A DNA stretch of 64,000 nt, taken from NCBI RefSeq assembly GCF_900114435.1, contig NZ_FOZK01000001.1, forward strand, positions 1,302,001 to 1,366,000, written 5' to 3'. Shown piece after piece: positions 1 to 64,000 of the stretch. The position numbers and the translations under genes were made by a program. The stretch comes from Halomicrobium zhouii. Its GTDB lineage: Archaea; Halobacteriota; Halobacteria; Halobacteriales; Haloarculaceae. Under the pieces are notes generated by a model. That model was not told the DNA's origin. It saw nothing but the letters and a program-made list of their open reading frames with translations, and ran no database searches. How positions within the stretch are numbered: the stretch's first letter is position 1; every line of letters begins with the position of its first letter.

Positions 1-207
1 AGGACGAACGTAACTGCGAGATGCGATGTACTCGCTGGGGGCCGGCGTCGCGGACCAGAGCGACTGAAATACGTCGATAAACGCTCTTCGAACTCCTGGC
101 GGCGTTTCACCCCCTCGGTGAACGGTTCGAACGGAGACGGAGGGCGGGCTGAACGGTGAGAACAGTGACTGTCGTTTTATAGGTGTCTGGTATAGAATGA
201 ATCGAGT
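1..207. other. Intergenic left edge of window
   Basis: No gene can be called here. A short open stretch on the plus strand from base 3 ends with TAA at about base 80 and could be the tail of a gene outside the window, but it is too short to judge. The A/T-rich TTTTATA at 175-181 lies 27-33 bases before the ATG of the following gene and fits a haloarchaeal TATA box for a leaderless or near-leaderless transcript. Confidence 0.4.
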
Positions 208-1308
208 ATGAACACTCGGGAGGTAGCGGTGGTCGCAGTCGTCGTCCTGGTGGGCGTTGCCGGTGCAGCGCTCCCCACCGTCGCGGCGACGACGGCGGAC
301 TCCGCGGCACAGGTCGAGGAACCGAACGAGACGGCCACGGAGGCGAACGCCACCGACAGAGGGAGTGGCGACGAGCCGGCCGCGTTCGGTACCCAGATGA
401 CGGCGTTTATGCAGAGTAGCGCTTCGGAAGCGAACGACACGGTCGAATCAGGCATGTGGACGGCCGGGTTCGAGCGTGCGAACGAGTCGAAACAGGCCCA
501 GATGGCCGAACGGCGAGCGGGCTCGCTCGAACAGCGACTCGAGCGTCTCCGGGAGCGGAACCAGACCCTCACGGAGCGATACGAGAACGGCTCGCTCGAC
601 CGGGCGGCGTACGTCGCCCAGTCCAGTCAGCTCTCCGGCCGCATCGCGGCGCTCCGCACGAGCGTCGACGAGACCGACCGGGCCGCCGAACGGGCGGGGA
701 TCAACGACACTCGGCTCGACACGCTCCGCACCGAGGCTAGGAACATGACCGGCCCGGAGACTGCGGGCGTCGCCCGTGACGTCGTCGCCGGGGGGCAGGG
801 CCCACCGGCCGACCGCGGCCTGCCAGGTGAGCGCGGGAACGGTCCCGACGTCCCCGGCAGCGGGAACGGTACCGACGCCGGCAACCTGACCGGGAACGTG
901 AGTCTCGGGAACGGCGACCTGAACGTGACGAATACCACTGGCAGTTCGAAAGGGGGTGGGAACGCAAACCCTAGCGACAGGGGTGTGGGCACCGGGTCAG
1001 ACGGTACGGGATCCGGTGACGCCTCGAATAGCGGGAACGGTAGTTCCGACGGCACCGGTGCTGACGGCGACTCCGACGACGTGACCGGGTCCGGAAACAG
1101 CGGTGACGTTCCGGGAAATGGGAACGCGGGATCTGGCACTGGTGACGCCGCCGATCCCGACTCCGGTGACGACGGCGACGACGCTTCCGGGAACGGTGAC
1201 AGAAACGGAAACGGGGACAGTAGCGGGAGCGACACCGGCGACACCGATAACGGAGCCGGTGGAAACGGTACCGGCAACGGTCTCGTCGGGGACCTCCTCG
1301 GTCTCTAG
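208..1308 (+). CDS. Secreted Gly/Asn/Asp-rich surface protein
   Basis: Function is unknown. The 366-residue product begins with an uncleaved-looking Sec signal (hydrophobic residues 5-25, then an Ala-rich site near TVAA). Residues of about 85-185 are charged and helical with heptad-like Leu/Arg/Glu spacing, suggesting a coiled coil. Residues of about 190-350 are low complexity with repeated GNG, GSG and GDG triplets and many N-glycosylation sequons (NGT, NDT, NLT, NVS), and the protein ends with a short hydrophobic tail, GLVGDLLGL. It is followed by an ArsR-type regulator on the same strand after about 165 bases. The architecture (signal, coiled coil, flexible glycosylated stalk) suggests an exported cell-envelope protein; this is inference from composition. 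The start is fixed by the signal peptide and by the TATA-like element at 175-181. Confidence 0.8.
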   Translation: MNTREVAVVAVVVLVGVAGAALPTVAATTADSAAQVEEPNETATEANATDRGSGDEPAAFGTQMTAFMQSSASEANDTVESGMWTAGFERANESKQAQMAERRAGSLEQRLERLRERNQTLTERYENGSLDRAAYVAQSSQLSGRIAALRTSVDETDRAAERAGINDTRLDTLRTEARNMTGPETAGVARDVVAGGQGPPADRGLPGERGNGPDVPGSGNGTDAGNLTGNVSLGNGDLNVTNTTGSSKGGGNANPSDRGVGTGSDGTGSGDASNSGNGSSDGTGADGDSDDVTGSGNSGDVPGNGNAGSGTGDAADPDSGDDGDDASGNGDRNGNGDSSGSDTGDTDNGAGGNGTGNGLVGDLLGL

Positions 1309-1474
1309 ACGAGCGACCCCCGGTCCGCCGGCGCCTGATCCGACGGCGCCTGGTCCGTTTCGACGACCGATTCGCGACATCCGAACCAACCAGTAGACGA
1401 CGGCGGGACGGCGTCGGCTACCGGCGCGCCGGAGGAGACACGCTTTTCCGTCCTGGGACACTATCCTCAGGTGA

Positions 1475-2218
1475 ATGGACTCCGCCGAGTTGCTCGACTT
1501 GCTCGGGAACGCGAACCGCCGTCGCATTCTCAGGTTGCTCGCGCACAAACCCTGTTACGTGACCGAGATCAGTGAGTACCTGGGCGTCAGTCCGAAGGCG
1601 GTCATCGACCACCTCGGGAAACTCGACGACGCCGGCCTGGTCGAGAGTCGCACCGACGACCGGCGGCGCAAGTACTTCTCTATCGCACGGAACCTCCGCC
1701 TCGAGGTCCAGGTCTCGCCTCACGAGTTCGGTGCGAAGAGCGCCTACCCCGCGAACCCGGGCTTCGACGTGAGTTCCTGTCGTTACGTCAGCATCGAAGT
1801 CGACGGCGCTGACGGGGACAGCACCGACGGGGACGGCACCGATGGCGCGACGAGCGTCGACGACGCCGGCGACGATGCCGGTGAGGACGTCGACGCCGAT
1901 ACGGAGGCGTTGAAACGGCACGCCAGGGAACTCGAGCGACTCAAACAGCTCGAAAACGAGCTCTCGCTGGCCCAGCGGTGGGTCCAGGGCAGTCTCTCGG
2001 AGGTCCGGGAGAACATCGACGAGGCCGTCGAGGACGGCACCGACGACGGCCGCCTCTACGCGGCCGTCATCGGCGCGCTCGCCACCGGTGACCGCGACGT
2101 CCGGACGATCAGTCGCGACGTCGAGGCCCACCCCGAGTTCGTCGAGGAAGCCCTGGAGTGGCTCGCCAGTGAGGGCATCGTCGAGCAGTCCGGCGAGACC
2201 TGGCGCCTGTGTGACTGA
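1475..2218 (+). CDS. ArsR-family winged-helix transcriptional regulator
   Basis: The 247-residue protein has an N-terminal winged helix-turn-helix (residues of about 5-75) with the pattern LLGNANRRRILRLL, then CYVTEISEYLGVSPKAVIDHL as recognition region and a wing around ESRTDDRRRKYFSIA. This is the haloarchaeal ArsR/HTH_20 type. A central stretch (about 105-145) is an Asp/Gly/Thr-rich linker, followed by a helical segment (about 146-195, repeated Leu/Glu) and a second small C-terminal domain that looks like another winged helix (DVEAHPEFVEEALEWLASEGIVEQ). No metal-binding cysteines typical of ArsR sensors stand out, so the ligand is unknown. It may regulate the upstream secreted protein, but only proximity suggests that. 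Confidence 0.85.
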   Translation: MDSAELLDLLGNANRRRILRLLAHKPCYVTEISEYLGVSPKAVIDHLGKLDDAGLVESRTDDRRRKYFSIARNLRLEVQVSPHEFGAKSAYPANPGFDVSSCRYVSIEVDGADGDSTDGDGTDGATSVDDAGDDAGEDVDADTEALKRHARELERLKQLENELSLAQRWVQGSLSEVRENIDEAVEDGTDDGRLYAAVIGALATGDRDVRTISRDVEAHPEFVEEALEWLASEGIVEQSGETWRLCD

Positions 2219-2230
2219 CCGTGTCGCGGA

Positions 2231-2803
2231 CTACAGGTCGCGGGTCACGCCGTCCCGCAGGTCACGCCCCGCGTAGAAGCCGCCGACCGCCGCCAGGGCG
2301 CCGACGGCGGCGCCGGCGATGGGTACCAGCCCGCCCGTGACGACGGAGAGTCCCATCGCACCGAGAAAGAGCGCCAGCGCACCGCTCGCACCACCGGCGG
2401 CCGCTGCCTCGAGGTAGCGCGGCTTCGCCGAGAGCGTCCCAACGAGGCCGGCCATCAGGAAGATGCCGAGAAACCCGGCGAAGGGGATCAGGGGGATCAG
2501 GTTCCCGAGGACGAAGGCGCCGACGAGCGCCGCCCCGAGTTGCAGGACGAAGGTCGTCGGCGAGAAGACGCTGCTTGCGCGACGCTTGAGGCGGCCGACT
2601 CGCGAGGACTCTGTGTCGGTGGTTTCGGCCGGTGCCGACGTCGACGTACCGATCCCGAACTCCGTCCCGTGTTCGTCCGGGCTGGCGACGGTGCCGTCGC
2701 CGTCGACGCCGAACTCGTCGCTATCGATGCCGACGACGTCCTCGTCGGCGCGCTTCCCGCCGCCGTCCCCGTTCCGGGTGAGTTCGTCCGTCCGTTCGGC
2801 CAT
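2231..2803 (-). CDS. Membrane protein with acidic N-terminal region
   Basis: Function is not recognised. The ATG at 2801-2803 (MAERTDELTRN) gives 190 residues; an upstream in-frame start would add 44 residues of arginine-rich, poorly coded sequence and is not favoured. Residues 1-80 are acidic and disordered, then a basic hinge (GRLKRRASS) leads into three or four hydrophobic segments (about 92-112, 115-135, 140-165 and 165-182) rich in Gly and Ala, of which LAAVGGFYAGRDLRDGV is the last. The gene is convergent with the ArsR-type regulator (13 bases between stops) and lies just downstream of the histidine kinase in the same direction, so it may be co-transcribed with the kinase. Confidence 0.75.
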   Translation of the reverse strand: MAERTDELTRNGDGGGKRADEDVVGIDSDEFGVDGDGTVASPDEHGTEFGIGTSTSAPAETTDTESSRVGRLKRRASSVFSPTTFVLQLGAALVGAFVLGNLIPLIPFAGFLGIFLMAGLVGTLSAKPRYLEAAAAGGASGALALFLGAMGLSVVTGGLVPIAGAAVGALAAVGGFYAGRDLRDGVTRDL

Positions 2804-2931
2804 AGTCGTGTCTCCGGACCGAGCGTTCAAGGTCCTTTCCCCGTCCGATCGCCGCGCGGTCAGGCCGTTCGCTGTCTGCTCTTGGAAGCCCGAGCTCTCT
2901 GTCGAACAGCGTCGACGGGCCGGAGCCGACG

Positions 2932-5256
2932 TCACGCTCGCGTTTCGACGCCGGAGAGGACGATCCGAGCGCCGCCGCCCTCGCTCTCGTGGACGTCGAC
3001 CGCCCAGCCGTGGCCGTCGGCGATCTGTTCGACGATCCGCAACCCGAGCCCGGTGCCGCCAGGGACGCTGGAACGACCAGCTTCGAACACGCCGTCACGG
3101 TCGGGCTCTGGAATTCCCTGGCCGTCGTCGGCGACGTAGAATCCGTCGTCGGCGTCACCGACCGTCACCGTCACGCCCTCCCCGTCGTGCTCCACCGGGT
3201 CCGCTGGAGCTTGCGAGGGAGGGATCGTGGAGTTGTACTTCACGGTGCCGTCACTCGTCTGGGACTCGTGACGGCTTGCCGACGCGTGCTCGACCGCGTT
3301 GTGGAACAGGTTCTCCAGCAGTTGCTGGAGCTGGCACCGGTCGGCACGGATCGTCAGGTCCGTCTGGACCGAGAGGCTCGCCTCGTCCGTCTCCACGTTG
3401 TGCCAGCAGTCAGCTGCCACGTCGGCGAGCGAGACGAACTCCGGTTCCGTGGCCGCGTCCCCCTCGCGTGCGAGCGTCAGAATCTCGTCTATCATCGTCT
3501 CCATCCGCTCGTGTGCCCCCACCACCGGGTCGACGTGCTCGCTGTCGCACTCCTCCTGGATCATCTCCATGCGACCGCGTGCGACGCTCAGCGGGTTTCG
3601 GAGGTCGTGGCTGACGATGCTCGCGAACTCCGAGAGCCGCTCGTTCTGCCGTTCCAGTCGTTGCTCGCGCTCCGTCCGTTCGGAGATGTCGCGTCCCATC
3701 CCGACCACGCCGGTCACGTCGCCGCTGGTGTCCGTGAGTCGTGCGCCGGTGAACTCGTAGGGGACGCGGTCTCCATCCGCCGTCACGAGGTCCGCCTCGA
3801 CGGTCGCGTGCCCCTCCGACAGCGCCGTGGCGATGGCCGACCGGACTCGCTCGGTGTCGTCCTGGGGAAAGAGGTCCGACAGTTCGAGGTCGGCGATTTC
3901 AGCGTCGTCGTAGCCGGTCGCCGCCGCGAGCCGGTCGTTCCAGCGGCGGAACATCCCGTCGGTGTCGAGCACGTAGAAGACGTCCGCGAGCGCGTTCAGC
4001 GCCTGGTCGACGAACTCGCGTTCCTCGCGGAGGTCGCGTTCCGACGCGATGCCGTCCAGCGCCGTCGTCGCGTGAACGGCGAGGGTCTGGGCGAGGGGAA
4101 CGTCCGTCGTCTCGAACGCGTCGGCGTCGTCCACGCCCACGAGGAGGACGCCGTGGTCGCCGAGCGGGAGGATCATCTCGCTTCGCATCGACGTGTCCTC
4201 GTTCAGGCGGTCCTCGGCCGTGGAGACGTCGTCGTACACCTGCCGTTCACCGTCTTCGAACACCTGCCACGCGATCCCTTCGCCTCGCGGGAACGCCGGG
4301 GGTTCGCCGAGTATCGCCTCGGTCTCCTCGGTCCAGACCGTCGGCCTCAGACAGTCCTCGTCCTCGTCGTAGCGGTAGACCGCCGCCGCGGGCAGGCCGA
4401 GGATGTCCCGCATCGCTTCCGTGGCGGTCTCGGCCACGTCCGCGAACGACGTCGCCTGCATGAACGAGCGAACGGTGCAGTGAAGTCCCTCGATGGCCCG
4501 CTCGCGGGACTTGCGCTCGGACTTGTCCCAGACGCTGCAGATGAGTTCGCCGTCCTTCGTCTTCGCGAGCGTGTGGTCTTCGACGAAGGTGGTGCCGTCG
4601 GCGCGCACGCCGGTCGTCTCGCCGGACCAGACGCCGGTCTCCTCCAAGTCGGGGATGACGTCGGCCTGAACGAGTTCGATGTCCTCGTCCGGGTAGGTGA
4701 TGGTGAACGACTCCCCGAGCATCTCCTCTGGCTCGTAGCCGTAGATGTCCGCGTACGCCTGGTTCACGTAGACGTACTCGCCGGATTCGGCGACGATGCT
4801 GATCCCCTCCTGGGCCGCTTCGATGGCATCAAGGTGGCGACGCTTGGCCTGCTCGGCCCGCGCTCGCTCGACGGCGTTGACCACCCGGTTCGCCAGTATC
4901 GCGTACTGGTCCGCTCCGGTCTGCTTCTGGAGGTAGTCGGTGACGCCAGCCGAGATCGCGTCGCTCGCCACCTCCTCGCTCCCCTTGCCGGTGAACAGGA
5001 TGAAGGGGAGTTCGGGGTGGTCCTCCCGGACGGCCTCGAGGAACTCGATACCGTTTCGCTGCCCCATGTCGTAGTCCGAGACGATGCAGTCGACACCACC
5101 GTCCTCGAGGCGGTCGAGACCGTCGCCGGCACTCGTCGCCGTCTCCACGACGAGGCGGTCGTTCTCGCGTTCGATGCAGGTCGCCACCATCTCCGCGAAG
5201 TCCCCGTCGTCCTCGACGTGGAGGACGCGGATCCGGTCGGCTGTCGACTGTTCCAT
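2932..5256 (-). CDS. Hybrid sensor histidine kinase: receiver, PAS, GAF, PAS, HisKA, HATPase
   Basis: A cytoplasmic signalling kinase of about 774 residues with no transmembrane segment. Order of domains: a response-regulator receiver (residues of about 8-120) with the acidic pair in HVEDDG, the phospho-acceptor region VSDYDM and the conserved Lys in FTGKGS; a PAS domain (about 130-255); a GAF domain (about 265-400); a second PAS domain (about 405-530); HisKA with H-box SHDLRNPL; and HATPase_c with N-box NLFHNAVEHA, G1 DDGQGIPE and G2 GTGLGLRI. The start at 5254-5256 (MEQSTADRIRVLHVEDD) puts the receiver at the usual distance from the N-terminus; the longer reading adds five residues. Receiver-first hybrid kinases of this kind are common in haloarchaea as phosphorelay sensors of light, redox or unknown small signals. 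No partner regulator is adjacent, so its output is unknown. Confidence 0.92.
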   Translation of the reverse strand: MEQSTADRIRVLHVEDDGDFAEMVATCIERENDRLVVETATSAGDGLDRLEDGGVDCIVSDYDMGQRNGIEFLEAVREDHPELPFILFTGKGSEEVASDAISAGVTDYLQKQTGADQYAILANRVVNAVERARAEQAKRRHLDAIEAAQEGISIVAESGEYVYVNQAYADIYGYEPEEMLGESFTITYPDEDIELVQADVIPDLEETGVWSGETTGVRADGTTFVEDHTLAKTKDGELICSVWDKSERKSRERAIEGLHCTVRSFMQATSFADVAETATEAMRDILGLPAAAVYRYDEDEDCLRPTVWTEETEAILGEPPAFPRGEGIAWQVFEDGERQVYDDVSTAEDRLNEDTSMRSEMILPLGDHGVLLVGVDDADAFETTDVPLAQTLAVHATTALDGIASERDLREEREFVDQALNALADVFYVLDTDGMFRRWNDRLAAATGYDDAEIADLELSDLFPQDDTERVRSAIATALSEGHATVEADLVTADGDRVPYEFTGARLTDTSGDVTGVVGMGRDISERTEREQRLERQNERLSEFASIVSHDLRNPLSVARGRMEMIQEECDSEHVDPVVGAHERMETMIDEILTLAREGDAATEPEFVSLADVAADCWHNVETDEASLSVQTDLTIRADRCQLQQLLENLFHNAVEHASASRHESQTSDGTVKYNSTIPPSQAPADPVEHDGEGVTVTVGDADDGFYVADDGQGIPEPDRDGVFEAGRSSVPGGTGLGLRIVEQIADGHGWAVDVHESEGGGARIVLSGVETRA

Positions 5257-5527
5257 TACTGTCCAGCACACGAAATCCGGTAATAATTGTTTTGGACTGA
5301 CAACTAACTGTGAAATTTAATCGGCGGGTCGGTGACGTGCCCGCTCCGGCCGGTGTGCCTGTCGCCGACTCGTTGGCCCCGGTCGGTTCCTCGGTTCCGT
5401 TCTTCCTTGCCGGTTCCTTCGTTCCGTCCTCGCGGTGTACCCGGCCGGCTGCGCCCGAGGCGACTCCCATCGCGCCGTCGGTCGACGAACGAGTGGATTC
5501 AAGTCCGGCGGGGCGGTATCCCGGGGC

Positions 5528-6784
5528 ATGAACGCAGGCGACCGGGTGCGCGTCGACCGCGCGGACCAGACCTTCGAGGGCGTCCTCTTGCCCTCCAGCA
5601 CGCCCGACCAGATCGTCCTCAAGCTCGAGGGTGGCTACAACGTCGGCGTCGACCGCGACGCCGCGAGCGTCGACGTGCTCGAATCGGACGTGTACGACGT
5701 CGAGGGGGCACAGGACGAACAGAGCGAGTCCGCCGTCGAGTTCGACGAGGACCTGCCGACGGTCTCCCTGATCTCGACGGGGGGCACCATCGCCTCGACC
5801 GTCGACTACCGAACCGGTGCCGTCACGGCCCAGTTCGACGCCGAGGACGTGCTCCGGGCGGTGCCCGACCTCGCCGGGATGGCCAACTACCGGGGGCGCG
5901 TCGTCGCCAACATCCTCTCGGAGAACATGACCCCAGCGGTCTGGCAGGACCTGGCCCGCGCCGTCCACGAGGAGATCGAGGCCGGCGCCGACGGCGTCGT
6001 CGTCATGCACGGCACCGACACGATGCAGTTCTCCGCCAGCGCCCTGGCCTTCATGCTCGACACGCCGGTCCCCATCGTCTTCACCGGCAGCCAGCGCTCG
6101 GCGGACCGCCCCTCCTCCGACAACGTGATGAACGCCGTCTGTTCGGTCGAGGCCGCACTCAGCGACTGCGCCGAGGTGCTGGTCTGCATGCACGCCTCCG
6201 AGTCCGACGACGTCTGCGCACTCCACCGCGGCGTCCGCGTGCGCAAGAACCACACCTCGCGGCGCGACGCCTTCGAGACCGTGGGGTCCGAACCGCTCGG
6301 CGAAGTCGACTACGGCGGGAGCGACGAACCGAACGAGGTCACGTTCCGCCGCGAGCACGCCCAGCGCGGCGAGGTCGACCTGGACCTGAACGAGGACCTC
6401 GCCACCGACGTCGACCTCGTGAAGTTCACGCCCGGCACCGACCCGGCCTTCCTCGAACAGTGTTCCGAGAACTCGGGCGTCGTCATCGAGGGTACCGGCC
6501 TGGGCCACGTCAATACCGACTGGATCGACACCATCGAGGACCTGACCGACGGCGGCACCCACGTCGTCATGACCAGCCAGTGCATCGAGGGGCGGGTCTG
6601 TGACCGGGTGTACGACACCGGTCGGGACCTGCTCGACGCCGGCGTCGTCGAGGGCGAAGATATCCTCCCTGGCACGGCGAAGGTGAAGCTGATGTGGGCG
6701 CTCGCGAACTCGGAGGACGTCGCCGACACGATGGGACGCTCGCTCGCGGGCGAGATTACGACGCGGTCGGTCCCCTGGACGTAA
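5528..6784 (+). CDS. gatD: Glutamyl-tRNA(Gln) amidotransferase subunit D
   Basis: GatD is the asparaginase-like subunit of the archaeal GatDE complex; it releases ammonia from Gln or Asn, which GatE uses to convert Glu-tRNA(Gln) to Gln-tRNA(Gln). The 418-residue product matches the family length. An N-terminal Sm-like barrel region (residues of about 1-55, GDRVRVDRADQTFEGVLLPS) is followed by the L-asparaginase fold with the catalytic motifs STGGTIAS and MHGTDTMQ, and the later FTGSQRSADRPSSDN. The ATG at 5528 gives MNAGDRVRVD, the expected N-terminus; the open frame continues upstream to 5435 but those residues lack family similarity. gatE is not in the window, which is usual because the two genes are often unlinked in haloarchaea. 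Confidence 0.95.
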   Translation: MNAGDRVRVDRADQTFEGVLLPSSTPDQIVLKLEGGYNVGVDRDAASVDVLESDVYDVEGAQDEQSESAVEFDEDLPTVSLISTGGTIASTVDYRTGAVTAQFDAEDVLRAVPDLAGMANYRGRVVANILSENMTPAVWQDLARAVHEEIEAGADGVVVMHGTDTMQFSASALAFMLDTPVPIVFTGSQRSADRPSSDNVMNAVCSVEAALSDCAEVLVCMHASESDDVCALHRGVRVRKNHTSRRDAFETVGSEPLGEVDYGGSDEPNEVTFRREHAQRGEVDLDLNEDLATDVDLVKFTPGTDPAFLEQCSENSGVVIEGTGLGHVNTDWIDTIEDLTDGGTHVVMTSQCIEGRVCDRVYDTGRDLLDAGVVEGEDILPGTAKVKLMWALANSEDVADTMGRSLAGEITTRSVPWT

Positions 6785-6872
6785 TCCCTGCTCGTCTGTC
6801 AGCTGTTCAGTTCATCGACGACCTCGATATCACAGACGTCGGTGACTAAAAATCAGTTACTACTAGCGGAGG

Positions 6873-7004
6873 TCACTCGTCCGAATCGAGGTCACCGCCA
6901 CCCTTCTGGAGTGTTTCCATTTCGGCGACCAACTCCCCCTCGTCGTCCCTGTACACTCCGTCGGCATCGGCGAGTGTTCCCTCTGGCTTCTCGTATTCAG
7001 TCAT
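6873..7004 (-). CDS. 43-residue acidic protein, translationally coupled
   Basis: A small gene with ATG at 7002-7004 and TGA at 6873-6875. The product begins MTEYEKPEGTLADADGVYRD and ends GGGDLDSDE; it is strongly acidic with a central Glu-rich helix-like stretch. Its start overlaps the stop of the upstream membrane-protein gene by eight bases (ATGACTGA), a typical translational coupling arrangement, and codon choice is GC-rich as in neighbouring genes. I recognise no family. The tight coupling suggests a role linked to the membrane protein, for instance as a regulator or partner, but that is inference. Confidence 0.6.
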   Translation of the reverse strand: MTEYEKPEGTLADADGVYRDDEGELVAEMETLQKGGGDLDSDE

Positions 7005-7629
7005 CGGTCGGAATTTGTCTGTCCAGGGTTAAGTATTCTTCCCGGAGAATGTACCGGGAGAAAACCAGCGCTATCGTTACGGACGAGAATACGACGGCGA
7101 GGTCTATCCACGATTCGTCTAGGAGGACCAGAACGACGCCTACACCGAAGAAGAGGAGCAGTCCACTGGCGAAACTAGCGAGACACCGCTCGAAGCGTCT
7201 GGCATTCGTGACGACGACCCTCCGGTTAGCCCTGATAGCCTGACTGTATCCGCGGAGGAGCACGTCTTTGTACTCTTGCTCGGGGACCTGTGCCTGTGAC
7301 ATGAAATCACCGATTCCTGCGGAGGGGCCGTATTCGAACTTGCTACTGAGGTACGTGACGATCGCGTAGACTAGCGAGACGAACAGCGACGTGATAGCAA
7401 GCGCCGCCAATGCGAGCGCACCACCATTACTCGCGCCGATAGCGAACCCCTCATTACTGGCAATGAGCGAGACGCCCGTCAGTATCAGTCCCGCCAGGAT
7501 GCCAACGAGCCGGGCGACGTATGCCGCCTTGTCGTCGATGCCGTTGAGCGTCTCGACCTGGGTTTGAATCATCTGCTCGTAGCGGTGTAGCAGATCGATC
7601 TCGGAATCGAACTCGTCTTGCTCCGCCAT
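6997..7629 (-). CDS. Four-helix membrane protein, SLATT/PycTM-like layout
   Basis: The ATG at 7627-7629 gives 210 residues starting MAEQDEFDSEIDLLHRYEQM. A predicted amphipathic helix (about 5-35) leads into the motif NGIDDKAAYVARLVGILAG, followed by hydrophobic segments at about 38-57, 70-92, 150-171 and 175-192, with a charged cytoplasmic loop (about 95-148) containing many Arg. The D-x-KA motif just before the first membrane helix and the helix pairing resemble membrane effectors of the SLATT/Pycsar (DUF5706-type) groups, but no cyclase or other signalling enzyme is adjacent, so an effector role is only a hypothesis. An A/T-rich TATA-like element (AATATATAG, 7655-7663) lies 26-34 bases upstream of the ATG. 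It shares an eight-base overlap with the small gene downstream. Base composition of this pair is less GC-rich than the flanking genes, a hint of transfer. Confidence 0.75.
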   Translation of the reverse strand: MAEQDEFDSEIDLLHRYEQMIQTQVETLNGIDDKAAYVARLVGILAGLILTGVSLIASNEGFAIGASNGGALALAALAITSLFVSLVYAIVTYLSSKFEYGPSAGIGDFMSQAQVPEQEYKDVLLRGYSQAIRANRRVVVTNARRFERCLASFASGLLLFFGVGVVLVLLDESWIDLAVVFSSVTIALVFSRYILREEYLTLDRQIPTDD

Positions 7630-7740
7630 CTGATGGGGACTCCAACCGTCATACAATATATAGTTGTTCGACAGCCAGATACAGCGAGTAATCCATCGTC
7701 CGTAACTGAGTTCAAGACCCTTCCCGCCCATCGGTGATCC

Positions 7741-8646
7741 ATGAACGGAACCGTCGTCCGGCAGGCAACCCACGACGATTACGAGGCGGTCGAAGCCTTC
7801 ACGCAGGACACCTGGGCCGACCAGGGGCGGGGCGACTACATCCCCGACGTGTTCCACGACTGGGTCGACGCGAACGGGCCCGAGTGGCGGACCGTCGTGG
7901 TCGAGGTCGACGGCGACGTCGCCGGAATCTGCCAGGGGAAGTTCCTCTCCGAGCACGAGGCGTGGCTGGAGGGGATGCGCGTCCACCCAGAGTACCGCGG
8001 CGAGGGCCACGGGCTACGGATGGTGAGGGACCTCTTCGAGTGGGCGCGAGACGGGGGCGCGACCGTCGCGCGCAACATGGTGTTCGGGTGGAACGACGCC
8101 GGCCTCGGCCAGTCGATGGCGGCGGGGTTCGAACCGCGGACGAGCTTTCGGTGGGCGGAACCGGAGCCGGAGCCACAGTCCGCGGGGCAGGATCCGCAAG
8201 TCGTCGACGACCCGGCGGCGGCCTGGAGTTACTGGGCCAGGAGCGACGCGCGGGATGTGCTCGGCGGACTTTCCCTGGACAGTGAGCACTCCTGGACGCT
8301 CTCGGAACTCTCCCGTGAGCGACTCCACGCGCTGGCAGACGACGAGCGCGTCTTCGCGGTGAAAGACGACGGTACGCGCGGGATGGCGGCGCGAGTCAGG
8401 ACCACGGAGCGATCCACCGAGGACGACGCCACCGAGACGCTGGCCGAGTACGCCGTCGGCGCGTGGGCAGACGTGACGGCCGCGAGGCGACTGCTCGACG
8501 CGATTCGCGCCGACGCACACGAACTCGGTGCCGACGCGACCAGAGTGCTGATCCCGGAGTCGCCACGTCACGTCGCGGAGGCGGCGGCCGCTCGCGTCGG
8601 ATTCAGCGAGCACTGCGACTTCGTGCTGGAGGCGGACCTGACGTAG
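7741..8646 (+). CDS. GNAT-family N-acetyltransferase
   Basis: The 301-residue protein starts MNGTVVRQATHDDYEAVEAF, a typical GNAT N-terminus. The acetyl-CoA binding motif A is visible as GMRVHPEYRGEGHGLRMVRDL (positions of about 79-99), preceded by the beta-strand pair VVVEVDGDVAGICQGKF. The C-terminal half (about 150-300) looks like a second, degenerate GNAT-like or substrate-binding domain, as in two-domain acetyltransferases. The substrate is unknown. The gene is divergent from the membrane-protein gene at 7629 and monocistronic by spacing. Confidence 0.88.
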   Translation: MNGTVVRQATHDDYEAVEAFTQDTWADQGRGDYIPDVFHDWVDANGPEWRTVVVEVDGDVAGICQGKFLSEHEAWLEGMRVHPEYRGEGHGLRMVRDLFEWARDGGATVARNMVFGWNDAGLGQSMAAGFEPRTSFRWAEPEPEPQSAGQDPQVVDDPAAAWSYWARSDARDVLGGLSLDSEHSWTLSELSRERLHALADDERVFAVKDDGTRGMAARVRTTERSTEDDATETLAEYAVGAWADVTAARRLLDAIRADAHELGADATRVLIPESPRHVAEAAAARVGFSEHCDFVLEADLT

Positions 8647-8680
8647 CGGAGTGAGTACTGGGTTTCTCGTGCCGTTATCG

Positions 8681-9466
8681 TTAGTCGCCGTCGTCGAGAA
8701 CGTCGAGAAGGACCTCCCGTTCGACAGAGTCGAAGCCGACAGTGAGCGGCGAGATGCTGACGTCGTGGTCTTGGAGCGCTCGGCGGTCAGTCTCACCCTC
8801 CTCGGGTGGCAACTCGCCTTCGACGTCGTCTCTGAGCGGGTCGTAGACGCGATCCACGAGGGATAACTGGTCGCCGTCGCGCTCGACGGTGACGTCGAAG
8901 TCGTCGACTGGGCGGGTAATACGCGTCCGCGGGGGCTCGGTGGGGTTTGTGGGCACGTGGACGTTCAGGTAGTCGGTCGGTTCGAGGGCGTCGGCGTCGA
9001 GCAGGTCCGCGACGAGCGAAGCCGTGAACCCCGTGGTCGTGGCGAACGTCTCCCGGTCCGGTTCGCGAACGTGGCCGACGGTCACGTCGTAGGCCGAGAC
9101 GGCGACGCCCGGCGTTCCCAGGTGGGCGGCTTCGGCGGCGCCACCGACGGTCCCCGACCGGCCCAGTCGGTGCATCCCGATGTTCGGGCCGGGGTTGGGG
9201 CCCGCGACGACGACGTCCGGCGTCTCGTCGAGTCCCCGGAGTCCGAAGGCGACGCAGTCGGCGGGTGTTCCCTCGACGACGTAGCCCCACTCGTGGTCAC
9301 GGACGCTGGCCTCGCGGGAGTTCGCACGGCCGACGCCGCTGTTGTCTTCGGCGGGCGCGACGACCGTCACCGACGCGATCTCCGTGAGTTCGTCGTAAAG
9401 CGCGGCGAGGCCGGGGCTGTCGATCCCGTCGTCGTTCGTCAGCAGGACGCGCCGATCCGCAGCCAT
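8681..9466 (-). CDS. surE: 5'/3'-nucleotidase SurE
   Basis: SurE is a metal-dependent phosphatase that removes phosphate from nucleoside monophosphates and other stress-related substrates. The 261-residue product shows the signature LLTNDDGIDSPGLAAL with the DD metal ligands at the N-terminus, the SGVG loop (EDNSGVGRA), and the conserved SGTVGGAAEAA and GPNPGPNIG segments. I chose ATG at 9464-9466 (MAADRRVLLTNDDG), which places the motif right at the N-terminus; a methionine six codons earlier in the same frame is possible. The gene faces away from the acetyltransferase (convergent, 34 bases between) and lies downstream of the SAMP gene on the same strand. Confidence 0.94.
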   Translation of the reverse strand: MAADRRVLLTNDDGIDSPGLAALYDELTEIASVTVVAPAEDNSGVGRANSREASVRDHEWGYVVEGTPADCVAFGLRGLDETPDVVVAGPNPGPNIGMHRLGRSGTVGGAAEAAHLGTPGVAVSAYDVTVGHVREPDRETFATTTGFTASLVADLLDADALEPTDYLNVHVPTNPTEPPRTRITRPVDDFDVTVERDGDQLSLVDRVYDPLRDDVEGELPPEEGETDRRALQDHDVSISPLTVGFDSVEREVLLDVLDDGD

Positions 9467-9527
9467 AGCGTGACGATTTGCCACCAACTCCGAGGAACCT
9501 GTCGGTTCGCGCACAATTCGCGCGGAC

Positions 9528-9806
9528 CTATCCTCCGCTGACCGGGGGAAAGAGCGCGAGTTCGTCGCCTGACTCGACCGTCGTCTCCAGCCCGTCGGCC
9601 TCGACGAACGGGTCGCGGCCCTCGTGGAGGAGGCGGATGTGGTCCTGGACCGTTCCATCGTCGTCGAGCACCTCGGTTTCGAGACCGGGGTGGGCCGCCA
9701 CCAGCGCGTCGAGCGCGTCGCCGACGGTGGCGGGGGTGTCGACGTCGACAGCGACTTCCGAGTCGCCCGCGGTCTCGGCGAGCGTCGCGAACAGCGTCCA
9801 CTCCAT
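9528..9806 (-). CDS. Ubiquitin-like small archaeal modifier (MoaD/ThiS fold)
   Basis: A 92-residue beta-grasp protein ending in PPVSGG. The diglycine C-terminus is adenylated by the E1-like UbaA and used either for isopeptide attachment to lysines (sampylation) or as a sulfur carrier for molybdopterin or tRNA thiolation. The start MEWTLFATLAETAG and the body VGDALDALVAAHPGLETEVLD match the SAMP1/MoaD class and the family length of about 87-95. Which of the haloarchaeal SAMPs this is cannot be fixed without comparison, so I leave the symbol blank. No molybdopterin genes adjoin it. Confidence 0.9.
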   Translation of the reverse strand: MEWTLFATLAETAGDSEVAVDVDTPATVGDALDALVAAHPGLETEVLDDDGTVQDHIRLLHEGRDPFVEADGLETTVESGDELALFPPVSGG

Positions 9807-9874
9807 GTCGGAGTGGCCGTCCCCGGGAACAATGAGGGTTGCGGGGCCCGGTGCGTCAGCGCTCGCGGCCGCCG

Positions 9875-11671
9875 TCAGCGGTCATGGTCGTCGTCGCCGT
9901 CGCGGTCGTCGGTCTTCCCATCGGAAACGCCGTCCTCGTCGTCAGGGACGGCGTCGCCGTCGTCGTCGGGCCTGCCATCGCTGTCCGGACCGTCGCCTTC
10001 ACCCCCACCGAGCAGTGGGTCGGCCAGCGGGTCGTCCTCGCCCACGTCGAGGGGCGTGAAGGGGACGGCGTCGTCGTCGGCCGGTTCCTCCACGGCTTTG
10101 TCGTCCGACTGGCCGTCGGCGGTCTGTTCGTCGACGTCGCCACCGGACGCGTCTGTGGCGTCGTCAACCTGTTCGTCGTCAGTCGCCGTTCCCTGGCCGA
10201 CGGACGCGTCGGGGACGTCCAGTTCCCGGTCCATCCCGGGGAGGTCGTCGGTGTCCGCGAACGCGTCGCCGTCGAGGAGCGACTCGTCGTCCTCGCCGTT
10301 CGACAGCTCGGCCGACGGCGCGTCGTGGCCGTCACCCTCGCCCTCACCGGATCCGCCGTCCGTATCGTCTCCGTCGTCCAGTTCCGCGGCGGGGTCCGGG
10401 GCTTCTTCCGAGGCCGTCTCGGCCTGCTCCTCGTCGGGTGACTCGTCCGAGTCGTTGGCTGTCTCGACGGGTTCAGACCTCTCCGACACGGTGTCCGTGA
10501 CGCCGCCCTCTGGCCCTCGCCCGGCTGCCTCGACTTTCCGGAGGTTCTCGGGCGTCGCGATGGCGTAGACCACGTCGCCGGGCTGGAGCGCCCGGTTCCT
10601 GGCTGGCAACGGTTCGGGGCGCTCGTCCGTCCGGGTGATGGCGGCGACGGTCACGTCGAGGGCGTCGACTGTCACCCCGTCGAGGTCACTCCCGCCCTCG
10701 ACGGTGACGGTGGCGAGCGTCTCGTCGGCCGAGCGGAGCAGCGACGCGAACTCGCGGTCGGGGCGGTCCTGGACGGGGAGCGTCACCAGCTTGTACCGAT
10801 CCGCGGGGTTCAGCTTCGGCGTGTCGGCGGCGTCGATAGCCACCGTGACGACGTCGCCCGCGACGCCGCGGAGCTCGCCCGTCAGGACGCGTTTCAGGGG
10901 GTCGGTCTCCCAGACCTGGACGAGGTCGCCGGCGCTGGCGGCGTGGGCCGGGTCGGCGCGGATGGCGACGGCGTTGGTCGCCGGCGGGAGCGTCGGACCG
11001 ATGCCGGCCGCCCGCGAGCCCACGGCCAGGAACGACACCGAGCCGTCGTCGCCGACCTCGACGTCGACGTGGCCGACGCCGTAGTCGGTCCTGAGCCGCG
11101 AGACGAGACGCTCGCGGAGTTCGGCCTTCGTTAGCCGTCGTGGAAAGAGGAATCGCCGGCCGGCCAGCGTCTCCTTGGTCTCCTCGGTAACCGGGTCGTA
11201 GCCGACGATGTCGGCGACCTCGTCGGGCAACTGGACGGTCGTGACGCGGCCGACGGTCTGGACGATCTCGCTGACGTCGGCGTCGACGTCGCTGACCCCC
11301 GTCGCGGCGAAGAGGTCGACGCCGAGCCTGTCGCCGAAGCGGGTGCCAGCCGTGGCTGCGAGTCCGCTGGTCAGGAACGCAGCGACGTGGACGAGCGCCG
11401 TGGCGAGTACGATGTCCCGACCGTCCGGGGAAATCTCCTCGGCCAGCAACGTCGTCGTGCTGAGCGACACCGCGACGACGGCGAGTCCGGCGAGCAGCGA
11501 GAGCCCGGTGGGCACGCGTTCCCGGACGTACCAGCGGTACGCGAGCGCGACGCTGCCCGCGACGACGCCCGCGAACACGGCGACGCCGAGGACGCCAGCG
11601 AGCGTCACCGTCACTCCTTCGGTGGTCGGTCCCCCCAACTGCGCAACCGCTTCGGCCGGCGGGAGACTCAC
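9875..11671 (-). CDS. TrkA_C-domain membrane protein, long acidic tail
   Basis: The 598-residue protein has three hydrophobic segments in residues of about 20-110, followed by a soluble part with repeated beta-rich blocks of the RCK C-terminal (TrkA_C) type, for example SAGDLVQVWETDPLKRVL and ALQPGDVVYAIATPENLRKVE. Such domains bind nucleotides or ions and gate potassium transport. The last 170 residues are an extended Asp/Glu/Gly-rich tail without fold, more extreme than in most relatives. Its ATG overlaps the stop of the upstream paralogue by four bases (ATGA at 11668-11671), so the two are one operon. I infer a membrane component or regulator of K+ (or other cation) transport. Confidence 0.82.
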   Translation of the reverse strand: MSLPPAEAVAQLGGPTTEGVTVTLAGVLGVAVFAGVVAGSVALAYRWYVRERVPTGLSLLAGLAVVAVSLSTTTLLAEEISPDGRDIVLATALVHVAAFLTSGLAATAGTRFGDRLGVDLFAATGVSDVDADVSEIVQTVGRVTTVQLPDEVADIVGYDPVTEETKETLAGRRFLFPRRLTKAELRERLVSRLRTDYGVGHVDVEVGDDGSVSFLAVGSRAAGIGPTLPPATNAVAIRADPAHAASAGDLVQVWETDPLKRVLTGELRGVAGDVVTVAIDAADTPKLNPADRYKLVTLPVQDRPDREFASLLRSADETLATVTVEGGSDLDGVTVDALDVTVAAITRTDERPEPLPARNRALQPGDVVYAIATPENLRKVEAAGRGPEGGVTDTVSERSEPVETANDSDESPDEEQAETASEEAPDPAAELDDGDDTDGGSGEGEGDGHDAPSAELSNGEDDESLLDGDAFADTDDLPGMDRELDVPDASVGQGTATDDEQVDDATDASGGDVDEQTADGQSDDKAVEEPADDDAVPFTPLDVGEDDPLADPLLGGGEGDGPDSDGRPDDDGDAVPDDEDGVSDGKTDDRDGDDDHDR

Positions 11672-12915
11672 GCGACCGCCTCCGCGAACCCGTCGAGAGC
11701 GTCGCGAGACCCGACGGCGTACAGTTCGTCGCCGGCGGCGAGCGTCGTCTCGTCGCCGGGAGCGATCTGCCAGTCGCCGCCGTTCCGGACCGCCAGGACG
11801 GCGACGCCGTAGGTGTCACGGACTGCCGCGTCACCGAGCGAGGCGCCGGCGAGTGCGCCGCCGGCCGCTACCGTCAGGCGACGGAACCGCTGGTCGGCCC
11901 GGCGCAACAGCGAGACGAGTTCGTACTCCCGCCGGGTGCCCCGGGACTCGACGACGACCTTCGCCTCGCTGGCGCGCAGCAGGGGCTGAGCGTCCGTCCG
12001 CGTGACGCCGACCGTCAGTCGACCCTCACCGCCGTCCGTGGTCGGCGCGCGAACGGGCGCGGCGGGGAGGTCCTCTTCCTCGCCGTCCCCGACTGCGCCT
12101 TCCGCGTCCAGGCCGCCTGTCTGGTCGACGTCGGGTGCCGACGCCTCGTTCGAACGGGCGCTCAGGACGGTTCCGCGTGCCTGTGCGTCCGGGGTGATCA
12201 CCGTCAGTTCGTCGCCGCGGGCGAGCCCCGTCGGCAACAGCGCGTCGACGGAGACGGCGTGGTCGCCGTCGTCGATGCGCTTCGACAGGCCGGAGAAGGG
12301 CGGGGCGGCGACGACCGACGCCCGGCCCCGCTCGTCGATCGCGACGGCGGCGTCGCCCAGGTCGAACGTCTTCGTCAGGCGCTCTTCGAACCGTTCCTCG
12401 ATCTCAGCGATCCGGAGATCCGCCGGAAAGGTGAACTCCTCGCCGCGAATCTCCGCCCGGAGTTCCTCCGAGAGAGGTGGGTACCCCTCCATGTCGGCGA
12501 CTTCGCCGACGACGCGGACGCGGACCTCGCCGCGGCCGCCGACGAACTCGACGACGTCGCTCGAGAGCGTCTTCTCCCGGAGTTTGTCCAGCGAGAGCCG
12601 GCGGGGGAGCTCCGCCCCCATCTGGTCGCCCTTCGCGTGGGCGTACATCGACGCCATCGTGACGACGAGAATGGCGGTGACGACCCGCTCGGCGTTGGGC
12701 GCCGAGGTGATCGACTTGTCCGCGAACGCGAGCAGGCCGCCGTTGACGCCCGCCAGCGCGATGGCCAGCACCGCCACACCGAAGCTCGGGATGGTGACGC
12801 CGGCGAAGTACTTGAAGGTGAACGCGAGCCCCCACGAGACGAGCGCCGGGATGATCCCGACGAGCAGCCCGAGATAGATGCCGAGGAGAATCTCGACCGG
12901 GAGGGGAGAAGCCAT
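11668..12915 (-). CDS. TrkA_C-domain membrane protein, paralogue
   Basis: The 415-residue product resembles the following gene: three membrane helices in the first 110 residues (LGIYLGLLVGIIPALVSWGLAF and two more), then TrkA_C-like domains with GLARGDELTVITPDAQARG and IAPGDETTLAAGDELYAVGS. A conserved segment after the helices (DVVEFVGGRGEVRVRVVGEV) is shared with its partner (VQTVGRVTTVQL region). Stop and start overlap by four bases, indicating translational coupling and perhaps a heteromeric complex. It is divergent from the potassium-channel gene at 13032, with only about 115 bases between them, so the two transcripts may share control. Confidence 0.82.
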   Translation of the reverse strand: MASPLPVEILLGIYLGLLVGIIPALVSWGLAFTFKYFAGVTIPSFGVAVLAIALAGVNGGLLAFADKSITSAPNAERVVTAILVVTMASMYAHAKGDQMGAELPRRLSLDKLREKTLSSDVVEFVGGRGEVRVRVVGEVADMEGYPPLSEELRAEIRGEEFTFPADLRIAEIEERFEERLTKTFDLGDAAVAIDERGRASVVAAPPFSGLSKRIDDGDHAVSVDALLPTGLARGDELTVITPDAQARGTVLSARSNEASAPDVDQTGGLDAEGAVGDGEEEDLPAAPVRAPTTDGGEGRLTVGVTRTDAQPLLRASEAKVVVESRGTRREYELVSLLRRADQRFRRLTVAAGGALAGASLGDAAVRDTYGVAVLAVRNGGDWQIAPGDETTLAAGDELYAVGSRDALDGFAEAVA

Positions 12916-13031
12916 ATTCCTTCACTCTGCTGGCGCCGCTTATCGTTTCCGGCGGGCGGGGGGCGACCGGCGCGTGAACGCCGTCTGCCGGACAGCGGGG
13001 TTTTACGGTGACCGACGGTAAGGGGACGTGC

Positions 13032-14228
13032 ATGGACAGGGTACGCGAGTGGTTCGGCGTCCGCGCGACGCTGCTGTTGCCGACGCTGGTGGCGATACTC
13101 TCGTTCGTCACCGGGGTCGCCAACATCAGCGCACCGGTCGACGCCAGACCGCTCGACCCGTATCTCCCCGAGGCCGTCGCCCAGACCGTCGCCCAGACCG
13201 TCGGCTTCACCGGCACGCTGACCGGGTTCCTCCTGCTCGTCAGCGCCTACGGACTCCGGCGTCGGCTCCGGGTCGCCTGGTACGCCACCCTGCTGTTCCT
13301 CCCGATGTCAGCGGTTCAGGGGCTCCTTCAGGGGAGCGTGACCGTTCCAGGCTTCGGCCCGGTGCCAGTCTCGGCGCCGCTCATCGCGCTCTCCCTCCTC
13401 TCGATTCCGACGGTCCTGATCAACCGACGGTTGTTCGACCGCGAGCTGGAGCTGTCGGCGGCCCAGCAGGCGTCGATCGCGGCGCTACTGGGCGCGCAGG
13501 TGTACATCACCGCCGGCGCGTACGCGCTCAGGGACGACTTCTCGAACCTCTCGACGCTGACCGACGCGCTGTACTTCGCTATCGTCACGTCGAGCACGGT
13601 GGGATACGGCGACATGGCACCGGTGGATGGAGCGCAGTCGGCCAGACTCTTTACCCTCTCGGCCATCGTCGTCGGCACCGCCAGTTTCGCGCTCGCGCTC
13701 GGGTCCGTGCTCGGCCCGGCCATCCAGGACCGCATCACCAGGGCACTCGGCACCATGACAGACACGCAACTCGACCTGCTCGAGGACCACGTGCTCGTCC
13801 TCGGCTACGGCGACCTGACGGAACCGATCCTCGAGGAACTCACCGACGTCGTGGAGTACGTCGTCGTCACGCCCGACTCGGCGACGGCCGCGACGCTCCA
13901 GCAACGCGACGTCGCGGTGCTCACCGCCGACCCGAGCGACGAGGAACCACAGCTCCGCGCCGGTATCGAGCGGGCGCGCGCAGTCGTCACCGCGACGAAC
14001 GACGACGCCCAGGACGCGCTCTCCATCCTCACGGCCCGCGAACTCAACCCGGAGGTCCGCATCGTCGCCGCGGCGACGGACCGGGAGAACGTCCGGAAGC
14101 TCAAACGAGCGGGCGCCGACTCGGTTATCAGCCCCGCGGTGCTGGGCGGCCACCTGCTCGCCGAGTCGGCGCTGGGCGAGGACGACTCCGAGGAGGTCGC
14201 CGACCGCATCGTCGACGACGAGGTCTAA
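13032..14228 (+). CDS. Potassium channel with TrkA-N (RCK) domain
   Basis: A 398-residue channel. Several N-terminal hydrophobic helices (residues of about 12-130) precede an ion-channel pore with selectivity filter TSSTVGYGDMAP (about 188-199) between two helices. The cytosolic part is a TrkA-N Rossmann fold beginning DHVLVLGYGDLTEPILEEL with the GxGxxT/E-type nucleotide loop, continuing to VVTATNDDAQDALSILTARELNP and the typical KLKRAGADSVISPAVLGGHLLAE. The TrkA_C domain is absent here but is supplied in plenty by the two divergent neighbours. I chose ATG at 13032 (MDRVREWFGVRA) over a GTG at 13008. Role: gated K+ flux for osmotic or membrane-potential control. Confidence 0.92.
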   Translation: MDRVREWFGVRATLLLPTLVAILSFVTGVANISAPVDARPLDPYLPEAVAQTVAQTVGFTGTLTGFLLLVSAYGLRRRLRVAWYATLLFLPMSAVQGLLQGSVTVPGFGPVPVSAPLIALSLLSIPTVLINRRLFDRELELSAAQQASIAALLGAQVYITAGAYALRDDFSNLSTLTDALYFAIVTSSTVGYGDMAPVDGAQSARLFTLSAIVVGTASFALALGSVLGPAIQDRITRALGTMTDTQLDLLEDHVLVLGYGDLTEPILEELTDVVEYVVVTPDSATAATLQQRDVAVLTADPSDEEPQLRAGIERARAVVTATNDDAQDALSILTARELNPEVRIVAAATDRENVRKLKRAGADSVISPAVLGGHLLAESALGEDDSEEVADRIVDDEV

Positions 14229-14251
14229 CAGGTTCGCTTCGGCGCCCGGCC

Positions 14252-15736
14252 CTACCCGCGGTCGACGATGGCCACGTCGGTGTCGAGGTCGCCCAGCCGT
14301 TCGAACGTCGGCGGTGAGACGAAGCGGGAGGCGGCGCTTCGGTCCCGACTCGCGCCGACGAATACGAGATCGTAGTGGTGGGCGTTCTCTCCGAGAAACT
14401 CCAGGATCGGCGAGCGGGAGATGCGGGTCTCGATTGGGCCGCGGAACGGCTCGACGAGGTCGGCGAGCATCTCCTCGGCGCGGCGGAGGTTCCCGCTGGG
14501 GCCGACGCAGTGACAGACGCTCACGGACCCCGCGTCACGAGCCAGCCGCAGCGAGAACTCGACCATGCTGTGGGCCACGTGGCTGGTTTCCCGGACCGGA
14601 ACCATCGTCCGGCGCCAGTCGGTCCGGCCGTCGTTCGACCGGTGGACCAGCACGTCGATTTCGCTGGCGAACAGGTCACGGACGAACGGCGCGAGGCTCC
14701 CCCCACGCCCCCGGTACGGGACGGCGAGGAGGTCACAGCCGGTCGCCCGGGCTGCCTGGAGGATCGTCGCGGCCGCGTCCCCGCGGTCGACCGCGACGAC
14801 GACCTCGCAGGGCACGTCGACGACGGACGCGATCTCGGCGGCCCTGGCTTCGAGCGTGCCGGCCGTCTCGGCGACGGCGCGCTCCGGGCCGGACTCGGTG
14901 TCGCCGGCTGCCGAGGCCCTTTCGTCGCTGTTCGGGCCGTCCGTCGCGAGCGTGACGTCGTCGTGGCTGTCGAGGAGCGCTCGCTCGGCCGCGGCCGCGG
15001 CCTCGTCGGCCACCACGTCCAGCAGCACGACCTTGCCCGCGTCGTGGGCCGCGGCGAGTCGGGCGCCGAGCATGGCCGTGGCGTGCGCGTGGTCGCCCCG
15101 CATCGGCACCAGGACGTGGTCGTCGCCGCTCGTCGACTGGTAGAGTATCGTCGCGCGCTTCTCGTAGAACTCCGTGCGCCAGATCCAGAAGACGACGGCC
15201 ACGAGCGTCGACGTGAGTCCGACGCTGGTGACGAACGCGAGCTGGGTGTCGAGCGGGACGAGCAGGCCCAGCAGCGCCGTCGAGTACGCCGCCGGCTCCT
15301 CGACGTCGGAGGCCCAGGTGATCGCGCCCGCCAGGAACACCGCGACAGCCGCGGCGACGACGCTGACGCCGTTCCCGGTGGCTGGCGCGACGATGCCGAC
15401 CGCGGTGGCGAGCCAGAGCGCCCCCCAGCCACAGCCCGCGCCCACCGTCAGCCCCGTGACGAATCGCACGGGTGAGGCGTACTTCCCTCGCGGGTTCGAG
15501 AAGAGGGTGTACGTCCCCGACGCGAGTGGCGGGAACAGGAGAAAGGAGAGCGTCTCGAGCGTGTTCGAGAGGTACGTCACCGTTGCGACGAGCAACGGAA
15601 CGAACACCAGCGCGGACAGGCGGACGAGGTTGGACGTTCGCTCGACCCAGGCGCGAAACTCGCGGAGTTCTCGCCGTTCGAACCGACGGACCCGGCGCGC
15701 GAACGACGTCCAACGGTCCCACAGCCGGTCACGCAT
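14252..15736 (-). CDS. HPP-family membrane protein fused to universal stress domain
   Basis: The 494-residue protein has four or five membrane helices in residues of about 38-190, with PPLASGTYTLFSNPRGKYASP as the HPP-like signature region, and then a cytoplasmic UspA-type region starting VLVPMRGDHAHATAMLGARLA and ending DLVFVGASRDRSAAS. The HPP family includes nitrite transporters in plants and uncharacterised bacterial membrane proteins. The USP half appears as two adjacent alpha/beta units, the first with an insertion around the DSDERASAAG-like acidic linker. The fusion suggests nucleotide or stress control of a transporter. It lies convergent with the K+ channel (23 bases) and fits the ion-transport block. 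An ATAAAA element at about 15760-15765 sits 24-29 bases before the start. Confidence 0.85.
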   Translation of the reverse strand: MRDRLWDRWTSFARRVRRFERRELREFRAWVERTSNLVRLSALVFVPLLVATVTYLSNTLETLSFLLFPPLASGTYTLFSNPRGKYASPVRFVTGLTVGAGCGWGALWLATAVGIVAPATGNGVSVVAAAVAVFLAGAITWASDVEEPAAYSTALLGLLVPLDTQLAFVTSVGLTSTLVAVVFWIWRTEFYEKRATILYQSTSGDDHVLVPMRGDHAHATAMLGARLAAAHDAGKVVLLDVVADEAAAAAERALLDSHDDVTLATDGPNSDERASAAGDTESGPERAVAETAGTLEARAAEIASVVDVPCEVVVAVDRGDAAATILQAARATGCDLLAVPYRGRGGSLAPFVRDLFASEIDVLVHRSNDGRTDWRRTMVPVRETSHVAHSMVEFSLRLARDAGSVSVCHCVGPSGNLRRAEEMLADLVEPFRGPIETRISRSPILEFLGENAHHYDLVFVGASRDRSAASRFVSPPTFERLGDLDTDVAIVDRG

Positions 15737-15830
15737 TGCCTCCCTGTTGGTCGGACGGGCGATAAAAGTCCCGTGGACCGGCGGCGGGCCGGACCGCCGT
15801 TGGGTCTACACCGGGTGGAGAGAGGCTCGT

Positions 15831-16556
15831 TCAGAGTTCGGTCGTCGCGTCCAGCGCGATGCCGATGGCCCGCTCGACGTTGTTCTTCGCCTTCGGGGGC
15901 AGTTCCTCGGCATCGGTCTCGCCCTTCTGGGTCCCTTCGACGAGGTTACCGTCGACGGTACAGATAGCGCCTGCGCGCATCCCTTTCCGTCGTGCGAGGG
16001 TAAACAGCGCGGCGGCCTCCATCTCGACGGCGAGCAGGCCGGCGGCCTCCCAGTTCTCGACGTACTCCTCGGTCTCGGCGTAGAACGCGTCGTCCGTCGC
16101 GATGGGGCCGACGTGGACGTCCTCGCCGTTGGCTTCGGCGCCGTCGACCAGTGCGGAGAGCACCTCGTAGTCCGGGACTGCCGGGACCGTCGCGTCCTCG
16201 TAACGCTTGGTCGTCCCCTCGTCCTTGGCGGCGCCCGTCGCGACGACCATGTCGCCGATCTCGATCCCTTCCTGGAGGGCACCGGTCGTGCCCACGCGCA
16301 GGACGGTGTCGACGCCGACGGCTTCGAGTTCCTCGACGGCAATTGCCGCCGACGGCGACCCGATGCCGGTCGAGCAGATCGTCAGCTCTCGTCCCTCGTA
16401 GGTCGCATTGACGACGCGGTACTCGCGGTTCTCGGCGACGACCGTCGAGTCGTCGCACTGGGCCGCGATGCGGTCGACGCGCCCCGGGTCCCCCGGCACG
16501 AGCGCGACGTCTGCCAGTTCGCCCGACTCCACGAGCAGGTGCGGTTGTTTCGCCAT
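15831..16556 (-). CDS. udp: Nucleoside phosphorylase (uridine/purine type)
   Basis: The 241-residue enzyme is of the PNP/UDP family, cleaving nucleosides with phosphate to a base and ribose 1-phosphate. Visible motifs are ALVPGDPGRVDRIA (phosphate loop), TGIGSPSAAIAVEEL, VLRVGTTGALQ and VEMEAAALFTLARR (the MEA ribose-binding motif). The start at 16554-16556 (MAKQPHLLVE) fits the family; a longer reading adds seven residues. TTTAAAC at 16581-16587 is 25-31 bases upstream, a good TATA box. Uridine versus purine preference cannot be fixed by eye; uridine phosphorylase is my preferred reading. deoC at 19.5 kb would act further down the same catabolic route. Confidence 0.88.
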   Translation of the reverse strand: MAKQPHLLVESGELADVALVPGDPGRVDRIAAQCDDSTVVAENREYRVVNATYEGRELTICSTGIGSPSAAIAVEELEAVGVDTVLRVGTTGALQEGIEIGDMVVATGAAKDEGTTKRYEDATVPAVPDYEVLSALVDGAEANGEDVHVGPIATDDAFYAETEEYVENWEAAGLLAVEMEAAALFTLARRKGMRAGAICTVDGNLVEGTQKGETDAEELPPKAKNNVERAIGIALDATTEL

Positions 16557-16866
16557 GACGAATGCGAGGGCGGGCACGCCTTTAAACGTCGATGCTTCGC
16601 CGGTATCACCGGGCGATCTGGTCCCCTATCAGCCTTTCGAATACGCTCGCCGTACTGCGGTTTCCGCCGCTGAGACGGTGTCGGAGCGTCGTCAGCTGAT
16701 CGCTAAGACGACACTAGTCTCGCCTGGCCTGTCGTTTGACTGTCACGCTGTCTCACGCCGGCGCGAGACAGGTCTATCTTATCGATTTCGGGCGAGAAGT
16801 ATCCCAACGCTGATTTCTCGAACGGTTTTGCCGGTTTATCCGGTCTCAGGCCCTCTCTCGCAGTGC

Positions 16867-18273
16867 ATGCTACGCAAACTAACAGCCGTGCTCGTCGCGG
16901 TCGCCGTGATGGCTGCGGTGCCCACCGCAGCGCTGGCCGCGCCAGCATCGGACGACGCGCAGGCGTCGACAGTGACCGTCACGAACGCCCAGGTCGACAC
17001 GCTGGAACTCCAGAACTCGTCGGTTGACAACGTGACCATCGAGGAGCTCCGCATCGACCAGATGACGGTCGAGAACCAGAGCGACGGGAACGCCTCCGAG
17101 CAGACGCTCGGTGACGACGGCACCGTCGTCTTGCACAACGTCTCGTTCGACACCCTCTCGCTGGAGAACGCCTCCGCCCAGGGCCTCTCCGTCGGCACGA
17201 ACGAGACGAACGACACCGGTGCTGGCACGAACGACACGAACGCCACAACGGCCGGTGACGAAGCAGACGTCGGTGACGTCGACAGCGTCGTCATCGAGGA
17301 GATGCACGTCGAGAGCTTCACCGTCGAGAACCTGAACGTCTCCGAGCAGGAAGGCGACGCCCAGGACGCCGAGGGCTTCGTCGACTTCATCAGCAGCCAG
17401 TTCGAGGACGGGGAGAACGACAGTGACGCCGCCGGCCTGAACGACACCGAGAACGATTCGGTCGGTCTCGACGAGTCCGACGACACCGCCACTGACGGCG
17501 TCGACGTCGGCGACGACGCCAGCGACTCGGCCGAGAGCAGCGGTGAGCTGGTCGTCGAGAACGTCACCGTCGGTGACCTCACCGTCGAGCAGATGAACGT
17601 CGGCACCCTCACCAGCGGGCAGGCCGACGGGGGCGAGGACACGCTCGGTGACGCTAACGAGACCGAGACGGGTCTCGACGAGTCCGCCGAGAACGAGTCC
17701 GCCGAGAACGAGTCCGCCGAGAACGCTTCTGACGGGATGGACGTCGGCGACGAGGCGAACGAGTCCGCCGGCACGAACGCCAGCGAGGACGGCGGAGAAA
17801 GCGCGGCCCAGACGCTCGACAACGTCTCCATCGACAGCGCCACCATCGAGACGCTCGACGCCGACACGATGTCGGTCGAGAACGCCTCGCAGGAGTCTGA
17901 CGAGACGAACGACACCGCCGGACTCGCCGAGGACGAGAACGAGTCTGACGCGGGCGTCGACTTCGACGAGACCGAGGAGAACGACACCGAGGGCGTCGGT
18001 GTCGGCGACGACGCCAACGACACGGACGCCGGTCTCAACGAGTCCGGCGAGAACGACACCGACGGAATCGGCGTCGGTGACGACGCCAACGACACCGGTG
18101 TGAACGACACGACCGGTGCGAACGCCACTGACGGCAACGAGTCGGACGACGGTGGTATCTTCGACATCTTCGGTGGCGACGGCAACGACACCGAGAGCGC
18201 GAACGACACGGACGGTAACGACACCGACGGAAACGATTCGGACGGCGGCGGTATCTTCGGTGCACTCGCGTAA
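16867..18273 (+). CDS. Secreted acidic repeat protein rich in N-glycosylation sequons
   Basis: A 468-residue exported protein with a clear Sec signal peptide (MLRKLTAVLVAVAVMAAVPT, cleavage after ALAA). The mature part alternates at least four beta-rich blocks of about 20-25 residues with hydrophobic residues every second position (for example VDNVTIEELRIDQMTVEN, VVIEEMHVESFTVENLNV, VTVGDLTVEQMNVGTL, VSIDSATIETLDADTMSV) with long Asp/Glu/Asn/Thr linkers packed with NDT, NAS, NES and NDS sequons. It ends GGGIFGALA. The repeat pattern suggests a short beta-solenoid or ladder on a glycosylated stalk. ATG at 16867 is chosen because the signal peptide starts there; the open frame upstream to 16408 is antisense to udp and not coding. 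A GTTTAT element lies near 16833-16838, about 29-34 bases before the ATG. Confidence 0.85.
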   Translation: MLRKLTAVLVAVAVMAAVPTAALAAPASDDAQASTVTVTNAQVDTLELQNSSVDNVTIEELRIDQMTVENQSDGNASEQTLGDDGTVVLHNVSFDTLSLENASAQGLSVGTNETNDTGAGTNDTNATTAGDEADVGDVDSVVIEEMHVESFTVENLNVSEQEGDAQDAEGFVDFISSQFEDGENDSDAAGLNDTENDSVGLDESDDTATDGVDVGDDASDSAESSGELVVENVTVGDLTVEQMNVGTLTSGQADGGEDTLGDANETETGLDESAENESAENESAENASDGMDVGDEANESAGTNASEDGGESAAQTLDNVSIDSATIETLDADTMSVENASQESDETNDTAGLAEDENESDAGVDFDETEENDTEGVGVGDDANDTDAGLNESGENDTDGIGVGDDANDTGVNDTTGANATDGNESDDGGIFDIFGGDGNDTESANDTDGNDTDGNDSDGGGIFGALA

Positions 18274-18351
18274 TCGACGTATGACACGCTGAGACCCCTC
18301 CGACCCGGGTCACCCGAACGCATTTTTTCGTTGCCGGAGTACGTCCAGTCG

Positions 18352-18531
18352 ATGCCAAAGCTCGACGTCAAGCTCTGGGTCGACGACCGGACCGACGTGG
18401 TGACGTACACCGTCGACGGGGACCTGAAACGACCCGGCGACGCCATCGAACGCGCACGTGAGGAGGCCGCTTCGGAGGGATACGACGAAGTCAACCTGAA
18501 AGAAGTCAGCCTGCGGGAACCGGCTCAGTGA
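18352..18531 (+). CDS. Small conserved-looking protein, 59 residues
   Basis: The product starts MPKLDVKLWVDDRTDVVTYT and looks like a single small alpha/beta fold: two or three beta strands, then a helix (PGDAIERAREEAASEGY) and a final strand. I recognise no named family. ATG at 18352 is favoured because a T-rich element (ATTTTTTC, about 18321-18328) lies 24-31 bases upstream; a start at 18331 would fall within that promoter. It is monocistronic, between the secreted protein and the convergent DUF63 gene. Confidence 0.75.
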   Translation: MPKLDVKLWVDDRTDVVTYTVDGDLKRPGDAIERAREEAASEGYDEVNLKEVSLREPAQ

Positions 18532-18594
18532 GCGCAGAGTAGCGCGGCGAATTCGGGAGCCCCCGGCCGGACCTCAGGTGGCGCCGGCCAGCCG

Positions 18595-19428
18595 TCAGGC
18601 GACGCCGGCCAGGAACAGGAAGAGGTTGTTCATTGCCGGGCCCAGACCGACGCCGATGACGGCCAGGAGCACGAGCGTCGCCTCGGCTGGATCCTCGTCG
18701 ACGTAGCGGTTGAACGCGACGACGACGGCGGCGGAGACGACGAGCTTGACGGCGACGAAGAGCCAGCCCACGCCGATGATCTCCGCGGTCGGCAACTGGC
18801 CGGCGAACTCCATGATCGCTCGGGGAATCGGCGTCCGTTCGTGGACGCCGATGACGTCCGCGCCCACGGCCGTCGAGACGCCGTCCAGGGCGTGGGCGAA
18901 GACGACGACCGGTCCGACGTAGCGCGTCCGGAAGAACACGGGCGTCCGCCAGATGCTGATGAGGAATATCGTGACGACGGTGAGCGCCAGCGCGACGACG
19001 ATGGAGATGGCGGGCCACACCGGGTCGAACGCACCGAGCCCCATCCCCTGGTAGGCGACCAGCACGAACAACACCGTCAGCACGCCGGTACCGGCGAATC
19101 CCATGTTCCGGTGGATGTCGTCGTCTTTCCCGCGGACGATGCCGACGACCGAGAGCACGAGCCAGACGAATCCCGTCACGACGAACGTCGTCAGGTAGAC
19201 AGACGGCGCGCCGAACAGCGGCGCGTACGTCGGCGTGAACGCGCCGAGCTGGTAGAACGCGTGGAGCGCGCCGCCGATGGCGATCCACGGCGCCATCGCG
19301 AGCGCGAGTTTCTGGTCGATCGGGGGTTCGACGGCGAACAGTAGCGCCGAGACGAGGACGCACCCGCCCACGAGGGCCAGGAGATAGGGCAACGGCGGCA
19401 ACGCCATCCCGGACGGAAGCACGAGCAT
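18595..19428 (-). CDS. DUF63 family membrane protein
   Basis: A polytopic membrane protein of 277 residues with about seven or eight hydrophobic helices and conserved DUF63 features such as MAPWIAIGGALHAFYQLGAF, VVFAHALDGVSTAVGADVIG and the C-terminal GVGLGPAMNNLFLFLAGVA. DUF63 is widespread in archaea; its biochemical role is not established. The polar residues inside helices (His, Asp, Asn) suggest transport or membrane catalysis. The gene is divergent from deoC with about 120 bases between starts. Confidence 0.88.
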   Translation of the reverse strand: MLVLPSGMALPPLPYLLALVGGCVLVSALLFAVEPPIDQKLALAMAPWIAIGGALHAFYQLGAFTPTYAPLFGAPSVYLTTFVVTGFVWLVLSVVGIVRGKDDDIHRNMGFAGTGVLTVLFVLVAYQGMGLGAFDPVWPAISIVVALALTVVTIFLISIWRTPVFFRTRYVGPVVVFAHALDGVSTAVGADVIGVHERTPIPRAIMEFAGQLPTAEIIGVGWLFVAVKLVVSAAVVVAFNRYVDEDPAEATLVLLAVIGVGLGPAMNNLFLFLAGVA

Positions 19429-19547
19429 GTCCCTGAGGGTGTTCTCCGCCGGGGAAAACCTTCCGGCCCGGTCCGACGACCGTCTGACTCGGTCTGGGAC
19501 GGTTCGTTGGCGGGACGTTTACGGTGGTGCTCGACCACTCACCGAGC

Positions 19548-20210
19548 ATGGACGACGTGCCCGCGCGGATAGAGCACACGGTGCTGGGGCCGGAGACGAC
19601 GTGGAGCGACGTCGAGGGAGTCCTGGACGACGCGCTCGAGTACGGCATGCGGGCGTGTATCCCGCCGTGTTACGTCGCCGAGGCGGCCGCGTACGCGAAC
19701 GTGCCGCTGGTGACGGTGATCGACTTTCCACACGGGCAGGGAGCCACCGACGCGGTCTGCGAGGAGGCCCGCCAGGCCTGGAGCGACGGGGCCGAGGAGG
19801 TCGATATGGTCTGCAACGTCGGCCGGCTGAAGGCGAAAGAGGACGAGGCAGTCCGCGAGCACGTCGCGGAGGTCGTCGCCAGCGTGCCGGTGCCGATGAA
19901 GGTCATCGTCGAGGCGCCGTTGCTGACCGACGAGGAACCCGACCGGGTGGGAAAACTCGTCGCCGAGGCCGACGCCGCCTTCCTGAAGACGGCGACGGGC
20001 TTCTCGGAGGGTGGCGCGACGGTCGCGGACGTCGAGCGGCTGGCGAAACACCTCCCGGTCAAGGCCAGCGGCGGGATCGGCTCGTGGGAGGAGGCGAAGG
20101 CCATGTTCGACGCCGGCGCGACGCGCATCGGCGCCTCCAGCGGCGACGTCATCGCCCGCGAGTGGCGCGAGGCGCAGTCGGACGGCGGGCCCGGTGACGC
20201 GGCGTACTGA
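19548..20210 (+). CDS. deoC: Deoxyribose-phosphate aldolase
   Basis: A class I aldolase of 220 residues that splits 2-deoxyribose 5-phosphate into acetaldehyde and glyceraldehyde 3-phosphate in nucleoside catabolism. The TIM-barrel landmarks are [12 protein letters not shown] (strand 1), [15 protein letters not shown] (with the family Asp), [30 protein letters not shown] carrying the Schiff-base lysine, and VKASGGIGS. The ATG at 19548 gives [12 protein letters not shown], preferred to an upstream start at 19524. It would act with the nucleoside phosphorylase at 15.8 kb. Confidence 0.95.
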
Positions 20211-20283
20211 GCGAATAGTGCCGTACTGAGGGCGATACCGCGGGAGCCACGACGTTTTTGGGGCCGGGAAGCGGAGTATCCTC

Positions 20284-21252
20284 ATGGAGTATACGACACT
20301 CGGTGACACGGGCATGGACGTCAGCCGCATCTGTCTCGGCTGCATGAGCTTCGGCACCGGCCGGGAGTGGATGCTCGATCCCGAGGAGGGAAGCGAACTC
20401 GTCGAGCGGGCCATCGAACTCGGCATCAACTTCTTCGACACGGCGAACGTCTACTCGACGGGCGAGTCCGAGGAGATCCTCGGCGACGTCCTCGCCGAGT
20501 ACGACCGCGACGAGCAGGTCGTCGCGACGAAGGTGTTCGGCGAGATGGCCGACGCGCCCAACCGGCAGGGCCTCTCGCGAAAGGCCATCGAGCAGGAACT
20601 GGCGGACTCGCTGGACCGACTGGGGATGGACACCGTCGACCTCTACCAGATCCACCGCTGGGACTACGACACGCCCATCGAGACGACGCTCCGGGCGCTC
20701 GACGACGCCGTCCGTCGCGGGCAGGTCCGCCACCTCGGCGCCTCCTCGATGTGGGCCCACCAGTTCCAGGAGGCCCTGCGAGTCGCAGAGCGGGAAGGAC
20801 TCGAACAGTTCTCGACTATGCAGAACCACTACAACGCCGTCTATCGCGAGGAGGAACGGGAGATGGCCCCCCTCTGCGAGCGGGAGAACGTCGGCCTGAT
20901 CCCGTGGTCACCGCTGGCTCGCGGCGTCGCCGCGCGTCCCCACGAGGAGGCCGGGTCGACGACCCGCGGCGAGACGGACGAGTACCTGGCGGGGATGCCG
21001 TACCTGCAGGGCGGCGGCGAGGAGATCAACGAGCGGATCCAGGAACTGGCCGCGGACAGGGGCGTCTCGATGGCCCAGATCTCGCTCGCCTGGCTGCTCC
21101 ATCAGGACGCCGTCGACGCGCCCATCGTCGGTATCACGAGCGTCGAGCACCTCGAGGACGCCGCCGAAGCGGTCGACCTTGATCTGTCCGACAGCGACCT
21201 CGAATATCTCGAAGAACCGTACGAACCGCTGCCGGTCGCGGGCCACGAGTAG
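20284..21252 (+). CDS. Aldo/keto reductase
   Basis: A 322-residue NADPH-dependent oxidoreductase of the AKR superfamily. It opens with MEYTTLGDTGMDVSRICLGCM, includes FFDTANVYSTGESEEILGDVL (catalytic Asp and Tyr), ATKVFG (catalytic Lys), YQIHRWDYDTPIET (catalytic His) and the cofactor-binding IVGITSVEHLEDAAEAVDL near the C-terminus. The natural substrate is unknown. It follows deoC by about 70 bases and has its own T-rich element near 20256. A second, truncated AKR gene lies at the right edge of the window and is a different subfamily by its N-terminus. Confidence 0.92.
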   Translation: MEYTTLGDTGMDVSRICLGCMSFGTGREWMLDPEEGSELVERAIELGINFFDTANVYSTGESEEILGDVLAEYDRDEQVVATKVFGEMADAPNRQGLSRKAIEQELADSLDRLGMDTVDLYQIHRWDYDTPIETTLRALDDAVRRGQVRHLGASSMWAHQFQEALRVAEREGLEQFSTMQNHYNAVYREEEREMAPLCERENVGLIPWSPLARGVAARPHEEAGSTTRGETDEYLAGMPYLQGGGEEINERIQELAADRGVSMAQISLAWLLHQDAVDAPIVGITSVEHLEDAAEAVDLDLSDSDLEYLEEPYEPLPVAGHE

Positions 21253-21315
21253 TCGGTACCGAGCGCGGTCCGGCGACGGCCAACAGTTAAGCGGAACCCG
21301 CTGCACGCCCAACGT

Positions 21316-21762
21316 ATGGTTCTGCTCGTCCCGTTCGACGGTTCCGACCTCTCGACGGCGGCCCTGCACCGGGCCGCGGAGTTCTCCGAGTACACCGACG
21401 AGTCCGTCCTCGCGCTCAGTATCGTCCCCGAAGAGCCCGATTACGCCATCGAGCGTGGCTGGATAGACGAGGGGGATCCGTACGACCCCGAGGCCATCGG
21501 CCAGCGGCTGCGCGACCAGGTCGCCGACGTCGCACCCGCCGCCGAGTTCCGCTGTGAGATCCCCGAAGACGTGAGTTCGATGGCGTCGGTGACGACCGAC
21601 GTCGTCCGGACGATCCGGGAAGTCGCCCACGAGGTCGACGCCTCCATCGTCTTCGTCGGCAGCGAGAACGCTGGCCGGGTCTCGACCCCGGTGTCGAGCG
21701 TCGGCGCGCCGGTCTCGGAGGACCCGGGCTACGACGTCCACATCGTCCGCCACGCCGACTGA
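21316..21762 (+). CDS. Universal stress protein (UspA family)
   Basis: A 148-residue alpha/beta protein with the UspA start MVLLVPFDGSDLSTAALHRA and the strand ASIVFVGSENAGRVSTPVSSVGA. The ATP-binding loop is degenerate (GSENAGR instead of the GxxGxxxxGS type), so it may belong to the non-ATP-binding branch. AGTTAAGC at 21285-21292 lies about 24-31 bases upstream and fits a TATA box. It is separated from another UspA gene (22505-22933, opposite strand) by the large palindromic element. Confidence 0.88.
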   Translation: MVLLVPFDGSDLSTAALHRAAEFSEYTDESVLALSIVPEEPDYAIERGWIDEGDPYDPEAIGQRLRDQVADVAPAAEFRCEIPEDVSSMASVTTDVVRTIREVAHEVDASIVFVGSENAGRVSTPVSSVGAPVSEDPGYDVHIVRHAD

Positions 21763-21899
21763 GACGTCGTCCACATGGGTTTTCGAACGACGCGCTCTGG
21801 TCCGCATTCGTCGACGCTTTTGTCCTGTTCAGTACAGTGTGTAGAGGTATCATTTGGGTGGTTTCGAACGGGTGACGCGACTGGAAACGACAACACGTC

Positions 21900-22351
21900 G
21901 AAAGCCCTCGGTGCGCTCGACGCGCCCTGTGCGGGATATCCTCGCTCCTCCGTCGCTCGGATAGGGCCCGCGCAGGCCACGCGACCGCACCGCGCCCTTT
22001 CAGTCCTCCAGGCACAGCCCCGCTCGCGCGATACAACGCGCTCGCGATTGACTCCCCACCCCTCCCCGGATTCGCGCCGTCCGGCGCGAATCACGCGTCC
22101 TGACCGCTCCGCAACCGCCCGGCGGTCGGCCGGGAGGCCGTCTCGTCGGCCGACCCGGGGAAGGGCAGGGCTGCGGTGCTGTGCCTGGTGTCCTGCTGAG
22201 CGAAGCGAAGCAGGGCTCGGAAGACGAACAGAGTGAGTCTTCCGGTGGACTGAAAGGGCGAGGCGGGGTCCGGGAACCCCGGTCCACCAAGCACCGGAGC
22301 GGAGCGAGGAGCGCAGGTGGGCCGCGGGACCGGAGCCCGCCGAGGGCTTTC
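21900..22351. repeat. Large nested palindromic element, copy A
   Basis: No protein gene fits this 740-base gap. The outer arms GAAAGCCCTCGG (21900-21911) and CCGAGGGCTTTC (22340-22351) are perfect inverted repeats. Inner arms include CGCCCTTTCAGTCC (21993-22006) with GGACTGAAAGGGCG (22247-22260), and CCAGGCAC (22009-22016) with GTGCCTGG (22181-22188). Two further internal hairpins, GATTCGCGCC/GGCGCGAATC with loop GTCC (22069-22092) and GGCCG/CGGCC with a six-base loop (22136-22151), recur at the same places in copy B with compensating changes. A 60-base right flank (22352-22410) is also shared with copy B. I read this as a structured RNA or a non-autonomous mobile palindrome. Confidence 0.7.
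22189..22246. repeat. Two short hairpins inserted into copy A
   Basis: Between the split halves of the inner right arm of copy A lie two small hairpins: CCTGCT, loop GAGCGAAGCGA, AGCAGG; and GGAAGAC, loop GAACAGAGTGA, GTCTTCC (22219-22243). Copy B has an unbroken arm here. The 11-base loops match those of the hairpin family found after genes at 31.6, 49.4 and 51.6 kb, so these look like insertions of that second family. Confidence 0.6.
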
Positions 22352-22504
22352 TGGGTGTTAGCGGTCTCCTTTCTTCCAGCGCTATCCCATCAAAACATCT
22401 GAGCACTTCACAGCGCTACACCACATTCTGCTCCTCGACGGCGAGACGTCGAGGGCGAGTACCGACCGACTCCAGAACTCTCGTCCGTCTCTCTCGGTGG
22501 CTGT

Positions 22505-22933
22505 TCAGCGCGTCACCGTGACCGGAACCGGCGAGCGCCTGACGACGTTCTCCGCGACGCTGCCAAGCAGAATCCGGGACATCCCCGAGCGGCCGTGGCT
22601 TCCCATCACGATCTGGTCGATGTCGTGCTCCCGGGCGTACTCGACGATGGTCCGCGTGGGCTTGCCGACTTCGACGACGCGCTCGACGGCCAATCCGGCG
22701 CTCTCTGCCTCGGCTTCGATCTCGTCGAACAGCGACTCCGCCTGTTCCTTCTCACGCTCGTACCACTCTTCGGAGAACGAGGGTATCGACGCCTGGGCGC
22801 TGTAGCCGGCCTCTGCGGGGTTGATCACGTGTAATAGCACGAGCGTCGCGTCGGGGAACTCGCCGACGACGAAGTCCGAGGCCTGGTGGGCCTGCTCCGA
22901 ACCGTCGACCGGGACCAGGATGCGTTTCGCCAT
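22505..22933 (-). CDS. Universal stress protein (UspA family, ATP-binding type)
   Basis: The 142-residue product starts MAKRILVPVDGSEQAHQASD and carries the complete ATP-binding motif near the C-terminus: IVMGSHGRSGMSRILLGSVAENVVRRSPVPV, that is G-x2-G-x9-G(S). It is therefore an ATP-binding Usp, unlike the copy at 21316. The ATG at 22931-22933 is preferred to one five codons upstream. It is transcribed towards the palindromic element and divergent from the manganese catalase gene, consistent with a stress-response neighbourhood. Confidence 0.92.
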   Translation of the reverse strand: MAKRILVPVDGSEQAHQASDFVVGEFPDATLVLLHVINPAEAGYSAQASIPSFSEEWYEREKEQAESLFDEIEAEAESAGLAVERVVEVGKPTRTIVEYAREHDIDQIVMGSHGRSGMSRILLGSVAENVVRRSPVPVTVTR

Positions 22934-23175
22934 GCGAAAGAGTCCCATTCCAGAGGCATTGAAAGTTCCCCATCGTTCAGCGGGTCCGTGTCCGAGGGCG
23001 TTCGGTCCCGGCACGGCGGTGGTTGGGACGTTCACCTCGGGACCGTCGATTCGCCGTCGTCCTGCCGACGTTGTAGATTGGCCACTAGCTTCGGACAACG
23101 CCCGGGCAAAGCGACCGTTCTGGTAACAATACAATTTACCGTCACGCCACTCCTGTAGTCTGGAGTGAATTGATA

Positions 23176-24024
23176 GTGTTCTATCACGACAACGAACTAC
23201 AGTACGAAGTCGAAGTCGAGGAACCGGACCCGACGTTCGCACGCGCCCTCCAGCAGGCCATCGGCGGCGTCGAGGGGGAGATGCGCGTCGCCAACCAGTA
23301 CCTGTTCCAGGCCTTCGCCGTTCCGAGCGACCAGCAGGCATACAAGGAACTGCTGCTCGATACGGCGGCGGAGGAGCTGGGCCACATCGAGATGCTGGCC
23401 ACCGCGGTCAAGAAGAATCTCCGGGACACGTCGGTGTCCCTCGGCGACATCAGCAGCGACGACGCCACCGGCCTCGCGTCCATCGCCGGAATGCAACCCC
23501 GGCAGTACCTCTCCGGCGGGATGAACCCGACGGCTACCGACGCCAACGGATTCCCCTTCAGCGGGAACTACGTCGTCGCCAGCGGCAACATCGCGGCGGA
23601 TATGGTCGCCAACGTGATGGCCGAGTCCACCGGCCGGTTGCTCGCGACCAGGCTCTACGAGATGACGGACGACCCGGGGATGAAGGACATGCTCGCCTAT
23701 CTCGTCGCCCGCGACACGATGCACCAGAATCAGTGGCTGGAACTCCTGACGGAACTGGGCGACTCCGAGGAACCGTTCGACGTCCTGCCGATTCCCGATA
23801 GCTTCCCCGACGCCGAGGAGAACGAGGAGTTCAACTACGCCTTCCTGTCGACGAACGTCGAGCCGACCGAGGACCCCGAACAGCCCTGGACGACGGGTGC
23901 CTCGCCGGACGGCGAGGGCGAGTTCTCCTACGTCCGCCAGCTGGACCTCGACGGCGCGCCACCGGACGTCGGGCACGCCGAGGCCGAGACGTACAACGAC
24001 CCGACTCCCCGCGACGAAGGCTGA
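23176..24024 (+). CDS. Manganese catalase (ferritin-like)
   Basis: A non-haem dimanganese catalase of about 282 residues. The four-helix bundle ligands are visible in GGVEGEMRVANQYLFQA (Glu), DTAAEELGHIEMLATAV (E-E-x-x-H), NVMAESTGRLLATRLYEMTD and LVARDTMHQNQWLELL (Asp/His). No ATG is available at the expected place; GTG at 23176 gives MFYHDNELQYEVEVEEPDP, matching how this family usually begins, while a TTG at 23170 adds two residues. The acidic C-terminal extension (about 205-282) is typical for haloarchaeal copies. It would remove hydrogen peroxide and fits the nearby UspA genes. Confidence 0.9.
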   Translation: MFYHDNELQYEVEVEEPDPTFARALQQAIGGVEGEMRVANQYLFQAFAVPSDQQAYKELLLDTAAEELGHIEMLATAVKKNLRDTSVSLGDISSDDATGLASIAGMQPRQYLSGGMNPTATDANGFPFSGNYVVASGNIAADMVANVMAESTGRLLATRLYEMTDDPGMKDMLAYLVARDTMHQNQWLELLTELGDSEEPFDVLPIPDSFPDAEENEEFNYAFLSTNVEPTEDPEQPWTTGASPDGEGEFSYVRQLDLDGAPPDVGHAEAETYNDPTPRDEG

Positions 24025-24042
24025 TCACGGGCAATCACGCCT

Positions 24043-24180
24043 CGCAACCGGTCCGTCGGGCCGGGGTGACCGCAACCGGTCCGTCGGGCCAGGGCGACCC
24101 CAGCCGCCCGCCCGGTCCAGGCGAACGCCCGGTCCAGGCGGATGCCCGGTCCAGCCGCCCGCCAAGTCCAGGTGGACGCC
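24043..24180. repeat. Short tandem repeats after manganese catalase
   Basis: Two copies of a 28-base unit (24043-24070 and 24071-24098) beginning CGCAACCGGTCCGTCGGG differ at two positions and are followed by three or four degenerate shorter units built around CCGGTCCAG. They start just 19 bases after the catalase stop codon. The tract is open in several frames but has no start or coding character. Confidence 0.6.
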
Positions 24181-24250
24181 CGTCTGCCGCGTCGTCTCTC
24201 GTCTCGCGGTGAAAAGATGACTCGGATCGGAATTAAAATTATTATCGCAA

Positions 24251-24259
24251 GTTATATCC
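24251..24259 (+). promoter_or_regulatory. TATA-like element before candidate RNA
   Basis: GTTATATCC lies in a very A/T-rich island (24230-24260) within a GC-rich gap. It is 24-32 bases before the first paired base (24283) of the structured RNA candidate, which is the usual distance from an archaeal TATA box to the transcription start. No protein start codon is found at a matching distance. Confidence 0.5.
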
Positions 24260-24278
24260 ACGGGTTCGGTGAGGTGTC

Positions 24279-24385
24279 TGCCACAGGCGGAGTCGAGCGA
24301 GGCACTCCCTCGCTACGGTCTGCATCAACCACGACCACGGGCCGGGTCTTCGACCCGCCGTGGTCCGATTTTCCGCCTGTCTTCC
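24279..24385 (+). ncRNA. Candidate structured RNA, three-way junction
   Basis: A perfect 9-base-pair closing helix, ACAGGCGGA (24283-24291) with TCCGCCTGT (24372-24380), encloses two hairpins: AGCGAGG, loop CACTC, CCTCGCT (24296-24314) and a long one, GACCACGG plus CGGGTC with loop TTC against GACCCG plus CCGTGGTC (24333-24365, with a two-base bulge). This makes a compact three-way junction about 98 bases long, preceded by a TATA-like box. No coding frame in either strand is convincing. It matches no RNA I can name. A transposon end or processed 3' UTR are alternatives. Confidence 0.5.
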
Positions 24386-24464
24386 AGGACCGTGAGCGCA
24401 CCGCTCGCCGTCTGGTTCGTCTGAACAGTCGCGAATAGCCGCCGCGCCAGCGACCGGTCGCCGG

Positions 24465-24767
24465 TCAGGTCCGCTCCCGTGCCGCAGCGACGTGTTGGCG
24501 TGCCTCCTCGGGCGTCATCCCCCGGACGCCACAGGAACAGGATCGGAGTTCCGGGTCGGTCAGGTCGTCCACCTGCTCCTCGCGAGCGCGGACGAGTTCG
24601 CCGCTCTCGGCGTCGTAATCGTAGTACATCCGGTAGTTGACCTGCGACACCCCTTCGATGCGGTGGTCCTCCTCCGGGTCGGGGTTGCGGATGGCGTCCT
24701 CGTGCTCGCCCTGCATCTCTTCTTTCCACTGCTGTAGCGTCGCTTCCGGGTCGCGCTCGTCGGTCAT
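24465..24767 (-). CDS. Small acidic protein with Cys pair
   Basis: A 100-residue soluble protein starting MTDERDPEATLQQWKEEM. The middle holds a beta-like stretch (VSQVNYRMYYDYDAESGELV) and the C-terminus has the motif RSCSCGVRGMTPEEARQHV, with two cysteines separated by one residue that could bind a metal if two chains combine. No named family is recognised. ATG at 24765-24767 is chosen because the upstream extension is poorly coded. It is downstream of hicA in the same direction, 55 bases away, and may be part of the same transcript. Confidence 0.75.
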   Translation of the reverse strand: MTDERDPEATLQQWKEEMQGEHEDAIRNPDPEEDHRIEGVSQVNYRMYYDYDAESGELVRAREEQVDDLTDPELRSCSCGVRGMTPEEARQHVAAARERT

Positions 24768-24822
24768 GTGGTGGGGATTGCGATGAGGGGTCAAAAAGTG
24801 GGGTGGCTGGCCAGTGTATCGG

Positions 24823-25074
24823 TTACTCGTTGGCGTTAATCCAGTCACAAAAATCTTCGAAATTCCGCGCTCCGGTCTCTTCGGCGATGTCTCTGAGCGT
24901 CCCGACCCGGAGTTCGTCGTGTAACGGGACCGTGACGTGCCAGCGGTCGTTCTCGTTCATCGGATGGACGTAGTACAGTTGCGCGTGGTCGCCCGTCGTT
25001 CGTCGCCACTCGAAGTTACCGGCGTTGACCAGTACCTTCGCGACTTCGTGACCCGAAAACGTTCGCCTCCCCAT
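24823..25074 (-). CDS. hicA: HicA-type mRNA interferase toxin
   Basis: An 83-residue protein of the HicA (YcfA) family with a double-stranded-RNA-binding-like fold. Motifs: SGHEVAKVLVNAGNFEWRRTTGDHAQLYYVHP with the catalytic His in GDH, and the highly conserved HVTVPLHDELRVGTLRDIAEETG. It would cleave mRNA when not bound by HicB. The start (25072-25074) is three bases after the end of the hicB frame, so the order is antitoxin first, as is common in archaea. The toxin frame is intact, which is notable because its antitoxin frame carries a stop codon. Confidence 0.9.
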   Translation of the reverse strand: MGRRTFSGHEVAKVLVNAGNFEWRRTTGDHAQLYYVHPMNENDRWHVTVPLHDELRVGTLRDIAEETGARNFEDFCDWINANE

Positions 25075-25077
25075 CGA

Positions 25078-25350
25078 TCAGTCGAGTACGTCTGGCGGTT
25101 CCTCGTCGCCGGTCGTGTTGTCCGCAGGGTCGATACCGAGTTCCCGGAGTTCCTCGCCGGTCGGTTCACGGCCGATTTCGCCCTTCCGCAGAGCGACCGC
25201 TTCGTCGAGATTTTCCAGGGCTTCGGTCCGCGTCTCTCCCTAGGTCGTTACCTCCGTCTCGACGTCTCGCGCCACCCACCAGTCGTCCTCCTTGGTGAGG
25301 CGAATCTCCTGCTCCACGCCGTCTTCACCCGAGCGCGTGGAACTCGCCAT
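25078..25350 (-). pseudogene. hicB: HicB-type antitoxin interrupted by an in-frame TAG
   Basis: Read from ATG at 25348-25350, the frame gives MASSTRSGEDGVEQEIRLTK, then DDWWVARDVETEVTT, then TAG (25240-25242), and continues in the same frame GETRTEALENLDEAVALRKG to TGA at 25078. The stop falls where HicB proteins normally have Ser-Gln-Gly, so a single C-to-T change (CAG to TAG) explains it. The rest of the frame is unbroken and well conserved in pattern, so the mutation is recent, a sequencing error, or bypassed. There is no good ATG or GTG downstream for reinitiation that would keep the partial RNase-H-like fold. Confidence 0.75.
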
Positions 25351-25539
25351 AGTCGTTCTAGTGCGAACTGGCTGATAAGGATTCGGACGAATGCGCCGCT
25401 GGCTCAGGTGACAGCGTCGTGACTGTAAGTCGAGGGTTGGTTCGTGAATTCGAGGACCGAACAGTGAAAGGGGCCGACGTACGGTGTCGGTAGTCTCCAT
25501 CCACCTTTCACCCAGAAATCAGCACGGTAAGGAGACGAT

Positions 25540-25782
25540 CTACCCACCGCTCTCGTCCAGATTGTCGAGTATTTCGACTAGACTCTCTTTGAGCTGTGTT
25601 TCCTCCCCGGAAAACTCACTCTCCCAATCTGAATACAGATCTATTTCGGTGTGCTCGTAGAACCCCTCAGTGCGCCGGTCGATCTCCCGGATCATCTCGT
25701 TGATCTCTTGATCGTCGTAAACGTCGATCCCGTGGACGATAACGTCTGTATCTGGTCGGTCTCCTGGCTTTCCATTCGGCAT
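25540..25782 (-). CDS. Small acidic protein, 80 residues
   Basis: Function unknown. ATG at 25780-25782 gives MPNGKPGDRPDTDVIVHGID, with a conserved-looking core VYDDQEINEMIREIDRRTEG and a C-terminal acidic amphipathic helix (EETQLKESLVEILDNLDES). The frame is open further upstream but that part is antisense shadow of the HerA-like gene. It is transcribed in the same direction as the HerA-like gene, 83 bases after its stop. Composition is less GC-rich than the neighbours, as is the hic region, consistent with accessory DNA. Confidence 0.6.
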   Translation of the reverse strand: MPNGKPGDRPDTDVIVHGIDVYDDQEINEMIREIDRRTEGFYEHTEIDLYSDWESEFSGEETQLKESLVEILDNLDESGG

Positions 25783-25865
25783 TAGATGACCGTGGGACCG
25801 GGTGGGGAGTAAGTACCGCGGGTTTCGTTTCGCGTCTAGTGGAGTCTTCAGAGAACGATTGATCC

Positions 25866-27734
25866 CTAGTCCCGTCCGTGTCTCGTCAGACAGTACGGCA
25901 GTCCCTGAATCTCCACGGGTTCGGAGTTGTCGGGCGAGTAGACGACCATCTGGCCTTTCTCCATGTAGGGAACCTTCGACTCCAGATTCGTCGGGATGTT
26001 GACGGCGGAGATGGCGTCCTCGTCGCCGAGGTTGAGGACGACCGTCGAGTTGATCTGTTTGAACACCGGGTCGGCGATGTCCTGGGGGTCCTGGGTGATG
26101 AGGAAGAGCCCGAGCCGTTCTTTCCGACCCTGTTTCGCGGCCTCGGTGAACTTCCCGATGACCTGGCGGGCCTGGACGTTGTCGGCGCCGGTGAGGAAGT
26201 TGTGGGCCTCGTCCATCCCGACGACGAGGGGGGTGTCCTTGATGCGCTGGAAGTTGGGGTTGTTCGAGAGCTTCTCGTCGACGAGCATCGAGGCGAGTGC
26301 GAGGACGACCGTCGTCTTGCTCCGGGAGTTGTTGACGTGGTACGTCGGGACGCAACTCAGCTGGCCGGGGCGGACGAACTGGTCGACCAGGTCGGTGATT
26401 GGCCGGGCGTCCTGGTCGAAGATGCCGTCGAAGCCGTACGCGCGGCGTTTGATGGCGTCGAAGGTGGCCTCGTGGACCCGTCCCTGCTCGTCGAGTTCCT
26501 CCTTCAGCACGGGGTCGTCGAGGAACGTCCGGAACTGGTCGTAGGTCCCGCCGCGACCGTACTCGCGGCGGAAGCGGTCGAGCAGGAACTGGAGCGCGTT
26601 GTACTGGTTGTCGTTGAGCTGGCTGCCCGCGATGAGCCAGGGGTTGTCGTACACCATCGTGAAGGGGATGGTGAACTCGACCTGCTCGGCGCGGTGGTGG
26701 CTCGCCGAGTAGTCGGCGCCCTCGACTTTCGGGACGAACGCCGTCGTCTGCTCGTGGCCGCCGTAGGCGATGCCCTCACGCTCGCAGCGGCGGGCGAACT
26801 CCTGAGACAGGTCGCCGTCGTCGTGCATCTGGGAGTACTCGTCCTGCGGGTCGAACATGACGACGCAGGGTGCGGCCTCGCGGTTCTCGCCCTCGACGGG
26901 GTAGGTCCGCTCGTCGGCGAGGTACTGCCGGAGGACGTTCTTCGAGGCGTGGGTCTTCCCCGACCCCGTTCCGCCGGCGACGAGGGTGTGCCGGAAGACC
27001 AGCGGGTCGCCCTCCGAATAGTCGTCTTTCAGCCGGTAGTCGATGGTCGGCGGTTCGGCCGCCGTTCGTACTTTCTCCCCGCCGACGGAGAGGTGGCCCA
27101 GAAAGACCCCGTCCTCGGGAATCTTCAGCCCGGTCTTGATCTCGTTTTTGTCCGTGGCCTGGCGGACGACCGTCTCGGGCTTGGGCACCCGGTCGGTCAT
27201 CCGGCGCTTGAGCCCGTCCTCGTCCTGGTACAGGACGGCGACGGGTTCCAGCTCCGCCATGAACTTGAAGTCCTGTTCGTCGATACCGCCCGAACGCATC
27301 GCCCGGCGGGCGTGGATCTCGGTGGCGTCGTCGGCCCGGAACTCCTGGGCGTACTCCAGCCCGGTGATCCGGCAGAACAGGCGCTCGCCGTCCGGATAGG
27401 GCGCAAGCAGGTACTTGCCGATGCGGACGTCAGAGCGGTTGCCGACGGTGACGTAGGCCCGCAGGCAGGTCTCCATCTCGTCCTCGCTGATGGTCAGCCC
27501 CTCCGAGGCCGAGAGGACGCCCAGGCCGTGGTCCTGCCCCGTCGCTTCGACGGCGAACTCCTCGAAGTCGTCCGCCTGGGTATCGTCGTCGCTCGTCGGC
27601 CCGTCCGTCGCGTCCGCCGCGGACCGCTGGCTCGCGGGTCCTTCGTCCCCGCTCGCCCCTTCCGAGGGCTCACTCCGTTCGCCCTCGCGACCGTCGTCGC
27701 CCTCGAATTCCGTGAAATCCCCGAGATCGGACAT
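25866..27734 (-). CDS. HerA-like hexameric DNA-translocating ATPase
   Basis: A 622-residue ATPase of the HerA/FtsK superfamily (DUF87). An acidic disordered N-terminus (about 1-70) is followed by a HAS-barrel-like domain (GLTISEDEMETCLRAYVTVG to RITGLEYAQEF) and the ATPase core with Walker A LVAGGTGSGKTHASKNVL, Walker B region PLVVGMDEAHNFLTG and sensor LFLITQDPQDIADPVF. With NurA it resects DNA ends during double-strand break repair. nurA lies about 4 kb away on the same strand (31625-32872) with unrelated genes in between. ATG at 27732-27734 (MSDLGDFTEFEG) is chosen. Whether this is the main HerA or a paralogue cannot be decided here. Confidence 0.9.
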   Translation of the reverse strand: MSDLGDFTEFEGDDGREGERSEPSEGASGDEGPASQRSAADATDGPTSDDDTQADDFEEFAVEATGQDHGLGVLSASEGLTISEDEMETCLRAYVTVGNRSDVRIGKYLLAPYPDGERLFCRITGLEYAQEFRADDATEIHARRAMRSGGIDEQDFKFMAELEPVAVLYQDEDGLKRRMTDRVPKPETVVRQATDKNEIKTGLKIPEDGVFLGHLSVGGEKVRTAAEPPTIDYRLKDDYSEGDPLVFRHTLVAGGTGSGKTHASKNVLRQYLADERTYPVEGENREAAPCVVMFDPQDEYSQMHDDGDLSQEFARRCEREGIAYGGHEQTTAFVPKVEGADYSASHHRAEQVEFTIPFTMVYDNPWLIAGSQLNDNQYNALQFLLDRFRREYGRGGTYDQFRTFLDDPVLKEELDEQGRVHEATFDAIKRRAYGFDGIFDQDARPITDLVDQFVRPGQLSCVPTYHVNNSRSKTTVVLALASMLVDEKLSNNPNFQRIKDTPLVVGMDEAHNFLTGADNVQARQVIGKFTEAAKQGRKERLGLFLITQDPQDIADPVFKQINSTVVLNLGDEDAISAVNIPTNLESKVPYMEKGQMVVYSPDNSEPVEIQGLPYCLTRHGRD

Positions 27735-27813
27735 AGGACTGTGCACACGCTCCCCGGACAAACCGGTTTCCCCCGACGACACGCTTACCCTCGTGGCACC
27801 GTATTCCACGAGT

Positions 27814-28608
27814 ATGGATCCCCTGCGCGTGATGACGTTCAACGTCCGGCTCGACACGGCCGCGGACGGGGACGACGCCTGGGCCAACCGACGCGGTCTG
27901 GTCGCCGACACGATCCGGTACCACGCGCCCGACGTGATCGGCCTCCAGGAGCCCTTCGCCCACCAGCTCGACTATCTGGACGAGGCGCTACCCGGCTACG
28001 AGTGGGTCGGCGAGTCACGGCTCGCCACCGACGGCGAGGGTGAACACGCACCCGTCGGGTTCCACACCGACCGATTCGGGCTCGACGAGACGGCGACGTT
28101 CTGGCTCTCGGAGACGCCCGAGGAACCCGGCAGCCGCGGCTGGGACGGCAACCATCCGCGCGTCGCGAGCTGGACGCGACTCGACGACGCGACGGCGGAC
28201 CGGCCGCTCGTCCACGTGAACACGCACCTCGACAACAGGGGCGAGGTGGCGAGACGCGAGGGCGCTGCGCTCGTCGCGGACCGCGTGCAGGAACTCGCCG
28301 ACGGAACGACGCCGGTCGTGACGGGCGACCTGAACTGCCTCGCCGGCGAGCCCGCACACGCGCGACTCGACGGACTGGACCTGGGCGACGGCCGCCGGCT
28401 GGAACCCGCCGCCGAGACCGCGGCGTTCCGCCACGGTCCCGAAACCACGCGGACCGATTTCCACGAACTCGACCCCGGGCGCAAGATCGACCACGTCTTC
28501 GTCCCGTCGGACTGCTCGGTCACCGGGTACGCCGCGCTCACCGACCGCGACGACGTCCGCTATCCGTCGGATCACCTCCCCGTCGTCGCCGACGTCGTCC
28601 GTTCCTGA
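27814..28608 (+). CDS. Endonuclease/exonuclease/phosphatase-fold hydrolase
   Basis: A 264-residue metal-dependent phosphohydrolase. Signature residues: VMTFNVRLD (Asn ligand), DVIGLQE (catalytic Glu), VHVNTHLDN (His), VVTGDLNCLAG (Asp/Asn pair), RKIDHVFVPS and SDHLPVVADV (final Asp-His). The family includes sphingomyelinases, inositol phosphatases and DNA exonucleases; relatives with this short form and TFNVR start are usually annotated as EEP hydrolases of unknown substrate. There is no signal peptide. It is divergent from the HerA-like gene with about 80 bases between starts. Confidence 0.9.
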   Translation: MDPLRVMTFNVRLDTAADGDDAWANRRGLVADTIRYHAPDVIGLQEPFAHQLDYLDEALPGYEWVGESRLATDGEGEHAPVGFHTDRFGLDETATFWLSETPEEPGSRGWDGNHPRVASWTRLDDATADRPLVHVNTHLDNRGEVARREGAALVADRVQELADGTTPVVTGDLNCLAGEPAHARLDGLDLGDGRRLEPAAETAAFRHGPETTRTDFHELDPGRKIDHVFVPSDCSVTGYAALTDRDDVRYPSDHLPVVADVVRS

Positions 28609-28719
28609 CCCGTCCGGCCGGGCGTCAGTCGACGCATCTGGCCGGACGTCCGTCGCCGACCCGTCCGGCAAAAAGCTACCGGGGCAACGCTTGTTACGCC
28701 TGGTACCATAGCACAAACG

Positions 28720-29067
28720 ATGCTACAGATCAGTGGGAGTGCCGGTGGAACGACGCTGACGGGGACGCTCTACGAGGACGGCGAGCGCGCGCCCTCGTTC
28801 CGGGGTGCACCGGAGGAGAACGCCGCGTTCGTCTGGGTCTGCGACGAGTTCTACGCGGTGGCGTCCGGGGGGACGGTCCAGCGGTTCGGCGACGAGGAAG
28901 TCCGCGTCGCCTTCGAATCGCCGATGCCCCGCGGGTTCGACGACCGGGAGCAGGCCGTCGCCGCGGCGAAGGAACACGTCCGGACGCAGTTCGCCCGGGT
29001 CGGCGTGCCAGCGGCGGACGTCGACGTCACCGTCGAGCGGGTCGAAGCGGCCGGCGGGACGGTCTGA
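28720..29067 (+). CDS. Conserved-looking protein of unknown function, 115 residues
   Basis: A soluble protein starting MLQISGSAGGTTLTGTLYED. The first 75 residues look like an antiparallel beta structure (AAFVWVCDEFYAVASGGTVQ, EEVRVAFES), the rest a helix (DREQAVAAAKEHVRTQFARV) followed by a final strand (VDVTVERVEA). No motif points to catalysis. It is upstream of the ATP-grasp gene on the same strand but 61 bases apart, and the ATP-grasp gene has its own TATA-like box, so membership in that cluster is uncertain. AAAAAG at 28671-28676 is too far for a leaderless start. Confidence 0.7.
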   Translation: MLQISGSAGGTTLTGTLYEDGERAPSFRGAPEENAAFVWVCDEFYAVASGGTVQRFGDEEVRVAFESPMPRGFDDREQAVAAAKEHVRTQFARVGVPAADVDVTVERVEAAGGTV

Positions 29068-29093
29068 GGCGCGAAACCGGTCCGCCGAAAGTT

Positions 29094-29103
29094 CTTTTTA
29101 TTT
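29094..29103 (+). promoter_or_regulatory. TATA-like box of the ATP-grasp operon
   Basis: A T-rich element, CTTTTTATTT, is centred about 30 bases before the ATG at 29129. It is the only A/T-rich run in this GC-rich stretch and resembles the element before the candidate precursor gene at 31213-31219, suggesting two separate but similar promoters. Confidence 0.55.
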
Positions 29104-29128
29104 CACGTGTGACGTGTCGGATCGATAG

Positions 29129-30097
29129 ATGGTGGTCGCGATTCTCGGGACGCGAGACGACCCACAGGTCCAGTCGGTCGGGGCGGCTCTCGACGACCGG
29201 GGCGTCGAGTGGGAACTGTGGAATTCGGGGGACTGGCCAGGAGACCACCCGGTCTCGCTGTCGGTCGCCGCCGGACCCGCCGACGCCGGCTCCGGTTCAG
29301 AATCCGCGACCGGTACATCGGGAACCTGGGCCGTCGTCGGTGAGATGGTCGACCCCGACAGGGTCACCGCAGTCTACCTCCGCCGCATCGGCCTCGACCC
29401 CCGCGGCCCGGCGTTCGAGGACGACCTGGCCGAGCGCCCGTACTCGCTGGTCAACCAGGTCCGCGAGTACCGGGGCCTGGTCACGTCGGTGCTCACCCAT
29501 CTCGAATCGCGTGGCGTCCCGGTTGTCAACCCCGTCGCGGCCCAGTCGGTCCACGGACTCAAACCGTACCAGCTCGCCGCGTTCGAGGACGCCGAAATCC
29601 CCGTCCCCGACACGCTCGCGACGAACGACCCCGACGCCGCGAGGGCGTTCGTCGAGCGGGTCGGCGACGCCGTCTACAAGCCCGTCGGCGGCGGCGGTCA
29701 CGCACGGTCGATAACGCCGGCGGACCTCGACTCGGACCATCTCGACCGCCTCGCCAACGCGCCCGTCCAGTTCCAGGAACGCGTCGCGGGCGAGAACTAC
29801 CGCCTGTTCGTCGTCGGCGGCGACGTCGTCGCGACGGGCCACATCCGGAGCGAGGAACTCGACTACCGCCTCGGCGAGCACGAGGTGGACGCGGCGATCG
29901 TCCCATCGACCGTCGAAGACGCGGCGGTCCGCGCCGCCGACGTCCTCGACTTGCACTTCGCGGGCGTCGACGTCATCGCGGACGGTGAGGGGGAGTTCGC
30001 CGTCCTCGAAGCGAACCCCTCGCCGATGTTCGCGGCCTTCGACGAGCGGGCGGGCACCGACGTCGCCGGCCACCTGGCCGCCTTCCTCGACCGATGA
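29129..30097 (+). CDS. RimK/MvdD-like ATP-grasp ligase (candidate graspetide synthetase)
   Basis: A 322-residue ATP-grasp enzyme. Its N-terminal pre-ATP-grasp part, MVVAILGTRDDPQVQSVGAA, followed by RGVEWELWNSGDWP, matches the start of MvdC/MvdD-type peptide maturases rather than of glutathione- or RimK-type ligases, as does DRVTAVYLRRIGLDP. Next come VNPVAAQSVHGLKPYQLAAF and EIPVPDTLATNDPDAARAF, the ATP-binding Lys in DAVYKPVGGGG, and the metal-binding LEANPSPMF near the C-terminus. Enzymes of this type form omega-ester or omega-amide links between Thr/Ser/Lys and Glu/Asp side chains of a ribosomal precursor. Its stop overlaps the next start by four bases (ATGA), so it is co-translated with the M50 protein. 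A role in amino-acid ligation to another protein or cofactor is the main alternative. Confidence 0.85.
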   Translation: MVVAILGTRDDPQVQSVGAALDDRGVEWELWNSGDWPGDHPVSLSVAAGPADAGSGSESATGTSGTWAVVGEMVDPDRVTAVYLRRIGLDPRGPAFEDDLAERPYSLVNQVREYRGLVTSVLTHLESRGVPVVNPVAAQSVHGLKPYQLAAFEDAEIPVPDTLATNDPDAARAFVERVGDAVYKPVGGGGHARSITPADLDSDHLDRLANAPVQFQERVAGENYRLFVVGGDVVATGHIRSEELDYRLGEHEVDAAIVPSTVEDAAVRAADVLDLHFAGVDVIADGEGEFAVLEANPSPMFAAFDERAGTDVAGHLAAFLDR

Positions 30098-31002
30098 GCG
30101 ACGACACGAGCGAGTCGTTCGGGTTCACGTGGGGCGAGACGGAGGGACTGGTGTGGCTCCGCGACGACGAGGGCAACTACAAGCGCGTCGACCGCGAGTT
30201 GCTGGTCGACCTCAGGGCTGTCGCCGCGGGCGAGCGACGGGTCACGGACCTCTCCGAGAAGAAACGCGCCGCCGTCGACCACCTCCGCGAGGCCGACTTT
30301 CTCCACCCCGGTGGCTCCGTCACCCGGCACGAGACGCCGCCCGGTGTCACGCTCTGGCCGCGGATCCTCGCGTTCGGCGTCGCGTTCGCCCTGCTCACCG
30401 CCTACGTCGGCTACCGGCTCCTGTTCACCGGCATGCCTGTCGGCACCGGGACGGCGCCGAACCTCGGCGGGGGCGTCGTCGGTGACCTGCTCCTCGCCGT
30501 CCCGGTGTTCGTCGCACTCGCGCTCGTCCACGAGGCGGGCCACTACTTCGCCGCCCGCCCGTACTTCCGCCCGTCGCTGGACCTGACCCTCCTCAACGGC
30601 GTCTTCCCCGCGTTCGTCACGCGGACCAACGACGCCTGGCGGTGCCCGCGGAGCGTCCGCGTCTGGATCAACCTCGCCGGGCCGTTCCTGGACTGTCTGC
30701 AGTGTCTCGTCCTCGCGGCGCTCTCACTGTTCGTCTTCCCCGCGTCGTACCTCCTCGCCGTCCTCCCGGTGTTCGAGTACGTCCGCCTCCTCTTCTCGCT
30801 GAACCCTTTCGTCCACGGCGACGGCTACTGGATGCTGGTCGACTGGTTCGGCGCGACGAACCTCCACACCAGGGGCGTCCGCGACCTGAAGAACCTCGAA
30901 CCGAGCGTCGGCGCCCTGTACGCGACGCTCTCGACGGCCGTCACGCTGTTCGGTCTCGCGATGATGGGATACGTCGCCGCGACCCTGGTCGGCCTCGTGT
31001 GA
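30094..31002 (+). CDS. M50-type membrane metalloprotease with RRE-like N-terminal domain
   Basis: A 302-residue protein in two parts. Residues of about 18-75 (GLVWLRDDEGNYKRVDRELL to HLREADFLHP) have the strand-strand-three-helix pattern of PqqD/RRE domains, which bind leader peptides of RiPPs. The rest is a site-2-type (M50) protease with five or six membrane helices: zinc motif HEAGH at 146-150 and third ligand in NPFVHGDGYWMLVDWFG (about 237-253), a version shared with M50 proteins found in peptide-maturation clusters, then NLHTRGVRDLKNLEP. I infer leader removal or export of a modified peptide. Start overlaps the ATP-grasp stop by four bases. The RRE assignment is by pattern only and is the less certain half. 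Confidence 0.82.
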   Translation: MSDDTSESFGFTWGETEGLVWLRDDEGNYKRVDRELLVDLRAVAAGERRVTDLSEKKRAAVDHLREADFLHPGGSVTRHETPPGVTLWPRILAFGVAFALLTAYVGYRLLFTGMPVGTGTAPNLGGGVVGDLLLAVPVFVALALVHEAGHYFAARPYFRPSLDLTLLNGVFPAFVTRTNDAWRCPRSVRVWINLAGPFLDCLQCLVLAALSLFVFPASYLLAVLPVFEYVRLLFSLNPFVHGDGYWMLVDWFGATNLHTRGVRDLKNLEPSVGALYATLSTAVTLFGLAMMGYVAATLVGLV

Positions 31003-31041
31003 GCGACCGGTGGGAGTCGCGACGGTTCGGGAATCGATACC

Positions 31042-31185
31042 TCAACAACCCGTCTCGTAACACGCCATCGTGATCGGGCCGCCGCCGCCCTCCTCGCCCA
31101 CGGCGAGTGTGGTCGGCGTCGCGATGGACGCGTTCGTCCGCTCTTCCAGGTCTTCGACGAAGTGGACTGGTTCGTCTGAACTCAT
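31042..31185 (-). CDS. 47-residue candidate RiPP precursor peptide
   Basis: ATG at 31183-31185, TGA at 31042-31044. The product begins MSSDEPVHFVEDLEERTNAS, a polar leader-like region with a Phe-Val-x-x-Leu core, continues IATPTTLAV, and ends GEEGGGGPITMACYETGC. Thr residues followed by an acidic Glu-Glu pair, then Gly-rich spacer and a short tail with Thr, Glu and two Cys, suit ester or thioester crosslinking by an ATP-grasp ligase. The gene is convergent with the M50 gene (39 bases between stops) and has a well-placed TATA box. It was not obvious among longer frames because it is short. Alternatives: a small metal-binding protein, or a chance frame; the promoter and codon use argue against chance. 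Confidence 0.65.
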   Translation of the reverse strand: MSSDEPVHFVEDLEERTNASIATPTTLAVGEEGGGGPITMACYETGC

Positions 31186-31212
31186 GTCCACCAGATATGT
31201 TCCAGCGAGAGA

Positions 31213-31219
31213 ATAAAAA
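31213..31219 (-). promoter_or_regulatory. TATA box of the 47-residue peptide gene
   Basis: On the minus strand the element reads TTTTTAT and lies 28-34 bases before the ATG at 31185, the standard distance for a leaderless haloarchaeal transcript. The surrounding 31205-31245 is unusually A/T-rich (two further A/T runs at 31229-31244). This supports the short gene as real and independently transcribed. Confidence 0.6.
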
Positions 31220-31249
31220 TGTTGCTCCTATTTCACTAAATATTAGGCC

Positions 31250-31624
31250 CTCTTCCCGGGACGACTGTTCGTCCGGGCCCCTCTCGCTGCTCGCGAATCG
31301 CTCCCCGTTCGCAATTGAGATGGTCCCTCCCTGCGGTCGCGCTTCAGTCTGCTCACGGGTCGCTCCGCTCCCGCCCGTCTTCGAGCCGGCCCCTCGCAAC
31401 GCTCGGGCCCGGCCTACCTCACGGGTCGCTCCGTTCGCCGTTCGCGATATAGCTGGGCCGCTCCCTACGGTCGCGCCCCAGCCTGCTCACGGGTCGCTCC
31501 GCTCCCCGTTCGCAATTGAGATGGTTCCTCACTCCGTTCGGAACCATCCTACTCCTCGCGTGTCGTTCACTCCGTTCACTCCCGCTCGTCTGCAAGGTGG
31601 TCTCTCACTCCGTTCGAGACCACC
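31250..31624. repeat. Array of modular hairpin repeats abutting nurA stop
   Basis: No gene fits. The tract consists of about four to five related units of roughly 90 bases with blocks such as CTCACGGGTCGCTCCGCTC and CGTTCGCAATTGAGATGG. Two perfect hairpins share one 11-base loop (TCACTCCGTTC on the plus strand) but have different 9-bp stems: GGTGGTCTC/GAGACCACC at 31596-31624 and GATGGTTCC/GGAACCATC at 31520-31548. Less perfect ones lie near 31383-31412 (GCCGGCCC arm) and 31449-31480 (GCTGGGCCGC arm). On the minus strand the first hairpin starts at the base right after the nurA TAG. It may terminate or stabilise the nurA transcript, and the array also faces the promoter of the small peptide gene. 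Confidence 0.7.
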
Positions 31625-32872
31625 CTACTCCTCGAACGCCACCCCCCACCGCTTGTCGTTGTACTCGCGCTGTTGTTCGCTGTCGAACTGCCGTTCGATC
31701 TCCTCGCGGAGCGCCTCCTTCTCGTCGCCGCCGATGCGGGCGAGTTCGTCGGCCTTGCGCACTGCCAGCGGCGGGCCGCGTTCGGCGGCGACGTCGGCGA
31801 GCACCTGGCGGGTGATGGCGTCCCGCGTCTCCTCGTCGCGAGTGATGCCGTAGGGCGATTCGACCCTGTATAGCAGGTCCTCGCGGGGGTCGTAGACGAC
31901 GAAGAAGGTGACCTCGTAGGCCTCGTCGTCGAGTTCCCGCTCGATGCCCAGTGCGTCGCCGCTGGTCGAGAGCACCTCGTCCGTCCCGACGCGCGAACGG
32001 AACCAGTTTGTGAACGTCAGCGCGTCTGTGAGACGCTCGCCCTCGTCGTCGTGACGTTCCAGGATCTGTCGGAAGAACGCGGCGTCGTTGGCCCACGGGG
32101 CGTTCCCCTGTTCTTTCCGAACGATCCGGGTGATAGCCTTCGACGTCGTCGACTTGACGAACCCGGCCAGCGCCGCGTCGCGTTCGACGAACTCCTCGAC
32201 GAGGGCGACGTAGTTCGCCACCACGTCCAGCACGTCGTCTTTGACCAGCAGTTCGGCCAGTTCCGGGTCGTGGTCGGCCCACTGGAGGAGGCCGGTGGGG
32301 TAGACGGGACCGTCGAGGATCAGCAGGTCGCCGACCAGGTCGGCCTCCTTCAGCGCGTGTTCGCTCTCGGCGAGGTAGAGCGCCAGCGCGTGGACGACGT
32401 CCTGTTCGTACCGGTCGACGCGGGGGACCTGGAGGATGCGTTCACGGGCGTACCCCTCGTCCTGCATCCGCCAGTCCTCGTCCAGCGCCGCGGCGACGTC
32501 GTTCGAGTGGGCGGTCATGACGATGGTCCGGCCGCGGTGGAGGTCCAGGTCTGAGGGCACCGACGCCATCGCGGCCTGAGCCACGTCGAGGACGATGCCG
32601 TTCTTGAACGTCGTCGGGTTGATGGTCCCCGAGTCCAGGCCGTGCTGGGTCGGGAACGGCGGTTCCTGGAGCGCGGCGTCCTGGACGTCGACCAGCATCC
32701 GGGCCTGCTCGTCGACCGGTTCGAGGACGGGCTTTCCATCAGAAAGGAGCGGGTCGAGGAGGTCGTTCCACACGGTGCCGGCGAAGTCCCGGTGGTCGGT
32801 CGGGTCCACCCCCTGCGTGATGCGGCCCGCGAGTCGCGCGATGCCGTCGACGTGGACCGGGTCCAGGGTCAT
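31625..32872 (-). CDS. nurA: DNA repair nuclease NurA
   Basis: A 415-residue nuclease that works with HerA in DNA end resection. The NurA domain is recognised by GTINPTTFKNGIVLDVAQAAM with its acidic metal ligand, RTIVMTAHSNDVAAALDEDW, LLILDGPVYPTGLLQW, the conserved FVKSTTSKAITRIVRKE, and a C-terminal YRVESPYGITRDEETRDAI ending in a helix. The ATG at 32870-32872 (MTLDPVHVDGIARLAGRI) is usual for haloarchaeal NurA. The downstream hairpin begins immediately after its TAG stop. A small conserved gene (32925-33356) is upstream on the same strand, 52 bases away, and could share its promoter. Confidence 0.92.
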   Translation of the reverse strand: MTLDPVHVDGIARLAGRITQGVDPTDHRDFAGTVWNDLLDPLLSDGKPVLEPVDEQARMLVDVQDAALQEPPFPTQHGLDSGTINPTTFKNGIVLDVAQAAMASVPSDLDLHRGRTIVMTAHSNDVAAALDEDWRMQDEGYARERILQVPRVDRYEQDVVHALALYLAESEHALKEADLVGDLLILDGPVYPTGLLQWADHDPELAELLVKDDVLDVVANYVALVEEFVERDAALAGFVKSTTSKAITRIVRKEQGNAPWANDAAFFRQILERHDDEGERLTDALTFTNWFRSRVGTDEVLSTSGDALGIERELDDEAYEVTFFVVYDPREDLLYRVESPYGITRDEETRDAITRQVLADVAAERGPPLAVRKADELARIGGDEKEALREEIERQFDSEQQREYNDKRWGVAFEE

Positions 32873-32924
32873 TGCTCGAACCCTTCTTCGGGTTCGGGTT
32901 AAGTGTTTTCTCGGCCGACTACGC

Positions 32925-33356
32925 CTAGCCGGACTCTTCTTGCAGCAGTCGTTCGAGCACTTCCGCGACTTCCTCGTACTCGCGCATCGTCAGCCCGTCG
33001 GTCGTGATGATGACCCCCTCGCGTTCGGTGGTGATCCGGAGGAGATACCCGTTCTCGAAGACGCGGACGGTGAAGTGATAGGGGCCGAGTTCGGTCGTCT
33101 GGTAGGCGTTCTGGGTCTCCTTGAAGTCGCGCCACTCGTGGCCGACGAACTCGTCGAGGTCGGCGTCGCGTTCCAGGTCCTCGCGGAGGTACAGCTGCTG
33201 GTAGTTCGCGCGGGTGAAGTACGTCACCGACCGGAGGGTGTCGCTCGTCGCGGCGCGCGAGGACGAGACGATCTCGTCGGCCAGTTCCTGCCGGATGATG
33301 CTCCCGCCCGTTTCGTCGTCATCGTCCAGTTCGCTCCCGTCGCTCATGTCGCTCAT
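32925..33356 (-). CDS. Conserved-looking acidic protein, 143 residues
   Basis: Function is unknown. The N-terminus is acidic and disordered (about 1-20), then a helix (IIRQELADEIVSSSRAATSD) and a domain with alternating strands, YHFTVRVFENGYLLRITTER and EGVIITTDGLTMREYEEVAE, followed by a terminal helix. A second ATG three codons in (33347) is equally plausible as start. It precedes nurA in the same direction and diverges from gpmI; a role in DNA repair is only suggested by position. Confidence 0.75.
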   Translation of the reverse strand: MSDMSDGSELDDDDETGGSIIRQELADEIVSSSRAATSDTLRSVTYFTRANYQQLYLREDLERDADLDEFVGHEWRDFKETQNAYQTTELGPYHFTVRVFENGYLLRITTEREGVIITTDGLTMREYEEVAEVLERLLQEESG

Positions 33357-33491
33357 GTTCGTCGGCCGGGCCTATAACTGGTGCGCTCACGGCGTGGACC
33401 GTGGGACTTGGACCCGACGTTCCGCCGCCCGTCCGACGGTTCCGTTCGCGTCATCGAAGGGATATTACGGCGGGCACGCGACTCCTCGACC

Positions 33492-35012
33492 ATGCACGTC
33501 GGACTCGTCATCCTGGACGGCTGGGGCCTCAATCCCGACTCGACCGTCCGGGACGCTGTCGCCGCTGCCGAGACGCCGAACTTCGACCGCTACTGGGACG
33601 CCGGCGCCCACGGGACGCTCACGACGCACGGCCGTGCGGTTGGTCTCCCCGAAGGCCAGATGGGCAACTCCGAGGTCGGCCACCTCAACATCGGCGCCGG
33701 CCGCGTCGTCAAACAGGACTCGACGCGGATTACCGATGACATCGAGGACGGCACGTTCTTCGAGAACGAGGGTATCCTCTCTGCCTTCGAGTACGCCGAG
33801 GAGAACGACGGTCGCGTCCACTTCATGGGCCTCGTCTCCGACGGCGGCGTCCACTCCTACCAGAAACACCTCCACGCGCTGATCGAACTCGCCGGCGACC
33901 GGGGAACCGAGGCCGTCACCCACGCCTTCACCGACGGCCGCGACACCTCGCCGAAGGGCGGCGAAGGGTACCTGCAGACGCTCCAGGACCACATCGACGA
34001 GCACGGTACCGGCCACGTCGCCAGCGTCTCCGGGCGCTACTACGCGATGGACCGCGACCAGAACTGGGAGCGGACGATGCGGGCCTACGGTGCCATCGTC
34101 GATCACCAGGCCGACTACCAGGCGTCTTCGGGTGTCGAGGCCGTCACCGACTCCTACGCCCGCGGTGACACCGACGAGTTCGTCGAACCCACGGTCGTCG
34201 AGGGCCAGCCAGGGATGCAGGACGGCGACGCCGCCATCTTCTTCAACTTCCGCTCGGACCGGGCCCGTCAGCTCACCCGGATGCTCGCGGACATCGAGTC
34301 CGAGGACTGGGACGTCCCGACGACGCCGCCGGATATCCGCCTCGTCACGATGACCCAGTACGACGCCACCTTCGACGTGCCCGTCGCCTACCCGCCGAAC
34401 CAGCCCGAGGACACCCTCGGCGAGGTGCTCTCGGAGACCGGCCACACCCAGCTCCGACTCGCCGAGACGGAGAAGTACGCCCACGTCACCTACTTCCTCA
34501 ACGGCGGCCGCGAGGTCGAGTTCGCGGGCGAGCGCCGCGAAATCGTCGAGAGCCCGGACGTCCCGACCTACGACCTCCGGCCCGAGATGAGCGCGCCAGT
34601 CGTGACCGACACCGCCATCGACGTCATCGAATCGGACGACCCTGACGTCCTGGTCCTCAACTACGCCAATCCCGACATGGTGGGCCACACCGGCGAGTTC
34701 GACGCCGCCATCGCAGCCGTCGAGGCCGTCGACGAACAGCTGGGTCGCCTCGTCGACGCCATCCAGGCCGCCGGCGGCCACGTCCTGATCACCGCCGACC
34801 ACGGCAACGCCGACGACATGGGCACCGTCGACGACCCCTACACCGCCCACACGCTCAACCCGGTCCCGCTGATCTACCTGGCGCCCGACGGGACGAACGG
34901 CGGGCGGACCGCGCGCGACGGCGGCGCCCTGGCCGACCTCGCGCCGACGATTCTGGCGCTGATGGACGTCGACCAGCCCGAGGCGATGACCGGTTCGTCG
35001 CTGCTGGAGTGA
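33492..35012 (+). CDS. gpmI: 2,3-bisphosphoglycerate-independent phosphoglycerate mutase
   Basis: A 506-residue metalloenzyme of the alkaline phosphatase superfamily interconverting 3- and 2-phosphoglycerate in glycolysis and gluconeogenesis. Landmarks: VILDGWGLNP (Asp ligand), MGNSEVGHLNIGAGR with the catalytic Ser, FTDGRDTSPKGG, SGRYYAMDRDQNWERT, NFRSDRARQLTR, NYANPDMVGHTGEFDAA and ITADHGNADDM (Asp/His ligands). The ATG at 33492 (MHVGLVILDGWG) sets the metal motif at the proper distance from the N-terminus. GATATTACGG near 33462-33471 is a weak TATA element. The second palindromic element starts about 120 bases downstream. Confidence 0.96.
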   Translation: MHVGLVILDGWGLNPDSTVRDAVAAAETPNFDRYWDAGAHGTLTTHGRAVGLPEGQMGNSEVGHLNIGAGRVVKQDSTRITDDIEDGTFFENEGILSAFEYAEENDGRVHFMGLVSDGGVHSYQKHLHALIELAGDRGTEAVTHAFTDGRDTSPKGGEGYLQTLQDHIDEHGTGHVASVSGRYYAMDRDQNWERTMRAYGAIVDHQADYQASSGVEAVTDSYARGDTDEFVEPTVVEGQPGMQDGDAAIFFNFRSDRARQLTRMLADIESEDWDVPTTPPDIRLVTMTQYDATFDVPVAYPPNQPEDTLGEVLSETGHTQLRLAETEKYAHVTYFLNGGREVEFAGERREIVESPDVPTYDLRPEMSAPVVTDTAIDVIESDDPDVLVLNYANPDMVGHTGEFDAAIAAVEAVDEQLGRLVDAIQAAGGHVLITADHGNADDMGTVDDPYTAHTLNPVPLIYLAPDGTNGGRTARDGGALADLAPTILALMDVDQPEAMTGSSLLE

Positions 35013-35133
35013 CGACCTGGGTCGTGGTGTCTGGGTTTGTTGAGCACAGTTCGATGGCTGGTCAGTTGAGTGTGTATAGTGAGCGATCGATGGGGTTCGG
35101 GCTTCTAGCTCTATTCCTAGACACAAACACGTC

Positions 35134-35524
35134 GAAAGCCCTCGGCGCGCTGAACTCGCGCGGACCCACTGCGCTCCTCGCTACGCTCCGGTGCTTGTGG
35201 GCCCGTGCTTCGTTCACCACGCCTCGCCCTTTCAGTCCTCCAGGCCCACCGTTGCTCGCGCTGGCTTCGCCACGCGCTCGCGATTGACTCCACCACTCCT
35301 CCCCGGATTCGGCGCGTCCGCGCCGAATCACGCGTCCTAGCCGCTCGGCAACCGCCCGGCCGGGAGCGCGTTTTATCGCGCGACCAGGGGAAGGGCAAGG
35401 CTGCGGTGCTGTTTCCTGGAGGACTGAAAGGGCGAGGCGGGCTCCGGGAACCCGGGCGCAGTAAGCACCGCAGCGCAGCGAGGAGCGCAGCAAGCCCCGG
35501 GACCGGAGCGGGCCGAGGGCTTTC
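35134..35524. repeat. Large nested palindromic element, copy B
   Basis: This gap holds no convincing gene. Three nested inverted repeats are visible: outer GAAAGCCCTCGGC (35134-35146) with GCCGAGGGCTTTC (35512-35524); a 28-base middle arm (35169-35196 with 35463-35490, two mismatches, core GCGCTCCTCGCT); and a perfect 24-base inner arm (35221-35244 with 35415-35438, core CCCTTTCAGTCCTCCAGG). The 170-base apical part holds GATTCGGCGC/GCGCCGAATC with loop GTCC (35306-35329) and GCGCG/CGCGC with loop TTTTAT (35366-35381). The right flank 35525-35585 matches copy A. Both copies keep the helices while changing the bases. Confidence 0.72.
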
Positions 35525-35676
35525 TGGTTGTTAGCAGTCTCCTTTCTTCCAGCACTATTCCACCAAAATACCCGAGCAATTCACACGTCTATCGACCGTC
35601 TAGCCGACCATAATCCAGGCGAAAAGGCGACTCGGGACGTCCAACGATGAGACTAATCGACGTCGACGAAACGAGA

Positions 35677-36525
35677 TCAATCTAACGCGCTCGACACGCT
35701 GGCCGAGACCTTGACCGAGTCGCACTTCTCCAGGAGGTGCTCGTGTTCGGCGGCGATGGCGTCGGCGTCGCCCGGCGGGTATCGCTCGGCGAGTTCGAGG
35801 GCGCGTTCGAAGCAGTCGCAGGCGTCCTCAAAGTGGTCGAGTGCGTCCGCGGCGTCACCGGCCTCGGCGGACCAGTTGCCGACTGACCGGCAGTCCCGGG
35901 CGCGTCCGAGGTGGGCCTCGACGAGGTCTGCGATGGCGGATTCGGCCTCGTCCCGGGTCGCCACGGTGGCGATGTCCGGGTCGTCGACGACCGTGGTCGC
36001 ACGGCGGAACGCGTCGACCGTCGCCTCCAGCGCGTCGATGCGGGCCTGGCAGTCGCCGTCTTCGACGGCCGCTTCGGCCGTGTCGCGGTGCTCCCTCGCC
36101 CGGGCGAGGAGTTGCTCGGGGATGGCCGCTCGCAGGTGCTCGACGGCGTCGTCGAGGGCGTCGGACTCCCTGACGGTGAACTCCCACGTCGCGCCGACCT
36201 CCGTCTCGACGACGAGCGTGCGCGTCAGCATCTCGGTGCGTGTGTCGACATTCGCGAACTCGACGTATGGAATCGACGTCACCTCGTCGCCACCTGACGT
36301 GCCCACGACGAACGCCGCTCGCCGGTCGGTCAGGACCGCGACAGCCCCGTAGTCGGCGTCGGGTTCGATCCGATCGGTTCCGTCGTCGTCGACGCGCTCG
36401 ACACCGACCCGGGTGTTCGTCAGCGTCGCGCGGACGCGCTCGTCCTCGCCGAGGTACTCGCGCACCGGGTGCTCGGTGAGGGGGTCGCTGCCCGCGATTT
36501 CTGGGTCGGAATCTGCCGTCGGCAT
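35677..36525 (-). CDS. PH-like domain protein with helical C-terminal half
   Basis: A 282-residue soluble protein starting MPTADSDPEIAGSDPLTEHP. Residues of about 25-125 form a bacterial PH-type beta domain (RVRATLTNTRVGVE, AVAVLTDRRAAFVVGTSG, TEMLTRTLVVETEVGATWEF), as in short PH proteins that read membrane or stress states. Residues of about 130-280 are helical with TPR-like pairs (LLARAREHRDTAEAAVEDGD, DALDHFEDACDCFERALELA). There is no signal or membrane segment. Partner and function are unknown. It is convergent with copy B of the palindromic element (152 bases away). Confidence 0.75.
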   Translation of the reverse strand: MPTADSDPEIAGSDPLTEHPVREYLGEDERVRATLTNTRVGVERVDDDGTDRIEPDADYGAVAVLTDRRAAFVVGTSGGDEVTSIPYVEFANVDTRTEMLTRTLVVETEVGATWEFTVRESDALDDAVEHLRAAIPEQLLARAREHRDTAEAAVEDGDCQARIDALEATVDAFRRATTVVDDPDIATVATRDEAESAIADLVEAHLGRARDCRSVGNWSAEAGDAADALDHFEDACDCFERALELAERYPPGDADAIAAEHEHLLEKCDSVKVSASVSSALD

Positions 36526-36681
36526 GTCACACTGGTGGGTATCGCGGCCGGACGAATACTCACTCGCACCCACCGTCATGTCGAGAATAAAACTACCGGT
36601 CCGGGTCAGGTCATGCCGGTACTCCTCGGAATTCTGACTAAAAGATCGACAGGGTCGACGGCCGATTCCGAGAGACTGGAG

Positions 36682-37329
36682 CTACCGATCGATTCGCCGG
36701 AGGTACGACGGAGGCACCCGGTCAGTCGTGTACGTCGACAGGCCGCGGGCGACGATGTCGAGGCCGTCGCTTCGCATGCCGGCCGCGTCGATTTCGAGGA
36801 GGACGGGGTCGTCGGCGTGGCGCGTGCCCACCTCGCGCGCGTCGTCGACGCTCCCCGAGAGGTGGACCTGCTGGCGCCCCATCGGTTTGAGCCCGTCCGA
36901 GAGAATGTCGTCGAGGTTGCGGGGCGCCGTCCCGTGGTAGAGCGTGTCCGGAACGGGACCGTCGGCCCCTCCCAGGTCGACGTCGACGGAGTGGCCGTAG
37001 GCGGCACGAACGACGGTCTCGCCCCTCCGTTCGTCGCGCTCGAAGCGCCCCTTCGGATCGGTGGCTATCACGGCGTCGAGATGCCCGGCGCTCGCCCAGT
37101 CGTACTTCGACTCGACGGCGGTGATCAGTTCCTCGCGGGTGGTCCAGCCCGCGTCGTCCAGTTCGACGCCGGCGTCGTCCGGGAAGTGCCTGAGCGCGCC
37201 GGAGACGAACTTGGAGAGTCGACGGCGCGGGTTGCCCTGGAGAACGAGTTCCCCGGACCGCTCGCAGGTGGGGCACGACCTGTCTTCGTGGTAGCCGTGG
37301 TCGTCGCAGCGAAAGACGGGGTCAGTCAT
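36682..37329 (-). CDS. kptA: RNA 2'-phosphotransferase (Tpt1/KptA)
   Basis: A 215-residue enzyme transferring a 2'-phosphate from RNA to NAD+. An N-terminal zinc-ribbon-like segment (CDDHGYHEDRSCPTC) precedes the family start RRLSKFVSGALRHFPDDAG with the essential Arg-His, GWTTREELITAVESKYDW, and the NAD-binding half with LYHGTAPRNLDDILSDGLKP, QQVHLSGSVDDAREVGTRH and VLLEIDAAGMR. The ATG at 37327-37329 is used. In archaea lacking the yeast-type ligase its substrate is unclear. A truncated copy of its first 18 codons lies at 38260-38307. Confidence 0.94.
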   Translation of the reverse strand: MTDPVFRCDDHGYHEDRSCPTCERSGELVLQGNPRRRLSKFVSGALRHFPDDAGVELDDAGWTTREELITAVESKYDWASAGHLDAVIATDPKGRFERDERRGETVVRAAYGHSVDVDLGGADGPVPDTLYHGTAPRNLDDILSDGLKPMGRQQVHLSGSVDDAREVGTRHADDPVLLEIDAAGMRSDGLDIVARGLSTYTTDRVPPSYLRRIDR

Positions 37330-37400
37330 CACTCAGCCAGAGGGGAGCGCGAAACGAAACGTTGAGGGAAGTTTGTTCTGACTCTCGGCCAAGAAGTCGA

Positions 37401-38081
37401 ATGGTTGATGTGATAGGCCACGGGTGGTCACCGGCACCCCGAACCCGTGCCGTCGGCTCGATCGTTCTCGGCACGCTACTGCTGCTCTCTCCCGCCTACC
37501 TCGGTCTCCTCGGCATCGGCCACACGGGCTACCACTACGAGACGGCGACAGTAACCGCGGTTGATGGCGACCTCCGATTCGAAGGGAGAGGCGTCTCCTG
37601 GGCGCGAATAGAGGGGATCGATTGTGCGACGACCGTCGAGACGGGTCGACTGTGCGCACTCGAACGCCGCCTGATAGACGAGTCAGTCACGGTGGAGCGG
37701 GCGCCGTTCGAAAGGACCGCCGACCCGTACGCCGAGCACGGCGGTCGACTGTACCGACGAACGTCCGACGGGGACCGAATGGGGCTGGAACCAGTATCGC
37801 CGGAGACCGTGCTCGACCACCTCGCCGTCTCGGAGGACCGCGTCTCACCCCTCGGCCGACTCGCGCTCTGGCGAGGTTCTCTGACCACCACGGTTCCGAT
37901 TGCCGAAGCCGGACGGATCGTCGAGACGAGTGATGGGTACGTCGTGATCTACGAGCACCACACGACGAGCGATCCCATCTTGGACGATCCGCTGTTCGTC
38001 GCGATCGTCACCATCGGTGCCGTTTACGGAGGATTCAGGCTACTCTGGCCGGGAATTCTTCGTTGGGAGACGCTCAACTAA
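37401..38081 (+). CDS. Membrane-anchored protein, first tandem paralogue
   Basis: A 226-residue protein with one hydrophobic helix near the N-terminus (about 15-38, GSIVLGTLLLLSPAYLGLLG) and one at the C-terminus (about 200-220), flanking an extracytoplasmic domain with two Cys (GIDCATTVETGRLCALERRL) that could form a disulfide. Start MVDVIGHGWSP aligns with MGNVLGRGWSP of the second copy at 38379, as do YHYETATVTAVDGDLRFEGR and YRYEAVEIRPADGGFEYDRD, and the internal RLYRR/QFYER and LEPVSPETVLDHLA / LRPVSSAKVLDAIA blocks. The two arose by tandem duplication along with pieces of both flanking genes. Function unknown; the base composition is lower in GC than core genes around it. Confidence 0.8.
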   Translation: MVDVIGHGWSPAPRTRAVGSIVLGTLLLLSPAYLGLLGIGHTGYHYETATVTAVDGDLRFEGRGVSWARIEGIDCATTVETGRLCALERRLIDESVTVERAPFERTADPYAEHGGRLYRRTSDGDRMGLEPVSPETVLDHLAVSEDRVSPLGRLALWRGSLTTTVPIAEAGRIVETSDGYVVIYEHHTTSDPILDDPLFVAIVTIGAVYGGFRLLWPGILRWETLN

Positions 38082-38082
38082 C

Positions 38083-38259
38083 CCATCCGGAACTAACGAC
38101 CAGCGCGTCTCCCGAGTGAATCGGGCTTCCCATCGAGATGGCATCGACACCGGTTACGGGGAGTCAGGCACGTCCACGGCTGTAATGCCGCCACAGACTT
38201 CAACAAGATCGTCCGAATCAGCCTCGCAAAGTATGTTTACCGCCCGCCGGTCACGTCGG
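38083..38259 (-). pseudogene. Remnant of a duplicated nadC 3' end
   Basis: On the minus strand this stretch encodes, in broken frames, VCGGITAVDVPDSP and then GVDAISMGSPIHSGDAL, which align with SGGITVADVPDYAATGVDVI and SMGSLTHSADAL at the C-terminus of the intact nadC (39085-39903). A stop and a small frameshift separate the pieces. It sits after the first membrane-protein copy exactly as nadC sits after the second. Confidence 0.75.
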
Positions 38260-38307
38260 CCCTTCGTGGTATCCGTGGCCGTCGCAATGGGAAGCAGGAT
38301 CCGTCAT
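38260..38307 (-). pseudogene. Remnant of a duplicated kptA 5' end
   Basis: From ATG at 38305-38307 the minus strand reads MTDPASHCDGHGYHEGPT then a stop, matching MTDPVFRCDDHGYHEDRSCPT at the start of intact kptA. The remnant fuses directly to the nadC remnant. Its distance to the following membrane-protein start (71 bases) is identical to that between intact kptA and the first copy. Confidence 0.75.
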
Positions 38308-38378
38308 CGTTCGATCATCGTCCTTCTGAAACGAAACGTTGAGGGAGGACGGTTCGGACTGTCAGCCAAGATAGAGAC

Positions 38379-39050
38379 ATGGGCAACGTCCTGGGTCGCG
38401 GCTGGTCCCCGACGACGCGGCGGTACCGATTCCTCCGATTCGCTCTCGCCGTCCTGCTGTTCTCGTCGCCAGCCCTGGTGTATGTCAGCGGCTACGGCCA
38501 GCCGAACTACCGGTACGAGGCAGTGGAGATCCGGCCCGCCGACGGTGGGTTCGAATACGACAGAGACGTGTCGTTCGTTGAGGGGCTCGAAGGTGTCAGC
38601 TGTTACGGGTGGGAGCGCTCTCGGCTCTGTCTGCTTGAAGGCGACCTCGTCGACGAGAACCGGACGTACGAAGATCCGCCAGGGATCTACGATCCGCCCG
38701 AAGAACGGTACACGTACCAGAACGGGCAGTTCTATGAACGTATACGCGAAGGAAAATACGACACTGTCGTCCTCGGTCTTCGCCCAGTTTCGTCGGCCAA
38801 AGTGCTCGACGCCATAGCGCGGGACATCGAACACCTCGATCAACCTCTTCAACGCGTCGTCAGGGACGGCGCCAGAACCGTCCACCGTGATCTAGACGCC
38901 ACTGGACGAGTAGTCCGCTACGACGGAAGCTACTACGCGGTTCACCTGACCGAACACTCGGAATCTGGAAGCTACATCCCGTCTGTGTTCGGGTTCCTGG
39001 CGGGGTTCGGACTGCTCGCTCGAGGCGTTCGTGACGAATTACGCGAGTGA
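38379..39050 (+). CDS. Membrane-anchored protein, second tandem paralogue
   Basis: A 223-residue paralogue of the gene at 37401. It has an N-terminal membrane helix (about 18-38, FLRFALAVLLFSSPALVYVS), an exported domain with the paired cysteines in GVSCYGWERSRLCLLEGDLV, and a C-terminal helix (IPSVFGFLAGFGLLARGV). The two copies have diverged strongly in the middle region, with a six- to eight-residue insert here (DPPGIYDPPEERYTY). Function unknown. The gene ends 35 bases before nadC on the opposite strand. Confidence 0.8.
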   Translation: MGNVLGRGWSPTTRRYRFLRFALAVLLFSSPALVYVSGYGQPNYRYEAVEIRPADGGFEYDRDVSFVEGLEGVSCYGWERSRLCLLEGDLVDENRTYEDPPGIYDPPEERYTYQNGQFYERIREGKYDTVVLGLRPVSSAKVLDAIARDIEHLDQPLQRVVRDGARTVHRDLDATGRVVRYDGSYYAVHLTEHSESGSYIPSVFGFLAGFGLLARGVRDELRE

Positions 39051-39084
39051 GCGAAGACGGGTACCTATCCAGCGCCCGAAGGTT

Positions 39085-39903
39085 TCACCCAGTGCGGAAG
39101 GAGTAGTCCAGTGCGTCCGCCGAGTGAGTCAGACTCCCCATCGAGATGACGTCGACACCAGTCGCCGCGTAGTCGGGCACGTCCGCGACGGTAATGCCAC
39201 CGCTGGCTTCGGCCAGAACCTCCGTCCCTGCCTGCTCGCGAAGCAGGCCCACGGCCCGCTCGGTCACGTCGGGACTCATATTGTCCAGCAGGACGATATC
39301 TGCCCCTGCTTCGGCCGCCCGCGGTGCGTCCGCCGGTTCCTCCACTTCGACCTCTATCTTCGTCGCGAAGGAGACGCGCTCCCGGAAGTGGGCGACCGCC
39401 GCTTCCAGCCCCATCTCGGCGACGTGGTTGTCCTTGACTATCACCATGTGGGAGAGGTCCAGCCGGTGGGTATCGCCGCCGCCCGCGACGACGGCGCGCT
39501 TCTCGATCCTCCGGAGTCCGGGCGTCGTCTTGCGTGTACACGCTATTCGAACGTGATCGGTAACGGATCTCGTGGCGTCGACGGCCTCCCGGGTCTTCGT
39601 CGCGACGCCCGAGGCGTGTCCGGCTATGTTCACTGCGACGCGCTCACCACGGAGGACGTCCTGCGCGGTCCCTTCGACGCGCAGGACGACGTCGCCGGCC
39701 TCGATACGGTCGCCGGTGTCGACGGTCGCGTCGGCGTCGACGCCCAGGTAGTCGAAGACGGCCACGGCGGCGGCGAGTCCAGCAGTCACGCCGTCTTCCT
39801 TCGCGACGAGTCGACCCGTCGTCTCGCCGGGCACCTGGTTGGTCACGTCGTGGTGGCCGAGGTCTTCCTGCAGCCACTCCTCTATCTTGGAATCGGGGAT
39901 CAT
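39085..39903 (-). CDS. nadC: Nicotinate-nucleotide pyrophosphorylase (quinolinate phosphoribosyltransferase)
   Basis: A 272-residue enzyme converting quinolinate and PRPP to nicotinate mononucleotide, the third step of de novo NAD synthesis. Motifs: EEWLQEDLGHHDVTNQVPG at the N-terminus, IACTRKTTPGLRRIEKRAVV (substrate Arg/Lys), GGGDTHRLDLSHMVIVKDNH, KIEVEVEEPADA and DIVLLDNMSP (metal/PRPP), ending EASGGITVADVPDYAATGVD. Its ATG overlaps the nadB stop by one base, so translation is coupled. It is the last gene of nadA-nadB-nadC. Confidence 0.96.
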   Translation of the reverse strand: MIPDSKIEEWLQEDLGHHDVTNQVPGETTGRLVAKEDGVTAGLAAAVAVFDYLGVDADATVDTGDRIEAGDVVLRVEGTAQDVLRGERVAVNIAGHASGVATKTREAVDATRSVTDHVRIACTRKTTPGLRRIEKRAVVAGGGDTHRLDLSHMVIVKDNHVAEMGLEAAVAHFRERVSFATKIEVEVEEPADAPRAAEAGADIVLLDNMSPDVTERAVGLLREQAGTEVLAEASGGITVADVPDYAATGVDVISMGSLTHSADALDYSFRTG

Positions 39904-41474
39904 CAGTGGTCGACGGTGGGTTCCTGCGGTTCGGAGGGGTCGGCCCCGGACGCCGTCTCCGCCGCGTCGTCGACGAGGTGGTGGGTCCCCAGGCTCTCGT
40001 CGTTCTCCAGCGCGTGGCGGGTCACCAGCAGGGCGACGACGCTCGCGTGGCGGAGTTCGTACAGCGAGCGCGAGGTGCGCGTCCGGACGTAGGCGTCGAC
40101 CTCTCCCTTCAGCCGGCGGAGGACCGCGAGCGCGCGCTGGAGGTCCTCGGGATCGCGTTCCAGCCCGACGTACTCGTCCATCACCCGGCGGAGGCGGTGG
40201 AACTTCTGGCGAGCGAAGTCGTCGGGGAGCGCCGGGTCGCGTTCGAGCAGTTCCGGCGCTTCGATGACCTGAGCTTTGACGCCCGCGGCGTCTTCGCCGG
40301 CGCGCAGCCCCCAGACGAGGCCTTCCAGCAGGCTCGTGGAAGCGAGGCGGTTCGCGCCGTGGACACCGGTCCGGGCGCACTCGCCGACGGCGTAGAGGCG
40401 GTCGAGCGACGTCCGGCCGCGGTCGTCGACCGCGACGCCGCCACAGAGGAAATGCTCGGCCGGGCCAACGGGGATGCCGTCATCCCAGTCGACACCGCGG
40501 TCCTCGCACTTCGAAGCGAGGTCCGGGAACTCGTCGGCGAACTCCAGCGGACCGACGTCCAGCGTCACCTCGCTGGTCGCCTCCCGTTCGGCCGCGACGG
40601 CCCGGGCGACGACGTCGCGGGGCGCGAGTTCGGCGTCCTCGTGGTAGTCGGGCATGAAGCGCTCACCGTCTCCGTTGCGGAGCAGCGCTCCCTCCCCGCG
40701 GACCGCCTCGGAGACGAGGAAGGGGCCGTCCTCGGGGTCCCCATCCTCCCCCGGATAGACTGTCGGATGGAACTGCACGTACTCCATGTCCGCGACGTCG
40801 GCGCCGGCGAGCGCCGCCATGCCGACGCCGTCGCCGGTGGAATTCGCAGGGTTGGTCGAGCGCGGGAACAGGTCGCCGATGCCGCCCGTCGCGAGGACGG
40901 TCGACCCGGCGAATACCGGTTCCACGTCGCCGTCGTGTTCCAGCATCGCGCCGTGGACTCGCCCCTCGTGACGAATCAACTCCAGCGCGGCGGTGTCGTC
41001 CCGAATCTCGACGTTCTCGTGGTCGTCGAGGTGGTTCAGGAACGGGACGTGGACGTGCTTGCCCGTCGAGGCGTCGACGTGGAGGATCCGGTCGTCGCTG
41101 TGGGCGGCCTCGCGGGCGAAGTCGAAGTCCGCCGCGTCGGCGTCTGAACCCTGATCGAATTCAACGTCCAAGGTATCCACGAGCACGCCGCGGACGGCGT
41201 CGTTGGCGTTCTCGACGAGCACGTCCACGGCGTCGGGGTCGGCGGTGCCGTCGGAGGCGTCGAGGATGTCCCGCTTGAACCCCTCGGGGTCGTCGCGGGT
41301 GACGGCGATACCGCCCTGGGCCCACCAGGAAGAGGCGCCCTCCGGCCGCTTGGCCTTCGTCGCGACGACGACTGCACTGCCTTCGCGGGCCGCAGCCAGG
41401 GCGCTCGCGAGGCCCGCGATGCCGGAGCCGACGACGAGGACGTCGGTCGTCTCGGCGGAGTTCTGGTCGGTCAT
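39903..41474 (-). CDS. nadB: L-aspartate oxidase
   Basis: A 523-residue FAD enzyme oxidising L-aspartate to iminoaspartate. The dinucleotide fold DVLVVGSGIAGLASALAAARE is at the N-terminus; later come SSWWAQGGIAVTRDDPEGF (active-site region), VLATGGIGDLFPRSTNPANSTGDG, MEYVQFHPTVY, and GGVAVDDRGRTSLDRLYAVGECARTGVHGANRLASTSLLEGLVW (read in parts), the FAD-binding second motif. The C-terminal helical domain (about 400-500) is complete. It is in the middle of the operon, three bases after nadA. Confidence 0.96.
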   Translation of the reverse strand: MTDQNSAETTDVLVVGSGIAGLASALAAAREGSAVVVATKAKRPEGASSWWAQGGIAVTRDDPEGFKRDILDASDGTADPDAVDVLVENANDAVRGVLVDTLDVEFDQGSDADAADFDFAREAAHSDDRILHVDASTGKHVHVPFLNHLDDHENVEIRDDTAALELIRHEGRVHGAMLEHDGDVEPVFAGSTVLATGGIGDLFPRSTNPANSTGDGVGMAALAGADVADMEYVQFHPTVYPGEDGDPEDGPFLVSEAVRGEGALLRNGDGERFMPDYHEDAELAPRDVVARAVAAEREATSEVTLDVGPLEFADEFPDLASKCEDRGVDWDDGIPVGPAEHFLCGGVAVDDRGRTSLDRLYAVGECARTGVHGANRLASTSLLEGLVWGLRAGEDAAGVKAQVIEAPELLERDPALPDDFARQKFHRLRRVMDEYVGLERDPEDLQRALAVLRRLKGEVDAYVRTRTSRSLYELRHASVVALLVTRHALENDESLGTHHLVDDAAETASGADPSEPQEPTVDH

Positions 41475-41477
41475 GAC

Positions 41478-42599
41478 TCAGATCTCCAGCATCCGGTCGA
41501 GGGCGACCTGGGCGAGTTCCTTCTCCTCCGGGGCGACCTCGATGACGTTGCGCTCGCGACCCTCGACGAGTTCCTCCAGCACCCAGGTGAGGTAGTTCGG
41601 GTCGATCTGGCGCATGGCGTTGCAGTCCATGCACGCCTCGCCACAGAGCGGCAGGACGTTCACCTCTGGGTGCCAGCGCTGGAGGTGGTGGGTGAGGTGT
41701 ATCTCCGTGCCGATGGCCCACGTGTCGCCGGGGTCGGCGTTCTCGACGGTCTCGCAGATGGTTGCCGTCGAGCCAGCTTTGTCCGCCGCCTCCACGACCT
41801 CGCGGCGGCATTCGGGGTGCACGATGACGTTGGCGTCCTCGTGGTCCGCCCTGATTTGCTCGACGTGTTCGACCCGGAAGCGCTCGTGGACCTGACAGTA
41901 GCCATCCCAGAGGATGACATCGTTGTCGACGGCCTTGCTGGCGTCCTTGGACTCGGGGTCCCAGGGGTCCCACTCGACGATCTCGTCCTCGATGCCGAGT
42001 CGGTGGGCCGTGTTCTCCCCGAGGTGTTTGTCGGGCAGGAACAGGACCTTGTCCCCCTTCTCGAAGGCGTACTCGAAGGCTCTGTGGGCGTTCGAGGACG
42101 TACAGACCAGCCCGCCCTGCTCGGCGCAGAAGGCCTTGAGGTCGGCGTAGCTGTTCATGTACGTGATCGGGATGATCCGTTCGTCCGTCTCGGCGGTGAT
42201 CTCGGCCCACGCGGCGTCGACCTGGAGCGCCTCGGCCATCCCCGCCATCGGGCAGGAGGCCTCCATGCTCGGGAGGATCACCGACTGGTCGTCGTCGGTG
42301 ATGATGTCCGCGGACTCGGCCATGAACGTCACGCCGCCGAAGATCACGTAGTCCGCGTCGGAGTTCGCTGCTTCCTTGCTCAGCTGGTAGGAGTCGCCGA
42401 TGAAGTCCGCGTGCTCGACGATCTCGCGTCGCTGGTAGTTGTGACCGAGGATGACGACGTCGTCGCCGAGTTCGTCCAGCGCGGCCTCGATGCGCTCGGT
42501 CCGTTCGTCCTCCCCGAGGTCCCGGTAGGCCGCCGGGAGCTGTTCGAGGTTGTCGTACTTGAAGAGACTGAGGTCAGTCTCGAAGCGGGCTGTTTCCAT
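41478..42599 (-). CDS. nadA: Quinolinate synthase A
   Basis: A 373-residue iron-sulfur enzyme condensing iminoaspartate with dihydroxyacetone phosphate to quinolinate. The three 4Fe-4S ligands are in GGLVCTSSNAHRA, ATICETVENADPG and the family motif CGEACMDCNAM. Other family blocks are VILGHNYQRREIVEHADFIG, SYQLSKEAA and VIFGGVTFMAESADII. METARFETDLSLFKY (ATG at 42597-42599) is used as start; a reading 13 residues longer is possible. It is the first gene of the operon, and an inverted repeat lies 50-74 bases upstream. Confidence 0.96.
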   Translation of the reverse strand: METARFETDLSLFKYDNLEQLPAAYRDLGEDERTERIEAALDELGDDVVILGHNYQRREIVEHADFIGDSYQLSKEAANSDADYVIFGGVTFMAESADIITDDDQSVILPSMEASCPMAGMAEALQVDAAWAEITAETDERIIPITYMNSYADLKAFCAEQGGLVCTSSNAHRAFEYAFEKGDKVLFLPDKHLGENTAHRLGIEDEIVEWDPWDPESKDASKAVDNDVILWDGYCQVHERFRVEHVEQIRADHEDANVIVHPECRREVVEAADKAGSTATICETVENADPGDTWAIGTEIHLTHHLQRWHPEVNVLPLCGEACMDCNAMRQIDPNYLTWVLEELVEGRERNVIEVAPEEKELAQVALDRMLEI

Positions 42600-42648
42600 T
42601 TCGGGCACGATGGGACACCTGTCGGTACTCGAAGCCAACGAAGGCCAC

Positions 42649-42673
42649 TATTGAAAAGATTTTGCCTTCAATA
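42649..42673. promoter_or_regulatory. Inverted repeat upstream of nadA
   Basis: TATTGAA (42649-42655) and TTCAATA (42667-42673) form a perfect 7-base inverted repeat with an 11-base spacer, in an A/T-rich window between divergent nadA and hmgA. It is 50-74 bases before the nadA ATG and about 146 bases before hmgA. Half-site spacing of 18 bases suits a dimeric winged-helix repressor. It is a candidate operator for NAD biosynthesis. Confidence 0.45.
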
Positions 42674-42818
42674 CTTCGGACCGGTGGGTATTCTCGGCCA
42701 GAACGGGGGATCGAATCGTCGTCGCCGGTGTTGTCGGGAGGCGTGAACGATTCGCCCGTCCGGAGACGGCCTCGATGGGAAGGCAACTGTTAGGAACCAG
42801 CGTACCGACCCATCCTGC

Positions 42819-44030
42819 ATGACCGACCACGAGTCTCTCGCCGAGCGCGTCCGGGAGGGCGAGTTGCGCCTCTACGAACTCGAAGACCACGCCGACGCCG
42901 AGACGGCGGCGAAGGCCCGCCGGACGCTCCTCGAAGCCGAGACGGACGCCGACCTCTACTCTGTCGGCGACTACACCTTCGAGGCGAGCGACGCCGACTC
43001 CGCCATCGAGAACATGATCGGTGCGGCGCAGGTGCCGATGGGCGTCGTCGGCCCGCTCCCCGTCGACGGCGGCGCGGCCGAGGGTGAGCACTACCTCCCA
43101 CTCGCCACGACGGAGGGGGCGCTCGTCGCTTCGGTCAACCGGGGCGTGAGCGCCATCCGGAACGCGGGCGGTGCGACGGCGCGAGTCCTGAAGTCCGGGA
43201 TGACCCGCGCGCCTGTCTTCAAAGTCGACGACGTCGCCGAAGCGGGCGAGGTGTCGGCCTGGGTCCGCGAGCACGTCGACGACCTGGCCGAGGCCGCAGA
43301 AGCGACGACCAGCCACGGCGAGTTACAGGACGTCACGCCCTACGTCGTCGGGGACAGCGTTTTCCTCCGCTTCAACTACGACACGAAGGACGCGATGGGG
43401 ATGAACATGGCCACCATCGCCACCGAGGCGGCCTGCGACGTCGTCGAGGACGAGACGCCCGCGGATCTGGTCGCCCTCTCGGGCAACCTCTGTTCGGACA
43501 AGAAGCCCGCCGCCATCAACGCCGTCGAGGGCCGCGGTCGTACCGTCGCCGCGGACGTCCTCATCCCCCACGACGACGTCGAGGAGCGGTTCGGCACGAC
43601 CACGGACGCCATCGCCGAGGCCAACACCCGGAAGAACCTCGTCGGGTCGGCCAAGGCCGGCGCGCTGGGGTTCAACGCCCACGCCGCGAACGTCGTCGCC
43701 GCCGCCTTCCTGGCGACGGGCCAGGACGCCGCCCAGGTCGTCGAGGGTTCCAACGCCATCACCACCGTGGACGCCCGCGAGGAGGGGCTGTACGCCTCGG
43801 TCACCATCGCGTCCCTGGAGGTCGGCACCGTCGGTGGCGGCACGTCGCTCCCGACGCAGGCCGCCGGCCTCGACGTGCTCGGCTACGGCGGTGGCGGCGA
43901 CCCGCCCGGATCCAACGCCGACGCGCTCGCCGAGGTCATCGCGGCCGGCGCACTGGCCGGCGAACTCTCCCTGCTCGCCGCGCTCGCGTCCCGGCACCTC
44001 TCCAGCGCACACGCGGAACTCGGTCGCTAG
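42819..44030 (+). CDS. hmgA: 3-hydroxy-3-methylglutaryl-CoA reductase
   Basis: A 403-residue class I HMG-CoA reductase, NADPH-dependent, making mevalonate for isoprenoid lipids; it is the classic statin and mevinolin target in haloarchaea. Motifs: ENMIGAAQVPMGVVGPLPVDG (read in two parts), LATTEGALVASVNRG (catalytic Glu), DAMGMNMATIA, LSGNLCSDKKPAAINAVEGRG (catalytic Lys), AHAANVVAAAFLATGQDAAQ, GGTSLPTQAAGLDVLG and the C-terminal RHLSSAH. Start ATG at 42819 is clear. It is divergent from nadA with 219 bases between. Confidence 0.96.
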   Translation: MTDHESLAERVREGELRLYELEDHADAETAAKARRTLLEAETDADLYSVGDYTFEASDADSAIENMIGAAQVPMGVVGPLPVDGGAAEGEHYLPLATTEGALVASVNRGVSAIRNAGGATARVLKSGMTRAPVFKVDDVAEAGEVSAWVREHVDDLAEAAEATTSHGELQDVTPYVVGDSVFLRFNYDTKDAMGMNMATIATEAACDVVEDETPADLVALSGNLCSDKKPAAINAVEGRGRTVAADVLIPHDDVEERFGTTTDAIAEANTRKNLVGSAKAGALGFNAHAANVVAAAFLATGQDAAQVVEGSNAITTVDAREEGLYASVTIASLEVGTVGGGTSLPTQAAGLDVLGYGGGGDPPGSNADALAEVIAAGALAGELSLLAALASRHLSSAHAELGR

Positions 44031-44158
44031 CGCCCATCGGTCGGCCCTCGGACAACTTTTACTTTCACTCCGGTGCTGGCTGTGGTTTATTCCGCCCCCG
44101 CCGGTAGTTCGTGCTGGCGTCCGCCGGTCAGCACCTGCGGACGTCTCCAGGTGATAGC

Positions 44159-44284
44159 ATGCACAGCCACGAAACCGACGACGACGCGGTATCGCTCGCC
44201 CACCGGTTGCTGACCCTCGCGAAGCTCGCCGCCACGACGCTCGCTGCGCTGGGCGCCGCCGCGAAGGCGTTCGGCCTGATCTGA
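44159..44284 (+). CDS. 41-residue helical small protein
   Basis: ATG at 44159-44161 and TGA at 44282-44284. The product, MHSHETDDDAVSLAHRLLTL then AKLAATTLAALGAAAKAFGLI, has an acidic His-bearing head and a 25-residue Ala/Leu helix with two Lys, able to be a short membrane or amphipathic helix. Its codons show the GC-rich third positions of real haloarchaeal genes. A short inverted repeat (GTGCTG at 44111-44116 with CAGCAC at 44129-44134) lies in the leader. No family is recognised. Confidence 0.45.
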   Translation: MHSHETDDDAVSLAHRLLTLAKLAATTLAALGAAAKAFGLI

Positions 44285-44350
44285 CGCGAAGCCGGCCGCC
44301 GCGCCCCCGCGCCGCTAACCGTTTTGGTACCGCCCCGCGAGGTGCCAAGT

Positions 44351-44749
44351 ATGGAGACGCCCGAGTTCGCGTCGCTCGCCGTGGTCGGTGCCGTCCTGCC
44401 CGTGGCGAGTATCGCGGCGGTCGGCGGCGCGACGGTGACGTACGGACTCCACTGGGCCGTCCCACTCTTTTTGCTCCTGGTCAGTCCACTCTCTGCCGCG
44501 GTCGGCCTCTACGGGTACGGCGTTCGCACCGGGTCGCTCCGGGCGCCGAAGTGGGTATCAGTCGGCACCCCTCCGACCGAGGGCGACCGGATCCCCGACC
44601 GCTATCGCGAGGCCTTCAGGGCGGAGACGCTGGCGGAACCCGCCGTCGACGAGGACGCTGGTCCCTCGGGACGGCTCCTCGCGCTGGCACTGGTCTACCT
44701 GGTCTCGACGCCGGTCTACACGCTTCTCTTCTGGGGACTGTTCGGCTGA
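44351..44749 (+). CDS. Small membrane protein, three helices
   Basis: A 132-residue protein with hydrophobic helices at about 8-28, 35-60 and 108-130 and a polar loop (RTGSLRAPKWVSVGTPPTEG) in between. Start METPEFASLAVVGAVLPVAS. It ends with VYLVSTPVYTLLFWGLFG. No named family is recognised. It is convergent with the Zn-ribbon protein at 44780 (30 bases). Confidence 0.75.
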   Translation: METPEFASLAVVGAVLPVASIAAVGGATVTYGLHWAVPLFLLLVSPLSAAVGLYGYGVRTGSLRAPKWVSVGTPPTEGDRIPDRYREAFRAETLAEPAVDEDAGPSGRLLALALVYLVSTPVYTLLFWGLFG

Positions 44750-44779
44750 CGGTCCAGCCAGCGTGGCCGTCGCAGCGGC

Positions 44780-45304
44780 TCAGAGCAAGCGGTACGTGCC
44801 GCGGTTCTCGGAGACCTCGCCCCGGCGCACGAGTTTCGCCAGCGCGTCGTGAACGTAGTCGGCGGGGACGCCTCTATCGGTGGCGTAAGCCTCGACGTCC
44901 TCGGCGGTCGGTTCCTCGAGCGTCCGCAGCGCCGACAGTACCGTCTCCTTCCGGCTCTGGCCCCCGTTCGACCCGCCTTCGACGCGTTCGCCCGCCGCGG
45001 CGACTTCGTCTGCATCGAGCCCGGATCCGGTCAGGAACTCCTCGTCGCTCACGCCGGCGTCGTCGAGTTGCTCCTCCATCTGGCTGAACGACTCGAGTTC
45101 GGCGAACGCCTCGCCGTGACCCTGTCGGTTCGCCAGCATCGACGCGCGCACCTCGCGGGCGTGGTCCTCGTCGTCCGTCTCGACGAACTTCCGGCGCTTG
45201 GCGTGTTGCCGGCTCGACCCGCACCGTGGACACTGGGTCGTCTCGGGTCGTCCCTCGACGATCCAGAGGGCCTGGCAGTCGCTGCAACCCACGACGGCGT
45301 ACAT
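44780..45304 (-). CDS. Zn-ribbon / winged-helix protein (DUF5817-like)
   Basis: A 174-residue protein with an N-terminal zinc ribbon, MYAVVGCSDCQALWIVEGR followed by TQCPRCGSSRQHAKRRKF (two CxxC pairs), a central acidic helical linker, and a C-terminal winged-helix-like segment (ETVLSALRTLEEPTAEDVEA to LVRRGEVSENRGTYRLL). The zinc ribbon plus wHTH suggests a nucleic-acid-binding role, perhaps transcriptional. ATG at 45302-45304 is favoured since the zinc ribbon begins there; the frame is open 38 codons further. Confidence 0.82.
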   Translation of the reverse strand: MYAVVGCSDCQALWIVEGRPETTQCPRCGSSRQHAKRRKFVETDDEDHAREVRASMLANRQGHGEAFAELESFSQMEEQLDDAGVSDEEFLTGSGLDADEVAAAGERVEGGSNGGQSRKETVLSALRTLEEPTAEDVEAYATDRGVPADYVHDALAKLVRRGEVSENRGTYRLL

Positions 45305-45416
45305 GAACTGATCTGGGTCGCGTTCGGATTTCAACGTTCGGACTCCCGCCGACGCGGCCAGTCGGCGGGCGGCCCCGGAGTCAGGCCTTAGGTGCCGCGT
45401 CCCCAACGAACGGAAC

Positions 45417-45755
45417 ATGGAGGAGGTCCCACACGCGTCCCGGGAGACCGTCGAGGCGGTCGAGGGGGTCCACCTGACCCAGCTCGCCGTCGGTGAACAG
45501 ATGAGCGTCCAGCACTTTCACTTCGAACCCGGTGCTTCGGTGCCCGAACACAGCCACCCCCACGAACAGGTCGGCTTCGTCGCGAGCGGGACGCTCACGT
45601 TCACCGTCGACGGCGAGGAGTACGTCGTCGGTTCAGGCGACTCCTACACCATCCCGGGCGACGAAGCCCACGCGGCGCGCAACGAGGGCGAGGAGCCGGT
45701 CAGCGGCATCGACGTCTTTAGTCCGCCGCGGGCGAACCCGGACTGGCGGGACTGA
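45417..45755 (+). CDS. Cupin-domain protein
   Basis: A 112-residue single-domain cupin. Motif 1 is GASVPEHSHPHEQVGFVASG with the two His and Glu metal ligands; motif 2 is YTIPGDEAHAARNEGEEPV with the last His. Start MEEVPHASRETVEAVEGVHL. Such short cupins may be dioxygenases, isomerases or small-molecule sensors. Its TGA overlaps the ATG of the lipoprotein gene (TGATG), so the two are translationally linked. Confidence 0.9.
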   Translation: MEEVPHASRETVEAVEGVHLTQLAVGEQMSVQHFHFEPGASVPEHSHPHEQVGFVASGTLTFTVDGEEYVVGSGDSYTIPGDEAHAARNEGEEPVSGIDVFSPPRANPDWRD

Positions 45756-46582
45756 TGACGCGGCCAGCGTCGGCGATTCTGGTCGCCGGTCTGTGCGTCC
45801 TGACGGGCTGTGGCGGCTTCGTCGGACAGCCAGACGCCGACGTCGCGGACACCGTCACGCCGGCCCCGGTGCCGACCGTCCCGACCGACACGCCACAGCC
45901 CTCCTCTGACGGGGGAATCGACGCGGACTCCGTCGCCGCGGATCACTGGCGAGCGCTCGACGGCAGGTCACACACCGCTCGCACTAGCGTTCGATGGCGG
46001 TATCCAAATGGCTCGACGTACGACGACACGACGGTCCACCGGGTCGGACCCGACCGAGAGCGGTTCCACGCCGTCGCCGACTACGGTCGCCCGCGCGGGG
46101 CGATCAACCGGACCGGTCACGAACTGTGGTACGACGGGGAGCGTTCGTTTTACCGCGTGGACTCGCGGGACGCCGGTCCGGTGTTCCGACAGATAGAGAC
46201 CGAGGTCGCCATCCAGTACCCTGGTGCGAGCCTCATCAGGGGACTGTTCGCCCGCCTGCGCCCGGTCGACGTCCGACAGACGGCCCTCGGAAGCACCGTC
46301 GTCACCGGCCCCGTTTCGGGGGTCTACGGGCTCCAGGGCCTCTCGCAGTTCCGCGACGAGCGCAACGTCACGATGGCCGCCCATATCACCCCCGACGGCT
46401 ACGTTGGTCGCATCGCTATCGGGTTCGACGCGATCGTCCGTGACCGACCCGTCGAGGCCCAGCTGACGATCGCGTTCACCGACGTCGGATCGACGCGCGT
46501 GACGGAACCGGCCTGGGTCGAGAACGTCAGCGGCCAGTCGGGAACGTCGACGCCCGTCGTGGGGCGACCGCTCGGTACGTGA
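45755..46582 (+). CDS. Lipoprotein of unknown function
   Basis: A 275-residue exported lipoprotein: hydrophobic signal and lipobox LTGCGG (Cys at about residue 22), then a Pro/Thr-rich linker (TVTPAPVPTVPTDTPQP). The mature domain has alternating strands such as AADHWRALDGRSHTARTSVR, RTGHELWYDGERSFYRVDSR and VTMAAHITPDGYVGRIAIGF, a layout similar to outer-surface lipid-carrier-like (LolA/LppX type) folds widespread in haloarchaeal lipoproteins. It lacks a twin-arginine motif. Start overlaps the cupin stop by one base. Confidence 0.82.
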   Translation: MTRPASAILVAGLCVLTGCGGFVGQPDADVADTVTPAPVPTVPTDTPQPSSDGGIDADSVAADHWRALDGRSHTARTSVRWRYPNGSTYDDTTVHRVGPDRERFHAVADYGRPRGAINRTGHELWYDGERSFYRVDSRDAGPVFRQIETEVAIQYPGASLIRGLFARLRPVDVRQTALGSTVVTGPVSGVYGLQGLSQFRDERNVTMAAHITPDGYVGRIAIGFDAIVRDRPVEAQLTIAFTDVGSTRVTEPAWVENVSGQSGTSTPVVGRPLGT

Positions 46583-46684
46583 GGGCGATAGCGACGAACG
46601 AGCGGAGAAGTGTCGTCGGAGCCGCCGGACGACGCCGCGGGTCTCAATTCCCGGAGCGACGCCTCAGGAGAGCTGTTCGATGTT

Positions 46685-46722
46685 CCCGGAAATCGAAGAT
46701 TTCCGGGCGCACGAAAAGCTGT

Positions 46723-46738
<16 letters not shown>
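46685..46738 (-). terminator. Two perfect hairpins at the icd 3' end
   Basis: Hairpin one has CGAAAAGCTGTC (46712-46723) against GACAGCTTTTCG (46727-46738), a 12-bp perfect stem with a 3-base loop; it spans the last codons and stop of icd. Hairpin two is CCCGGAAATC (46685-46694) with GATTTCCGGG (46698-46707) and loop GAA. Neither has the usual T-run, but the tandem position right at the gene end suggests a 3'-end or processing signal. Confidence 0.55.
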
Positions 46739-48000
<1,262 letters not shown>

Positions 48001-48150
48001 GACCTATGCTACGGTGAAACGTGCCTAAAGGGCTGCTGTTTCGCTTCCGTCATGGTATAACGTGACAGTATGCGCCCGATGTGCAGGGCACGGTGTTCCG
48101 GTACGCTGGGGCCAGCGACGCTTACGGTGGTGGGCCCCGAAAACGAACGC

Positions 48151-48999
48151 ATGCACGTCATCGCTCACGGTGGTGCCGGGAGCGTCCCGGACGAACCCGC
48201 GATGCGACAGCGATCCCTGGCGACGGCGGTCGAAGAGGCGACCCGGTCCGACGACCCGCTCGAAGCGGCCTGTACGGCGGTCCGGGCGCTGGAGGACGAC
48301 CCGCGGTTCAACGCCGGGGTCGGCAGCGTCGCCCAGAGCGACGGGACGATTCGGACGGACGCCGGGCTGATGGCCGACGACGGGACGACGGGGGCTGCGT
48401 GCGGAATGGCCGGCGTCGCCAACGCGGTGGACGTCGCCAGCGTCGTCGCCACGGAGACGCCCCACGTCGTACTCGCCGGCGAACCGGCGGTCGACCTGGC
48501 GGCCGCCTTCGACGTCGAGACCGACGTCGACCTCTGGACGGACCGCACGCGGGAGCGCTGGGACGCCGCCGACCCGCCCTCGGGCGGCCTGGACGAGACG
48601 CTTCCGTGGGTCCGTGAGCAGTTCGGCCGCGGGAGCGACACCGTCGGTGCAGTGGCGACGGACGGCGAGTCACTCGTCGCCGCGACGTCGACCGGCGGCC
48701 GGTGGTTCGCCCTCGCCGGCCGCGTCGGCGACGTCCCGCAGATCGGCGCCGGTTTCTACGCCGACGACCGCGGCGGGGCGAGCGCCACCGGTGCGGGCGA
48801 AGCCATCGCGCGGTTCGGCCTCGCTCGTCGCGCCGTCGACGAACTCGAGCGCAGGAGTTCTCACCAGGCCGCAGAAGAAGTCATCGAGGAGTTCGCGGAC
48901 GCGACTGGCGAACGCGCCGGCCTCGTCGTCGTGGACCACGACGGACACGCGGGGTCGGCCACTAACGCCGCGTCGATGCAGACCGCCGAACGGCCCTAG
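48151..48999 (+). CDS. Isoaspartyl peptidase / L-asparaginase (Ntn hydrolase)
   Basis: A 282-residue proenzyme of the T2 family. The N-terminal MHVIAHGGAGSVPDEPAMRQ is the family signature; autocleavage is expected before the Thr in RGSDTVGAVATDGESLVAAT (about residue 170), which becomes the nucleophile. GRVGDVPQIGAGFYADDRGG and ASATGAGEAIARFGLARRAV complete the active site. ATG at 48151 is used; the longer reading to 48070 lacks similarity. Substrates are isoaspartyl dipeptides or asparagine. The TAG stop shares CTAG with the stop of the convergent gene. Confidence 0.92.
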   Translation: MHVIAHGGAGSVPDEPAMRQRSLATAVEEATRSDDPLEAACTAVRALEDDPRFNAGVGSVAQSDGTIRTDAGLMADDGTTGAACGMAGVANAVDVASVVATETPHVVLAGEPAVDLAAAFDVETDVDLWTDRTRERWDAADPPSGGLDETLPWVREQFGRGSDTVGAVATDGESLVAATSTGGRWFALAGRVGDVPQIGAGFYADDRGGASATGAGEAIARFGLARRAVDELERRSSHQAAEEVIEEFADATGERAGLVVVDHDGHAGSATNAASMQTAERP

Positions 49000-49229
49000 T
49001 CGCTCCAGGGGTCGATCTTGTTGTCGTATCCCGGCTGTCGGATCTCGTCGAGAAAACGTGCACCGACCGCCAGGGCGATGATGCCGATGATCCCACCCAG
49101 GAAAATCCCGACACCCGAGGTCAGGCCGAGAGCGATAACGCCTGCCCCCGTCGACACGAGCACGAGCGCCCACAGGTACGGATTCGTCAGAACGGGCTGG
49201 GAATGATATTGGCTTGCCACGTCGTTCAC
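48996..49229 (-). CDS. Small two-helix membrane protein
   Basis: A 77-residue protein with two predicted membrane helices (about 15-38 LTNPYLWALVLVSTGAGVIA and 40-60 GVGIFLGGIIGIIALAVGA) and a polar C-terminus (RQPGYDNKIDPWSD). No family is recognised. It converges with the Ntn hydrolase gene, overlapping by four bases at the stop codons. Confidence 0.7.
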   Translation of the reverse strand: MNDVASQYHSQPVLTNPYLWALVLVSTGAGVIALGLTSGVGIFLGGIIGIIALAVGARFLDEIRQPGYDNKIDPWSD

Positions 49230-49354
49230 TTCGCGTTGTCACCAGTTTCACCTACAACAGTAAACCGTTTGCCCCCACACCGAAGCCACTCGGGATGACG
49301 AATCGACAGGTTCGACAGTGTACCAGGGAATCTCTCGCCCCGTTCGGTCCAGCC

Positions 49355-49418
49355 TCTCTCACGGCTCGCTCCGCTCGCCGTTCGTACTTAAGCTGCTCCT
49401 CGCTACGCTCAGACCAGC
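49355..49418. repeat. Hairpin repeat abutting the stop of first cheF
   Basis: On the minus strand, right after the TAG of the gene at 49419, the sequence reads GCTGGTCT, loop GAGCGTAGCGA, GGAGCAGC (7 of 8 pairs possible, one G-G mismatch), then a copy of the block GCGAACGGCGAGCGGAGCGA found in the 31 kb array. It is the shortest of the three stop-abutting repeats, a single unit. Confidence 0.65.
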
Positions 49419-50279
49419 CTACTGTTCTCCCATCTTCTCCCCGGCAACCCGCCGCCCCTTCGTCGTCAACGCAACTTCCGTCCGCTCGCGACGGAGACTG
49501 ATCGCCTCCAGTTCGATGAGGCGGTCGAATATCTCCTCGGTCTGGTCCACCGAGATACCGACGAAGCTCGGGACGTCGAACGGAGAGATACCGGAGTACA
49601 GCGCCATGATCACGCGCCGCTCCGTGCTCGACAGGTCCAGGTCGGCCCGGTTTCGCTCGGCGCTCTCCTCGAGCATGACCTGCAACACGGTGGCGTGGAA
49701 GTCGTCGCCGGCGAGGTGGGTCTCGACGCTGATGTCGTCCTGGGTGTGTTCGACCTCGATGACGGTGCGCTCCTCGCCGGAGACGGTCTTGTCGTCGAAG
49801 GAGAGGTCGCCGATGTCGGCGCGTTCGATGGGGACCGCCTGGCCGTCGGCGAGCGCCAGCTGCAGCGCCTCGTCGGTCACCTTCATCCGCCCCTTGGTCC
49901 ACCCGGCGTTCTGGACGACGCCGCCCTCCACGGCCGGGTGCTGGACGAGGATGATCTCGCCGTCGAGCGCCGCCCGGTAGAGGTCCGTCTCGAAGGACTC
50001 GTGCTCCTTGGCGGTGACGAGCAACACGTTGTCGCCGAGGTGGAGCACGACGTAGTTCGACACGCTGGCGCTCTGCTGGTTGACGTCGAACCGGTCGGCG
50101 ATGCGGTCGATGGCGGACAGGGGGAACTGGCGCTTCTCGTCGGCGATGAGAACCAGGCGCTCCGTGGTCAGCACTATCCGGCAGGTCTGCCAGCTCGCGT
50201 CGGTGAGCCGCTGGCCCTTCTGGACCGCCTGCAGGTACTGGCCCTGTGTGTCCGTGATCTTCTTCTCCGTGTCACTCAT
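49419..50279 (-). CDS. cheF: CheF-type taxis protein (DUF439 family), copy 1
   Basis: A 286-residue protein connecting chemotaxis signalling (CheY, CheD, CheC2) with the archaellum switch FlaCE. The N-terminus MSDTEKKITDTQGQYLQAVQ and blocks CRIVLTTERLVLIADEKRQF, DLYRAALDGEIILVQHPAVE, GWTKGRMKVTDEALQLALAD and RTVIEVEHTQDDISVETHLA match the family, as does a C-terminal wHTH-like part (STERRVIMALYSGISPFDVP to AISLRRERTEVALTTKGRR). ATG at 50277-50279 is used. The rest of the che/arl cluster is not in the window. The TAG stop is the first base group of a hairpin repeat. Confidence 0.88.
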   Translation of the reverse strand: MSDTEKKITDTQGQYLQAVQKGQRLTDASWQTCRIVLTTERLVLIADEKRQFPLSAIDRIADRFDVNQQSASVSNYVVLHLGDNVLLVTAKEHESFETDLYRAALDGEIILVQHPAVEGGVVQNAGWTKGRMKVTDEALQLALADGQAVPIERADIGDLSFDDKTVSGEERTVIEVEHTQDDISVETHLAGDDFHATVLQVMLEESAERNRADLDLSSTERRVIMALYSGISPFDVPSFVGISVDQTEEIFDRLIELEAISLRRERTEVALTTKGRRVAGEKMGEQ

Positions 50280-50416
50280 GATACGCGCGTCGTGCGTCTC
50301 TGCGGAGGTAGCCCAGTCGGGGGAATATAACTTCCGCCCCCATTTTTGCGAGAGAGAATGGGGCCACCGATCGGTCGTCGTCGAGACGCGACGTCGACGC
50401 ACAGACGCGAGGGTAC

Positions 50417-50818
50417 TCACTCCGAGGCGTCGCCCGCGACGGACCGCATCGCGTCGAGGAACGCGCTCGTCCGGCGGACGAGTTCGTCCGCGTCACGGTC
50501 GACAGTGCCCGACCCGTAGTCGGCCCTGCGCCGATACGTCTCCACGTCGTTCAGGAACCGTCCGTGTTCGCGTTCGACGACACCGGGCTTGATCAGCTCT
50601 CGACCGAGTAGCGTCTGGACCGCTCCGTGTGACTGGGGATCGAACCCCCTGGCGTACAGCGCTGCCTGTGCCGCGTGGAAACAGCAGTAGTACAGGCGGT
50701 TCACGACGGTACTCTTCGAGATGCCTACTTCGTGCGCCTTCCTGGCGTCGTCGAGCATCTGGACGGCCTGCTCGAACTCGCGGTCGACGTCTTCCCGCGC
50801 CACGTCGTCGTCAGACAC
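50417..50818 (-). CDS. HEPN-domain toxin-like protein of an MNT/HEPN pair
   Basis: A 133-residue helical protein with the HEPN RNase motif R-x6-H in NRLYYCCFHAAQAALYARGF (Arg 41, His 48). HEPN proteins of this size form type VII toxin-antitoxin systems with an MNT nucleotidyltransferase that inactivates the toxin by AMP transfer. GTG at 50816-50818 (VSDDDVAREDVDREF) is chosen because it overlaps the MNT stop by eight bases (GTGTCTGA), the same arrangement as in other coupled pairs here. The Tyr that is AMPylated in related toxins may be one of the two in LYY. Confidence 0.85.
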   Translation of the reverse strand: MSDDDVAREDVDREFEQAVQMLDDARKAHEVGISKSTVVNRLYYCCFHAAQAALYARGFDPQSHGAVQTLLGRELIKPGVVEREHGRFLNDVETYRRRADYGSGTVDRDADELVRRTSAFLDAMRSVAGDASE

Positions 50819-51461
50819 GTCGAACGCCCTCTTCGACGACGGTCCGGGCGAACGGCTCGCCACGGTCTCTTCGCTCTCGGAACTCCTCGCCCCGTAGCGT
50901 GTGGACTTCGACGACGACGCCGTGGTCCAGCTGGACGTCGTAGGCGATGTCGAGCAATCGGTCGTCGACGGCACCGAAGTCGGCGTCGTCCGCGACGACC
51001 GCCAGCACGTCCACGTCGCTCTGCTCAGTCTCGGCTCCCCGGGCCACGGAGCCGAACACGTAGACGGCCTCGATTCGTTCGTCGAGTTCGTTCTCGACCG
51101 CCTCGACGAAGGCGTCGGCTGCACGACCGTGCGCTCCCTCCGGGCCGTCGGTTCCAGTCGTCGTCTTAACGTTTCTCGGCCGCTCTGGGTGGTCTGTCGT
51201 CTTCTCGGCTTGGGCGTCATCGACCGAGCCAGTATCCGGTGCCAGCGCCCAGTACGGGCTCCGGTGGCGGACCAGCCCGCGCTCTTTCAGACGTGTCAGG
51301 TTGGTCCCGACGGTCTCGGGGTCCGCGTCGATGGCGGTGGCTATGTCCGACCGGGTGTACGCTCGGTCAGGATTTCGCCGGAGGAATCGGAGGATGCGCT
51401 CGCTCGTCGGCGGGGCATCCAGCGATTCCCCCGTCTCGAAGCGCTCGATGTCGATCGGCAC
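50811..51461 (-). CDS. MNT nucleotidyltransferase with N-terminal winged helix
   Basis: A 216-residue protein. Residues of about 18-72 form a winged helix (SERILRFLRRNPDRAYTRSD, TVGTNLTRLKERGLVRHRSP), so the protein may repress its own operon. Residues of about 110-216 are a minimal nucleotidyltransferase with the motif GSVARGAETEQSDVDVLAVV, that is G-S-x10-D-x-D (Gly137, Ser138, Asp149, Asp151). The start is GTG at 51459-51461. It precedes the HEPN gene, with which it overlaps. It would be the antitoxin that adenylylates HEPN. Confidence 0.86.
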   Translation of the reverse strand: MPIDIERFETGESLDAPPTSERILRFLRRNPDRAYTRSDIATAIDADPETVGTNLTRLKERGLVRHRSPYWALAPDTGSVDDAQAEKTTDHPERPRNVKTTTGTDGPEGAHGRAADAFVEAVENELDERIEAVYVFGSVARGAETEQSDVDVLAVVADDADFGAVDDRLLDIAYDVQLDHGVVVEVHTLRGEEFRERRDRGEPFARTVVEEGVRRV

Positions 51462-51514
51462 GGTATGGTGTTATTGGTGTTCGGTTGTAATAACCGTTCG
51501 TCCGTTCTCGTTTG

Positions 51515-51634
51515 AGCCCTCTCAGAACTGACGTGATTGGGACCAGGCTTCGCTGTGTTCGGAGCAGCCTACTGCTCGCGGGTCGTTCCTCCCCGCTCGC
51601 ACGCAAGCTGGTCGCTCACTGCGTTCGGAGCAGC
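51515..51634. repeat. Hairpin repeats abutting the stop of second cheF
   Basis: Two units are visible. Next to the TAG of the 51635 gene the minus strand reads GCTGCTCC, loop GAACGCAGTGA, GCGACCAGC. A second lies near 51543-51571: GGCTGCTCC, loop GAACACAGCGA, AGCCTGGTC. Between them is GCGAGCGGGGAGGAACGACC, a variant of the block seen in the 31 kb array. Confidence 0.65.
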
Positions 51635-52498
51635 CTAGTTCTCCGACATCGCCTCACTCGCCATGTTCCGCCCCTGGGCGTTCAACGCGACCTCGGTCCG
51701 CGTCCGCACCTCGTCGACGGCGCCGACGTCGAGTAGTTTCTGGTAGATCTCCTCGACCTCGTCCACGGGAAGGCCGACGAAGTCCGCCATCTCGAAGGGC
51801 GAGACGCCCGAGTACAGCGCCATCAGCACCTGGTTCTCCGTCTCGGTGAGTTCGTAATCGCCCTCGCGGTCCTCGATGACGCGCTCGAACAGCGACTGGA
51901 GCGCGGTGGTGTGGTGGTCCATCCCCGAGAAGTGGGTCTCGACGCTCCGGTCCTCCTCGTCGGTGTGCTCGACCTCCAGCACCGTTCGTTCCTGGCCCAT
52001 GACCTGCCGCGTCACCGTCTCGATGGTCCCGACGTCCTCGACGGCGAAACTTGTCGATCCGCCGCCGGGGAACCCCAGCGATATCGTCTCGTCGTCCAGG
52101 CGGAAGCGAGTCTTGCGCCACTCGCTGTCGTCCTGGACGACGCCACCGACGACAGCGGGGTGGTTCGCCAGGATGATCTCGCCGTGGAGCGTCGCCCGGC
52201 AGTACTCGCGCTCGAAGTCCGAGATGCCCGTGGCGTCGAAGAGGACGACGTTGTCGCCGATGCGGAGCGGCGTCGCGCCCGCCGCGTCGACGCCGTCCGG
52301 GACGACGTCGTCGTCGACGATCTCGATGTTAGAGTGGGGCAGCGTCTGCTTGCCGCTGCTGTTGGCGAGGACGAGCCGCTTGCTGGTCATGACGAGACGA
52401 CAGGAGTTCCACTGCGGGTCGGCGACTGGTTCGCCGTTCTTGACGGCGTAGCAGTAATCGCCCGCCGTGTCGACCAGTTTCTGTTCGTCCTCGCTCAT
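51635..52498 (-). CDS. cheF: CheF-type taxis protein (DUF439 family), copy 2
   Basis: A 287-residue paralogue of the 49419 gene. Matching blocks are WNSCRLVMTSKRLVLANSSG, REYCRATLHGEIILANHPAV, RTVLEVEHTDEEDRSVETHF and the C-terminal ENQVLMALYSGVSPFEMADFVGLP. Two CheF paralogues are the rule in many haloarchaea, where both are involved in coupling to the archaellum, one being essential. Here an MNT/HEPN pair separates them. Start ATG at 52496-52498. The stop codon also abuts a hairpin repeat. Confidence 0.88.
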   Translation of the reverse strand: MSEDEQKLVDTAGDYCYAVKNGEPVADPQWNSCRLVMTSKRLVLANSSGKQTLPHSNIEIVDDDVVPDGVDAAGATPLRIGDNVVLFDATGISDFEREYCRATLHGEIILANHPAVVGGVVQDDSEWRKTRFRLDDETISLGFPGGGSTSFAVEDVGTIETVTRQVMGQERTVLEVEHTDEEDRSVETHFSGMDHHTTALQSLFERVIEDREGDYELTETENQVLMALYSGVSPFEMADFVGLPVDEVEEIYQKLLDVGAVDEVRTRTEVALNAQGRNMASEAMSEN

Positions 52499-52573
52499 GG
52501 CCCGCCGTTCACACTGTGGATTGTCGTTCGGCGCTATATATGTTCGCCACCGCGGCGGCCACCCCTGGTCCGC

Positions 52574-53389
52574 TCAGACGATTAACAGCGCGCCGCCGAA
52601 AACGCCGAGCGAGCCGAAGCCGACGCACACCGCCCAGAAGGGGACCCGGCGGACGAGCGCGACGAGCGCGCCGACGGTGAGGTAGCCGACGACGGCGCTG
52701 ACGGCGACCGCGAGGACGGCGGCCGACGGCGAGATGGCCGGGACGCCGTCGTCGACGAGGACGAGGACGTTCGCCGCCAGCGCCGCCGGAATCGACAGCA
52801 GGAAGGAGAGTCGAAGCGAGGACTCGCCCTCGTGGCCCCGGAGCAACAGCGCGCTGACGGTGGTTCCCGAGCGCGAGACGCCGGGGAGGATAGCGAGTCC
52901 CTGGAGCGCACCCACCAGGACGGCGTCGAGCCAGTCCGGCGTAGCGCGCGGGTCCAGCGCGACCGACTCCGCGAAGCGCTGGAGGAGCCCGGTCAACACG
53001 AGCAGGCCGCCGACGAGGGCGACGAACGCCCCGCCGGTCAGGTCGTTCACGAGCGCGTCGAGCAGGACGTACGCCGGGAGGCCGGTCACGCCCGTCGCCA
53101 GCGTCGCAAGGACGAGGAAGGACAGGTCGGCGCGGTCGCGGTCGAAGGCGGTCCGCGGACGCCACGATGGCACTTCCCGGAGGACCGTTGCCACCTCGCC
53201 CCGGTAGTACGCCAGCGCCGAGAGCGCGGTGCCGGCGTGGAGAAAGAGCGCGAACCGGGTGGCGACGGCGGGCGAGGCGCCGGTGAGCCCGGTCACCACG
53301 ATGGCGACGCCCCCCTCGCTGGAGACCGGGAGCCACTCCAGAATCCCCTGGACGACCCCGAGGAGGACGGCGATCAGCGTCTCGTTCAT
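52574..53389 (-). CDS. uppP: Undecaprenyl-diphosphatase-like (UppP/BacA)
   Basis: A 271-residue polytopic membrane phosphatase that recycles polyprenyl diphosphate carriers; in archaea the substrate is probably dolichyl diphosphate in N-glycan or exopolysaccharide synthesis. Motif 1 is LGVVQGILEWLPVSSEGGVA (with E-x3-P-x2-SS) and motif 2 is ILPGVSRSGTTVSALLLRG (PGxSRSG). About eight helices. ATG at 53387-53389 (MNETLIAVLLGVVQG) is chosen. It diverges from mscS. Confidence 0.93.
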   Translation of the reverse strand: MNETLIAVLLGVVQGILEWLPVSSEGGVAIVVTGLTGASPAVATRFALFLHAGTALSALAYYRGEVATVLREVPSWRPRTAFDRDRADLSFLVLATLATGVTGLPAYVLLDALVNDLTGGAFVALVGGLLVLTGLLQRFAESVALDPRATPDWLDAVLVGALQGLAILPGVSRSGTTVSALLLRGHEGESSLRLSFLLSIPAALAANVLVLVDDGVPAISPSAAVLAVAVSAVVGYLTVGALVALVRRVPFWAVCVGFGSLGVFGGALLIV

Positions 53390-53530
53390 GGACAGAGGCG
53401 TGTGTGGCCGGGTAAAGGTCATTCGGTCCGAGACCCGGCACCTGATACCAGCGACGGCCGCCCTGCCGCCCAGTGGCCGAACGCACCTGACGGCGTAGCT
53501 ATATACTCCTGGCACCTTCCCGAGTGCAAG

Positions 53531-54673
53531 ATGCAATCGAACGGGACGCTGGGGACGATGTGGGAGGGGATTGAGGGCCTGCCGGACTGGCAGGGATTCC
53601 TCGTCGTGGTCGGCGGTGCGGTTCTGACCGCCGCCCTGCTCCAGATAGCCGGCGACCGGTACCTCAAGCGGGTCACGGCCCGGATTCCGGGGGAGGTGGA
53701 CGACGTCGTCCTGCGAGGCGTCCACCCCGCGCTCTACCTGACGGTCGCCATCGGGGGCGTGTTCGTCGGCGTCGACCTGTTCGACCTGGCCGAGACCGAC
53801 GCCGCGACGCTCGAGGCCGCGGTCCTCTCGCTCGTGACTGTCATCTGGCTGGTGACGCTGGTCCGCGTCGGTCGGAAGGTGTCGAACGCCGTCACCGACA
53901 ACCGCTACCTCGACCGGCAGGTGGTCCCCATCTTCCAGAACGTCTGGAGCGCCGTCGTCGTCGGCGTCGCCGGATTCCTCCTGCTCACCTACTGGGGCAT
54001 CGACGTCACGCCGCTGCTGGCCTCGGCCGGCGTCGCCGGTATCGTCGTCGGCCTCGCCGCCCGCGACACCATCGCGAACTTCTTCGGGTCGCTGGCGCTG
54101 TACGTCGACGGCACGTACAAGGTCGGCGACTACGTCGTGCTCGACTCCGGCGAACGCGGCCGCGTCGAGGACATCTCCGTGCGCTCGACGGTCATCAGAA
54201 CGCGCGACGACATCCTCATCACCGTCCCCAACGCCACGCTGAACAACGCGGCCATCGTCAACGAGTCGACGCCCCGACGGAAGCGCCGCATCCGCGTCCC
54301 CGTCGGCGTCGCCTACGGCAGCGACCTCGACGAGGTCGAGGAGATTCTGCTCGACGTCGCAGCATCGACGGAGAGCGTCCTCGACCGCCCCAGCCCGCGC
54401 GTCCGCTTTCGGCAGTTCGGCGACTCCGCCCTGGAGCACGAACTGCTGTGCTGGGTGCCCAATCCGGCGCTACGGGCCCGCGTCACGCACCACCTCAACA
54501 GGGGGATCTACCAGCGGTTCCAGGAGGCGAACGTCGAGATTCCGTTCCCGCAACGCGACGTCAGGTTGTCGTCGGCCGCCGCCGGTGGCGAGGACGGGAC
54601 GGCGTCGCCCGCCTCGACCGACGGAATCCAGGCTAATAGCGACGTTCCGGGGGACCCGCGGGTCGACTCCTGA
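53531..54673 (+). CDS. mscS: MscS-family mechanosensitive channel
   Basis: A 380-residue channel that opens on osmotic downshock. Helices at about 22-42, 65-85, 95-115 and 135-155 precede the pore-lining TM3-like GVAGIVVGLAARDTIANFFG and the beta domain GTYKVGDYVVLDSGERGRVE, IRTRDDILITVPNATLNNAA, then the alpha/beta domain ending IYQRFQEANVEIPFPQRDV. A short disordered C-terminus follows. TATATAC at 53500-53506 is 25-31 bases before the ATG, a good TATA box. The open frame extends upstream but is antisense to uppP. Confidence 0.94.
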   Translation: MQSNGTLGTMWEGIEGLPDWQGFLVVVGGAVLTAALLQIAGDRYLKRVTARIPGEVDDVVLRGVHPALYLTVAIGGVFVGVDLFDLAETDAATLEAAVLSLVTVIWLVTLVRVGRKVSNAVTDNRYLDRQVVPIFQNVWSAVVVGVAGFLLLTYWGIDVTPLLASAGVAGIVVGLAARDTIANFFGSLALYVDGTYKVGDYVVLDSGERGRVEDISVRSTVIRTRDDILITVPNATLNNAAIVNESTPRRKRRIRVPVGVAYGSDLDEVEEILLDVAASTESVLDRPSPRVRFRQFGDSALEHELLCWVPNPALRARVTHHLNRGIYQRFQEANVEIPFPQRDVRLSSAAAGGEDGTASPASTDGIQANSDVPGDPRVDS

Positions 54674-54712
54674 CCGTCCGAACGAGGTCGTCGACGGGCA
54701 ATCGCGCCGGCC

Positions 54713-55066
54713 CTACGCGTCGTTGAGGTAGACGGCGATTCTGGTCATCGCCTCGTCGTCGGCGTCGAACTCGAAGACGTCACAGAAGTCGGTCTCGACC
54801 GGGCCGTCGTCGCTCTCGCCGGTGACGGTGCCCTCCACGGCCGTGGCGTCATCGCCGTGGACCAGGTTGGTCAGCTCGTGGTCGGTGTCCGAGAGTCCGC
54901 GGAGTTCGTTCATGTACGTCTCGAAGCCGGAGAATCCCTCCAGTGGGCCCGAGAGCGATTCGAACACCACGTCGTCGGCGAGGGCCGGCCGAACGAGCTC
55001 CAGGTCCTCGGCGTCCATCGCGTCGAAATACGCGTCGATCAGTTCGGTTCGGTCTGCTTCTGACAT
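54713..55066 (-). CDS. NTF2-like (SnoaL-type) protein
   Basis: A 117-residue protein with a cone-shaped NTF2 fold: an N-terminal helix (RTELIDAYFDAMDAEDLELV), LADDVVFESLSGPLEGFSGF, HELTNLVHGDDATAVEGTVT and a C-terminal strand (FDADDEAMTRIAVYLNDA). The family includes polyketide cyclases, ketosteroid isomerases and many proteins of unknown ligand. ATG at 55064-55066 is used. Palindromic element C lies just upstream of its start. Confidence 0.82.
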   Translation of the reverse strand: MSEADRTELIDAYFDAMDAEDLELVRPALADDVVFESLSGPLEGFSGFETYMNELRGLSDTDHELTNLVHGDDATAVEGTVTGESDDGPVETDFCDVFEFDADDEAMTRIAVYLNDA

Positions 55067-55156
55067 GCCCGAACCGTCGTCTCGTGGTCCAATAAGCCCT
55101 TGCGTCTCGACCGTGGAACTCCCTGGAATCAAAACATTGGCCGAGAACCGTGACGT

Positions 55157-55403
55157 CGAAAGCCCTCGCGGCGCTCGACCGCTCCGGGCCTCGCTGCGCT
55201 CCAGTGGGTGCTTACTTCGCCCGGGAGGGTTCGACCGCCGCTCGCCCTTTCAGTCCACCAGGGTCTGCTGGTGACCACACGAGATTCCTGGTGGACTGAA
55301 AGGGCGAGTGTGGCTCCGGGAACCCGGACCCGACAAGCACCGCAGGTCGAAGGCCGAGGAGCGCAGTACGGGTCCCGGGACTGGAGCCACACGAGGGCTT
55401 TCG
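55157..55403. repeat. Large nested palindromic element, copy C (compact)
   Basis: Outer arms CGAAAGCCCTCG (55157-55168) and CGAGGGCTTTCG (55392-55403) are perfect; mid arms CTGCGCTCC (55194-55202) with GGAGCGCAG (55358-55366); and inner 22-base arms (55241-55262 with 55287-55308, core CGCCCTTTCAGTCCACC) are perfect with only a 24-base loop. The 170-base apical part of copies A and B is missing. No gene is seen in this 430-base gap. Confidence 0.72.
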
Positions 55404-55496
55404 GGGTCTTCGCGTTATCGTCGTAACTCATCTGTACAGTACTACCACAGCTAGCCTTCGAAACTGAATTACCGGCCGAGCCCGTTCCGTTGTCCA

Positions 55497-56804
55497 ATGA
55501 CGATACTCGAAGACGCGCGCGCGGCGCTCGACACCGGCCCCCTCTGTGATCCCTGTCTGGGCCGGCCGTTCGCCGACCGCAGCTTCGGCCTCACCAACGC
55601 CGAGCGAGGGCGGGCGCTCCGGACGACGCTGGCGCTCGACGACGACGAACCGTACGAGGCGAGCGAGGACTGCTGGGTCTGCGAGATGGAGACCGCCGAG
55701 TACGACCGCCTGGCCGAACGCGCCGCGGCGGCCGTCCGGGGCTACGAGTTCGAGACCTACCAGCTCGGGACGCGCGTCCCGCCGCTGCTCGAGGAGAACG
55801 ACCACCTGCTCTGGGAGGAGGTCGGGATCGACGACGACGAGGGCGAGGCGCTGAAGACGGAGTTCAACCGCGAAGTCGGCAAGCGCGTCGGGGAGCTGAC
55901 CGGCGCAGAGGTGGACTTCGAGCGCCCCGATATCCAGTTACTCCTCGACCTGGCGACCGACGAAATCGAGGTGAACGTCAACTCCGCGTTCGTCTACGGC
56001 CGGTACCGCAAGCTCGTCCGGGACATCCCCCAGACCGAGTGGCCCTGTAACGAGTGCCACGAGACGGGGATCAAGCGCGGCGAGGAGTGTCCGGGCTGCG
56101 ACGGGACAGGCTACCGCTACGACGAGAGCGTCGAGGAACTGACCGCGCCAGTCGTACTGGAGGCGATGGACGGCGAGGAGGCGGTGTTCCACGGCGCCGG
56201 TCGTGAGGACGTCGACGCGCTGATGCTCGGCGGCGGGCGGCCGTTCGTCATCGAGGTCAAGCAGCCCCGCGAGCGGGACGTCGACGTCGAGCAGTTGCAG
56301 GAGGACATCAACGAGTTCGCCGACGGGAAGGCCGAGGTCGAGGGCCTCCGCCGGGCGACCTACGACATGGTCGAGCGCGTCAAGGGACACGAGGCCTCCA
56401 AGACCTACCGGATGGACGTGGAGTTCGACGAGCCCGTCGACGAGGACCAGCTACTGGCCGCCCTCGACGCGCTCGAAGGCGCGACCATCGAACAGGAGAC
56501 GCCCCAGCGCGTCGACCACCGGCGCGCGTCGCTCGTCCGCACGCGCGAAGTGTACGCCGCGGGCGGTGAACTGGTCGACGACCGCCACGCGGACCTGGAG
56601 ATTCACGGTGCCGGCGGGCTGTACGTCAAGGAACTCGTCTCCAGCGACGAGGGACGGACCGAACCGAGTCTCTCCGGCGAACTCGGCGTCGACGCCGTCG
56701 TGACCGCGCTGGACGTCCTCGACGTCGAGGGCGAGGAGGAGGCGTTCGAACAGCCCGAGTTCTTCCGCGACGGCGACGGAACCGCGTCCGGCGAGTCGGC
56801 GTAA
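55497..56804 (+). CDS. pus10: tRNA pseudouridine(54/55) synthase Pus10
   Basis: A 435-residue enzyme making Psi55 (and Psi54 or m1Psi54 precursor) in the T arm of archaeal tRNAs. An N-terminal THUMP-containing region with zinc ligands (GPLCDPCLGRPF with EDCWVCEME) leads to EWPCNECHETGIKRGEECPG (a second Cys cluster) and the catalytic half with GAGREDVDALMLGGGRPFVIEVKQP, carrying the catalytic Asp, and RTREVYAAGGELVD and ELVSSDEGRTEPSLSGELG. Start ATG 55497. The repeat of GE/CxxC pairs resembles a DnaJ-type zinc centre, an unusual but family-typical feature. Confidence 0.95.
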   Translation: MTILEDARAALDTGPLCDPCLGRPFADRSFGLTNAERGRALRTTLALDDDEPYEASEDCWVCEMETAEYDRLAERAAAAVRGYEFETYQLGTRVPPLLEENDHLLWEEVGIDDDEGEALKTEFNREVGKRVGELTGAEVDFERPDIQLLLDLATDEIEVNVNSAFVYGRYRKLVRDIPQTEWPCNECHETGIKRGEECPGCDGTGYRYDESVEELTAPVVLEAMDGEEAVFHGAGREDVDALMLGGGRPFVIEVKQPRERDVDVEQLQEDINEFADGKAEVEGLRRATYDMVERVKGHEASKTYRMDVEFDEPVDEDQLLAALDALEGATIEQETPQRVDHRRASLVRTREVYAAGGELVDDRHADLEIHGAGGLYVKELVSSDEGRTEPSLSGELGVDAVVTALDVLDVEGEEEAFEQPEFFRDGDGTASGESA

Positions 56805-56927
56805 GCGCCGCTTCGACCGGCGAGTCGGCGTACGCCCGCCCCGACATACCGTCGGTCGTAACGGTTTACCGGTGTTCGAGACCCCACGGTTGCGTCGAAG
56901 TGCGGCTACGGATTGGGACCGACGGTA

Positions 56928-58886
<1,959 letters not shown>

Positions 58887-59057
58887 GTCACTCGGTAGCG
58901 AGTCGGTTCGGAAAAACCTACCTGTCTGGTCAGTCAGGGCGAGCGGTGGCCGCGTTTCGGCCCCTGCTCGCCGAAGTCTGGCCCGGTCCGCCGAATCGTC
59001 AGACGCCCGTACGACGTCGGTGCAAGAGGTTTAACCCGGGAGGTTCATGGCGGGGAC

Positions 59058-59516
59058 ATGAGCGTGGATTCGCCGACGAGTGAGGGCGACGGATCGCCGG
59101 GGCGCGTCACCTGTTCGCTGTGCGGGCATCGACTCGGCAGTGCCGGCCGGTTCGCCAGTTTCTACCCGACCGACGACCGGTCCGCCCCGGCGCCGGCGGC
59201 CGAGGACGGCGTCGTCGCGGTCTGTGCGGACTGCACCGTCGAGGTCGACGAACTCGTCGACGCCTGGGCCGGCCACGACGCCCCGCCGGTCGCCGACGAG
59301 TGGTCCATCGGCGCCGGCTACCGCCGCGTCGCCGAGGACTGTAGCTTCTGTGACCGGGCCGTCGACGGGGACGCGGTGCTCGGCGTCGAGTACTTCGACC
59401 GCGAGGCGGCCTACGGCGGTGGTGACGGTCCCCACGCAAACTTCTCGCTCTGTGACGGCTGCGCGACGGTCTTCGAGGAGTTCCTCGACAACGTCGGCGG
59501 TGACGGCGGCGTCTGA
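59058..59516 (+). CDS. Cys-rich zinc-binding protein
   Basis: A 152-residue protein with three CxxC pairs: VTCSLCGHRLGSAGRFASFY, VVAVCADCTVEVDELVDAW and EDCSFCDRAVDGDAV plus a fourth in FSLCDGCATVFEEFLDNVG. These would bind two zinc ions in a treble-clef-like arrangement. Asp/Glu-rich surroundings are typical of haloarchaea. AGGTTTAACC near 59029-59038 is about 20-29 bases before the ATG. Function unknown. Confidence 0.78.
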   Translation: MSVDSPTSEGDGSPGRVTCSLCGHRLGSAGRFASFYPTDDRSAPAPAAEDGVVAVCADCTVEVDELVDAWAGHDAPPVADEWSIGAGYRRVAEDCSFCDRAVDGDAVLGVEYFDREAAYGGGDGPHANFSLCDGCATVFEEFLDNVGGDGGV

Positions 59517-59600
59517 GAAGCGCCTGCGGAACTACGAGACGGTCCCACATCGACTGCAGCGGGCACTATCTGCGAACAGAGACGTCGACGGTACGAGAAA

Positions 59601-60026
59601 TCACTCGACAGTGGTTCGTGAGAGGACCGCCGATTCGCCGTCGCCGTTCCAGACCACGCTAACGGTCGTCCCCGGGCTGGCGTCAACCGCTACCGATTCG
59701 CCAGCCGTCACCTCACCGTCTCCGTCGTCCCACGCGACCGTTCGGTCACCAGTCTCGACGCTGAGTTCGTCCGCCGGGATCGCGTCACCGCCGTCGTGAG
59801 TTATCTCGGCGGTTTCCGCAGCCGCGTCGTACTCCACGGAGAACGTGACCTGCGGCATCGCCGTCGCGGTGGACGGCTCCCCCATCCCGAGGACGAAGGA
59901 CCCGATAACCGCGGCGAGGATGAGGAGCAGGATCAGCCCCACCACGACGACCACCCCACCGACTACCAGGCCGACCAGTATCTTTCCACCCGTTCCGAGT
60001 TCGTTCCAGCTGTCACGAACACCCAT
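59601..60026 (-). CDS. Type IV pilin-like protein (DUF1628 type)
   Basis: A 141-residue exported protein. The N-terminal hydrophobic region has two blocks: GKILVGLVVGGVVVVVGLIL and LLLILAAVIGSFVLGMGE; the latter matches the H-domain LAAVIGTFVLG of haloarchaeal DUF1628 pilins. The C-terminal domain is beta-rich (MPQVTFSVEYDAAAETAEIT, TVSVVWNGDGESAVLSRTTV), as in pilin heads. Unlike canonical pilins, the leader before the hydrophobic helix is unusual and no clear prepilin cleavage site is visible. GTTATATG (about 60049-60056 read on the minus strand) is the TATA box about 23-30 bases upstream. Confidence 0.78.
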   Translation of the reverse strand: MGVRDSWNELGTGGKILVGLVVGGVVVVVGLILLLILAAVIGSFVLGMGEPSTATAMPQVTFSVEYDAAAETAEITHDGGDAIPADELSVETGDRTVAWDDGDGEVTAGESVAVDASPGTTVSVVWNGDGESAVLSRTTVE

Positions 60027-60168
60027 GGACCGAGTGTTTCCCGCTGGCACATATAACTGAACGTTCCGCAGACACCTTCGGTTGTAGCCGCCGTCCCGTC
60101 CCGCCCGCCCTGCTCTCGGGCACGTGGTCCCACGAACGCATTTGAGTCCGGGGGCCGAATCAACGGGT

Positions 60169-60330
60169 ATGTCCTCGTCACTCGGCGGCTTCTGGAACGA
60201 ACTCGAACCGACGCTGCTCATCGTCGTCGGCTTCGTCCTGTTCGTCATTCCCGAACCCGCGACGTCGACGCTCGGCGTCGGGCTCATGCTGCTCGGTGCC
60301 GCCTGGTGGTTCTACGAGTGGGGGCGGTGA
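60169..60330 (+). CDS. Small membrane protein, 53 residues
   Basis: ATG at 60169 gives MSSSLGGFWNELEPTLLIVV, with two short hydrophobic helices (about 13-30 and 34-48, GVGLMLLGAAWWFYEW). The NELEPT start is similar in style to WNELGTG of the pilin-like gene at 60026, divergent from it. Function unknown. An upstream in-frame ATG at 60124 is less likely. Confidence 0.65.
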   Translation: MSSSLGGFWNELEPTLLIVVGFVLFVIPEPATSTLGVGLMLLGAAWWFYEWGR

Positions 60331-60381
60331 CCTGGTCAGACGGCACCCACAGTTATTGGCGCCGAACACCCTAGAGCGACC

Positions 60382-60810
60382 GTGGCTGGCACACTTACCG
60401 ACACCTACGTCGCGGCCATCCAGCACGACCTCGTGGATCTTCCCGAGGGCGCGCGCCGGGTCGGCGTCGTCCGGAAGCCGACGCCCTGGTTCCACGGAGT
60501 GGTCGACGAGAACCGCCCGGCGCTGGGCCCGCCGCGGGACCTGCTGGCGGCGTTCCAGGAGCGCGAGGAGGGGTTCAAACTCGACGGGATGTGCGACGAG
60601 GGCGCGCACAACGCCGCGTGGGAGGAACTCGACTTCGCCGAGCGGTACCGGGAACACCTCAGGAGCGACGAGGCCAGAACCGCGCTCGCAGCGTTGCGTG
60701 ACGCGCTCGCCGACGGCACTGACATCGCCCTCGTCTGTTACGAGAACACCGACAAGAAGCGGTGTCATCGGACGATCCTCCGCGACGTGCTGGCGGGGAG
60801 TGACGACTAG
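60382..60810 (+). CDS. DUF488 family protein
   Basis: A 142-residue protein starting at GTG 60382. The family C-terminal signature is present: DGTDIALVCYENTDKKRCHR with the conserved Cys-Tyr-Glu and Cys-His that suggest a thiol- or metal-based site. DUF488 proteins occur in all domains with no firm activity; some adjoin DNA-repair or heavy-metal genes. No such context is seen here. Confidence 0.85.
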   Translation: MAGTLTDTYVAAIQHDLVDLPEGARRVGVVRKPTPWFHGVVDENRPALGPPRDLLAAFQEREEGFKLDGMCDEGAHNAAWEELDFAERYREHLRSDEARTALAALRDALADGTDIALVCYENTDKKRCHRTILRDVLAGSDD

Positions 60811-60950
60811 TGCCGGCACTATTCCCCGGTAGCTGCGAGCAGGGGAAAAGACCCGCGAGCGTCGGACGGGGGCTGCGGGACCGGACGGCGGGGTTCTGCG
60901 GGGGAACGGCCGTCGTAGACGGCGGTCGGACTTGCCCGGAGCGTGGTCGT

Positions 60951-60960
60951 CTTAAATACC
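60951..60960 (+). promoter_or_regulatory. TATA-like box of the ABC importer operon
   Basis: CTTAAATACC lies 19-28 bases upstream of the substrate-binding-protein ATG at 60979 within GC-rich DNA, and probably drives the three-gene operon 60979-63595. Confidence 0.5.
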
Positions 60961-60978
60961 CTTTCGTAAGAGAGGGAC

Positions 60979-61995
60979 ATGACGAGTGACTCGCAACGGC
61001 TCTCGCGACGTGCGTATCTCGCGGGTGCCGGCGCTGCGGCGACTGTCGGTCTCGCTGGCTGTGTCGACCTGGGTGGGTCGGACGAACTGACGCTCGCGCA
61101 CATGCCCATCTTCCCCGACCTGCAGTACTACGTGATGGAGGCCGAGGGGTACCTCGACGACGTCGACGCGACGATCGAGAGTCGCGAGTTCACCGACGGA
61201 CCCGCGATCGTCCAGGCGTTCGGCGGCGACGAACTCGACGTCGCCATGTTCGGCGTCGTCCCGTCGATGATCGTCATCGACCGGGGTATCCCGGCGAAGG
61301 TGACCGCGACGAACATCAAGGAGCCGATGGCGATCATGGCTCACGAGGAGTTCCACTCGATGTGGGACGAGCACGGGGCCGACGCCTTCGGCGTCTGGGA
61401 GGAGGAGAAGGGCCGGAAGTTCCGCTTCGGTACCTTCCCGCAGGGGTCGGTGCCGGACGTCCTCCTTCGGTACTGGCTCCAGTCGGAGGTCGGTGTCGAC
61501 CCCACGGAGGCCGCGGAGATACTCGAGATCAGCGGCGCCAACGCCGTGTGGCAGGCCATCGCCAACGGCGAGGTCGACGGGACGTCGATCATGGAACCGG
61601 TCCCGACGCGGGCCGACCAGGAGGGCTCGCCGGTCAGTACCTTCCGGACGGCCGCCGACATCATGCCCGGACAGCCGGCCGCCGTGACGTTGATGCGCGA
61701 CGAGGTCAGGAACTCCCCGGTGGCGACGCAGTTCCTCGAGGCCCACGTGAACGCGACGGAGTTCATCGACGCGAACCCGGAGGGGACGGCACAGATCGTC
61801 GAAGACTCGCTGGGGATGCCGGCCGACCAGGCCCTGGCGGCGCTCCAGGGGCCGCTGTCGAACTTCGTCACCGACCCGCACGAGATCGAGAACGGGACGG
61901 AGATATTCGCGGAGTTCGCCCACGAGAACGGCCAAATCGACGAACAGCTCTCCCTCGATCAGATATTCGACTACAGCGTCTACGAGGGCCTGTAA
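60979..61995 (+). CDS. ABC importer substrate-binding lipoprotein (NitT/TauT type), Tat-exported
   Basis: A 338-residue binding protein. The N-terminus has a twin-arginine signal ([20 protein letters not shown]) with a lipobox, so it is exported folded and lipid-anchored. The mature domain matches NitT/TauT/SsuA-type proteins: [56 protein letters not shown] and [20 protein letters not shown]. The ligand could be nitrate, sulfonate, a thiamine precursor or other small anion; no catabolic enzyme adjoins to decide. The permease and ATPase follow in the same direction. Confidence 0.93.
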
Positions 61996-62021
61996 CCGGA
62001 CCCGTACCAACTATCGAGACC

Positions 62022-62834
62022 ATGGCAATCGACGTCGGCGAAGATGTCGGACGAGGAACGGAGGACGAGGAGACGTTCGTCCCGCTCGTGGGGTGGGATC
62101 TCCGCCGCGCTGGCCGCGGCGCGATCGGGATCGTGGCGTTCGTCGTACTGTGGTGGCTGGCGTCGCTCGTCCAGCCTGCCTACGTTCTCCCGGCGCCGCC
62201 GGCCGTCGCAACGGCGTTCTACGCCGAGGCCGCCTCGGGTGCGATCACGGACGCCCTCGCGAGCAGCGTCCTCCACTGGGTTCCGGGCGCCGTCGTCGGG
62301 ACGGGGCTGGGCATTCTCGCCGGCATCGTCCTCGGATGGAGCCGGCTGGCAGACGACGTCTCCGCCCCGGTCGTGCGAACGCTCCGGCCGGTCCCGCCGC
62401 TCGCGCTCATCGGCTTCGCCATCGCCTGGTTCGGGATCAACCACGTCGGCGCCGCCTTCATCATCGCCGTCGGCGCGTTCTGGATCAACTTCTACGCCAC
62501 GTACGGCGGCGTCGAGGGCGTCTCGGCGGACCTCCTCGACGTCGCGCGGAGCCTGGACGTCCGGACGGACCGCGAACTCGTGCGGTCGGTCGTTATCCCC
62601 GCCGCCTCGCCGGAGATACTCACCGGCGTCAGGACGGGGATCGGTCGGTGCTGGATGCTCGTCGTCGCCTCGGAGATCTTCGGCGTCCCCGGCATCGGGC
62701 GGGAGATACTGCGGGCCTCGAACAACCTCCAGGTCGACGTCGTCATCACCTACATCCTCGTGTTGAGCGTCATGTTCCTCCTCGTGGACACGGCGTTCCG
62801 CGCGGTCCAGCGGAGGGTTCTGGCGTGGCGGTAG
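62022..62834 (+). CDS. ABC importer permease (NitT/TauT type)
   Basis: A 270-residue membrane permease with six helices: [59 protein letters not shown] and others. The EAA-like coupling loop is [20 protein letters not shown] with [23 protein letters not shown] at 62022 is 26 bases after the binding-protein stop. Its last ten bases overlap the ATPase start. Confidence 0.93.
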
Positions 62835-63595
62835 ACGGGACCGAACCCGAGCAGGCGCGCGTCGTCGTCGACGGCGTCAGCAAACAGTTCCCCGGGGCGA
62901 ACGGTCCCGTGCGGGCGCTGGCGGACGTCTCCTTCACGGTCGACCCCGGGGAGTTCATCTGCGTCGTGGGTCCGTCGGGGTCGGGGAAGACCACGCTCTT
63001 TCGAATCATCGCCGGGCTGGAGGAGGCCACCGAGGGGACCGTCTCGCTACGCGGCGAGCCGATAGAGGGCCCCGACGCGGACCTGGGGATCGTCTTCCAG
63101 GAGTACCACCTGTTCCCGTGGCGGACTGTCGAGGGGAACGTGGGATTCGGTCCCGAGAAGCGGGGCGTGCCGGCGGACGAGCGCGACCGGCGCGTCCGGG
63201 AACTGCTCGACCTGGTCGGCCTGGACGGATTCGCCGACAGGTATCCCAAGGAACTCTCCGGCGGGATGAAACAGCGCGTCGCGCTCGCACGCGCCCTCGC
63301 GCTCGACCCGACGCTCCTCCTGATGGACGAACCGTTCGGGGCACTCGACGCACAGACGAAGGCGATGCTCCAGGACGAACTGCTCGACATCTGGTCGGAG
63401 ACGGGCAAGACGATCCTGTTCGTCACCCACGACGTCGAGGAGGCCGTCAGACTCGCCGACCGGGTCGTCGTCATGGGCATCGAACCGGGCCACGTCCGGG
63501 AAGTCGTCGACGTGGACCTCGACCGGCCCCGGACGCGCTCCGACGAGGCGTTCGGGCAGTACTACGAGCGGATTCTCGACCTCATCGAGTCGTAG
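62825..63595 (+). CDS. ABC importer ATPase (NitT/TauT type)
   Basis: A 256-residue ATPase, starting with GTG at 62825 ([20 protein letters not shown]). Walker A is [21 protein letters not shown]-loop [20 protein letters not shown], signature [20 protein letters not shown], Walker [16 protein letters not shown], and H-loop [20 protein letters not shown]. The overlap with the permease stop (ten bases) indicates coupling. It completes the importer with 60979 and 62022. Confidence 0.94.
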
Positions 63596-63672
63596 CCACT
63601 CGCGAGTCACGGGCGCCCCGCCTGTTTCTCGTCCTGAAAAACGACTATACGGGAGCCAGCCGACGCTCACGT

Positions 63673-64000
63673 ATGGAGTATCAGCGACTCGGCGAGACGG
63701 GACTCGAGGTATCACCGCTCTGCCTGGGCACCTGGCGCTTCGGCCAGGAGAACGACGGCGTGATGGAGACGGACCGCGAGGCGGCCCACGAGTTGCTCGA
63801 CGCCTTCGCCGACCGCGGGGGGAACTTCATCGACACGGCCAACGGCTACGGCGAGGGCCGCAGTGAGAAATGGATCGGCGAGTGGCTCGCGGACCGCGAC
63901 CGCGAGGACTTCGTGGTCGCATCGAAGTGCTACTGGTCGAACGTCTCGCGCTTCCAGGAGAACCTCTCGCGCAAGAACGTTCGCGCCGAAGTCGAGGGGT
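63673..64000 (+). CDS. Aldo/keto reductase, 3' end outside window
   Basis: The first 109 codons of an AKR: MEYQRLGETGLEVSPLCLGT, FIDTANGYGEGRSEKWIGEWL with catalytic Asp and Tyr, and VVASKCYWSNVSRF with the catalytic Lys. The frame is intact to the window end. It is a different subfamily from the AKR at 20284 (no VYSTGES block). A C-terminal His/NADPH region cannot be seen. Confidence 0.85.
   Translation, partial: MEYQRLGETGLEVSPLCLGTWRFGQENDGVMETDREAAHELLDAFADRGGNFIDTANGYGEGRSEKWIGEWLADRDREDFVVASKCYWSNVSRFQENLSRKNVRAEVEG

Follow-up and report, generated by a model that had tools for sequence, protein, structure and literature searches.

The window, by which we mean the whole 64,000-nucleotide stretch of Halomicrobium zhouii DNA that was analysed, very probably carries a self-contained haloarchaeal cassette for the biosynthesis of a plesiocin-type graspetide. 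Reading of the open reading frames between positions 29129 and 31191 gives a gene for an ATP-grasp ligase, a gene for an M50 metalloprotease and a convergent gene for a 47-residue peptide (Table 1). This arrangement, including the four bases (ATGA) shared by the ligase and M50 genes, had been described in the original prediction and was found in the sequence as described. The graspetide reading given there is likewise supported, both by a ligase resembling TIGR04187 and PsnB and by a precursor with a PsnA2-like leader and core. At the gene level, sequence comparison gives good support for regarding the cassette as an archaeal version of a known graspetide kind, in which a plesiocin-type precursor and ligase are found together with an M50 protease.

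Table 1 Features of the graspetide cassette (positions are those of the window).
Feature	Position	Strand	Remarks
TATA-like box TTTTTATTT	29095-29103	+	26 bases 5' of the ATP-grasp start; read in the sequence
PsnB-like ATP-grasp ligase, predicted graspetide macrocyclase	29129-30097	+	322 aa
Membrane M50 metalloprotease, predicted leader peptidase	30094-31002	+	302 aa
Precursor peptide gene	31042-31185	-	47 aa; convergent with M50
TATA-like box TTTTTATT	31212-31219	-	26 bases 5' of the precursor start

An alternative GTG start for the precursor at position 31191 would give a peptide of 49 residues, and the related locus L001 from Halobacteria archaeon HArc-gm2 has an ATG at that place. A+T-rich boxes are seen at a similar distance before the start in most relatives. 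The cassette is flanked on one side by herA-like, EEP (endonuclease/exonuclease/phosphatase-like) and DUF7113 genes and on the other side by nurA, so that the herA-like and nurA neighbours predicted originally are indeed present; the names herA, nurA and EEP derive from that prediction and from sequence features. The intergenic region between the precursor gene and nurA (31261-31620) is repetitive and G+C-rich with variants of CACGGGTCGCTCCGCTCCC, and is poorly conserved relative to L001.

Among the NCBIfam models the ligase is best matched by TIGR04187, which describes an ATP-grasp ribosomal peptide maturase and aligns with residues 3-320 at 1.8e-33; its score of 116 bits lies below the curated cut-off of 350, and the models following in the ranking are rimK_fam, MvdC and MvdD. 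When all PDB sequences were searched the best match was PsnB (7drm; 2.3e-49 over residues 4-317), the runner-up reaching 2e-13, and with an AlphaFold model of the ligase (mean pLDDT 86) the top 15 Foldseek matches were all PsnB, after which PruB, MdnC and AMdnB ranked above LysX and RimK. The ligase and PsnB are homologous over their full length with approximately 34% identity and share the same fold. Since the ligase is nearest to PsnB in sequence as well as in fold, we consider it to be plesiocin-type and not MvdD-like as first proposed. An MvdC/D identity was rejected because PsnB fits better in sequence, in profile searches and in fold: MdnC (5ig9) gives only 1e-4, and the scores of 60 and 49 bits against TIGR04185 and TIGR04184 fall short of the equivalog cut-offs of 425 and 475 for membership of microviridin MvdC and MvdD. 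A RimK, glutathione or amino-acid ligase as the primary identity was also rejected, the coverage being partial and the scores lower. By sequence and model comparisons the ligase thus belongs among the graspetide synthetases, to which it is closer than to RimK, LysX or glutathione synthase. The searches did not place it firmly in the glutathione or amino-acid ligase families, and the original prediction stands on this point, as NCBIfam, PDB and Foldseek searches all rank PsnB or TIGR04187 first. Residues Asp281, Glu294 and Asn296 are invariant among 17 homologues and, by analogy with other ATP-grasp enzymes, would bind Mg. In a ligase tree two haloarchaeal branches are supported, clade A (the window, L001 and L021-L025) and clade B (most of whose members belong to the genus g27), and the tree gives no resolved position for bacterial PsnB.

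The precursor (MSSDEPVHFVEDLEERTNASIATPTTLAVGEEGGGGPITMACYETGC) consists of a leader (HFVEDLEERTN), a predicted ring motif (TTLAVGEE) and a tail (GGGGPITMACYETGC). Its 28-residue leader-core stretch has a single match in the whole PDB, PsnA2(14-38), which is the peptide co-crystallised with PsnB; the full-length precursor and the precursor profile retrieved nothing relevant from the PDB. The two peptides align without gaps over 24 residues (FVEDLEERTNASIATPTTLAVGEE in the window and FIEDLGKVTGGKGGPYTTLAIGEE in PsnA2), of which 12 are identical, with FVEDL...TTLAVGEE corresponding to FIEDL...TTLAIGEE, and the score of this alignment was equalled by none of 5000 shuffles. Taken alone the match is weak (E=0.4), but we take this to be offset by the matched peptide being the substrate of the enzyme that the ligase resembles. 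Since the relatives L021, L024 and L027 gave no PsnA2 match by phmmer against the PDB, a direct shuffle test was made, in which the scores of the six other clade A precursors against PsnA2 were each reached by at most one of 5000 shuffles. A TTxxxxE[EC] core is present in all seven clade A precursors. Judged by its sequence, the combination of this leader with a PsnA2-like TT....EE core would place the precursor in the plesiocin-type group 2. In the window and in all of clade A a short precursor with a leader, Thr/Ser/Lys donors and Glu/Asp acceptors is found beside the ligase; the clade B precursors L027 and L060 depart from this pattern.

The M50 protein of the window contains the motifs HEAGH and NPFVHGDGY, and residues H146, E147 and H150 as well as G242-D243-G244 are invariant among 14 homologues. 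It thus has the HExxH and downstream Asp motif of a membrane metalloprotease, with membrane helices in the structural model; the Pfam M50 model scores below its cut-off. A daptide HExxH protease model is matched by all 14 homologues and the YydH/LiaK epipeptide model by 12 of them, the window protein giving 8e-12 and 1e-6, respectively, both below the curated cut-offs. In the model (pLDDT 85) the membrane helices are preceded by an N-terminal domain of about 78 residues with three strands and two helices, which is the topology expected of an RRE. The topology fits the PqqD/RRE-like domain proposed originally, but homology searches gave negative or weak results: neither whole M50 proteins nor N-terminal domains alone matched the Pfam and NCBIfam PqqD/RRE models, Foldseek with the whole M50 model found no RRE or PqqD, and hhalign with four haloarchaeal PqqD proteins gave P=0.0017, where the best of 50 column shuffles reached 0.081, at a probability of only 16%. 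We regard the modelled domain as no more than suggestive of an RRE.

In the pathway that we propose, the leader motif HFVEDL would dock on the PsnB-like ligase, which would then phosphorylate both Glu side chains of TTLAVGEE and join them as esters to both Thr residues, giving a bicyclic Thr-Glu hairpin with a mass change of -36.02 Da. Two Thr-Glu ester rings in TTLAVGEE are the best that can be inferred by analogy. The membrane M50 protease, perhaps binding the leader through its N-terminal domain, would cut it off, probably within or just past EERTN, and help to release the mature peptide. EpeP, also an M50 protease, is reported as the probable agent of both cleavage and export of an epipeptide and offers a precedent for an M50 protease without a transporter (PMC10885120). 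No transporter-peptidase (NHLM-type) and no dedicated exporter were recognised among the neighbours of the cassette loci, and the M50 protease apparently stands in for the transporter-peptidase that is usual in bacterial group 2. A family-wide E-x-R motif occupies the place of the Gly-rich stretch in PsnA2; taken with the missing transporter-peptidase, this may mean that the protease has changed in concert with its site. Both microviridins and plesiocin inhibit serine proteases (PMC13097080), and by analogy with plesiocin the product may do the same, although this is somewhat less likely than not.

Counting against the cassette reading are the scores below cut-off for TIGR04187 and the M50 models, the clade B cores without the motif, and the locus L028, where ligase and precursor are found without an adjacent M50 gene. 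One alternative is that the peptide frame has arisen by chance and that the ligase-M50 pair has another target, since spurious frames are common in G+C-rich DNA and one lone ATP-grasp gene (L033) has neither peptide nor M50 gene. This we consider extremely improbable in view of the PsnA2 match and of the conservation of the frame: the peptide gene is 97.2% identical at the nucleotide level between the window and L001, as opposed to only 66.7% in the 75 bases upstream, and L024 and L025 differ in it by 8.5 synonymous changes per 25 sites against 2.5 non-synonymous changes per 92 sites, so that the sequences speak for a peptide under purifying selection. Moreover, in whole-genome searches the precursor profile, to which about thirteen of the matched genomes had themselves contributed, had matches in all of the M50-bearing genomes (17) and in none of the others (0 of 11); one extra match was weak (E=0.04). 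Five loci outside the profile, L058-L062, had been retrieved through the M50 protein alone, and each contains a nearby ATP-grasp gene and a peptide matched at 1e-7 to 3e-11, with the next-best reading frame at 0.26 or worse. A short peptide gene beside homologous ligase-M50 pairs, as required by the original prediction, is thus a feature of the relatives.

The two other alternatives concern the enzymes. If the ligase were RimK/LysX-type and added amino acids to peptide carboxylates or to the C-terminus, with the M50 protease releasing a pearlin-like product, the RimK Pfam domain above its cut-off, the second rank of rimK_fam and the two clade B cores without acidic acceptors would be accounted for, and the M50 proteases TglG and TmoG do free C-terminal amino acids in pearlins (PMC10885120). 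We find this improbable, as the match with PsnB extends over the entire protein and lies approximately 120 bits above any RimK, PsnB is first in Foldseek, and the clade A cores keep the TTxxxxEE pattern of plesiocin. Not as improbable, but still unlikely, is a graspetide cassette in which the M50 protease serves for self-protection or for release of a membrane-bound signal while a general or extracellular protease removes the leader. The near-strict linkage of the M50 gene with precursor and ligase, and the similarity of the protein to RiPP maturation proteases, argue for a leader peptidase instead, whereas L028 (although its genome has another M50 gene, at L031) and the contribution of a general host peptidase to archaeal lanthipeptide maturation (PMC12144867) point the other way.

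The cassette recurs among the sampled Halobacteria. The ligase was found at E below 1e-20 in 14 of 391 sampled genomes of the class, and the M50 protein in 17 of 392 genomes of the order; outside Halobacteria the phylum gave only RimK-like partial matches, and viral and phage collections contained no relatives. Two carriers are plasmids, from Halocatena salina and Halorussus salilacus, and in the former (NZ_CP096022.1; L127:2477-3000) the precursor gene is unannotated in the public record and the M50 protein is listed as a hypothetical protein. Neighbours vary with the locus and include tRNA synthetase, MMPL, helicase, polC and cupin genes. In two genomes of the same genus as the window (G264 and G315) nurA, DUF7113, EEP and herA follow in order without the cassette, in G041 and G059 an S9-peptidase-like gene lies between nurA and DUF7113 (L084:1614-3695 and L087:1554-3773, respectively), and G114 (L086) has an insert of similar size at this junction. 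With the site empty in G264 and G315 and otherwise occupied in G041 and G059, we conclude that the site is variable and the cassette patchy. Three further observations were made. A low-G+C stand-alone ATP-grasp gene with no precursor or M50 gene nearby lies beside a transposase-like frame (L033:7715-8650 in G380), the polC (DP2) gene adjoining one cassette has an intein-splicing domain (L034:10318-14409 in G124), and a PqqD gene followed by lasso leader peptidase-like and asparagine-synthase-like cyclase frames (L064 around 1423-3200 in G064) is probably a haloarchaeal lasso-peptide cluster.

Clade B precursors share leader motifs with clade A, but their cores differ (e.g. NALYKTGPNGDIFV, TPITWFGG and RVTCPLSC), and about half of the family has cores other than those of clade A. 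In the L027 and L060 precursors the E-x-R motif is followed by neither Asp nor Glu, and the standard graspetide acceptor is therefore missing; L061 and L062 are also acid-free by motif count, the count being anchored there on a terminal DDK. We tentatively suggest, as a rather doubtful extension, that Halobacteria have a separate RiPP lineage. Its whole maturation machine would be one PsnB-like ligase and a leader-binding M50 protease, and its second-branch ligases, acting on acid-free cores such as TPITWFGG and RVTCPLSC, would form a linkage other than a Thr-Glu/Asp ester, e.g. to the C-terminal carboxylate or to E-x-R acids. The second branch thereby raises a chemical question about the linkage, which if the suggestion is true would be undescribed for graspetides. 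Three clade B loci carry two tandem ATP-grasp genes (L030:7688-9666, L061:8502-10733 and L062:8515-10606) with precursors of the form TFIEAL...REQT..., possibly for two successive linkages.

Plesiocin-type graspetides have been characterised in bacteria, and the cassette would extend their range to haloarchaea, the substrate motif differing very little between the two domains. A further family would thereby be added to the RiPPs reported from archaea, since a 2025 survey covers YcaO, radical-SAM, lanthipeptide and lasso types, graspetides being absent from its text (PMC12144867). As to novelty, the original view that no haloarchaeal graspetide with this gene set is known to be described agrees with our literature search (covering few subscription papers and no supplementary tables), which found no describing paper, but for archaea as a whole graspetides have already been predicted, in Thermoprotea (PMC13097080). 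The M50 protein provides a well-defined candidate leader protease for graspetides. As the cassette spans only about 2 kb and shows no obvious transporter gene, it is directly testable in Haloferax volcanii, a host already used for archaeal lanthipeptide clusters.

Of the known systems, MvdC/MvdD of microviridin share ligase superfamily and fold with the haloarchaeal cassette, which differs by its single ligase and a precursor matching PsnA2. The M50 proteases of daptides and epipeptides (HExxH, YydH/LiaK, EpeP) are similar as membrane HExxH proteases within RiPP clusters, but the haloarchaeal clusters have an ATP-grasp gene instead of daptide oxidases or epipeptide radical-SAM genes. Group 36, like ours a predicted archaeal graspetide group and reported only in Thermoprotea, could be compared by its description only, which includes a protein with a weak resemblance to a chromosome-segregation model and mentions no M50 (PMC13097080). 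The closest system is plesiocin (PsnA2/PsnB, group 2). Plesiocin has four repeats, each of them closed by two ester links (PMC12291112), whereas the window carries one TTxxxxEE unit and its relatives likewise a single core unit, and hence no repeated core. The haloarchaeal precursor further differs in a Cys-containing tail and in the E-x-R motif, and its cassette has an M50 gene in place of the adjacent transporter-peptidase that often, though not strictly, co-occurs with group 2 graspetides (PMC13097080). Common to both systems are the leader F[VI]EDL and the core TTLA[VI]GEE, at identical spacing.

Follow-up and report, generated by a model that had tools for sequence, protein, structure and literature searches.

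Graspetides are known from bacteria. In one of them, plesiocin (group 2; precursor PsnA2, synthetase PsnB), the esters are nested within each of four repeats. Plesiocin is a potent serine protease inhibitor, and group 2 graspetide clusters frequently contain an NHLM-type peptidase transporter (PMC13097080). For several graspetides, e.g., the graspimiditides (PMC12291112), the leader-removing protease is undetermined. Other RiPPs are matured by M50 proteases, namely EpeP in the case of epipeptides and TglG/TmoG in the case of pearlins (PMC10885120). Furthermore, haloarchaea possess lanthipeptides (archalans etc.), i.e., RiPPs from the same archaeal class as the system described here, for which expression in Haloferax volcanii is established (PMC12144867); their enzymes and cross-links are unrelated to those of the present cluster.

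Here we describe a three-gene haloarchaeal cluster of Halomicrobium zhouii whose smallest gene, judging from sequence comparison, very probably encodes the precursor of a plesiocin-type graspetide. Such an archaeal plesiocin-like precursor would mean that graspetides reach beyond bacteria into a second domain of life and a salt-adapted setting. In the open-access main texts searched, no mention of graspetides from haloarchaea was found (supplementary tables may list archaeal members). The text of a 2025 survey of archaeal RiPPs (PMC12144867) contains no occurrence of 'grasp', and the main text of a 2026 survey of 43 graspetide groups contains none of 'M50' or 'metalloprotease'; the latter survey was not among the matches of a combined graspetide/archaea literature search. 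Small precursors that are left out of annotation hide such clusters, and the archaeal RiPP survey may lack graspetides because their precursors are unannotated.

The precursor gene and its likeness to plesiocin

The window, i.e., the whole stretch of 64,000 nucleotides that was analysed (contig NZ_FOZK01000001.1, positions 1,302,001 to 1,366,000), contains the following features:

29129..30097, plus strand: ATP-grasp graspetide synthetase, 322 aa, PsnB-like (from NCBIfam, PDB sequence search and predicted fold)
30094..31002, plus strand: predicted M50 (site-2-type) membrane metalloprotease, 302 aa; 4-base overlap of its start with the stop of the ATP-grasp gene
30109..30309, plus strand: residues 6-72 of the M50 protein, an N-terminal domain with a RiPP-recognition-element (RRE)-like fold (fold match 6jx3_B)
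30529..30543, plus strand: HEAGH zinc-site motif (His146, Glu147, His150), invariant; Asp243, the presumed third ligand, is also invariant
31042..31185, minus strand: putative graspetide precursor gene, 47 aa, ATG 31183-31185, TGA 31042-31044 (from the ORF, its orthologues and the PsnA2 match)
31147..31161, minus strand: leader motif FVEDL, residues 9-13, counterpart of PsnA2 FIEDL
31090..31113, minus strand: core repeat 1, TTLAVGEE (Thr25 Thr26 ... Glu31 Glu32), with predicted nested esters, pairing taken from plesiocin
31051..31074, minus strand: core repeat 2, ITMACYET, degenerate; inner pair Thr39/Glu44 kept, both outer-pair residues lost
31213..31219, minus strand: TATA-like TTTTTAT, 28-34 nt 5' of the ATG, suggesting a leaderless transcript

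The minus-strand frame from 31185 to 31042 comprises 47 codons with exactly the start and stop that a preliminary description of this DNA had given, and its translation is MSSDEPVHFVEDLEERTNASIATPTTLAVGEEGGGGPITMACYETGC. An in-frame GTG (31191) is located two codons 5' of the ATG; a start there would add MD. Pfam and NCBIfam scans of the precursor returned no family match. In line with the earlier remark that ordinary gene calling would miss so short a gene, the RefSeq records of Halocatena salina and Halorussus salilacus (both of the two related records checked) have no CDS at the position of the precursor. The pattern TTxxxxEE is present in just one of the 392 window ORFs of 30-150 aa.

When a profile of the peptide (A1, eight orthologues) was compared with 177,635 PDB sequences, the plesiocin precursor fragment PsnA2(14-38) ranked first (E 0.29), with FIEDLGKVTGGKGGPYTTLAIGEE aligned against FVEDLEERTNASIATPTTLAVGEE; a search of the PDB with the single precursor sequence gave no match, and PsnA2 was found by the profile only. 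The E value is weak taken alone because the chain is only 25 residues long, but the match carries weight, as it is the first of 177,635 and concerns the substrate of the nearest relative of the neighbouring enzyme. PsnA2 reads FIEDL-(11 residues)-TTLAIGEE and the window peptide FVEDL-(11 residues)-TTLAVGEE, seven of the eight core residues being identical. The two systems have in common the leader F-[IV]-E-D-L, the 11-residue spacing, the core TTLA[IV]GEE and the key residues of a PsnB-like synthetase. The window precursor shows both the arrangement of graspetides in general, a leader motif and a core with Thr/Ser/Lys before Asp/Glu (FVEDL; TTLAVGEE, ITMACYET), and that of group 2, a TTxxxxEE core with an adjacent Thr pair and Glu pair.

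The window precursor differs from that of plesiocin in having one full and one half-degenerate repeat instead of four. If repeat 2 is aligned to repeat 1, the inner Thr/Glu stays and both outer residues are replaced; in Halovivax (L029), the counterpart of this repeat is TTMACFET. Unlike plesiocin, the window system is archaeal, has its precursor on the opposite strand and includes an M50 protease with an RRE-like domain. In contrast to group 2 clusters with an NHLM-type transporter, the haloarchaeal loci are devoid of a conserved transporter; in a search across the loci, ABC genes were found only near a few distant ones.

The synthetase and the M50 protein

The best NCBIfam model for the ATP-grasp protein is TIGR04187 (GRASP_SAV_5884, ATP-grasp ribosomal peptide maturase), with 116.1 bits, below the curated cut-off of 350. 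Its closest solved structure by sequence is PsnB (plesiocin macrocyclase; 7drm), with an E value of 2.3e-49 compared to 2.1e-13 for the next family. The AlphaFold2 model (mean pLDDT 84.6) matches the fold of PsnB with Z 29, followed by MdnC, AMdnB and CdnC (Z 24-26) and by RimK and LysX (Z ~24). With PsnB closest by both sequence and fold and other macrocyclases next, the enzyme falls into the graspetide-synthetase lineage. Residues identical in PsnB and in all aligned haloarchaeal ATP-grasps include, among others, Lys145, Lys184, Arg225, Asp281, Glu294 and Asn296. We take R225 to be the counterpart of PsnB R213, provided that the crystal chain has a 20-residue tag; R213 is important in substrate recognition. 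The microviridin and chryseoviridin systems (MdnC, MdnB, CdnC) share the ATP-grasp fold (Z 24-26) and leader-guided ester formation, whereas their leader motif PFFARFL and their core are both absent from the window sequences.

The M50 protein carries the HExxH motif and the distal Asp expected of the transmembrane-helix zinc ligands of an M50/site-2 protease. In its predicted model (mean pLDDT 84.8), the C-terminal part matches RseP and SpoIVFB (Z ~10), and the fold also matches MjS2P. The best NCBIfam model is NF041824 (daptide intramembrane metalloprotease; 44.9 bits, E 8e-12, cut-off 300), and NF058609 matches with E 1e-6; both scores are below the curated cut-offs. In the daptide and epipeptide (YydH/LiaK, EpeP) systems an intramembrane HExxH protease is likewise paired with a small peptide, but the partner enzyme of the window protein is an ATP-grasp. 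A phylum-wide M50 search gave weak matches in other archaea, which have no ATP-grasp in the short flanking stretch examined.

Residues 6-72 of the M50 model match 6jx3_B, the B1 protein that binds the leader of a lasso peptide (Z 7.0; 66 residues aligned at 2.1 A), so that this domain appears to be RRE-like and is a candidate leader binder. At the sequence level, support for an RRE is weak: a PqqD match was obtained for one of 14 M50 members (E 0.18). Note that the matches of this domain in a PDB sequence search were designed repeat proteins and were discarded as spurious. Since M50 proteases mature epipeptides and pearlins, removal of the leader would be a reasonable role for the protein, which, with its RRE-like domain, is a candidate for the so far missing enzyme of leader removal in graspetides.

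Distribution, promoter and genomic site

The haloarchaeal loci that have a close ATP-grasp, eight in number (the window, L030, L031, L029 and L032-L035; L028 is the same locus as L030), all carry an intact precursor. The case that the preliminary description had named as refuting, a disrupted frame next to a retained ATP-grasp gene, occurs at none of them. The distribution is sparse: a whole-genome search with the peptide gave matches in three of 146 family members, 18 of 392 genomes sampled from the order have ATP-grasp relatives (E<=1e-30), and 13 of 391 sampled from the class have M50 relatives. A six-frame scan of the fetched loci with the leader pattern revealed at most one match per locus, always near the ATP-grasp/M50 genes; the L043 precursor is an extra match obtained with a looser leader pattern. 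With the motifs tried, no precursor was found at four more distant ATP-grasp loci (L036, L037, L046, L049). In a search of plasmids, the precursor was detected only on the Halocatena plasmid, a second match being due to chance. The conserved unit over the loci consists of the ATP-grasp, the M50 protein and the precursor.

The eight close precursors have HF[VI]E[DE]LEER-NA and TT-A-GE in common, with F9, E11, L13, T25, T26, A28, G30 and E31, among others, being invariant; F9, E11 and L13 are conserved in nearly all haloarchaeal precursors. Conservation of the tail Thr, Glu and Cys had been proposed as a check. It holds for Thr25, Thr26 and Glu31, but the Cys residues are variable and are absent in L031. 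Synonymous change exceeds non-synonymous change in the pairs with enough divergence (pS 0.34 vs pN 0.027 in L034/L035, the best-diverged close pair); dN/dS for the window and G063 is unusable, as this pair differs at only 4 codons. On these grounds the 47-codon ORF is a real gene and a RiPP precursor, and the original suggestion of a hidden precursor, made up of leader and core-like tail and encoded opposite to the maturation genes, is upheld by the orthologues, the PsnB-like ATP-grasp and the PsnA2 match.

In 17 of 18 loci the precursor is opposite to the ATP-grasp strand, the exception being L031 (Halocatena salina plasmid). The convergent placement proposed earlier is true of the window, where the stops of the M50 and precursor genes are 39 bases apart. 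It is not universal, some precursors being divergent and one co-directional.

The TTTTTAT described 28-34 nt before the precursor ATG is indeed there on the minus strand, and suggests that the precursor mRNA is leaderless and transcribed from its own TATA-like promoter. In 16 of the 18 precursor loci, a match of at least 5/6 to TTTAWA lies 24-48 nt upstream (-24 to -48), compared to a mean of 7.7 loci with the same score in composition-preserving shuffles of the upstream DNA and 0.5 at random positions; the observed mean score was reached by 1 in 1000 shuffles. As both the pattern and the range were chosen by us, a TATA box is supported, not proven. A scan for sigma-70 promoters, the wrong promoter type for archaea, and for intrinsic terminators found none. 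Imperfect direct repeats (40-68 nt, 60-90% alike, e.g., CTCACGGGTCGCTCCG) are located at 31299-31634, between the precursor promoter and NurA.

The window region 29067-31625 was compared with the corresponding site in same-genus genomes (L088, L089 and L090-L092), which is empty in two and occupied in three. In G064 and G061, the flanking DUF7113 and NurA genes are directly adjacent (57 and 11 bases between matches), and in G059, G060 and G062 the site contains an unrelated gene of ~2.2 kb (739-aa frame, by eye a predicted S9-like peptidase). As the site is empty or otherwise occupied in these relatives, the cluster gives the impression of a cassette that only some species carry.

Proposed maturation, rival readings and the Halorussus-type branch

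According to the pathway we propose, the TATA box of the precursor gene would drive a leaderless mRNA, convergent with the enzyme operon, and the FVEDL leader of the peptide would dock on the ATP-grasp synthetase. The enzyme would activate Glu side chains with ATP and esterify them with Thr, forming Thr26-Glu31 and Thr25-Glu32 in TTLAVGEE; in the degenerate repeat 2, Thr39-Glu44 would probably be formed as well. We thus predict a nested pair of esters for repeat 1 and, as repeat 2 keeps the inner Thr/Glu pair only, perhaps a single ester there. Two or three dehydrations per precursor would result, so that a sharply defined mass loss of 36 or 54 Da is predicted for this compact, expressible cluster; a Cys42-Cys47 disulfide is also possible. 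The M50 protein would bind the leader via its N-terminal RRE-like domain and cut it from the core at the membrane, and the product would be exported. By analogy with plesiocin, the target would be a serine protease, possibly a protease of the halolysin type that belongs either to competitors or to the producer itself. Thus, the cluster probably makes an inhibitor of serine proteases that contains two, or perhaps three, Thr-Glu esters.

Several other readings have to be weighed against this one. The ORF is very short, and its counterpart is without annotation in two RefSeq records, as would be expected of a chance frame, with the real precursor of the cluster elsewhere; its conservation at every close locus beside the enzymes, the purifying selection and the independent PsnA2 match contradict this, and we consider it hardly credible. 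It is also very improbable that the ATP-grasp adds an amino acid to a carrier peptide, or catalyses some other ligation on it, as in pearlins, where the M50 protein frees the C-terminal amino acid. An M50 protein is indeed the releasing enzyme in some pearlin clusters (PMC10885120), and several Halorussus-type cores have no acidic side chains, but for the window ATP-grasp macrocyclases rank before RimK-type ligases, and the window core has the exact TTxxxxEE pattern.

A reading that deserves more attention, although we regard it as unlikely, is that the leader-guided peptide is a pheromone-like signal released by the M50 protein and not an inhibitor, the ring motif serving for stability or shape only. 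The leader is conserved and the cores vary strongly between lineages, as expected of strain-specific signals; peptide release by intramembrane M50 proteases is known from other systems (PMC10885120), and the loci share no conserved gene for a toxin-like or immunity protein. However, the TT-A-GE core is nearly invariant over several genera of the window clade, unlike fast-diverging pheromones, and nearly equals the loop of PsnA2, the precursor of a known inhibitor.

The plesiocin-type reading applies to the window branch. In the Halorussus-type loci (L038-L042, L044, L045, L047, L048) and in L043, the precursors have retained the leader as F-[IV]-E (in L043 as Y-I-E), mostly with E-R-N or similar, but their cores are unrelated (PITWFGG, GVMGNVYFGA, YYTGGCIAYC, RVTCPLSC, HTSGPSDDK), several having no acidic side chain after the leader. 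The following Halorussus-type precursors have cores without Asp/Glu near the C-terminus (e.g., TPITWFGG, TCPLSC):

L038, 6389-6490: precursor
L040, 8335-8234: precursor
L041, 9330-9220: precursor
L042, 6060-6152: precursor
L048, 7625-7723: precursor

Formation of side-chain esters does not fit these precursors because no Asp/Glu is available in the C-terminal region, and the C-terminal carboxylate may serve as the acid. The unrooted ATP-grasp tree separates the window branch together with PsnB from the Halorussus-type branch (support 1.0). It is conceivable, if doubtful, that all these loci represent a distinct archaeal RiPP system whose defining features are the shared F-[IV]-E leader and a site-2 protease fused to an RRE. 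The branch of the window, Halocatena, Halovivax and their relatives would then form plesiocin-type esters, and in the Halorussus branch the same enzymes, acting on cores devoid of acidic side chains, would activate the C-terminal carboxylate, giving a macrolactone, a thiolactone or a head-to-tail ring.

Two tandem ATP-grasp genes each are present in L044 (7002-8990), L045 (7015-8980) and L047 (7688-9666), where the precursor ends with HTSGPSDDK, HTSAPHDDK or MYTSDPTWDSQ and is encoded on the M50 strand. L064 (4738-8632) contains a further ATP-grasp/M50 pair; an ABC exporter is encoded immediately upstream of it, and a small peptide, MSEDKHVVDELEDRSAEDRDSTLVRSTLVVEAL, is a candidate for the precursor.
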